DNA of 33,065 nt, from NCBI GenBank assembly GCA_013141315.1, contig JABFRF010000043.1, forward strand, positions 1 to 33,065. Reading direction: 5' to 3'. Of the stretch, positions 1 to 33,065 are shown piece by piece (within the stretch, counting starts at the first letter, position 1; each line of letters starts with the position of its first letter). Made by a program: the position numbers and the translations under genes. Origin of the DNA: Gallionella sp. (GTDB taxonomy: Bacteria > Pseudomonadota > Gammaproteobacteria > Burkholderiales > Gallionellaceae). Under the pieces are notes generated by a model. That model was not told where the DNA came from. It worked only from the letters and a program-made list of their open reading frames with translations, and searched no databases.

Positions 1-308
1 AGCCCATCCTGATGGCGTAGGAAAATTTGCGTACAGCCCAACTTCTTTTGATTGTCCTGCAAGGCACGATAAACCGCCGTATTTTTTTCGACCATCGTGA
101 CCCGTTCTGCACCGCGTGAAGCAGCCTCAAAACCCAGTGCACCGCTTCCTGCGAATAAATCCAGGCAGCTCCGCCCATACAGTGTTTGTCCCAACCAATT
201 GAACAACGTTTCACGCACCCGATCTGGCGTGGGGCGCAATCCTTCTGCATCGGGAAAACTAATCACTCGGCTGCGCAATTCGCCGCCGCCTATGCGTACC
301 TTATTTAT
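1..308 (-). CDS. rsmD: 16S rRNA (guanine(966)-N2)-methyltransferase RsmD, truncated by window edge (N-terminal part only); start codon uncertain
   Basis: Reverse strand reads ...NKVRIGGGELRSRVISFPDAEGLRPTPDRVRETLFNWLGQTLYGRSCLDLFAGSGALGFEAASRGAERVTMVEKN..., with the RsmD-type RPTPDRVRETLFNWL and DLFAGSGALGFEA motifs; open to the window edge. Confidence 0.9.
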   Translation of the reverse strand, partial: MNKVRIGGGELRSRVISFPDAEGLRPTPDRVRETLFNWLGQTLYGRSCLDLFAGSGALGFEAASRGAERVTMVEKNTAVYRALQDNQKKLGCTQIFLRHQDG

Positions 309-1761
309 TTTCTTTTCCTTCAGGTGCGCCTACGATGATTGTCGCCATTGCATTGGGATTGATATGCCGAGCAAATGCCGCTTTAACCTGCGCAACACTG
401 ACCTGCTCAACCTTGCGCGTAAAGTCGTCCAAGTAAGTTAACGGCATATCGTAAAAACCTATCGTGCTCAGGTAGCCGATAATTTTGCTGTTACTGTCGA
501 TACGCAGCGGAAATCCACCGATGATGTTTTGTTTAGCGGCCAGCAACTCTTTTTCAGTCGGTCCTTTCGCAATGAATTCTGCCAAGATATTGCGCACTAA
601 TTGCAACGCCTCATCGGCTTGTTCCTTTTTGGTTTGCAAGCCAATCTCAAACGCGCCGGGTTGCTTCAGCGGAATGAAGTAACTATATACGCTATACGCC
701 AGTCCTTTTTTCTCGCGCACCTCGTTCATCAAACGCGACGTAAATCCACCGCCACCGAGAATATGGTTCCCCACATACAGCGCGAAGTAATCAGGGTCGC
801 TGCGAGCCATACCTGGTGCGCCAATCACGATATGACTTTGCGTAGCAGGATGCGCGATACGTTGTTCACTTGCAGCAATCTTTAGTTCTTCGTTGTGCAA
901 AGTCACGGTCGTTTTATCAGCGGATAACTTCTCTGTGAGTTGTTGTGCAATGGCTTCTGCCTGCACACGCGTCACGTCACCCATAATAGCGACCACGGCA
1001 GTATGGGCGGTGTAATGCAGATGATAAAAATCTTTCAAATCCTGCACTGTAATTTTTTCCACACTCGCGACATCACCTGAAACGGGCAAGGCATAAGGAT
1101 GCGTGCCGTACACCGCTTTTTGAAATGCCTTATCGGCAATGCTTTCCGGCTTGGTCTCCGCTTCTTTCAAGCCTGCAATCAAGCGGGCTTTTTCACGGAT
1201 CAAAATTGCTTCCGGAAAGGTGGGTTGCTGCAACACGCGTGACATCACGTCTAACGCTTTGTCGCGTTCAGTCGCGTTGCTCAAGGTGCGCAACGACACG
1301 CTGGCTTTATCCTGATCAACGCTGCTACCCAATACCGCGCCGATGTCCGCCATGCTGCGTGAAATTTCATCTTCACTCAGCCCGGCTGCACCCGCATCTA
1401 ACAGCTGCTGCGTCATGCTTGCCACTCCTGCGCTATCGGTAGAATCAAAGCTGCTGCCTGCTGGGAAACTCACCGACACATCCAGCATCGGAATGTTGTG
1501 ATCTTCTACAAACAACACTTTTGCACCGCTGACACTTTGCCAATGCTGGATGGTGGGCGTGGCGTGAGCGGTTGTTGATGAAAGAAAAAATATCGCAGCC
1601 ATCAACTGACCAAAACGCTTTAGAAGCGTAGCGAGCAAATCAATATGCGCGAAGCCGCGCAGCGAAAGACAAGACATATCATTTAGATAGGCGAGGAGTG
1701 AGCGAGCACGCGACAAAGCAGATTGATTGCAAAGTAGCTTGTTAAGTGTTTTAGTGACCAT
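301..1761 (-). CDS. M16 (pitrilysin/insulinase) family peptidase-like protein lacking HXXEH (non-catalytic type partner)
   Basis: M16 fold-like sequence (LDVSVSFPAGSSFDSTDSAGVASMTQQLLDAGAAGLSEDEI..., GGGGFTSRLMNEVREKKGLAYSVYS); likely start MVTKTL at 1761 overlapping the upstream M16 gene; the ORF track extends to 1824. Confidence 0.85.
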   Translation of the reverse strand: MVTKTLNKLLCNQSALSRARSLLAYLNDMSCLSLRGFAHIDLLATLLKRFGQLMAAIFFLSSTTAHATPTIQHWQSVSGAKVLFVEDHNIPMLDVSVSFPAGSSFDSTDSAGVASMTQQLLDAGAAGLSEDEISRSMADIGAVLGSSVDQDKASVSLRTLSNATERDKALDVMSRVLQQPTFPEAILIREKARLIAGLKEAETKPESIADKAFQKAVYGTHPYALPVSGDVASVEKITVQDLKDFYHLHYTAHTAVVAIMGDVTRVQAEAIAQQLTEKLSADKTTVTLHNEELKIAASEQRIAHPATQSHIVIGAPGMARSDPDYFALYVGNHILGGGGFTSRLMNEVREKKGLAYSVYSYFIPLKQPGAFEIGLQTKKEQADEALQLVRNILAEFIAKGPTEKELLAAKQNIIGGFPLRIDSNSKIIGYLSTIGFYDMPLTYLDDFTRKVEQVSVAQVKAAFARHINPNAMATIIVGAPEGKENK

Positions 1762-3115
1762 GTGAACCTCCTGCTGACTGATGCTTAGGCTTGCCTGAAA
1801 GCGGCTGTGGATCAAGCGTTGCAACGGTTAAATTATCGTCCTGCAAAAATTCTTGCGCCACTTGCTGCACTTGCTCTGCTGTGACGGCTTGCAGTTTTTT
1901 CAACATCACTGCGGTTGCACCATAGCCCAAACCGATGCTTTCCATTTGCCCAATTTGCATCGCTTGGTAAAACAGCGAATCAAGTTTGTACACTTCGCTT
2001 GCCATTACTTGCGCTCGGATACGCTGCAACTCTTCCTCACTCACACCATCTTTAATCAGCAATGCAATTTCTGCGCGCAATGCCGTTTCAACATCACTCA
2101 CAGTTTTGCCTGTGCTGGGCGTTGCTTCTAAGGTAAACAAACTTGGTCCGCGCGCAGTCGAGTCATAGCCAGCACCCGCACTACTGGCGATTTGTTGTTC
2201 ACGCACCAGATGTTTATTGAGACGCGCAGATTGATTGCCATCCAGCACCCCAGCCAAAATCTCCAGTGCATAAGGCTTCCAGTCCTGCGACAAATTTTGT
2301 ACGGTTGGTGTGTGATAACTCATCACCAGTTGCGGCAACTCGGCAGGAGCTTTCACCACCAAACGTTTTATTCCCAATTGGGCTGGCTCGGTAAAATGTC
2401 TGCGTGGCGGCTGTATCGATTTTGGAATCGGACCGTAATATTTTTTCGCCAATGCAAAAACTTCTTCCGCATTAACATCGCCCGCAATCACCAACGTAGC
2501 GTTGTTCGGTGCATACCAACGCTTATACCAATCGCGCGCATCGTTGACGGTGAGCTCTTCCAAATCACTCATCCAACCAATCACCGGATGTTGATAAGGA
2601 TGCTGCTGATAAATCGCCGTATTCATCACCTCATTCATCAGCGACTGTGGCTCATCATCGGTACGCATGCGCCGCTCTTCCATCACCACCTTCACCTCTT
2701 TGCCGAACTCTTCTGCGGTGAGATTAAGGTTATGCATGCGATCCGATTCCAGCTTCATCGCCAGGGGCAATTGCGATTTGTGTAACTGCTGAAAATATGC
2801 CGTGTAGTCCGTACTAGTAAACGCATTTTCGCGACCTCCCGCTGCGGCAATGCGCTTGGAGAATTCACCCATCGGCACAGCTTTCGTGCCTTTGAACATC
2901 ATGTGTTCCAGCACGTGCGCGATACCCGTCTTGCCGGTGCGCTCATCCATACTGCCCGCCTTGTACCAAATCTGCTGCACGATCACTGGCGCACGATGAT
3001 CTTCCTTCACCACCACTTTTAATCCATTCGCCAACGTACGCTCGAATATTTCCGCTTGAGCCGAAGTCAGCGACCAAGCTAACAGTAACGCGATGTAAAA
3101 TAGACGTGTCTTCAT
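1751..3115 (-). CDS. M16 family zinc peptidase (catalytic), secreted
   Basis: HVLEHMMFKGT (HXXEH zinc motif) and a signal peptide MKTRLFYIALLLAWSLTSAQA; the ORF extends to 3145 but the signal peptide start is at 3115. Confidence 0.9.
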   Translation of the reverse strand: MKTRLFYIALLLAWSLTSAQAEIFERTLANGLKVVVKEDHRAPVIVQQIWYKAGSMDERTGKTGIAHVLEHMMFKGTKAVPMGEFSKRIAAAGGRENAFTSTDYTAYFQQLHKSQLPLAMKLESDRMHNLNLTAEEFGKEVKVVMEERRMRTDDEPQSLMNEVMNTAIYQQHPYQHPVIGWMSDLEELTVNDARDWYKRWYAPNNATLVIAGDVNAEEVFALAKKYYGPIPKSIQPPRRHFTEPAQLGIKRLVVKAPAELPQLVMSYHTPTVQNLSQDWKPYALEILAGVLDGNQSARLNKHLVREQQIASSAGAGYDSTARGPSLFTLEATPSTGKTVSDVETALRAEIALLIKDGVSEEELQRIRAQVMASEVYKLDSLFYQAMQIGQMESIGLGYGATAVMLKKLQAVTAEQVQQVAQEFLQDDNLTVATLDPQPLSGKPKHQSAGGSHGH

Positions 3116-3210
3116 ATTTTCTAGCCCTAAAGGTTTAATCAGCATAAAATGCCGCGCGCATTATCCGACATTTTCTCGCTATCCGACTACGCTCATTTAC
3201 ATTCACTTAC

Positions 3211-4188
3211 ATGTTCAGCTTCCTAAAAAAATCTCACACTAAACCGACTGAAGAGCCAAAAAATAGCTCTTGGCTTGCGCGTCTTAAAACTGGCTTGGCG
3301 CGCACGGGCAACCAACTCACCAGCCTGTTTAGCAGTGGCGGCAAGATAGATGATGAGTTGTATGAAGAACTAGAAACCATCCTCATCACCAGCGATGTCG
3401 GTATGGACGCAACGCGCGCGCTATTGGCTGATTTGCGCCATCACGTGAAAGAACACCGCTTGAGCGAAGCTGCCGAGATGAAAGCCGCCCTCGCGCATTG
3501 TTTGCTCAAGCTGCTCGCACCTTTGGCGCAACCGCTGCAAGCCTCATCACATAAGCCTTTCGTGATTATGATGGTGGGGGTAAATGGTGCGGGAAAAACC
3601 ACTTCAATCGGCAAGCTCGCCAAGTATTTGCAAGGACAAGGATTATCGGTGCTGCTTGCGGCAGGCGACACCTTCCGCGCCGCTGCTCGCGAACAACTCA
3701 TCACCTGGGGTGAGCGCAACAACGTGACCGTCATCGCACAACAAAGTGGCGATGCCGCTGCGGTAATCTACGATGCGATACAAGCCGCGCAAGCGCGCAA
3801 GATCGATGTGGTGCTGGCGGATACTGCCGGGCGGCTGACTACCCAAGCGCATCTCATGGAAGAAATTAAAAAGGTGAAGCGTGTCATTACTAAGGTCATG
3901 CCGGAAACATCCACCTCACCCGCAGCACCGCATGAAGTGTTGTTGGTATTGGATGCCAACACAGGGCAGAATGCACTCAGCCAAGTGAAAGCTTTTGATG
4001 AGGCACTTGGGGTGACGGGATTGATACTCACCAAACTGGACGGCACGGCTAAAGGTGGCGTGATTGCTGCCATTGCGAAGGCTCATCCAATACCCGTGCG
4101 CTTCATCGGCGTGGGTGAAGGGCTGGATGATTTACGCCCATTTGTTGCGGAAGACTTTGTTGCTGCACTTTTAGGCTTGGATGAATGA
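3211..4188 (+). CDS. ftsY: Signal recognition particle receptor FtsY
   Basis: SRP GTPase motifs GVNGAGKTTSIGKLA, DTFRAAAREQL, DTAGRL, TKLDGTAKGG; followed by ftsE-ftsX. Confidence 0.97.
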   Translation: MFSFLKKSHTKPTEEPKNSSWLARLKTGLARTGNQLTSLFSSGGKIDDELYEELETILITSDVGMDATRALLADLRHHVKEHRLSEAAEMKAALAHCLLKLLAPLAQPLQASSHKPFVIMMVGVNGAGKTTSIGKLAKYLQGQGLSVLLAAGDTFRAAAREQLITWGERNNVTVIAQQSGDAAAVIYDAIQAAQARKIDVVLADTAGRLTTQAHLMEEIKKVKRVITKVMPETSTSPAAPHEVLLVLDANTGQNALSQVKAFDEALGVTGLILTKLDGTAKGGVIAAIAKAHPIPVRFIGVGEGLDDLRPFVAEDFVAALLGLDE

Positions 4189-4838
4189 TTTCTTTCAAAC
4201 ACGTTCACAAACGCTATCCGGGTGGCTATGAAGCGTTAAAAAATGTTTCCTTCGATGTCGCTGAAGGCGAGATGGTGTTTCTTACTGGACACTCTGGTGC
4301 GGGCAAAAGCACCTTGTTCAAACTCATCGCCGCCATCGAACGCCCCACCAATGGCAACGTGTTAGTCAATAAACAAAACCTCAACGCACTCAAACCCCGC
4401 GCGCTGCCTTTTTTACGCCGCAACCTCGGCATCATTTTTCAAGATCACAAACTATTGTTTGATCGCAATGTATTTGACAATGTGATGCTGCCTTTACAGA
4501 TTGGCGGCTTCGATTATCGTGAAATTCATAAACGCGTGCGCGCTGCACTTGATAAAGTGGGCTTGCTGAGTCGTGAGAAATCCAACCCCATCGCGCTCTC
4601 AGGGGGCGAACAGCAACGTTTATGCATTGCCCGCGCTATTGTCAATCGTCCGTCCATCCTGCTTGCCGATGAACCTACCGGAAATCTTGACGCAGAATAT
4701 ACCCACGAGATCATGGCCATTTTTAAATCGTTTCATCAGGTCGGTGTCACGTTGCTAATTTCCACACATGATGAAGCGGTGCTACAAAATTCTGATGTAC
4801 GCGTACTTGCGCTCAAGCACGGGGAATTGCAAGCGTGA
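4185..4838 (+). CDS. ftsE: Cell division ATP-binding protein FtsE
   Basis: ABC ATPase: Walker [10 protein letters not shown], signature LSGGEQQR, Walker [13 protein letters not shown]; overlaps ftsY and ftsX by 4 nt. Confidence 0.97.
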
Positions 4839-5731
4839 GGTATTTTTTCGCACAAAATATCGGCGTATTGAGGCGTATGTTTGCTTCGCCGCTAGCTGGA
4901 TTTTTTAATATCCTCGTCATCGGCATCACACTCAGTTTGCCAGTGGGCATGTACGTGCTGCTGCAAAACGCACAAGGCTTAGTTGCGCAATTATCCAGCA
5001 CGCCGCAGATCAGTTTATATTTGCAAATGGATGCGAGTGAAGATGATGTCGCTAAGCTGCGTACTCAGCTTGAGCAACATCGGGATGTTGCCAGTAACGA
5101 ATTTGTGCCGCGCTTAAAGGCATTGGAACAACTCAAACAAAGCAGCGGGCTGAGTGATGTGATTAGCGGTTTAGAAAAAAACCCTTTGCCCGATGCATTC
5201 ATCATTCATCCCAAACTAAGTGAAGCGCAAACACTCGAAAAATTGCGCAACGACCTAGCAAAACTACCCAAAGTAGAAATCGCCCAGCTCGATGCTGCTT
5301 GGGCTTACAAGCTCGAAGCCTTGCTAAAGTTTGGACGGATGATAGTCATCATTCTAACCAGCTTGCTTAGCCTCGCACTCATCGCGATTACCTTCAATAC
5401 CATCCGCCTGCAAATTCTCACTCAGCACGACGAGATTGAAGTCGCCAAACTGATAGGCGCAACCAACAGCTTCATTCGTCGCCCCTTTCTGTATTTTGGC
5501 TTAACGCAAGGACTACTCGGCGGTATCACTGCTTGGCTCATCACGACCATCAGCCTAATGCTACTCAACCACCAACTCGTTACGCTCTCGCAACTCTACG
5601 CCAGCCAATTTGTTTTGCGTTCGCTTACGACAGGCGATAGCCTTACTCTGCTGATGTTCTCAATGTATCTCGGCTGGCTGGGGGCGTGGCTATCTGTGGG
5701 CAGGCATTTATCAAAGATTGATTTGCAGTGA
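4835..5731 (+). CDS. ftsX: Cell division protein FtsX
   Basis: Polytopic membrane protein immediately after ftsE, with EVAKLIGATNSFIRRPFLYFGLTQGLLGG. Confidence 0.96.
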   Translation: MRYFFAQNIGVLRRMFASPLAGFFNILVIGITLSLPVGMYVLLQNAQGLVAQLSSTPQISLYLQMDASEDDVAKLRTQLEQHRDVASNEFVPRLKALEQLKQSSGLSDVISGLEKNPLPDAFIIHPKLSEAQTLEKLRNDLAKLPKVEIAQLDAAWAYKLEALLKFGRMIVIILTSLLSLALIAITFNTIRLQILTQHDEIEVAKLIGATNSFIRRPFLYFGLTQGLLGGITAWLITTISLMLLNHQLVTLSQLYASQFVLRSLTTGDSLTLLMFSMYLGWLGAWLSVGRHLSKIDLQ

Positions 5732-5754
5732 CTCTGCACTGCAATTAAGTAAAA

Positions 5755-5783
5755 AGAGCGAATAACGCAGTGTTATTCGCTCT
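5755..5783 (-). terminator. Intrinsic terminator for the 68-aa ORF on the minus strand (may also lie at the ftsX end)
   Basis: Perfect 12-bp stem AGAGCGAATAAC-GCAGT-GTTATTCGCTCT; on the minus strand it is followed by a T run (CTCTTTTTAC). Confidence 0.8.
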
Positions 5784-5809
5784 GACAAAAGCCCGATAAA
5801 CTTTAAATA

Positions 5810-6016
5810 TTAACGTTGCATCGAATACATTTTCCTTAGAAAAAGATCGATAACCTCGTTCGTTAGGTCGGGCGGCATGGATGTATATGCATGTTGTTCT
5901 TGAGGCGCTAATCCGACAGCCGGATTCCAACCTGCTTCCAATATCTCATCGTCATAACCTGGTTCAATCGAAGGCTCTTCGATTTTGTCATAGTTCATAT
6001 TCATTTCGATACTCAT
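5810..6016 (-). CDS. Small acidic orphan protein, 68 aa, function unknown
   Basis: MSIEMNMNYDKIEEPSIEPGYDDEILEAGWNPAVGLAPQEQHAYTSMPPDLTNEVIDLFLRKMYSMQR; strong Shine-Dalgarno GGGAGG 6 nt before the ATG; followed by an intrinsic terminator. Shorter start chosen over the 6142 ORF start. Confidence 0.65.
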   Translation of the reverse strand: MSIEMNMNYDKIEEPSIEPGYDDEILEAGWNPAVGLAPQEQHAYTSMPPDLTNEVIDLFLRKMYSMQR

Positions 6017-6451
6017 CTCACACCTCCCTCTACTTCTGACAACACGGCTATTAACGCTTGCCGAAAATTTACTGCTTCCTTGCCTAAAGGACTTAGCATA
6101 TCGCATGCCAAAAAAACAGAAATTTCTCAACATCCTCACCAATATTGACTTGCAACGACATTAGTAACATTTTTTCGCGAAGGAATGCAGCAAAAAATGT
6201 CGGAAATTCGTCTTTCCGTCCTATCAATGAGAAATACCAAAGTGAAATGATAGAGTTTATTCACTACATCTCCCCCAATTTAATATCGCCAGCCCAGTAG
6301 ATATAAGCACTTCCCATTTTTGGCAATGTAATCATCACCAGATAATTTTGCAGTATTTTCAGGAGGACACCACTATAAAAATTAGTCAAAAAATAGTTGT
6401 TATGTCCTATGTGGCATACAATTAACGCTCTTACTTACCTGAATTTTTCTC

Positions 6452-8095
6452 ATGTATAAGGATTACTTCCGCCTGAATGAGATGCCGTTCTCGATTGCGC
6501 CCGATCCGCGTTTCTTATTCATGAGCGATCGGCATCGTGAAGCGATGGCGCATCTGTTATATGGTGTGCAAGGCGAAGGCGGTATCGTGCTGCTGACTGG
6601 CGAAGTGGGCACGGGCAAGACCACCATCTGCCGCAGCCTGCTTGAACAGTTACCCGAACACATCGACGTGGCGTTTATTTTGAATCCACGCATGAGCGTA
6701 GAGGAGCTGCTGCAAACTATCTGCGAAGAATTTCATATCAAAATTACCGCTACACAGCGCGGTATAAAAACCTTTGTTGATGCACTCAATGCACAATTGC
6801 TTGCAGCCCATGCTGAAGGTCACCGCGCCATTTTGATTGTGGATGAGGCGCAAAACCTCGACGCAACTGTGCTCGAACAATTGCGCTTGCTCACTAATCT
6901 CGAAACCAATACCCGCAAACTGTTGCAGATTTTCTTGATTGGACAGCCCGAATTGCAAGGCATGTTGGCGAAACCTGAAATGCGCCAAGTGGCGCAACGC
7001 GTGGTGGCACGGTATCACCTTGGCAACCTAAATCAGTCTGAAGCGAACACCTATGTCGCACATCGGTTGCGCATTGCGGGGGCATCGCCGCTGATTTTTC
7101 CTGAAGCCTTGGTCAAGCAAGTCTATCGCGCCAGCAATGGCGTGCCGCGTTTAATCAATCTGATTTGTGACCGTGCTTTACTAGGTGCTTACGTGCAAGG
7201 TCAACAACAAGTCACCTCGCCGATAATTCGTCAAGCAATCCTTGAGGTGTTTGCGGCAACGCCACGCAAGCCTCAGCGCGCTTGGTTCGTCTCGGCAGGT
7301 CTAGTCGCAGTCGCGACGGGTATCGCCATATTATTCGTCACACAAATGAATGATACTCAATCCAATAAAATTGTGCCTATAGCCACCAAGGTAGCTGCTG
7401 CTTCGGCTGTTGCACCAGCACAGGCTGCTTCAGCGCCCCTTGTCGTTACTTCACCCCTGCCCGTTAAGCCAGCAACCACGCCGCTCAAATGGCCTAGCGA
7501 CGTTCCACTTATTAACAGCGACGCACTGGCATTTCAGTCATTATTCAAACTCTATGATGTAGACTTCAACGCGCCATCCATTCCAATACCTTGCCAGCAA
7601 GCCGTTGCCAAAGGCTTGCGCTGCTATGAGGGGCGCGGTGGATTGTCCGATTTATTTTTAATTGACCAGCCAGTTGTACTGAGACTCACCTCGTCTGATG
7701 GCAAAGCCTATTCAGCTACGCTCACCGCCTTAGATCACCAAGCTGCAACTTTAGTTGTGGGCGGCATCGTTCAGCACGTCTCATTAAGTGATTTGGCCAA
7801 CGCTTGGCTGGGGCAGTTCGTGGTAATTTGGAATGCTCCACCCAATTTCAAAAGCGAGCTGAAGCAAGGTCAACGCAACGATACCGTGGCATGGATGCGT
7901 CATGCGATGGAGGCAGTAGATGGCATTCATGACAATGGCTCAGATGTTTTCGACGCAGCCCTTGAGAAACGTGTGCGTGCCTTCCAACTAATCGAGGGCA
8001 TGCAACCCGATGGCTTGGTCGGCTCGCGTACATTGATTCGACTCAACGTGCGCAACAGCAATTTGCCTCACTTAGTCACTGACAAGAAAGGTTAA
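6452..8095 (+). CDS. GspA/ExeA-like AAA+ ATPase with C-terminal peptidoglycan-binding domain
   Basis: MYKDYFRLNEMPFSIAPDPRFLFMSDRHREAMAHLLYGV, Walker A GEVGTGKTT, DEAQNLD; one TM segment; C-terminal AFQLIEGMQPDGLVGSRTLIRLN peptidoglycan-binding type motif. Confidence 0.9.
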   Translation: MYKDYFRLNEMPFSIAPDPRFLFMSDRHREAMAHLLYGVQGEGGIVLLTGEVGTGKTTICRSLLEQLPEHIDVAFILNPRMSVEELLQTICEEFHIKITATQRGIKTFVDALNAQLLAAHAEGHRAILIVDEAQNLDATVLEQLRLLTNLETNTRKLLQIFLIGQPELQGMLAKPEMRQVAQRVVARYHLGNLNQSEANTYVAHRLRIAGASPLIFPEALVKQVYRASNGVPRLINLICDRALLGAYVQGQQQVTSPIIRQAILEVFAATPRKPQRAWFVSAGLVAVATGIAILFVTQMNDTQSNKIVPIATKVAAASAVAPAQAASAPLVVTSPLPVKPATTPLKWPSDVPLINSDALAFQSLFKLYDVDFNAPSIPIPCQQAVAKGLRCYEGRGGLSDLFLIDQPVVLRLTSSDGKAYSATLTALDHQAATLVVGGIVQHVSLSDLANAWLGQFVVIWNAPPNFKSELKQGQRNDTVAWMRHAMEAVDGIHDNGSDVFDAALEKRVRAFQLIEGMQPDGLVGSRTLIRLNVRNSNLPHLVTDKKG

Positions 8096-8097
8096 GC

Positions 8098-8709
8098 ATG
8101 TCCTACATTCTTGATGCATTGCGCAAATCCGAACACGAGCGGCAAATCGCTGCGGGGCAAGGAGTCGGCATGCTTCATCCGATTGAGATTCAACGCGAGC
8201 GCAAGAGGTGGATACCGATAGGCATTGTCGTGGTAGTTACGATGATAACTTCCGTTTTGATTGGTTGGATGTGGTCGCACCCAGCCGCGACTGAGGTTGC
8301 CCGTACGATTGAAAAACCCGTCATCACGATTGTTTCTCAGCCTTCAGCAACCTATGCAGAAGTTCTTCCCGAACCAAAACTCGCACCTGAAGTTAAAAAA
8401 CTTATCCCCGTGATAGAGCCAAAAAAAATTCGCATTCCGACCACAGCGAACATCGTGAAAGCATCACCATCGGAATCGAAAGAATTACCCCAGAAAACCA
8501 CATCCGCTGTGAATACTGATCCACTAAAAGACTTGCCTGCTCTCAGCATTACGGGTTACATCCATAACTCTGTTAGCGGCAATCTAGCGATGATTAACAA
8601 CCAATTGGTTCATGAAGGTGATGAGGTATCGCCTGGTTTACGACTGGTTAAAATTCTCAATGACAGTGCGATATTCAGCTACAAAGGTTTCGTCTTTAGC
8701 CGCCAATAG
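8098..8709 (+). CDS. GspB/ExeB-like general secretion accessory protein
   Basis: MSYILDALRKSEHERQ N-terminus, TM segment, C-terminal LSITGYIHN...NLAMINNQLVHEGDEVSPGLRLVKI; directly downstream of the GspA-like gene. Confidence 0.85.
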   Translation: MSYILDALRKSEHERQIAAGQGVGMLHPIEIQRERKRWIPIGIVVVVTMITSVLIGWMWSHPAATEVARTIEKPVITIVSQPSATYAEVLPEPKLAPEVKKLIPVIEPKKIRIPTTANIVKASPSESKELPQKTTSAVNTDPLKDLPALSITGYIHNSVSGNLAMINNQLVHEGDEVSPGLRLVKILNDSAIFSYKGFVFSRQ

Positions 8710-8730
8710 GCAATGATTTTATGCGGTGAG

Positions 8731-9498
8731 TTAGTGCACTCTCAACAATTCGTTAATCGCCCCTTCAAAAACCTCTAAAGGCTGCGCACCAACAATCTTG
8801 CGGCCTTCAACTGAATCGCCAACTGACTTGCCCAACACAAATGAAGGTGTGCCATTCACACCTAGCGAGTTGATGTAGCTCGCTTCATCGCTGATAGCCT
8901 TCAAGCGAACGTCATCTGCCATACAGGTTTTAAAGTTTTCTGCATTGAGCGAAATATCTTTTGCATAGCCAGTCAGTGCTTCAACTTCCAACCTATTTTG
9001 ATTTCTAAATAATAGGTCTTTCATCTCCCAAAATTTACCTTGCTCGCCTGCACAAGCTGAAGCTTGCGCGGCCTTAAGTGCATGAGTATGCATCGGCAAC
9101 GGCATATTACGGCTGATAAATTTTAGTTTGCCGGTTTCGATATAATTCTTTTTTAAAGTTTGAAATGTCGTCTCGTAAAAACGCTTGCAGAATGGGCATT
9201 CGTAATCGGTAAACTCTACCAAGGTTAATGGTGCGTCGCTTTTACCCAACACATAAATCCCGCCACCTTTAATGGTTAAATTCTCTGGTCTTTCTTGCGC
9301 GGTTGGCGCGGCAGGCACTGCCTGTTGTGGTTTGGCAAGCAACGCCTTAATTTCACGCAACTCCTTCAGTATTGCATCGCCCTGATTTTTGGTCAGTGAT
9401 TCGGCGCGAGTCAGACTGCTTAATGTTAAAGCACAAATACTCATCGCTACAGCCAACCCAATTTTCATACTATGATTTTTGCAATGCATCATGTTCAA
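8731..9498 (-). CDS. DsbA-family thiol:disulfide interchange protein, exported
   Basis: Signal sequence plus DYECPFCKRFYETTFQTLK active site (CPFC) and NGTPSFVLG cis-Pro region. Confidence 0.9.
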   Translation of the reverse strand: MNMMHCKNHSMKIGLAVAMSICALTLSSLTRAESLTKNQGDAILKELREIKALLAKPQQAVPAAPTAQERPENLTIKGGGIYVLGKSDAPLTLVEFTDYECPFCKRFYETTFQTLKKNYIETGKLKFISRNMPLPMHTHALKAAQASACAGEQGKFWEMKDLLFRNQNRLEVEALTGYAKDISLNAENFKTCMADDVRLKAISDEASYINSLGVNGTPSFVLGKSVGDSVEGRKIVGAQPLEVFEGAINELLRVH

Positions 9499-9546
9499 TC
9501 TTCCCAGTAAATATCAATTTTCAACGAAATGAAATCAAAAATACGG

Positions 9547-11178
9547 CTAAGCGTTAAGCAAAACAAAACTCACTCGCTCATAATCACCACCCTCCTCCAA
9601 TAAGCCTGTGAGTTTGATATTGCGGTTTTTTTCCCCCAACATCAACTCATACACCGCACCCAGCAAAAAATTTCCTGATGCCATCAGCATGGTGGCATTG
9701 GCATAAGAATTATTACTATCGGGCAATAAAATTACCCGCAGTGCTTTTCTAATGGTCATTTCTACTCCCACTTCCCACTCTAGCCCCTTATCTGCATTAA
9801 GGTTTTGCGCACGCAACAATACTGCCAATGGCTTTTTAGCTAGAATCTCAATACCAAATTGCATAAAATCATCGGAGCCAATCTTCAGCCGCCTTATCAT
9901 ACCCACCCACCATATTGGGCTGCCTTCAAGTTTGATGGCGCAAAGATCACCAATTTTCACCCAAGCACCGACAGCCTTCGGAATAACTCCCCCGACACCC
10001 CTCTCACTGACGTCCAAAACGATCCAAATTTCAGGCTCACCGTCACTGTACATTGAAGACAGCTGAATTGAAGCCGGACTGCGCGTTTTACCTGAATCTT
10101 GTGCGGTTACGTTTACCAAGTTACCTTGATCAATGTGGGCAACCCACTGACTAATTGATCCCATCCCATGAATCACCTCCACGGTAGCGGTGACAGTTTG
10201 ACGTTTTTGATTTCGACTCGGCTGATTTTTTCCCCAATACAATTGCAAATGCTTTAAGACGGTTAATTTTCCAGAAGGCATATAAACATTTTGGCTGCGT
10301 TCCGCATGTTGAATAAATGCTTGTTCGTGATGTTCAACGATGTCGGCAATTTTAGGTACCGCCTTAGCCGCACTAAAAAAACGCATGCTATTCACGACCT
10401 TGAGCTGCTCTTCCAACTTTTTGGGGGCAGAAGGTTTAACAAAATCTATATAATGTGTACTACCCTCATCTGACTCTAACTTACAATCAAAATAATTTAC
10501 CAAATGTCCTGTTATGCGATAACAAGCTGCAATCTGATCAGGTGCCAATGTTGCAGGTGAGGAGATGTAAAGCATCACGGCGCGCAAGAATTCATAGTGG
10601 GGCGTGGCTTGAACGGATAGTTTTGGATAAGCAATGATTTTCGACTCGGCAATCTGAGCATTTAAGGTAAAAACATAACAATTACATAGCTGCAACCAAA
10701 TTGCCGGCTCTACGTCGTCATATCGCATCATGCTGAGTTGCATCTGCTCAGATAATGCAAGCATTAATCTCACCGCTACAATCGGCATTATTTGCTTGAA
10801 ATCCAAAGGCATCACTTCTGCCAACTGATACTCTTCAATGCTCAATGCATAAGCCTCTGACAACGCATGTTTATAATCATTGAGACCTTGCCAAAGTTGA
10901 AAGCCTTTAAAGTTTTGTAGATGCGGCTCCCCAATGTATAACTGTAGAAGTTGCTCATACAATGGCAATCCAGTTACATCAAGCAACATGAAAATCTCAG
11001 CACGCAATTCGGGGCGAAAGCCATCCGCTCCCTTAACAGAAACCAGCCAGGACGTAATTTCACTCAACGCTTTAAAAGCGTCTTGTTTTGGCAAATCATT
11101 CAACAAGTTCTTTGCCTGCACAATATCAAACATCGGATGATCGGGTTTGCCGTCAAATACTTTCAGGAATGAGAACAT
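9547..11178 (-). CDS. Large uncharacterised protein with C-terminal PilZ-like region
   Basis: Intact 543-aa frame from MFSFLKVF; C-terminal EIWIVLDVSERGVGGVIPKAVGAWVKIGDLCAI resembles a divergent PilZ-type D/NxSxxG segment. Confidence 0.6.
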   Translation of the reverse strand: MFSFLKVFDGKPDHPMFDIVQAKNLLNDLPKQDAFKALSEITSWLVSVKGADGFRPELRAEIFMLLDVTGLPLYEQLLQLYIGEPHLQNFKGFQLWQGLNDYKHALSEAYALSIEEYQLAEVMPLDFKQIMPIVAVRLMLALSEQMQLSMMRYDDVEPAIWLQLCNCYVFTLNAQIAESKIIAYPKLSVQATPHYEFLRAVMLYISSPATLAPDQIAACYRITGHLVNYFDCKLESDEGSTHYIDFVKPSAPKKLEEQLKVVNSMRFFSAAKAVPKIADIVEHHEQAFIQHAERSQNVYMPSGKLTVLKHLQLYWGKNQPSRNQKRQTVTATVEVIHGMGSISQWVAHIDQGNLVNVTAQDSGKTRSPASIQLSSMYSDGEPEIWIVLDVSERGVGGVIPKAVGAWVKIGDLCAIKLEGSPIWWVGMIRRLKIGSDDFMQFGIEILAKKPLAVLLRAQNLNADKGLEWEVGVEMTIRKALRVILLPDSNNSYANATMLMASGNFLLGAVYELMLGEKNRNIKLTGLLEEGGDYERVSFVLLNA

Positions 11179-11294
11179 GATTTTTCTACCTTTTATCCAA
11201 TTACAGGCAATCATATCGGAAACGTTATTTTATGGGGTAAATTTACTTTCTACCTTCATTTCTACACTAGATGAGCAAAGAACTATTTCCACAG

Positions 11295-11321
11295 TTGGCA
11301 CTCTTATAACTGGAGTGCTAA
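11295..11321 (+). promoter_or_regulatory. CIRCE element (HrcA operator) upstream of rpoH
   Basis: TTGGCACTC-TTATAACTG-GAGTGCTAA: matches CIRCE consensus TTAGCACTC-N9-GAGTGCTAA with one mismatch and the exact 9-nt spacer. Confidence 0.92.
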
Positions 11322-11348
11322 AATGAACTTTCATAAGGAGGGATGTAT

Positions 11349-12212
11349 ATGTACGCGAAGATGAATTTGCTTATTCCTTCAAGCATTGGCAGCTTAGAGG
11401 GTTATATACAATCGGTGAATCGCTTCCCTGTTCTATCTCAAGAGCAGGAATTCGAGTTAGCAAATCGTTTTAATACCGAAAATGATTTGGATGCTGCGCG
11501 ACAGTTGGTACTTTCACACTTGCGTGTTGTGGTGAGTGTGGCTCGTGGCTATGCTGGTTATGGTTTACCACAGGCAGATTTAATTCAAGAAGGTAATATT
11601 GGCTTGATGAAAGCGGTGAAACGCTTCGATCCTGATCGCGGTGTTCGATTAGTTTCTTTTGCACTGCACTGGATACGTGCAGAAATTCATGAGTTCGTTG
11701 TTCGTAATTGGCGGCTAGTGAAGATCGCCACTACCAAATCTCAACGCAAGCTATTTTTTAATTTGCGCAGCTTGAAGCGGGGTCTCGCCCCACTTCACCG
11801 CAACCAAATCATCGAAATTGCGCAACAATTAAATGTCACTGAACACGATGTGGTAGAAATGGAAGGCCGTTTTGCAAATCATGAAATTGCTTTAGAAGCC
11901 GGCACTGACGACAATGAAGAAAGTTACGCACCTATTCAATATTTGGCTGACAATGCGGAACATGAACCTTCCTTTATTTTGGAGTCTGCCGAACATGAAA
12001 GTAAGCAAGCTTCGGAACTGTCTCAAGCTTTATCAATTTTGGATGAGCGCAGCCGCCGAATTATAGAATCTCGGTGGCTAGTTGAGGGCGACGCCGCCAC
12101 GCTGCATGAATTGGCAGAAGAGTTCAAAGTTTCAGCTGAACGTATTCGCCAAATAGAGCAGAAAGCGTTGAGTAAAATGCACGCTTCACTGTCCTTGGCA
12201 GGAAGGCAATAA
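11349..12212 (+). CDS. rpoH: RNA polymerase sigma factor RpoH (sigma-32)
   Basis: LSQEQEFELANRF, NLRVV-like SHLRVVVSVARGYAGYGLPQADLIQEGNIGLMKAVKRFDPDRGVRLVSFALHWIRAEIHEFVVRNWRLVKIATTKSQRKLFFNLR; ORF track start at 11343, with 11349 better spaced from AAGGAGGG. Confidence 0.95.
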   Translation: MYAKMNLLIPSSIGSLEGYIQSVNRFPVLSQEQEFELANRFNTENDLDAARQLVLSHLRVVVSVARGYAGYGLPQADLIQEGNIGLMKAVKRFDPDRGVRLVSFALHWIRAEIHEFVVRNWRLVKIATTKSQRKLFFNLRSLKRGLAPLHRNQIIEIAQQLNVTEHDVVEMEGRFANHEIALEAGTDDNEESYAPIQYLADNAEHEPSFILESAEHESKQASELSQALSILDERSRRIIESRWLVEGDAATLHELAEEFKVSAERIRQIEQKALSKMHASLSLAGRQ

Positions 12213-12295
12213 ATTCAAGTTTATTGCAAATCGACCCGAATTATTTTTTGTGTTGAGGTGGTTGCCTGGCTACTGCGAGTAAATTATGCGGATTG

Positions 12296-12685
12296 TTATT
12301 TAACTAGCTTGAGATAATCTTTTTTTGCAGAAGGCGTTTTGGCTGCTCTTTCGTTTGTCGGTGGCGGAATAGGGTCTTCTGGTTGAAATACCAAACCCTG
12401 TCCATTTTCTTTGGCAAATATTCCCACGACTGCACCAACAGGAACAATCAGCTCGAAGGACGCACCACCAAATCGCCCACTGCAAGTAATGATTTCATTA
12501 CCCATCTGCAAGTTATGTACAGCGCTAGAACTAATGTTGAGTACGATTTGCCCGTCTTTGACGTGTGCGGGTGGAACTGAGGTGTACTGATTAACTCGAA
12601 CAGCTAAGTAAGGCGTAAACGAGCTGTCCACACACCATTCATGAATCGCACGAATCAAGTATGGTCGTGTCGACAATTCACTCAC
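12296..12685 (-). CDS. sspB: ClpXP protease specificity-enhancing factor SspB
   Basis: RPYLIRAIHEWCVDSSFTPYLAV, FGGASFELIVPVGAVVGIFAKENGQG; adjacent to sspA. Confidence 0.93.
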   Translation of the reverse strand: MSELSTRPYLIRAIHEWCVDSSFTPYLAVRVNQYTSVPPAHVKDGQIVLNISSSAVHNLQMGNEIITCSGRFGGASFELIVPVGAVVGIFAKENGQGLVFQPEDPIPPPTNERAAKTPSAKKDYLKLVK

Positions 12686-13281
12686 TTGCGCATTGCTCTT
12701 TCATAAGGCGTCAATGAGTCAATAAAGCCCTGTCGTGAGAACAATCGCTCCGCATATTTCATCAATGGCGCAGCCTCTTTGCCCATTTGAATACCATAGT
12801 GATCCAAGCGCCATAACAACGGCGCAATTGCCACATCAAGCATAGAGAACTCCTCGCCAAGCAGAAACTTTTGACGGGTTAAAATTTGTGCAAATTGCGT
12901 CAAACTATCACGAATGACTGAACGGCTTTTATCAGCAGCCTTAACTGCACCGTTTTCTATGATGTCGATTTGGCTATAAAGCTCGATTTCAAAACGATGC
13001 AGGAACAAACGAGCACGACCACGCATGACAGGATCAGGCGGCATCAATTGAGGATGAGGGAAACGCTCATCAATATATTCGTTGATGATATTAGCCTCAT
13101 ACAACACCAAATCGCGCTCTACCAAAACCGGCACTTTATTGTATGGATTGATAGTCGCAACATCTTCGGATTTATTCATCAAATCCACGTCGATTACTTC
13201 GAAATCCATACCTTTTTCAAACAGCACAATTCTGCAACGGTGGCTATAAGGGCATACTGACCCTGAATACAATCTCATCAT
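12682..13281 (-). CDS. sspA: Stringent starvation protein A (GST-fold)
   Basis: MMRLYSGSVCPYSHRCRIVLFEKGMDFEVIDVDL... thioredoxin/GST fold; overlaps sspB by 4 nt. Confidence 0.93.
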   Translation of the reverse strand: MMRLYSGSVCPYSHRCRIVLFEKGMDFEVIDVDLMNKSEDVATINPYNKVPVLVERDLVLYEANIINEYIDERFPHPQLMPPDPVMRGRARLFLHRFEIELYSQIDIIENGAVKAADKSRSVIRDSLTQFAQILTRQKFLLGEEFSMLDVAIAPLLWRLDHYGIQMGKEAAPLMKYAERLFSRQGFIDSLTPYERAMRK

Positions 13282-13289
13282 TTTAGTAT

Positions 13290-14306
13290 TTAACCTTTTA
13301 TCAACTGTGTACGCTGCATTTGCATACGTACTAGGAAAAATCCTATTGCTGCAACGACCCCACCAACAACTATCGCCGCAATGACAGGGTAATCGCCCAC
13401 ACCATTATTGGCCCCGCCAATCCAAACATAACGTTCAAATAATGTACCTATGATTATGCAGGTCGCAACAGCAGTCACTGCGCTAACGTTGTGCCTTGGT
13501 TTAGGAAAGGCAAGCGTTACGAAAGGGACAGCGAACTTCAACACCAGCATAGACCACCAAATGAAAGTGTAATCACCATCCTGCATAGAGAACACGCGAT
13601 CTGTCTCATCCGGGATGTTGCCGTACCAGATAGTCAGATATTGAGCGTTAAAGGTATATATCCACAACAAAGTAAATGCAAACAACATCTGTGCCAAGTA
13701 GTTATAGATGTAAGTCTCAACCGGACGCACCAGCTTATCACGGCTATTTAATACATAAATCCAAATCACCAAAAACGCCAAGAACATACCAAAATTACTG
13801 ATGAATTGTTGCATGCCAAAAACGGCACTATGCCAATGTGGCACCAAAGTCATCTCAAAATCCCAAGCTACCATGGTGCTATACAGAACAAACAGGAAAG
13901 GTATCCAAGTTGCAATCGAATGGAAGCTTGCGGCATCTTCTGGGCTGCGTTCACTCACAGCCTGACGTTTGATAAACACACGATATAACACCATCATAAA
14001 GAGCATGCCAATCACTTCACGTGCAATCAACCATTTTGGATGATACCAGCCTGGCATGTGCGCTTCAGCCGTACCCGCACCTTTCCACCAAGGAAATGTA
14101 TGCTCCCCCCCAACCAACAGAATAATCAGCAACACAAATGCCAGTGGAAATAATGCATACAACGAAGTCGCAATATTCCTCACTTCAAATCGCCACTTGG
14201 CGTTGACTAAATGGAGCACTGAACTTAAGGCTACACCACCCAATGCAAGCGACAACACCACCACAAAACTAACGGTCAACACCGCCCAATTACTGTAAGC
14301 AAACAT
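13290..14306 (-). CDS. actF: Alternative Complex III subunit ActF-like membrane protein
   Basis: Polytopic membrane protein, last gene of the act cluster after ActE. Confidence 0.85.
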   Translation of the reverse strand: MFAYSNWAVLTVSFVVVLSLALGGVALSSVLHLVNAKWRFEVRNIATSLYALFPLAFVLLIILLVGGEHTFPWWKGAGTAEAHMPGWYHPKWLIAREVIGMLFMMVLYRVFIKRQAVSERSPEDAASFHSIATWIPFLFVLYSTMVAWDFEMTLVPHWHSAVFGMQQFISNFGMFLAFLVIWIYVLNSRDKLVRPVETYIYNYLAQMLFAFTLLWIYTFNAQYLTIWYGNIPDETDRVFSMQDGDYTFIWWSMLVLKFAVPFVTLAFPKPRHNVSAVTAVATCIIIGTLFERYVWIGGANNGVGDYPVIAAIVVGGVVAAIGFFLVRMQMQRTQLIKG

Positions 14307-14317
14307 TCTTAAGTCTC

Positions 14318-14872
14318 CTATTTAGCTTGAGCTTGTGTCTGCCCAACTTGGCTTCTTTGCAATACATTACGCACATAATTCACAACATGCCAGCGTTCAG
14401 TGGCAGTTAAATCATTTGCGTAACTAGGCATCACTGCGCCCCCCAAACTTATATAACCGAAAATGTATCCGTCCGGATAATCTTTGGTGTCCCACTTGTG
14501 CATGTCATTGCTATTGGTCAGGTTCCAAGGTTTCATCAACAGCTTTTCCCCCACTAAACCATCTCCAGTGCCGGACTGACCATGGCATGGCGTGCAATAT
14601 ATAGCAAACAAACGCCCCCCCTGTGCGATTGATTTTTCATCCGCAGGAACAGGATTCGCCATTTTATTGGCTGCTTGCTGATCCTTGATAAAAACAGTGG
14701 AGCCAGAAACTGGCACGGATCGTTTGGGAAATGGATTCATACCCGGATTAGCTTGATCAACACTTTCTTGCGGCTTAATGCTGATCTGATTTGCCATATC
14801 GTTAGACCATGGCCAAGCATGCGCCATAGTTGGTGCAAGTAACAATGCAATTGCTAAGGATAACTTTTTCAT
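14318..14872 (-). CDS. actE: ActE-like monohaem cytochrome c
   Basis: Signal peptide; CTPCHGQSGTGDG haem motif; GYISLGGAVMPSYANDLTATERWHVVNYVRNV. Confidence 0.9.
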   Translation of the reverse strand: MKKLSLAIALLLAPTMAHAWPWSNDMANQISIKPQESVDQANPGMNPFPKRSVPVSGSTVFIKDQQAANKMANPVPADEKSIAQGGRLFAIYCTPCHGQSGTGDGLVGEKLLMKPWNLTNSNDMHKWDTKDYPDGYIFGYISLGGAVMPSYANDLTATERWHVVNYVRNVLQRSQVGQTQAQAK

Positions 14873-15399
14873 TTCCCCGCCTCTTCCTGAATTTCAACCG
14901 CCTGATGCTTGGTAAAAATGGCTTTTAACTCACCTGCCGCACTGTCATCAGATTTAACCAGAATGCTTATTTGATCCTCTGAGACTTTGGCGCTATACAA
15001 AGGTGAGCGTTTAGCGGGAAGCCCAGCACAAATCAAAAAACCTAGAATAGAAACAAAAACCCCGCCCAGAATGAACATTTCATAAGTCAGAACAAAATTT
15101 GGCGGAAACGGCACAATCGGTTTACCACCTTTAACTTGAGCGAAGAAATTGGCTTGCGCACCTGAAATCAAAAAGAAACCAAGCAATCCGCCCATCAATG
15201 CACCACCCAAGGTAAACCACTGCACATAAACAGGCTTTTCCCCTAAGAACTCCTCGACTTCGGGATGCTCAATTGGCGACTTAACCACCATATCGCTATC
15301 GGCATTAAACCCCTTAATGCTAGCCCCACGTAGCTCCCGAACAACCGCTTCAGCCTCTTCAAAATTATTGAATAACGCTAGCATATGACGCTGACTCAT
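14869..15399 (-). CDS. actD: ActD (DUF3341-type) membrane subunit
   Basis: MLALFNNFEEAEAVVRELRGASIKGFNADSDM..., two TM segments, position in act cluster. Confidence 0.9.
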   Translation of the reverse strand: MSQRHMLALFNNFEEAEAVVRELRGASIKGFNADSDMVVKSPIEHPEVEEFLGEKPVYVQWFTLGGALMGGLLGFFLISGAQANFFAQVKGGKPIVPFPPNFVLTYEMFILGGVFVSILGFLICAGLPAKRSPLYSAKVSEDQISILVKSDDSAAGELKAIFTKHQAVEIQEEAGK

Positions 15400-16761
15400 T
15401 TAGTGTGCCCCCTTCGCTGACCCAAGATTTTTCTTGGCCAAAGTACGGTGATAAACCATTTCTTTTACCTCATACATGGATACCGATGGGAATATTTTGC
15501 AGAACAACATAAACAGCAAAGTAAACCAACCAAAGCTACCAAATACAATGCCCCACTGCACAAAACTTGGCCATTGGTCATGATCCCAAGTCCATGGATA
15601 GTAGCCATGGGAATATGTAGGTGCCACAATCATCCAACGCTCTAACCACATTCCCAAGTTCAACAACAATGAAACCGCTAGCAACACAGGGATATTAGTT
15701 TGGAAACGTTTAAAAGCTAAGATAAGTGGGACAACCGAACCGCAGAAAATCATCATCCACCAGAATGGCGCATAAGTTCCTGTGGCTTTCTGAATCAACA
15801 CTGCTTTTGAAGCAACATCATGGCTATACCAAACTGAAGCGAATTCAACCGCATTCAAATAAGTCCATACCATAGAGATAGCGAATGTCAGACGCACTGT
15901 CTTTTTCAAAATCGAAAGTGTCATGTACTCCTCAAAGCGGAAGACGTAACGCAAGATGATAAATAGCGTAATGATCGCGGCACAACCAGAATACAACGCA
16001 CCCGCAACAAAATAAGGAGGGAATGAAGTCACATGCCAGCCCGGCTGTTGTGACATCGCAAAATCCGAGGCCACGATAGAGTGAACCGATACCGCCAATG
16101 GAATTAAGAAGCACGCAATCGTTAAATAAGTAACTCGGAAATTACGCCATTGACGATCCGTTCCTTCCCAACCCAAGGACAAGGCTGTGTAAAGTTTTTT
16201 GCGCCACCCACTGTGAATATTGTCACGACAAATTGCCAAATCAGGAATCATCCCCACATACAAGAACAAGATTGACGAACTCAAGTAAGTGAAAATAGCC
16301 ATCGCATCCCATAATAACGGGGACTGAAAGTTCGGCCACAATCCTCGCTCATTCGGATAAGGCAAGGAGTAATAGAACTGCCAAAGGCGACCAAGATGCA
16401 CCATCACGAATAAACCAGCGGTCATCAATGAAAAGGTGGTCATCGCTTCAGCGAAACGGTAAATCGGCTTACGCCAGTCAGCGTGCATCAAATGCAGAAT
16501 TGCCGACAAGAGCGTACCCGAGTGACTCATACCGATCCAGAAGATGAAGGTCGCAATGTATAAACCCCATACATGAGGATTATTCATATTTGCTACGCCC
16601 ATACCCATTTGGTATTGATAGGTTTCGCAACCCACGGCAACAGCAATCATGGCAATCGCTACAGCCAAAATTACCCAATACAACTTCCTTGGATTTTCTA
16701 AGCTCTTCAGGACATCCGTATTAATTTTTGCCCAGGCTATATCTTCGTTGATATCTTTCAT
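15400..16761 (-). CDS. actC: ActC, NrfD-family quinol-binding membrane subunit
   Basis: NrfD-like polytopic protein: NNPHVWGLYIATFIFWIGMSHSGTLLSAILHLMHADWRKPIYRFAEAMTTFSLM. Confidence 0.92.
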   Translation of the reverse strand: MKDINEDIAWAKINTDVLKSLENPRKLYWVILAVAIAMIAVAVGCETYQYQMGMGVANMNNPHVWGLYIATFIFWIGMSHSGTLLSAILHLMHADWRKPIYRFAEAMTTFSLMTAGLFVMVHLGRLWQFYYSLPYPNERGLWPNFQSPLLWDAMAIFTYLSSSILFLYVGMIPDLAICRDNIHSGWRKKLYTALSLGWEGTDRQWRNFRVTYLTIACFLIPLAVSVHSIVASDFAMSQQPGWHVTSFPPYFVAGALYSGCAAIITLFIILRYVFRFEEYMTLSILKKTVRLTFAISMVWTYLNAVEFASVWYSHDVASKAVLIQKATGTYAPFWWMMIFCGSVVPLILAFKRFQTNIPVLLAVSLLLNLGMWLERWMIVAPTYSHGYYPWTWDHDQWPSFVQWGIVFGSFGWFTLLFMLFCKIFPSVSMYEVKEMVYHRTLAKKNLGSAKGAH

Positions 16762-16807
16762 TGTTCTTCCCTAATTATTCTCTAAAGGAGTTCCAGTTAT
16801 CTTCTCA

Positions 16808-17662
16808 CTACACTGCAGTTTCACGAACACGTTCTAGATACATCACTGAAGGATATGAACGCAACTCTTCAAGAATGCGATACCCACGTAATTTGTTATC
16901 CTGCTCACCACGATCCTTGGCTTGCTCAAACTCTGCAATTTCAACATGCTGCGCTTTCCATTGCTTGAATACCTTGGAATCAGCATCAACCAGATTTCCA
17001 AAAGAAATTGCGCCTGGAGGGCATGCTTGTTGACAAGCAGTTTGCACTTCGCCGTCATGCACAATGCGACCTTCATTCTTTGCTGTGTTCTTGGCTGATG
17101 TTAAACGTTGCACACAGAATGTGCATTTCTCCATCACGCCTTTACCACGCACCGTGACATCAGGATTTAACTGCTGGCTCATCTCAGCGGGCCAGACGTT
17201 ATCCGTGGTGGGATAATCATACCAATTGAAATAACGCACTTTGAATGGGCAGTTGGCCGAGCAGTACCTTGAGCCCACACAGCGATTGTATATCTGAGAA
17301 TTCAAACCATCCGGCGTGTGATTGGTCGCACCGACCGGGCAAACTGTTTCGCATGGCGCTGCTTCACACTGCTGACACATCATCGGCAAGAATTGAGCGC
17401 CTTGGTCTGGGAAATCACGACCATCCTCATCCCAATAACGTTCAATACGCATCCAATGCATTGATTGACCGTGCAAAAATTTCTCTTTACCTACAACGGG
17501 CAGGTTATTTTCTGCATAGCAAGCAACACTACAAGCATTGCATCCCGTACAAGCATCCAAATCTATGCTCATTGCCCATTTATAGGGATCATGAGGCACA
17601 TCGTCCACAGGATGAGTATGACGAAACTCAGCCCAGTTCTCTAATAGATTACTTACTGACAT
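16808..17662 (-). CDS. ActB2-like iron-sulfur subunit (separate gene)
   Basis: Four cysteine clusters: CTGCNACSVACYAEN, CQQCEAAPCETVCPVGA, CVGSRYCSANCPF, CTFCVQR...CQQACPPGAI. Confidence 0.9.
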   Translation of the reverse strand: MSVSNLLENWAEFRHTHPVDDVPHDPYKWAMSIDLDACTGCNACSVACYAENNLPVVGKEKFLHGQSMHWMRIERYWDEDGRDFPDQGAQFLPMMCQQCEAAPCETVCPVGATNHTPDGLNSQIYNRCVGSRYCSANCPFKVRYFNWYDYPTTDNVWPAEMSQQLNPDVTVRGKGVMEKCTFCVQRLTSAKNTAKNEGRIVHDGEVQTACQQACPPGAISFGNLVDADSKVFKQWKAQHVEIAEFEQAKDRGEQDNKLRGYRILEELRSYPSVMYLERVRETAV

Positions 17663-17665
17663 TAT

Positions 17666-19867
17666 TTAGACCTCCTTCGAAAGATCAACATGGTCGGTAT
17701 TCAGACGTACGGCAATTTTTTTACCCATTTGCTTACCGCCTGCCGCACCTTCATCTTTTACAACAATTACGCGCTGACCGGTTTTGCTAACCTTGACACG
17801 CGTTTCATGCATAGCCAACTCGCCCGTTTCTTTATCAAATACCGCATCCAAAATATGGAATGGATTAACACCGAAACCTTTAGCGTAGCGACCCATCGCC
17901 TCATGGCCGCGACCTAGCGGCACTGAAATCGCATCGGGATGAATACCAGGGAACAGATAAGCTTGCGCTTTGATCGAACCATTCTTGCCAGCCACTTCAA
18001 CAATGTCACCTTCGACAATGCCTAATTCAGCGGCCTTCTTAGGATGAATCTCCACCCACGAATCCCAGACTATCGTAGTCAAAGGATCTGGCGATTCTTG
18101 CAACCATGGCTGGTTGGCATTGCGACCATCTCTAAGGTTGGCATTAACGCTTGGGATTAAATGTAGCGGATATTGCGCATCAGCAACAGGCGCATTGGGC
18201 AATGACAAACTGCCAGCAGAAATACTGCCAGACAAATTAGCCACCGAACCAGCCAATTTAAAGATTCCGTTACTCAACGAAGCATCCCAAAACTCATCAT
18301 CATCCGCACCACTTCCGCCCAATGCATTTTTATTTTGCAATACGGCACCACGCAGGTAAGCGTAATAATCTGTATAGTTTTTATATGACTCTGGATTGCG
18401 CTGCTTCAGCAAAGCTAACAGTATGTCGCCAAAGCCCCGCGTATTCGCGTGCAGGCGCTCCATCAGTGGTTGCTGAATATTGATTTGCGCATCGTCGCCA
18501 GCCATGTACTCAGGAACACTAGTACCCCAATCCTCCAAGGCGGAATCTAACGGCAATACTAAGTCAGCTTGCAAAGCAGTTTCATCCAGATAATGCGCGA
18601 ATGCCACCTTGAAACCTACTTTAGCAAAATGCTCTTGGAACTTCATTGCAGTCGGGGCAGAGAACACCGGGTTAACACCGCAACTAAACATGACCTTGTA
18701 TTTACCTGCATCCAAAGCATCGCTCACATTTGCCAACGCGGCGGTATTGCCAACCACTGGAGACATTTGCGGGAACGGCACACTAACTGGACCTACTACT
18801 GTTTTACCCACGTTACCCAACACTTGATTGAGCAGGTTAATCGCCGCAGCATTTTGTGAGCCATGCGCATAACCTTCAGCCGCACTTCCTGCTAAAACCA
18901 AACTTGGGCTGTGCGACTTCAACAACGCTACTAGCTTGTCGATTTGCTCAACTGACACACCCGTATCTTTGCTAACCCGCGCCCTATCGTAATCTTTAAC
19001 CGCAGCAGCCACATCGCCACTAGCCGTACCTAATGCGTTAACCAAGCCAAGTGCTAAAATTCCTTCCGTGCCGGGACGAACCACCAGCCAACGGTCAGCA
19101 TTAGCGCCCGTCAAAGTCATCTTAGATTCAACTTGCACCAACACACCACGCTGACCATCCGCACCCTTACGGAATTGCCCATATTGTTGCGAAAAGTGCA
19201 CCGGTGAAACCCAGCTACCCAAGAAATCCGCACCAAAAGACAATACCAACTTAGCCTTGCTAATGTTGAAACGTGGCATCGCAACACCATAAGCTTTCTT
19301 ATTGGCAGCGCGCACTACACCTGGCGCGATCGCTTCATAAGCGAAGTGATTTTTGCAGCCAAAGCTTGCCAAATAATTTTCCAGCAACACCTTGGTGTGA
19401 CCACTCATTGCACCCGTCAAAAATGCGATTTCTTCACCGCTTACACCTTGCAACTTTTCAGCAATCAACGCGTAAGCTTTTTCCCAAGTGATCGCTTCGC
19501 CCTTTTCACCGTTACGCAGCAGAGGCTCACGAACTCGGTCAGGATTGTAATGATGTTGCACGCCTGCTTGACCTAAGCCACACAACTTACCGCGATTGAT
19601 TGCGGAAGCTGGATTTCCTTCCAGCTTCAACACACGACCTTCACGCACTCGTCCATTGATACTGCAACCAGCATCACATTGCGCGCAAGTTGAATTGTAA
19701 TAAACGCCAATACTGGGAACCATAAAGTCCGTCGCTTCCACATAGGAAACCACAGTCTCTTTACCATCCTCAACCGAGGTAAATCCGCAGCCAGTCAAAG
19801 CAACTGTTGCACCACCCCAACCCAGCACCTTCAGAAAATCTCGTCGATCAAAACTACTGTCCATCAT
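17666..19867 (-). CDS. ActB1-like molybdopterin-oxidoreductase-family subunit with Tat signal (separate gene)
   Basis: DRRDFLKVLGWGGATVALTGC Tat-like signal; CAQCDAGC-X27-C motif; molybdopterin oxidoreductase-like body; start set at MMDSSFDRRDF. Confidence 0.88.
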   Translation of the reverse strand: MMDSSFDRRDFLKVLGWGGATVALTGCGFTSVEDGKETVVSYVEATDFMVPSIGVYYNSTCAQCDAGCSINGRVREGRVLKLEGNPASAINRGKLCGLGQAGVQHHYNPDRVREPLLRNGEKGEAITWEKAYALIAEKLQGVSGEEIAFLTGAMSGHTKVLLENYLASFGCKNHFAYEAIAPGVVRAANKKAYGVAMPRFNISKAKLVLSFGADFLGSWVSPVHFSQQYGQFRKGADGQRGVLVQVESKMTLTGANADRWLVVRPGTEGILALGLVNALGTASGDVAAAVKDYDRARVSKDTGVSVEQIDKLVALLKSHSPSLVLAGSAAEGYAHGSQNAAAINLLNQVLGNVGKTVVGPVSVPFPQMSPVVGNTAALANVSDALDAGKYKVMFSCGVNPVFSAPTAMKFQEHFAKVGFKVAFAHYLDETALQADLVLPLDSALEDWGTSVPEYMAGDDAQINIQQPLMERLHANTRGFGDILLALLKQRNPESYKNYTDYYAYLRGAVLQNKNALGGSGADDDEFWDASLSNGIFKLAGSVANLSGSISAGSLSLPNAPVADAQYPLHLIPSVNANLRDGRNANQPWLQESPDPLTTIVWDSWVEIHPKKAAELGIVEGDIVEVAGKNGSIKAQAYLFPGIHPDAISVPLGRGHEAMGRYAKGFGVNPFHILDAVFDKETGELAMHETRVKVSKTGQRVIVVKDEGAAGGKQMGKKIAVRLNTDHVDLSKEV

Positions 19868-19910
19868 TACAAACCCCTTTGCAAAATTCTTGGGAAAATC
19901 TTTGGCTCGA

Positions 19911-20621
19911 TCACTTATGGCATTGCCAGCAATCATTCGGGCCTTTTGCCGTCAACGGCGCAGAGGCATTCACCACCGGCTTTTTGAAGCCATACCAATA
20001 GGCTTGATTGCCGATAGCCGTACCGCCCTCAGCACTCACCAAATGATCCTTCTTGTGGCAATCCACGCAAAACCCCATCGACAATGTTTTGCTGCGACGC
20101 GCAACCGTCATAGTCTTCACATCACCGTGGCAATAGCCGCATGCTTCTTGAACCGGGCGATTTTGCTGGAATACGAAACGCTTGATATGACGCTCATGGT
20201 TAAAGCGCACAAAATCCGGAAGGTCATGTACTTTTTTCCAAGGTATTGGACTCTTGGCAGCTATCTTTCCATCCTTACTACCTTCCCAATATTCGAACAA
20301 TTTTTTGATGCGTGGCGTTTCGCGCACTGACTCGATACTCTGATGGCAACCAATACATTTCTGCAATGGTGGAATACCAGCAACCGCACTGCGGCGCGCA
20401 AAGGTATGGCAGTACATGCAATCGATTTGCATGCCACCCTTTTCAGGATGCTCTTTATTGACATCACCCGCATGCCGAAAGTGAGGGAATTCGATAGGTT
20501 GTTCAACCAAAGGACCTAAACTGTCCTCGGTCATTTTTACAGCTTGAGTTGCGTCTGCGGCGAAGCTGCTGGCGGCGAACAAGCTAATTAACAATATGGA
20601 TAAACGTAGAAAACGGTGCAT
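19911..20621 (-). CDS. actA: ActA-like pentahaem cytochrome c
   Basis: Five CxxCH motifs: CMYCH, CIGCH, CGYCH, CVDCH, CWQCH; signal peptide MHRFLRLSILLISLFAASSFA. Confidence 0.92.
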   Translation of the reverse strand: MHRFLRLSILLISLFAASSFAADATQAVKMTEDSLGPLVEQPIEFPHFRHAGDVNKEHPEKGGMQIDCMYCHTFARRSAVAGIPPLQKCIGCHQSIESVRETPRIKKLFEYWEGSKDGKIAAKSPIPWKKVHDLPDFVRFNHERHIKRFVFQQNRPVQEACGYCHGDVKTMTVARRSKTLSMGFCVDCHKKDHLVSAEGGTAIGNQAYWYGFKKPVVNASAPLTAKGPNDCWQCHK

Positions 20622-20920
20622 CGTAAGGGCTCCCACAACAAACAAATGACCCCAAACTGGCAAACAGCCAGAATGACTGAACGGGTAAATCGGATTATTT
20701 TTGATGCGATGCGTCGAAATTATTATTATTATTCGCTTCTTTTAAAGCCACCAAAATTGAAGCATAGCGTGTCGACACAACCGAATAATGTCTAGTCTGA
20801 AAAATAAAGTCAATACAGATTCGCTCAACTTAGTGCTAGCACTACAAAAAAGTTATATCTCCCACGCAATTACAGCAATTGCTTATATTTAATTCCACGC
20901 CAACACTCCGGTGCCAGCAA

Positions 20921-21556
20921 ATGAATGAACAACAAGCAGTATTGGATTTCTTCGCCAAAGCAGAAAATTTGCCCTTAGCCTTGGCCGTAGCCGAGCAAGT
21001 TGATAAGCAACGCAAACAACTCAACAACAATTTGTGGTTAGCTTTGCTGCAACGCCTCAACGCCTTATGTAGCGAACATCAGCTACCGTGGCATATCGAA
21101 ATCACCGAAGATAAAAATTCGCCAGATAATCTAGTTGGATTGCATGGAAATTTGCACACCACACAAACACTCTATCTGCGTCCAATGATTGAGCAGCAAA
21201 ACCTCGGCGGGGATTTGCGTATTTATTTTGGCTTAATGTGGAGTACCGCACCCTCACCCGAACAACTCGCATTGCCAGCAATCAGCGAACTAAAAGAAGC
21301 TTTGAAAAAAGCAAATTTCAAAACCAACGAAAGCTTTCTTGGGTGGCAATGGACATCCTTCCACCCACGTCGCAAAGATTTTTTACTGCGCTACTCGGAG
21401 CAGCCAGAAAGCGTACTGGACGAAATAATCAAAATTTTGCAAACCCTACTCGTTGATTTCAACGAGGCTATCGCCCTCGCAAATACAGCTCTACAACACA
21501 CACCACACGGTTTATCTGCCTCATTGAATCAATTACGCAAAGAGCTTCTCGATTAG
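20921..21556 (+). CDS. Hypothetical protein, 211 aa
   Basis: Intact ORF from MNEQQAVLDFFAKAENLPLALAVAEQVDKQRKQLNNNLW; no family recognised by eye. Confidence 0.65.
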   Translation: MNEQQAVLDFFAKAENLPLALAVAEQVDKQRKQLNNNLWLALLQRLNALCSEHQLPWHIEITEDKNSPDNLVGLHGNLHTTQTLYLRPMIEQQNLGGDLRIYFGLMWSTAPSPEQLALPAISELKEALKKANFKTNESFLGWQWTSFHPRRKDFLLRYSEQPESVLDEIIKILQTLLVDFNEAIALANTALQHTPHGLSASLNQLRKELLD

Positions 21557-21624
21557 CCGCGTTTGTGATTCGACGTTGCGCGACTTCCACCGCTATAATG
21601 CCGCGAACCATCAAGGAGCAAGCC

Positions 21625-21915
21625 ATGCGCCCTTCCATAGCACTACAGCAACACCGCGATGAAATTCGCCGCATCGCACTCAGCCATCGCGTTACCAACA
21701 TACGCGTGTTCGGCTCTGCACTGCATGGCGACGACACCGAAGACAGCGACCTCGACTTGTTAGTTGAACCAACTTCAGAAACTACCTTGATGGACATCGC
21801 CAAGATACAAGTAGAAGTGGCAAAGTTACTCAACCTCAGCGTGGATGTATTAACTCCGAATGCTCTACCCGACAAATTCCGCACCCAAGTAATAAACGAG
21901 GCTGTAGCAGTATGA
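21625..21915 (+). CDS. MNT-type nucleotidyltransferase (MntA-like antitoxin)
   Basis: VFGSALHGDDTEDSDLDLLVE: GSX10DXD motif; ATGA overlap with the following HEPN frame. Confidence 0.88.
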   Translation: MRPSIALQQHRDEIRRIALSHRVTNIRVFGSALHGDDTEDSDLDLLVEPTSETTLMDIAKIQVEVAKLLNLSVDVLTPNALPDKFRTQVINEAVAV

Positions 21916-22274
21916 GTAGAGCGGACGTTTTGCGCATCCCAGACTACCTCGAACACATAGTCGAAGGCATTGAACGCATTCACCGCTACGTTTCTGATGT
22001 AAGTGAAATTGATTTTCTTGCAGATGAAAAAACCTAGGATGCCGTGATACGCAATTTTGAAAACATCGGTGAAGCCGCGCACAACATCGAACGCTACCAC
22101 TCGACATTTGCCGAAGCACATCCCAACATCCCCTGGACAGTTGTTTACGCCATGCGCAACCGTATCGCACACGGCTACTTCAAAGTTGATTTAGAAATGA
22201 TTTGGGAAACTATCCACGCCGAATTGCCAGAGTTACATACGCAGATCAAGCAACTGCTCGAAGAGATCAAATAA
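21912..22274 (+). pseudogene. HEPN-domain (DUF86/HepT-like) toxin interrupted by in-frame TAG at 22035-22037
   Basis: Frame reads MSRADVLRIPDYLEHIVEGIERIHRYVSDVSEIDFLADEKT*DAVIRNFENIGEAAHNIERYHSTFAEAHPNIPWTVVYAMRNRIAHGYFKVD...; homologous sequence continues past the stop and holds the RN-x3-HGY catalytic motif. Confidence 0.88.
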
Positions 22275-22307
22275 CCCGCCGCCGAGCATTGTAAAAAACC
22301 CCAAGCC

Positions 22308-23306
22308 ATGGATCGCCTGCAACGTATCTACAAACTTCATCAGGCAATTTTGTCGCGCCGCCATCCCTTATCCTTAAAGACATTACAAAATGAACTTGAA
22401 TGTTCGCGCGCCACGGTCAATCGCATCATTCAAGAAATGCGCCTGTACTTCAACGCACCAATTGAGTATGACCGCCAGCGCAACGGTTACCACTACGCAC
22501 TGAGCGATGGACAAACCTTCGAGCTACCCGGACTCTGGTTCAGCGAAACCGAACTCTATGCGTTGCTCACTACCCAACAATTGCTCGCACACGTACAACC
22601 CGGCTTGCTCGACACACAACTCAAACCGATCAAAGAACGCATCGAACAAATCCTCGCTGCCAGACACTTGGGCGACGCAAAGCTTTTGTCCGGGCACCCG
22701 AGTGAAGGAATCTCCAAGCGGGTGCGTATCCTGCGCATGACTGGACGCAATGTCGCACTGGAATGCTTTCAAACCGTAGCAGGTGCATTGCTGCAAAGAA
22801 ATGCTCTGCGCATCAGCTACCACGGGCGCGGCAACGACGAAACCAGCCAGAGAGAAATCTCTCCGCAGCGGCTCATCCACTACCGCGACAACTGGTATCT
22901 GGACGCTTACTGCCATACCCGCAACGCCCTGCGCAGCTTCGCCGTCGAACGCATCACCGCCGCCCAAGCATTGCCACAACGTTGCCGCGACGTACCCGAA
23001 AAACAACTTGATGCACATTACACCAGCTCCTACGGCATCTTCGCGGGCAAACCCAAATACACCGCCGTGCTGCGCTTCACCCCGGAGAGGGCGCGCTGGG
23101 TAGCCGATGAACACTGGCATCCTCAGCAACAAAGCCATTGGTTAGAAGGCGGCAGCTATGAACTGCGCATCCCTTATTCCGACCCGCGCGAACTGGTGAT
23201 GGACATACTCAAGCATGGAGCAGAAGTGGAAGTTGTTGAACCTGCCTCGCTGCGCCAGATGTTATTCAAACACTTGCAACAGGCGATACAAAACTATGAA
23301 AAATAA
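22308..23306 (+). CDS. WYL-domain transcriptional regulator (HTH + WYL)
   Basis: N-terminal HTH (LSLKTLQNELECSRATVNRIIQEMR) and WYL-like REISPQRLIHYRDNWYLDAYCHTRNALRSFAVERI; immediately upstream of cas3. Confidence 0.9.
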   Translation: MDRLQRIYKLHQAILSRRHPLSLKTLQNELECSRATVNRIIQEMRLYFNAPIEYDRQRNGYHYALSDGQTFELPGLWFSETELYALLTTQQLLAHVQPGLLDTQLKPIKERIEQILAARHLGDAKLLSGHPSEGISKRVRILRMTGRNVALECFQTVAGALLQRNALRISYHGRGNDETSQREISPQRLIHYRDNWYLDAYCHTRNALRSFAVERITAAQALPQRCRDVPEKQLDAHYTSSYGIFAGKPKYTAVLRFTPERARWVADEHWHPQQQSHWLEGGSYELRIPYSDPRELVMDILKHGAEVEVVEPASLRQMLFKHLQQAIQNYEK

Positions 23307-23311
23307 TTTCT

Positions 23312-23332
23312 CAGGCTCGTTAAATGAGCCTG
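23312..23332. promoter_or_regulatory. Inverted repeat between WYL regulator and cas3 (candidate operator or weak terminator)
   Basis: CAGGCTC-GTTAAAT-GAGCCTG, perfect 7-bp arms, 22 nt before cas3 start. Confidence 0.5.
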
Positions 23333-23354
23333 CGCCTAGAGTACTCTTACTTAC

Positions 23355-25925
23355 ATGGATAAAGTTATAACACTTCAAGACATTACGATTGCGCATCATC
23401 GAAAAAGCGATGATGCAATTCAAACCCTTGAGCAGCACCTGCTTGGTGTTGCAAACAAATCTTGCCTATACGCAAAAAAATTGAATCTGGAAGACCAGGG
23501 GGAGTTGATTGGCCTTCTCCATGACCTAGGAAAATACAGTCTGGCATTTCAGTCCTACATCAAATCTGCCGTCGGCTTGCTCAATCAAGATGAGGATGAA
23601 GAGTTTGTTGATGCAGTGGGCTTGAAGGGCAAGATTGACCATTCCACGGCAGGTGCACAGCTGATCTGGCAAGAACTCTCGAAGCAGGGGCAGCTTGGAC
23701 AGATTGTTGGTCAAATCCTTTCTCTATGTGTTGCGTCTCACCACTCTGGCCTGATTGATTGCTTGTCGTCTGACACAAACAGCTTGGGCGAAGACGTATT
23801 CAGCAGGCGCATGAACAAGGTTACGGAGCGCACTCATTTACAAGAATCACTTACCAAGGCTGATGCTTCGATTCTTTCACGAGCAAAGGCACTGACCGGC
23901 AAGCCGAACATGATTCCCGCAATGCAGGCGGCACTTGCAAAAATCATACGATTAGCCCCAATCAAGAATGACAAAAGCACGGTGGTTCAACAGCAGTTCG
24001 GCTTGCTAGTGCGTTTTTTGTTTAGTTGCCTGATTGATGCAGACCGTGTTGATTCAGCAGATTTTGAAAGTCCAAAAGCTGCAAAATTAAGGGCGAACGG
24101 TCAATACACTGAATGGAATGCCTTGTGTGAACGCTTGGAAAACCACCTTTCCTTGCTTACCCCCTTAAAGGACATTGATTATCTTCGTAGTGATATTTCC
24201 AACCACTGTCACAATGCCGCAACTCGCGCCAAAGGTATCTATACCCTGACTGTCCCCACGGGCGGAGGAAAAACCCTCGCCAGCCTGCGTTTCGCACTAC
24301 ACCACGCGAAAATGCACAAGATGGATCGAGTGATTTACGTCATTCCGTTCACATCCATCATTGATCAAAATGCGGATGTAACAAGAGAAGTGCTTGAGCC
24401 AAATAGTTTTTGCTGGTTAAAAAAATCGTATAAGTCAAATTGCAACCATGCAGATTGGGCGGCACTTGAACCACGTGGCGTGGAATCTGGCAGTGTCGTT
24501 CTCGAACACCATTCCAACCTAACGCCAGAAGAGCAAAGTTGGCGCGGGAAAATTCTGGCGGAGAACTGGGATGCGCCCGTCATTTACACCACGAGCGTGC
24601 AATTACTGGAAACTCTTTTTGGTGCTGGTACGCGCGGCGCACGTCGGATGCATCAGCTAGCCAATACCGTGCTGATCTTCGATGAAATCCAAACGCTGCC
24701 AGTTAACTGTGTTCACTTGTTTAACAACGCCATCAATTTTTTAGTCGAACAGTGCGGGAGTACCGTTGTTCTGTGTACCGCCACCCAACCGTTACTCGAT
24801 CAAGTTAACGTCGAGAAAGGTGCGCTCAGAATACCAGCGGGTAATGAACTGATGCACGATGTAAAAAAGTTGTTCGATGAACTGAAGCGGGTCGAGGTAA
24901 AAAACCGGCGCAAGCCCGGCGGCTGGACAAATGACGAGATTGCCGCACTGGCAATGGAAGAGACGCGGCGCGCCGGTAGTTGTTTAGTAATCGTCAACAC
25001 CAAGAATGCCGCACAAACCTTATACCGTTTATGCCAGCAACCGGACGGCATCCCGCTCTACCACTTGAGCACAAGCATGTGCCCGACACATCGCAGAGCG
25101 ATATTGGCCGAGATACGAGAGCGCTTGGAGCAACAACTACCCGTGCTTTGCTTCAGCACTCAACTGATTGAAGCAGGAGTAGATGTCGATTTTGGTTCTG
25201 TCATTCGCTTCACAGCAGGATTGGATTCAATCGCTCAAGCGGCAGGACGCTGTAACCGCAACGGCCTGCGCGATATTGGAACTGTGCATGTGGTCAATCC
25301 CCAGGATGAGCGCATTGAAATGTTGCAGGATATTTGTATCGGGCGAGACAAGGCTGAACGTGTACTGGACGAATACGAAGATAACCCACTCCAGTTCGGA
25401 AACGACCGAATTGGCCTCGAAGCAATGAAACGCTACTACACCTACTATTTCTTTGCTCGACAAGACGAGATGGATTACCCGCTCTCTGACAAAACTATCG
25501 GACACACAGATACCCTGCTCAACCTGCTTTCAGGAAATTCATTAGCTGTACGTGATTATGGTAAAAAAGCTGGGCACGAACCCAACATCTACCTACGCCA
25601 ATCTTTTATGTCTGCCGCCAAGGCATTCAAGGCCATTGATGCGCCGACTCAAGGTGTCATCGTGCAATATGGCAAAGAGGGACAAGCAATCGTCGCCGAA
25701 CTTTGCGCGGCTTATCTGCCGGACAAGGAATTCGATATGCTGCGCCGTGCGCAGCAATTTACCGTCAATGTCTTCCCCAATGTTTTGGATCGACTGACCA
25801 AAGCGGGGGCAGTGCGGGAAATACAAGAAGGAACGGGCATCCTGTATCTTGATTACCGTTACTACAGCGACGAATTTGGACTGAGCGAAACACCCGTGAG
25901 AAATATGGAGGCATTGAATGCTTAA
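23355..25925 (+). CDS. cas3: CRISPR-associated helicase/nuclease Cas3 (HD + DExD/H), type I-C
   Basis: HD motif GLLHDLGKYSLAFQ, ASHHSG, Walker A VPTGGGKTLASLRFALHHA, LIFDEIQTLP, helicase C-terminal STQLIEAGVDVDF...QAAGRCNRNG. Confidence 0.97.
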   Translation: MDKVITLQDITIAHHRKSDDAIQTLEQHLLGVANKSCLYAKKLNLEDQGELIGLLHDLGKYSLAFQSYIKSAVGLLNQDEDEEFVDAVGLKGKIDHSTAGAQLIWQELSKQGQLGQIVGQILSLCVASHHSGLIDCLSSDTNSLGEDVFSRRMNKVTERTHLQESLTKADASILSRAKALTGKPNMIPAMQAALAKIIRLAPIKNDKSTVVQQQFGLLVRFLFSCLIDADRVDSADFESPKAAKLRANGQYTEWNALCERLENHLSLLTPLKDIDYLRSDISNHCHNAATRAKGIYTLTVPTGGGKTLASLRFALHHAKMHKMDRVIYVIPFTSIIDQNADVTREVLEPNSFCWLKKSYKSNCNHADWAALEPRGVESGSVVLEHHSNLTPEEQSWRGKILAENWDAPVIYTTSVQLLETLFGAGTRGARRMHQLANTVLIFDEIQTLPVNCVHLFNNAINFLVEQCGSTVVLCTATQPLLDQVNVEKGALRIPAGNELMHDVKKLFDELKRVEVKNRRKPGGWTNDEIAALAMEETRRAGSCLVIVNTKNAAQTLYRLCQQPDGIPLYHLSTSMCPTHRRAILAEIRERLEQQLPVLCFSTQLIEAGVDVDFGSVIRFTAGLDSIAQAAGRCNRNGLRDIGTVHVVNPQDERIEMLQDICIGRDKAERVLDEYEDNPLQFGNDRIGLEAMKRYYTYYFFARQDEMDYPLSDKTIGHTDTLLNLLSGNSLAVRDYGKKAGHEPNIYLRQSFMSAAKAFKAIDAPTQGVIVQYGKEGQAIVAELCAAYLPDKEFDMLRRAQQFTVNVFPNVLDRLTKAGAVREIQEGTGILYLDYRYYSDEFGLSETPVRNMEALNA

Positions 25926-26634
25926 ACGAAATAGCATCGAATTTAAGGTCTGGGCGCGACATGCCCTGTTCACCGACCCGCTGACTCGCATCGGCGGTGA
26001 GAAATGTTCTTATCACATTCCCACCTTCGAGGCACTTAAAGGCATTGCCAAGTCAATTTACTGGAAGCCAACCTTCATCTGGGTCATTGATGAAGTAAGA
26101 GTGATGAAGCGCATCCGCACACAGACCAAAGGCACCAAGCCTTTGGAATTTGGCGGCGGCAACTCCTTGGCCATTTACACATTCCTATCTGACGTGGAAT
26201 ACCAAGTACGCGCTCATTTCGAGTGGAATGAACACCGCCCCGAATTGGCGGATGACCGGAATGAAGCAAAACATCACATCGTAGCCAAGCGAATGCTTGA
26301 ACGTGGCGGTCGCCAAGACATTTTTCTTGGGACACGGGATTGCCAAGGATATGTCGAACCCTGCGTGTTCGGCTCTGGAAGCAGCCCTTACGATGGCGAA
26401 GGCAAATTGGCTTTCGGCTTAATGTTTCATGGCTTCGACTATCCCGACGAAATCGGCGAGGAAAAGCTTTATGCCAGATTTACCCGACCAACGATGGTTG
26501 ACGGAAAAATCCTATTTGAACGCCCGCAGGACTGTACGGTGCGCAAGTTCGTTCGCGACATGGGCAAAAAAATGTTCACCAAGGATCGCAATCTTCTCGA
26601 CGTAGAAACCGAAGAGTCACGGCTGGAGGTTTGA
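25918..26634 (+). CDS. cas5c: Cas5c (Cas5d), type I-C pre-crRNA processing protein
   Basis: FKVWARHALFTDPLTRIGGEKCSYHIPTFEALKGIAKSIYWKPTFIWVIDEVRVMK; overlaps cas3. Confidence 0.96.
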   Translation: MLKRNSIEFKVWARHALFTDPLTRIGGEKCSYHIPTFEALKGIAKSIYWKPTFIWVIDEVRVMKRIRTQTKGTKPLEFGGGNSLAIYTFLSDVEYQVRAHFEWNEHRPELADDRNEAKHHIVAKRMLERGGRQDIFLGTRDCQGYVEPCVFGSGSSPYDGEGKLAFGLMFHGFDYPDEIGEEKLYARFTRPTMVDGKILFERPQDCTVRKFVRDMGKKMFTKDRNLLDVETEESRLEV

Positions 26635-26635
26635 C

Positions 26636-28591
26636 ATGAGCTGGATTCAGAAACTTTACGAGACATATGAGCAGTGCAAGGGTAATGAGCCTCCCGGCTC
26701 AGTCCCTTTGATGCCTATCAGCCATACACCGCAGCAAGCACACATCGAAATTACGCTCGATGTCGCGGGCAATTTTAAAGGTGCCAAAATTGTCCCCAAA
26801 GAGGAAACCATCATACCGGCCACCGAAAAATCAGCAGGTAGGGCTGGCGCAGTATGCGCACCTCACGCGCTGTGCGACAAACTCCATTATTGCGCCAAAG
26901 ACTATCCAAACTTTGGCGGGAAAAAACTTCCCTTTTTCAATGAATATGAGCGGCAGCTATCAGCGTGGTGTAACTCAGTATTCAGCCATCCTAAAGCTCG
27001 CGCCATCCTTGCATATGTAAGCAACAACGGTGTTGTGGCCGACTTGGTTAGAGAACGGATTATCCATATTGGAACAGATGGGAAACTGCTTACCCGGTGG
27101 GGTAGCGAGGATGACACACCAGAGATTTTTCGTTTACTCACAGCAAAGGATGGGGAACGAGACCAAGGAGACGCATTTATCCGCTGGCATGTCAGGGAAG
27201 GAAACAATCCATGCTCTGCGGTTTGGGAAGACAATTCCCTGCAAGATGCGTGGGGATTGTTTGATGCCAGCATAAAAGATACGAAAGGTGTGTGCATAGT
27301 TACCGGTGAGCTAGACGCATCGCTCGCGGTAAATCATCCAAAGAGAATTCGTCATGCTGGAGATGGCGCAAAACTGATTAGTGCAAATGACGATACTGGC
27401 TATACATTTCGTGGGCGATTTACTGATAAAACTGGTCAGCAAGCCTGCGGTGTCAGTTATGCCGTGACCCAGAAAGCCCACAACGCCTTGCGCTGGCTGA
27501 TCGGTCGGCAAGCATATCGTAGCGGCAGTAATTTCGTTGTCGTCACATGGTCGGTTGCTGGCAAGCCCGTACCCGACCCATTCAAGGACTCTCGTTCCCT
27601 GATTCTGGGTAGCGGAGAACCGCCCGCCGAAGCCGCCCAAACCGAGCAATTAGATGTAGGCGATGTTGGTCAAGCTTTTGCAATCAGGCTGCGCAAGGCA
27701 ATTGCGGGTTACGGTGCGAAGCTATCCCCTACCGAAGACATCGTCGTCATGGGCTTGGACTCTGCAACTCCAGGCCGCATGGCTATCACCTTCTATCGCG
27801 AACTTAAAGGTTCCGACTTCCTGAATCGCGTGCAGCGTTGGCATGAGCAATATGCTTGGCAGCAAAACTTTGGCAAAGACTCAAAGTTTGTTGGCGCTCC
27901 AGCCCCGCGAGACATCGCCGAGGCTGCATTCGCAACGCGAATGGGGGACAGCGGTGAGTTGCGCATTGACGAAAAACTTCTCAAAACGACGATCGAACGG
28001 ATACTGCCATGCATAGTCGATGGTCGCGATCTGCCACGCGACCTCGTCGATTCAGTTTCCCGTAGAACTTGTAACCGCATTGGGCTGAAATACTGGGAAT
28101 GGGAGAAGCGTTTAGGCATTGCCTGTGCCTTGTTTAGAGGTTATTACACAGAAAGGGAATATCAAATGACATTGGAAATTGACCGGACATCACGGGACTA
28201 CCTTTATGGTCGCTTACTAGCCATTGCAGAAAATATTGAAAATTTCGCGCTGACAAAAGCCGAGAAAAACAGGGAAACAACGGCTGCAAGACTGATGCAG
28301 CGATTTTCAGATAGGCCATATTCCACATGGCGAAATATCGAGTTGGCCTTAACCCCCTATAAATCGCGATTACGTTCATCTGAGATGGGCGCTGGCTTCC
28401 TTGTCAAAAGGGGAAAGCTACTGGATGAGGTTCTATGTGCATTTCAGCACGATGACTTTATCAATGACCGAACCTTATCCGGCGAATTCCTGCTGGGCTA
28501 CCACTGTCAGCGCCAAGCGCTGCATCCACCAAAGTCAGGCAAAACGGAGGTTCCTGCCTCAGACGACAATTCCACAAACACAGACAACTAA
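26636..28591 (+). CDS. cas8c: Cas8c (Csd1), type I-C
   Basis: LPFFNEYERQLSAWCNSVFSHPKARAILAYV..., SYAVTQKAHNALRWLIGRQAYRSGSNFVVVTW; position between cas5c and cas7c. Confidence 0.96.
   Translation: MSWIQKLYETYEQCKGNEPPGSVPLMPISHTPQQAHIEITLDVAGNFKGAKIVPKEETIIPATEKSAGRAGAVCAPHALCDKLHYCAKDYPNFGGKKLPFFNEYERQLSAWCNSVFSHPKARAILAYVSNNGVVADLVRERIIHIGTDGKLLTRWGSEDDTPEIFRLLTAKDGERDQGDAFIRWHVREGNNPCSAVWEDNSLQDAWGLFDASIKDTKGVCIVTGELDASLAVNHPKRIRHAGDGAKLISANDDTGYTFRGRFTDKTGQQACGVSYAVTQKAHNALRWLIGRQAYRSGSNFVVVTWSVAGKPVPDPFKDSRSLILGSGEPPAEAAQTEQLDVGDVGQAFAIRLRKAIAGYGAKLSPTEDIVVMGLDSATPGRMAITFYRELKGSDFLNRVQRWHEQYAWQQNFGKDSKFVGAPAPRDIAEAAFATRMGDSGELRIDEKLLKTTIERILPCIVDGRDLPRDLVDSVSRRTCNRIGLKYWEWEKRLGIACALFRGYYTEREYQMTLEIDRTSRDYLYGRLLAIAENIENFALTKAEKNRETTAARLMQRFSDRPYSTWRNIELALTPYKSRLRSSEMGAGFLVKRGKLLDEVLCAFQHDDFINDRTLSGEFLLGYHCQRQALHPPKSGKTEVPASDDNSTNTDN
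28166..28591 (+). CDS. cas11c: Predicted internal in-frame ORF for Cas11c small subunit within cas8c
   Basis: In-frame ATG (MTLEIDRTSRDYLYGRLLAIAENIE..., 141 aa) with SD-like AAAGGGA 7 nt upstream; internal Cas11c translation is an established property of type I-C cas8c genes. Confidence 0.75.
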   Translation: MTLEIDRTSRDYLYGRLLAIAENIENFALTKAEKNRETTAARLMQRFSDRPYSTWRNIELALTPYKSRLRSSEMGAGFLVKRGKLLDEVLCAFQHDDFINDRTLSGEFLLGYHCQRQALHPPKSGKTEVPASDDNSTNTDN

Positions 28592-28610
28592 TCGACCAGG
28601 AGACAACAAC

Positions 28611-29516
28611 ATGAGCACATTGCAAAATAAGATCGACTTCGCCGTAATTCTTCGCGTAAAAAATGCCAACCCGAACGGTGACCCACTCAACAGCAACCGC
28701 CCCCGCACCAACTATGAAAACTTCGGTGAAATCACTGACGTTTGCATCAAACGAAAACTTCGGGATCGGCTGGTTGAGCGGTTTACAAACCTCGGTGGCA
28801 AAGAGGGTAAGGCCGAAGCAAAAGGCCAAGCCGTGTTCGTTCAGTCGGATGATCGAAAAATCGACGATGCCACCAGCTTGCGCGACAGGGCTGAAAAGTT
28901 CTTCAAGTCCATTGGAAAAACGCTTGGCGCGGATGAGACGGTGAATCTCGCTTGCGCACAATGGATTGATGTACGCGCTTTCGGCCAACTATTCGCATTA
29001 TCCAAAAAGAAGGGCAAGAAAGCCGAAGGGGGGAGTGATGAAGAAGGCGATACCGGAATTTCCATCGGCATCCGTGGGCCGGTGACTGTTCAGTCTGCAT
29101 TCAGCCTGACCCCTATCGACATCAGCAGCACGCAGATTACCAAAAGCGTGAACGGTGAAGACACCAAAGATGGCAAAAGAAGTTCCGACACGATGGGTAT
29201 GAAACACCGCGTAGATCAGGGCATCTATGTTTTCTATGGCAGCATGAATCCACAACTTGCGGAGAAAACAAAATTCAGCGACGAAGATGCACAAGCTATC
29301 AAAGAAATCTTGCCTAAGCTGTTTGAAAATGATGAATCCAGCGCCCGTCCTGCGGGCAGCATGGAAGTTATCAAAGTGCTTTGGTGGAAACACAACTGCA
29401 AATCGGGACAGTATTCCTCATCCAAAGTACACCGTAGTTTGACGGTTCAATCCGATGGAAACATCCAGCTTGGCACACTTGATGGCATGAGTCCTGACGT
29501 TATTGATGGCTTCTGA
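28611..29516 (+). CDS. cas7c: Cas7c (Csd2), type I-C backbone subunit
   Basis: MSTLQNKIDFAVILRVKNANPNGDPLNSNRPRTN...; start corrected from ORF-track 28401 to 28611, which has an upstream SD (CAGGAGAC). Confidence 0.96.
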   Translation: MSTLQNKIDFAVILRVKNANPNGDPLNSNRPRTNYENFGEITDVCIKRKLRDRLVERFTNLGGKEGKAEAKGQAVFVQSDDRKIDDATSLRDRAEKFFKSIGKTLGADETVNLACAQWIDVRAFGQLFALSKKKGKKAEGGSDEEGDTGISIGIRGPVTVQSAFSLTPIDISSTQITKSVNGEDTKDGKRSSDTMGMKHRVDQGIYVFYGSMNPQLAEKTKFSDEDAQAIKEILPKLFENDESSARPAGSMEVIKVLWWKHNCKSGQYSSSKVHRSLTVQSDGNIQLGTLDGMSPDVIDGF

Positions 29517-29531
29517 TATAGGGGACAATGA

Positions 29532-29810
29532 ATGAGAAGCGATACCCCTCTCTATCTTATGTTAGCCAGCGCAGGCGGTCTGTTGGTGTTTATACTCACC
29601 ACCGACTGGCCGCGCCATGGCACATTATCTCTGCGCCATGCCGCTTGTTCTTTTGCCAAATCCGCCGGAATCACGCCTGCAACTACCGATACCGGTTGTA
29701 CTCTGGAAGGAAAATACGACATTGGGTGGAGTTTCACTGAAGTGCGCCTGCCCAACAAACAAAAACTGCTCATCAGCAATGCCGAGATTAGCGGCATAGT
29801 GCGAAAATGA
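29532..29810 (+). CDS. Hypothetical 92-aa protein with N-terminal membrane/signal segment
   Basis: MRSDTPLYLMLASAGGLLVFILTTDWPRHGTLSLRHAACSFAKSAGITPATTDTGCTLEGKYDIGWSFTEVRLPNKQKLLISNAEISGIVRK; starts 16 nt after cas7c. Confidence 0.6.
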   Translation: MRSDTPLYLMLASAGGLLVFILTTDWPRHGTLSLRHAACSFAKSAGITPATTDTGCTLEGKYDIGWSFTEVRLPNKQKLLISNAEISGIVRK

Positions 29811-29867
29811 TTGTTGTGATAGGGTATGCGCAAACACTTAAGCGCACGCAGCATAAGGAGAACACAC

Positions 29868-30077
29868 ATGCAATACGCTGACATCATCGCAAGGGAGGCC
29901 GATTCGCTCCCCGTGGAAAAACAGGCTGAGGTACTCGATTTCATCGAGTTCCTGAAAGCCAGGCAAAGCCGTGCCACAACTCCCATGACGATTACGGAAA
30001 TCGAGGCGTTCTTCCGCAGTTTCAAAGTAGATACGAGTGACTACAAGTTCGACAGGGGAGAAGCCAATGCACGCTAA
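29868..30077 (+). CDS. DUF2281-like small protein (putative antitoxin-class component)
   Basis: MQYADIIAREADSLPVEKQAEVLDFIEFLKARQ resembles the DUF2281 LPxEKQxEVLDFxEFL core; SD AAGGAG; overlaps the next gene by 11 nt. Confidence 0.75.
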   Translation: MQYADIIAREADSLPVEKQAEVLDFIEFLKARQSRATTPMTITEIEAFFRSFKVDTSDYKFDRGEANAR

Positions 30078-30414
30078 GGTGTTCAGTAACGAAGAGGGAC
30101 TGCTCCAACAAATGGTACAAACCATCGTCAGTGAAGTCGCACCAGAGACGATTATTCTCTTTGGTTCGCGTGCGCGCGGTGATGCCCGCTCCGATTCCGA
30201 CGTAGATTTGCTGGTAATAGAAAAAGAACCCTTTTCACCGCAACGCAGCCGTCGTAAAGAGATGGCGCGCCTGCAAATGGCATTGCGAAATCTGCCCCTT
30301 TCAAAAGACATTCTCTTGTATAGCCGAGACGAGTTCGAGTACTGGCGGAATTCGTTGAATCATCTGGTTGGGCGTGCAGGACGTGAGGGGAGAGTTTTGC
30401 ATGGCCGACTTTGA
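30067..30414 (+). CDS. MNT-type nucleotidyltransferase
   Basis: TIILFGSRARGDARSDSDVDLLVIEKE: GSX10DXD nucleotidyltransferase motif; overlaps both neighbours. Confidence 0.92.
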   Translation: MHAKVFSNEEGLLQQMVQTIVSEVAPETIILFGSRARGDARSDSDVDLLVIEKEPFSPQRSRRKEMARLQMALRNLPLSKDILLYSRDEFEYWRNSLNHLVGRAGREGRVLHGRL

Positions 30415-30802
30415 ACATGCCCGCGCCCTGTTACGCATGGCGCATAAGGATTTCAATGCACTGACGGGTATGTTGGATAAGGCTTTATTTGCCGATGAAA
30501 TTTTCGGATTCCATGTTCAACAGGCGGTAGAGAAAGCTTTGAAAGCTTGGCTCTGCGCTTATGATGTTATTTACCCACCAACGCACGATCTGGCGCGCTT
30601 GCTGACTCTGCTGGAAAAAGCCGGGGCGGATATTGAAGAATTCTGGCCGCTGGTTCAGTTCACCATTTTTGCAGTTCAGGCACGCTACGAAGAAGGTCTT
30701 ACCGAGTTGGATGAGCCGATTGATCGTGCTGCCGAAATTCAAAATGTCTCTGACTTGTTAACGCGCGTCGAAAAATTGATTGTCGCAAAATCCCTTGGCT
30801 GA
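30401..30802 (+). CDS. HEPN-domain protein (COG2250-like)
   Basis: MADFEHARALLRMAHKDFNAL...FGFHVQQAVEKALKAWLCAYDVIYPPTHDLARLL; overlaps the MNT gene by 14 nt. Confidence 0.9.
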   Translation: MADFEHARALLRMAHKDFNALTGMLDKALFADEIFGFHVQQAVEKALKAWLCAYDVIYPPTHDLARLLTLLEKAGADIEEFWPLVQFTIFAVQARYEEGLTELDEPIDRAAEIQNVSDLLTRVEKLIVAKSLG

Positions 30803-31418
30803 CGATGATCCCATCATGCTTTCCGCGCTCCAGCATTGGAGTTATTGCCCTCGCCAGTGCGCCCTGATTCATGTTGAGCAGGCATTCGATGAGAACGTCC
30901 ACACCATGCGCGGCAATGCGGCGCACGAGCGAGTGGATTATCCCGGATTTGAAACCTTCGAGGGTGTACGTGCCGAGCGGGCTTTGCCAGTGTGGTCGGA
31001 TAAGTTGGGGCTAATCGGCAAATGTGATGTGGTGGAGTTTCATCCCGACGGGCGCATTTATCCGGTGGAATACAAACATGGCAAAAAACGCGAAAAGTCC
31101 CATGACGATATTCAGCTTGCCGCGCAGGCAATGTGCTTGGAAGAAATGACAGGCAAGGTCATCACACACGGTGCGATTTATCACCACGGTTCGCGGCGCA
31201 GGCGTGAGGTGGCGATTACGCAGGAATTGCGTAACAAGGTGGTAGAGACCGTCAGTGCCATTCGCGCCATGATGAATTCCGGCAAACTGCCATCGCCTGC
31301 AAACGATGCGCGTTGCAAGGAGTGCTCGCTGAAAGAAATCTGTCAGCCACAGGTTATCGCTGAACATGCAATACAGTGTGGCCTGTTGCAAAATTTGTTC
31401 AAGCCAGAGGTGCTATAA
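30780..31418 (+). CDS. cas4: Cas4 exonuclease, type I-C
   Basis: DDDPIMLSALQHWSYCPRQCALIHVEQ; YPVEYKHGK; C-terminal CKECSLKEIC; start either TTG 30780 or ATG 30816. Confidence 0.95.
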   Translation: MSQNPLADDDPIMLSALQHWSYCPRQCALIHVEQAFDENVHTMRGNAAHERVDYPGFETFEGVRAERALPVWSDKLGLIGKCDVVEFHPDGRIYPVEYKHGKKREKSHDDIQLAAQAMCLEEMTGKVITHGAIYHHGSRRRREVAITQELRNKVVETVSAIRAMMNSGKLPSPANDARCKECSLKEICQPQVIAEHAIQCGLLQNLFKPEVL

Positions 31419-31420
31419 AA

Positions 31421-32458
31421 ATGGCGCGTCATATTCAAAACACCCTGTATGTGATGACCCCGAACTCCTACCTCCATCTGGAGAATGACACCTTGCGCGT
31501 GGATGTGGAGCGCGAGAAAAAGCTGCAAGTGCCTCTGCATCATCTGGGCAGTGTGGTGTGTTTGGGCAATATCATGCTCTCCCCCGCGTTGATGCACCGC
31601 TGTGCTGATGACGGCATTAGCTTGGTGTTGCTAAACAATCACGGGCGATTCAAAGCGCGGCTGGAAGGCTCAGTATCCGGCAATATCTTGCTGCGGCAGG
31701 CACAGCATCGCTTGGCACTAGATGAGAAATTTTCACTGAGCATTGCGCAAAGTGCCATTGCTGGAAAATTACGCAATAGCCGCCAAGTCTTGCTGCGCGG
31801 CGCGCGCGAAGCAGGTGATGAAGAAGATAGCAGCATGCTGACAGCCACTGCGGACATGCTTTCAAACTCGTTGCGCAATCTGCCGCACGCCCCCGATTTG
31901 GACGTACTACGCGGCATTGAAGGTGATGCGGCAAAAAATTACTTCGCCGCGTTACCGTTGTTGGTTAAGCGCGAGGCACGCGATAAATTCACGATGGATG
32001 GGCGTACTCGGCGACCGCCACGCGACCGATTCAACGCGCTTCTTTCGTTTCTCTACTCTATGTTGATGAACGACTGCCGGTCTGCGCTTGAGGCTGTCGG
32101 TCTCGATCCCCAGCTTGGCTTTCTGCATACCGTGCGTCCCGGACGAGCCGCACTTGCGCTGGACTTGATGGAAGAGTTTCGCGCTATTTTCGCCGACCGA
32201 CTGGCATTGACGCTGATTAACCGAGGGCAAATCAGCTCAAATGATTTTGCCGAACGTGAAGGCGGCGCGGTGCTGCTCGAAGGCGATGCGCGCCGTACCG
32301 TGGTAGTCGCGTATCAGGAGCGAAAACAAGAAGAAGTAATGCACCCGTTGTTAGAAACCAAAGTACCGATTGGGCTGCTACCATTATTGCAAGCGCGCTT
32401 CATGGCGCGCACCCTGCGTGGCGATATGGAAGGCTACCTTCCGTTTCTTTACCGTTAA
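31421..32458 (+). CDS. cas1: Cas1 integrase, type I-C
   Basis: [92 protein letters not shown]. Confidence 0.97.
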
Positions 32459-32463
32459 ACACT

Positions 32464-32754
32464 ATGCTGATTATTATCACTTACGACGTTTCCACTGTAA
32501 CCGCCGCCGGACGCAAGCGGCTGCGCCGTGTCGCAAAAGTTTGCGAAAGCACTGGGCAACGTGTGCAAAATTCAGTCTTTGAGTGCAAGGTCGATCAGAT
32601 GCAACTAGAAGAATTAGAGCGGCGGTTACTTGATGAGATCGACGAAAAGGAAGACAGCCTGCGCTTGTACCGATTGACGGAACCAGTGGAATTGCACATC
32701 AAGGAGTATGGCAAATTTCATGCTGTGGATTTTGAGGGGGCGCTGGTAATATGA
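32464..32754 (+). CDS. cas2: Cas2
   Basis: [44 protein letters not shown]; directly after cas1. Confidence 0.97.
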
Positions 32755-32932
32755 TGCGCGAACCAATAGCAACGACACAAACGCGGCAGGTTCGCGTTGT
32801 GGCTAATATATTGACGAAGGATGATTTTCTGCCTTCGTCGTTTGATTGTGTGAGCTCTCGGAGAGAAGAATGCCGAGGGTTCGCGCAAAGTGCGCTTTTC
32901 AACGTTGAAAGTCATAGCGTTGCAAGCGGACT
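32755..32932 (+). promoter_or_regulatory. CRISPR leader region
   Basis: Non-coding 178 nt between cas2 and the first repeat, with several inverted repeats (32813-32839, 32883-32895, 32897-32910). Confidence 0.85.
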
Positions 32933-33065
32933 GTAGCGCGCCCTCTCACGAGGGCGCGAGGATTGAAACAAGCAAAAGAAGAATTTGAGACTTAGTTTTA
33001 TTTTGTAGCGCGCCCTCTCACGAGGGCGCGAGGATTGAAACACAGCATCAGAGGCAGCATATAAA
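32933..33065 (+). CRISPR. Type I-C-like CRISPR array (two repeats visible, truncated by window end)
   Basis: Two identical 37-nt repeats GTAGCGCGCCCTCTCACGAGGGCGCGAGGATTGAAAC at 32933-32969 and 33005-33041, separated by a 35-nt spacer; hairpin CGCGCCCTC-TCAC-GAGGGCGCG and ATTGAAAC 3' end. Confidence 0.97.

What the first reader, a model, noticed from the sequence alone, without database searches (positions are those of the whole stretch)
29532..30802. Putative HEPN/MNT toxin-antitoxin cassette inside a type I-C CRISPR-Cas operon, between cas7c and cas4
Seen: the usual I-C order cas3-5-8-7-4-1-2 is kept but 1.26 kb separates cas7c from cas4. That gap holds four co-directional genes: an orphan 92-aa protein, a DUF2281-like protein, an MNT nucleotidyltransferase (GSRARG...DSDVD) and a HEPN protein. 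The DUF2281/MNT/HEPN frames overlap each other, and the last overlaps the cas4 frame, suggesting one transcript. Knowledge: MNT/HEPN pairs are toxin-antitoxin systems (HEPN RNase, MNT antitoxin that modifies it), and TA elements such as CreTA can safeguard CRISPR-Cas. Inference: the module could act as an addiction or backup-abortive element that punishes loss or inactivation of the operon, or separate the expression of the interference and adaptation halves.
Basis: partly seen in the sequence, partly recalled or inferred. Interest (0 to 1): 0.78.

Follow-up and report, generated by a model that had tools for sequence, protein, structure and literature searches.

The report
Toxin–antitoxin slot inside CRISPR operon
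In many bacteria the type I-C CRISPR operon has one particular gap, between its attack genes and its memory genes, that keeps being filled with different, unrelated toxin–antitoxin pairs; the pair seen here is one of them, which suggests that self-poisoning modules repeatedly anchor themselves to this immune system.

Summary
A complete type I-C operon carries a 1.3-kb insert between cas7 and cas4 with four co-directional ORFs: a 92-aa orphan, DUF2281, a minimal nucleotidyltransferase (MNT) and a PF05168 HEPN protein. The last three genes and cas4 overlap.

The wider context is the more important result. Among 139 distinct I-C loci, 73 have at least 250 bp between cas7 and cas4, against 0 of 132 between cas8 and cas7 and 0 of 124 between cas1 and cas2. 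Sixty of the 73 carry components of unrelated toxin–antitoxin (TA) families (HicBA, ParE with antitoxin, VapBC, DUF433–DUF5615, HigBA and others), on either strand. A second slot, cas4–cas1, holds PemK–RHH, MNT–HEPN, AbiE, SMODS and others. The cargo exchanges quickly.

In this window the MNT–HEPN pair has replaced a vapC gene. DUF2281 is the vapB left behind, plus about five vapC codons fused to MNT. So DUF2281 is not part of the MNT–HEPN pair. The HEPN lacks the canonical Rx4-6H RNase motif.

Most likely these are ordinary TA modules that stabilise the operon, or its adaptation half, by linkage (addiction). CRISPR-wired triggering is not excluded, but nothing here supports it. I found no description of this slot in the open literature searched.

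The parts
29532..29810 (+). 92-aa orphan with an N-terminal hydrophobic stretch and two conserved Cys; first gene of the insert, 15 bp after cas7
   Evidence: No Pfam, NCBIfam or PADLOC hit. One distant homologue in the same place after cas7 in L069 (Sideroxydans), followed there by a ParE module. No good hit elsewhere in 399 genomes of the order.
29868..30077 (+). DUF2281 protein, VapB-type antitoxin left from a VapBC pair
   Evidence: PF10047 26.5 bits. 29855-~30084 aligns with vapB and the start of vapC in the cas7-cas4 slots of L055, L058, L061 and L108. dN/dS 0.07-0.15 against L055, L058 and L061.
30067..30084 (+). Scar of vapC: about the first five codons (MHAKVF vs MP[AV]K[AV]FID), after which the sequence becomes MNT
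   Evidence: PIN remnant also found by tblastn.
30067..30414 (+). Minimal nucleotidyltransferase (GSx10DxD: GSRARGDARSDSDVD), predicted antitoxin
   Evidence: PF01909 42.1 bits; similar to HI0073 (1no5, E 1.1e-5); intact in all six copies compared, dN/dS 0.05-0.12.
30401..30802 (+). HEPN protein, HEPN-T clade (PF05168), predicted toxin; no Rx4-6H
   Evidence: PF05168 49.1 bits. Alignment shows FH.QQ.VEK, TH[DE]L and ARYEE/RYD conserved, no Rx4-6H. Broken in L070 and L136, deleted in L137, while MNT is kept.
30795..31418 (+). cas4; proposed TTG start overlaps the HEPN stop by 8 bp (conserved ATG start lost)
28608..29516 (+). cas7 (csd2), upstream border of the slot
   Evidence: TIGR02589 310.7 bits.
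23355..28591 (+). cas3 (23355-25925), cas5 (25918-26634), cas8c (26636-28591): interference module
31421..32754 (+). cas1 (31421-32458) and cas2 (32464-32754): rest of the adaptation module
   Evidence: TIGR03640 513.3 bits for cas1; cas2 ORF, found again in relatives.
32932..33065 (+). Start of the CRISPR array (39-nt repeat), cut by the contig end
22308..23306 (+). WYL-domain regulator of the CRISPR-associated kind upstream of cas3
   Evidence: Pfam WYL; PADLOC CAS-associated WYL; also upstream of cas3 in L137, L167.

Best explanation
The insert is a toxin-antitoxin cargo in a recurrent cargo slot of type I-C operons, at the junction between the interference genes (cas3-5-8-7) and the adaptation genes (cas4-1-2). 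Shown by sequence: the slot is fixed in position, is filled in about half of the I-C loci examined, mostly with one of several unrelated TA pairs, and the pairs are exchanged on a short evolutionary scale. In the window an MNT-HEPN pair replaced the vapC of a resident VapBC pair and left vapB (DUF2281) behind. Inferred: MNT neutralises HEPN. Loss of the stretch, by deletion of the operon or by replacement of the adaptation half, leaves the longer-lived toxin without antitoxin, so the pair stabilises the CRISPR locus by linkage. The trigger is the ordinary one of TA modules, not a signal from Cas proteins.
For: Position: at least 250 bp in cas7-cas4 in 73/139, cas4-cas1 28/133, cas5-cas8 3/125, cas8-cas7 0/132, cas1-cas2 0/124 loci; Fisher p 3e-27 for 7-4 vs 8-7. 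Surveys not seeded on cas4 agree: 15/31 (class), 18/32 (order). Content: 60 of 73 slots hold TA-family components, 53 a complete pair: ParE+antitoxin 18, HicBA 18, DUF433-DUF5615 6, DUF2281-PIN 5, HigBA 4, RelE 2, DUF4258-YgiT 2 and the window's MNT-HEPN (some slots hold two pairs), representatives checked in Pfam. Turnover: at least 27 changes of cargo type among 64 filled loci on the cas4 tree. Loci with cas7 at least 83% identical to the window's carry VapBC, HicBA, ParE, or orphan+ParE. Replacement scar of vapC. Same cargo families with cas4 84-91% but cas7 only about 30% identical: cargo goes with the adaptation module when modules are swapped. Toxin damaged with antitoxin kept 15 times, the reverse 2 (my count), as expected of active toxins. 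Purifying selection.
Against: No expression, toxicity or stability data. TA modules are good colonisers of any tolerant site, so enrichment alone does not prove benefit to the CRISPR locus. The toxicity of this HEPN is uncertain (no Rx4-6H). 66 of 139 slots are empty, so cargo is dispensable. The cas4-cas1 slot and a few cas7-cas4 slots hold non-TA defence or unknown genes.
Confidence: 0.6

Rival explanations
1. Neutral landing site. The interference-adaptation junction is a recombination point between exchanged cas modules, and selfish TA modules settle there without any effect on CRISPR maintenance.
For: cas4 and cas7 histories disagree strongly (cas4 84-91% with cas7 about 30% identity), so recombination at the junction is frequent. 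Damaged toxins are common. Empty slots are common.
Against: Other gene starts and ends in the same operon are just as short yet stay empty (0/132, 0/124). Cargo is almost only TA, with few transposons or random genes. Both genes are under purifying selection.
Confidence: 0.25
2. CRISPR-wired abortive infection or guard. Failure of Cas interference (for example through anti-CRISPR proteins) releases the toxin, as in CreTA or CrePA.
For: Location inside the operon, coupled reading frames with cas4. CreTA precedent (PMC12737573). Close MNT-HEPN copies lie in I-C slots more often than elsewhere (window, L070, L167, and L137 with HEPN deleted, against L135 and L136 outside).
Against: Unrelated TA pairs with their own antitoxins are interchangeable, often on the opposite strand. 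No repeat-like antitoxin RNA: the best match, inside HEPN, is reached by 25 of 400 other window segments.
Confidence: 0.08
3. Regulatory cargo. The self-regulated TA promoter, or the break made by a reverse-strand pair, separates expression of adaptation from interference.
For: Cargo lies just upstream of cas4 or cas1, never before cas7 or cas2. Eighteen ParE and six PemK pairs run against the operon.
Against: In the window no promoter-like site was found and the genes overlap cas4, so the operon looks continuous. The promoter scan covers sigma-70 only.
Confidence: 0.07

Closest known systems
MntA-HepT (type VII) toxin-antitoxin, e.g. Shewanella SO_3165/SO_3166 (PMC4621449)
   Same: MNT first, HEPN second, overlapping frames, GSx10DxD motif, selection on both genes.
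   Different: HEPN is of the PF05168 (HEPN-T) clade without Rx4HxY. NCBIfam MntA score 36.4 against cut-off 60 and no HepT hit. A true MntA-HepT pair (hepT with a stop) lies upstream of the operon, and another in the cas4-cas1 slot of L177.
HI0073/HI0074-like minimal nucleotidyltransferase with HEPN substrate-binding partner
   Same: MNT resembles HI0073 (1no5, E 1.1e-5); two-gene order.
   Different: HEPN family differs; no solved relative of this HEPN by sequence.
CreTA, the RNA toxin-antitoxin that guards CRISPR-Cas (PMC12737573)
   Same: TA element inside the cas operon that could make cells dependent on it.
   Different: Protein TA pairs of many families, interchangeable, with their own antitoxins; no repeat-like RNA; position at the cas7-cas4 junction.
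VapBC with DUF2281 antitoxin
   Same: DUF2281 here is homologous to the antitoxin of VapBC pairs in the same slot of other I-C loci.
   Different: The PIN toxin is missing; only about five codons remain.
Suicide genes in immunity loci (Makarova et al. 2012, PMC3506569)
   Same: General idea of coupling immunity and dormancy.
   Different: [quoted passage not shown] Here complete pairs with antitoxins are common in I-C operons.

Membership tests
Type I-C CRISPR-Cas | cas3-cas5-cas8c-cas7-cas4-cas1-cas2 with Csd1 and Csd2 above model cut-offs | tested here: met
   repeats.
MntA-HepT (type VII TA) | MNT with GSx10DxD, 5' of the HEPN gene, overlapping frames | tested here: met
   GSRARGDARSDSDVD at the conserved place; overlap 14 bp.
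MntA-HepT (type VII TA) | HEPN with Rx4HxY RNase/AMPylation motif (PF01934 HepT) | tested here: not met
   PF05168 instead of PF01934; motif absent in alignment.
MntA-HepT (type VII TA) | Scores above NCBIfam MntA and HepT cut-offs | tested here: not met
   MntA 36.4 vs 60 bits; HepT no hit.
MntA-HepT (type VII TA) | Toxicity of HEPN, neutralised by MNT through AMPylation | not testable with these tools
   Needs expression and biochemistry.
MNT / HEPN-T (PF05168) two-gene TA-like pair | PF01909 and PF05168 above gathering scores, adjacent, MNT first, pair conserved as a unit elsewhere | tested here: met
   intact pair in L167 and L135.
DUF2281-MNT-HEPN as one three-gene module | DUF2281 recurs with MNT-HEPN | tested here: not met
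   Absent next to MNT-HEPN in L167, L070, L135, L136; recurs with PIN in L055, L058, L061, L108.
CreTA | Antitoxin RNA with CRISPR-repeat-like sequence inside the cas operon | tested here: not met
   Best match not above chance, inside HEPN.
CreTA | Repression of the toxin by Cascade | not testable with these tools
   Needs cas deletion in a strain.
Recurrent cargo slot at cas7-cas4 | Same position, different cargo in many loci, other junctions empty | tested here: met

The most novel reading that the evidence does not exclude
Type I-C CRISPR-Cas has a dedicated, lineage-spanning docking site for interchangeable protein toxin-antitoxin modules on both sides of cas4. These modules act as a general addiction layer that keeps the interference and adaptation halves together, or keeps the locus in the genome.
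Probability: 0.4. Interest if true: 0.85.

Novelty: new variant of a known kind. Interest (0 to 1): 0.72.

Why it matters
CRISPR-Cas loci are costly and easily lost, and what keeps them is an open question for which CreTA is the main known answer. A slot in which many unrelated protein TA pairs replace each other at one operon junction would be an independent and much more general solution. It can be tested directly with natural replicates, since filled, empty and broken slots occur in sister species. It also gives a natural collection of matched toxins and antitoxins, and a marker for the exchange of adaptation modules between interference modules.

Tried and rejected
Three-gene DUF2281-MNT-HEPN module: rejected by junction alignment and by copies without DUF2281. 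CreA-like RNA in the insert: not above chance. Rfam: no match in the window. Solved structures related to this HEPN by sequence: none. Plasmid copies of this HEPN: none in PLSDB. Chance ORFs: rejected by Pfam scores and dN/dS. Foreign composition: GC of the insert is like that of its neighbours. A first gap table picked the worst rather than the best cas7 hit and was replaced and then. In one search a script stopped at a locus without cas1; repeated. In one search three proteins (1, 4 and 5) were typed with a few altered N-terminal residues; protein 1 was repeated clean as protein 9, and the family hits do not depend on those residues. Pfam gave no hit for the HicB representative, so HicB is assigned from its place before HicA and from sequence resemblance. 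Ten literature searches found no description of this slot; subscription papers are not held. Structure prediction was not used because it would not settle function.

Full report
WHAT IS THERE. The window (G000:C130 of an 81%-complete metagenome-assembled genome; its closest loci are Gallionellaceae) carries a complete type I-C operon: WYL regulator, cas3, cas5, cas8c, cas7, [insert], cas4, cas1, cas2 and the start of a CRISPR array. The insert 29532-30802 holds a 92-aa orphan, DUF2281, MNT and HEPN, all on the + strand. With conserved starts the overlaps are 11 bp (DUF2281/MNT), 14 bp (MNT/HEPN) and 8 bp (HEPN/cas4, if cas4 starts at TTG 30795). Relatives have an ATG at that place of cas4, so the insertion or replacement has consumed the usual cas4 start. 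No promoter-like site and no + strand terminator-like site was found between cas7 and cas4. Pfam scores are clear for MNT and HEPN and at cut-off for DUF2281. The orphan matches nothing in Pfam, NCBIfam or PADLOC.

THE SLOT. I collected I-C loci in three ways: cas4-seeded loci from GTDB contigs and two surveys by the Csd2 model, in the order (48 of 399 genomes with a match) and the class (35 of 369). Longer stretches were fetched, genes were placed with profile HMMs built in the box, and 139 distinct loci remained. Gaps of at least 250 bp: cas3-cas5 18/116, cas5-cas8 3/125, cas8-cas7 0/132, cas7-cas4 73/139, cas4-cas1 28/133, cas1-cas2 0/124. The cas7-cas4 distribution is bimodal: 62 loci at most 125 bp, 4 between 126 and 249, the rest 291-3190. 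Fisher test 7-4 against 8-7: p 3e-27; 4-1 against 1-2: p 2e-9. The pattern holds in each survey separately: class 15/31, order 18/32, cas4-seeded 39/75. Loci are related to each other, so these p-values overstate independence; the tree counts below address that. The cas3-cas5 gaps mostly hold short ORFs without recognised families, many of them small hydrophobic proteins.

THE CARGO. Sixty of 73 cas7-cas4 slots hold components of TA families, 53 of them a complete pair: ParE with Unstab_antitox 18 (on the opposite strand), HicBA 18, DUF433-DUF5615 6, DUF2281-PIN 5, HigBA 4, ParE/RelE with a small antitoxin 2, DUF4258-YgiT 2, and the window's MNT-HEPN; some slots hold two pairs. Others hold RhuM, Fic, Uma2, a 23S-rRNA-IVP-like protein or cas7 debris. 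The cas4-cas1 slot holds PemK-RHH (6, opposite strand), MNT-HEPN (L070, L167), an MNT next to a HepT-like protein (L177), HicBA, ParE, PIN pairs, AbiEi-AbiEii, a SMODS synthetase, Nmad2 and others. Representatives were verified in Pfam; HicB rests on context and resemblance. DUF433-DUF5615 as a TA pair is a family-level prediction. Cargo type changes at least 27 times among 64 filled loci of 10 types on a cas4 tree (shuffled labels: mean 37). So cargo is inherited over short distances only and replaced often. Loci whose cas7 is at least 83% identical to the window's carry VapBC (L061), HicBA (L062, L066), ParE (L064), orphan+ParE (L069) or DUF433+HicBA (L068).

MODULE SWAPPING. Loci with cas4 84-91% identical to the window's have cas7 either 83-90% or only about 30% identical, with the same cargo families in both (DUF2281-PIN in L055, L058, L108 and in L061). 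The adaptation half with its cargo thus moves between two old lineages of interference genes, and the slot lies at the seam.

ORIGIN OF THE WINDOW'S CASSETTE. Bases 29855 to about 30084 align with vapB (DUF2281) and the first codons of vapC in L055, L058, L061 and L108. From 30084 on the sequence aligns instead with MNT-HEPN of L167. The window MNT therefore begins with about five vapC codons (MHAKVF, against MP[AV]K[AV]FID in the VapC proteins). The MNT-HEPN pair occurs without DUF2281 in L167 and L070 (cas4-cas1 slots) and in L135 and L136 (outside CRISPR), while in L137 it follows a PIN gene in the cas7-cas4 slot with HEPN deleted. In L167 a short cas4-like remnant follows HEPN, which suggests that the pair was also carried in front of a cas4 there. 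An order-wide search for close HEPN relatives (E <= 1e-20) found only the window and one other genome, whose copy is the I-C one also seen as L070. A same-genus-centred search added the two non-CRISPR copies.

IS IT AN ACTIVE TA PAIR? For: MNT-first order, strong purifying selection on MNT (dN/dS 0.05-0.12) and HEPN (0.07-0.14), and loss of HEPN with MNT kept in L070, L136 and L137. Over all slots I count 15 cases of a damaged, missing or replaced toxin with the antitoxin kept (L059, L068, L070 twice, L072, L074, L088, L108, L137, L139, L143, L146, L175, L207 and the window's vapC) against 2 of the reverse (L102, L196) (exact two-sided sign test about 0.002, by hand). A few lone DUF433 or DUF2281 genes may never have had a partner. 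Against: this HEPN belongs to the HEPN-T clade. The Rx4-6H motif is absent and the conserved residues are the R of RYE/RYD and an upstream H (TH[DE]L). Anantharaman et al. note that HEPN-T proteins with D in place of H may use another histidine, and that RNase-dead HEPN domains may act by binding (PMC3710099). So toxicity is likely but unproven, and RNase activity is open.

MECHANISM. The simplest reading is linkage addiction: a TA pair between cas7 and cas4 makes loss of the operon, or replacement of its adaptation half, costly. The pair is replaceable by any other TA pair, which explains the mixture of families and strands. A CRISPR-wired trigger would need each unrelated antitoxin to respond to Cas proteins, and no CreA-like element was found. 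A neutral landing site remains possible but must explain why cas8-cas7 and cas1-cas2 never receive cargo and why the cargo is so often TA. The selective benefit to the CRISPR locus is inferred, not shown.

COMPARISON WITH THE LITERATURE. CreTA is the known TA guard of CRISPR-Cas (PMC12737573). Makarova et al. 2012 discuss toxins in immunity loci but state that antitoxins of typical TA systems do not appear there (PMC3506569). Ten full-text searches in the open library found no account of a cas7-cas4 TA slot in type I-C. Subscription literature could not be searched, so novelty is provisional.

SCORES. The cassette itself is a new member of a known kind (MNT/HEPN pair). The slot is a new variant of a known kind (TA elements tied to CRISPR loci), with interest 0.72.

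Noticed in passing
window 21625-22274 (+): An MntA-HepT-like pair lies upstream of the WYL regulator. hepT keeps RNRIAHGYF but has an in-frame TAG at 22035-22037. Real nonsense change or MAG error cannot be told apart.
   Followed up: partly
cas3-cas5 junction, e.g. L055, L059, L185, L189, L195: Several loci have a small hydrophobic protein (e.g. MDWKGLMREVRLLLLQLPTSRFWAMWLLMLVALVGV...) between cas3 and cas5.
   Followed up: no
L122 cas4-cas1 gap (Moraxella bovoculi 237): A SMODS nucleotide synthetase plus a second protein that looks membrane-associated (CBASS-like) sit between cas4 and cas1 of a I-C operon.
   Followed up: partly
L130, L144, L202, L205, L168 cas4-cas1 gaps: AbiEi-AbiEii-like pair, a 494-aa protein that may be a reverse transcriptase (no Pfam hit for its first 230 residues), Nmad2 and Bro-N proteins between cas4 and cas1: the second slot has a broader defence-like content.
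   Followed up: partly
L153, L168, L169, L171, L172 cas7-cas4 gaps: RhuM-family genes occupy the slot in five loci, alone or with a YgiT/DUF4258 pair.
   Followed up: partly
L167 2818-2919 (-): A cas4-like remnant after MNT-HEPN in addition to a full cas4 upstream: partial duplication of cas4.
   Followed up: partly
L069 and window 29532-29810: The 92-aa orphan has only one recognisable relative, at the same place after cas7 in Sideroxydans (cas7 93% identical), with two conserved cysteines and an N-terminal hydrophobic stretch.
   Followed up: partly
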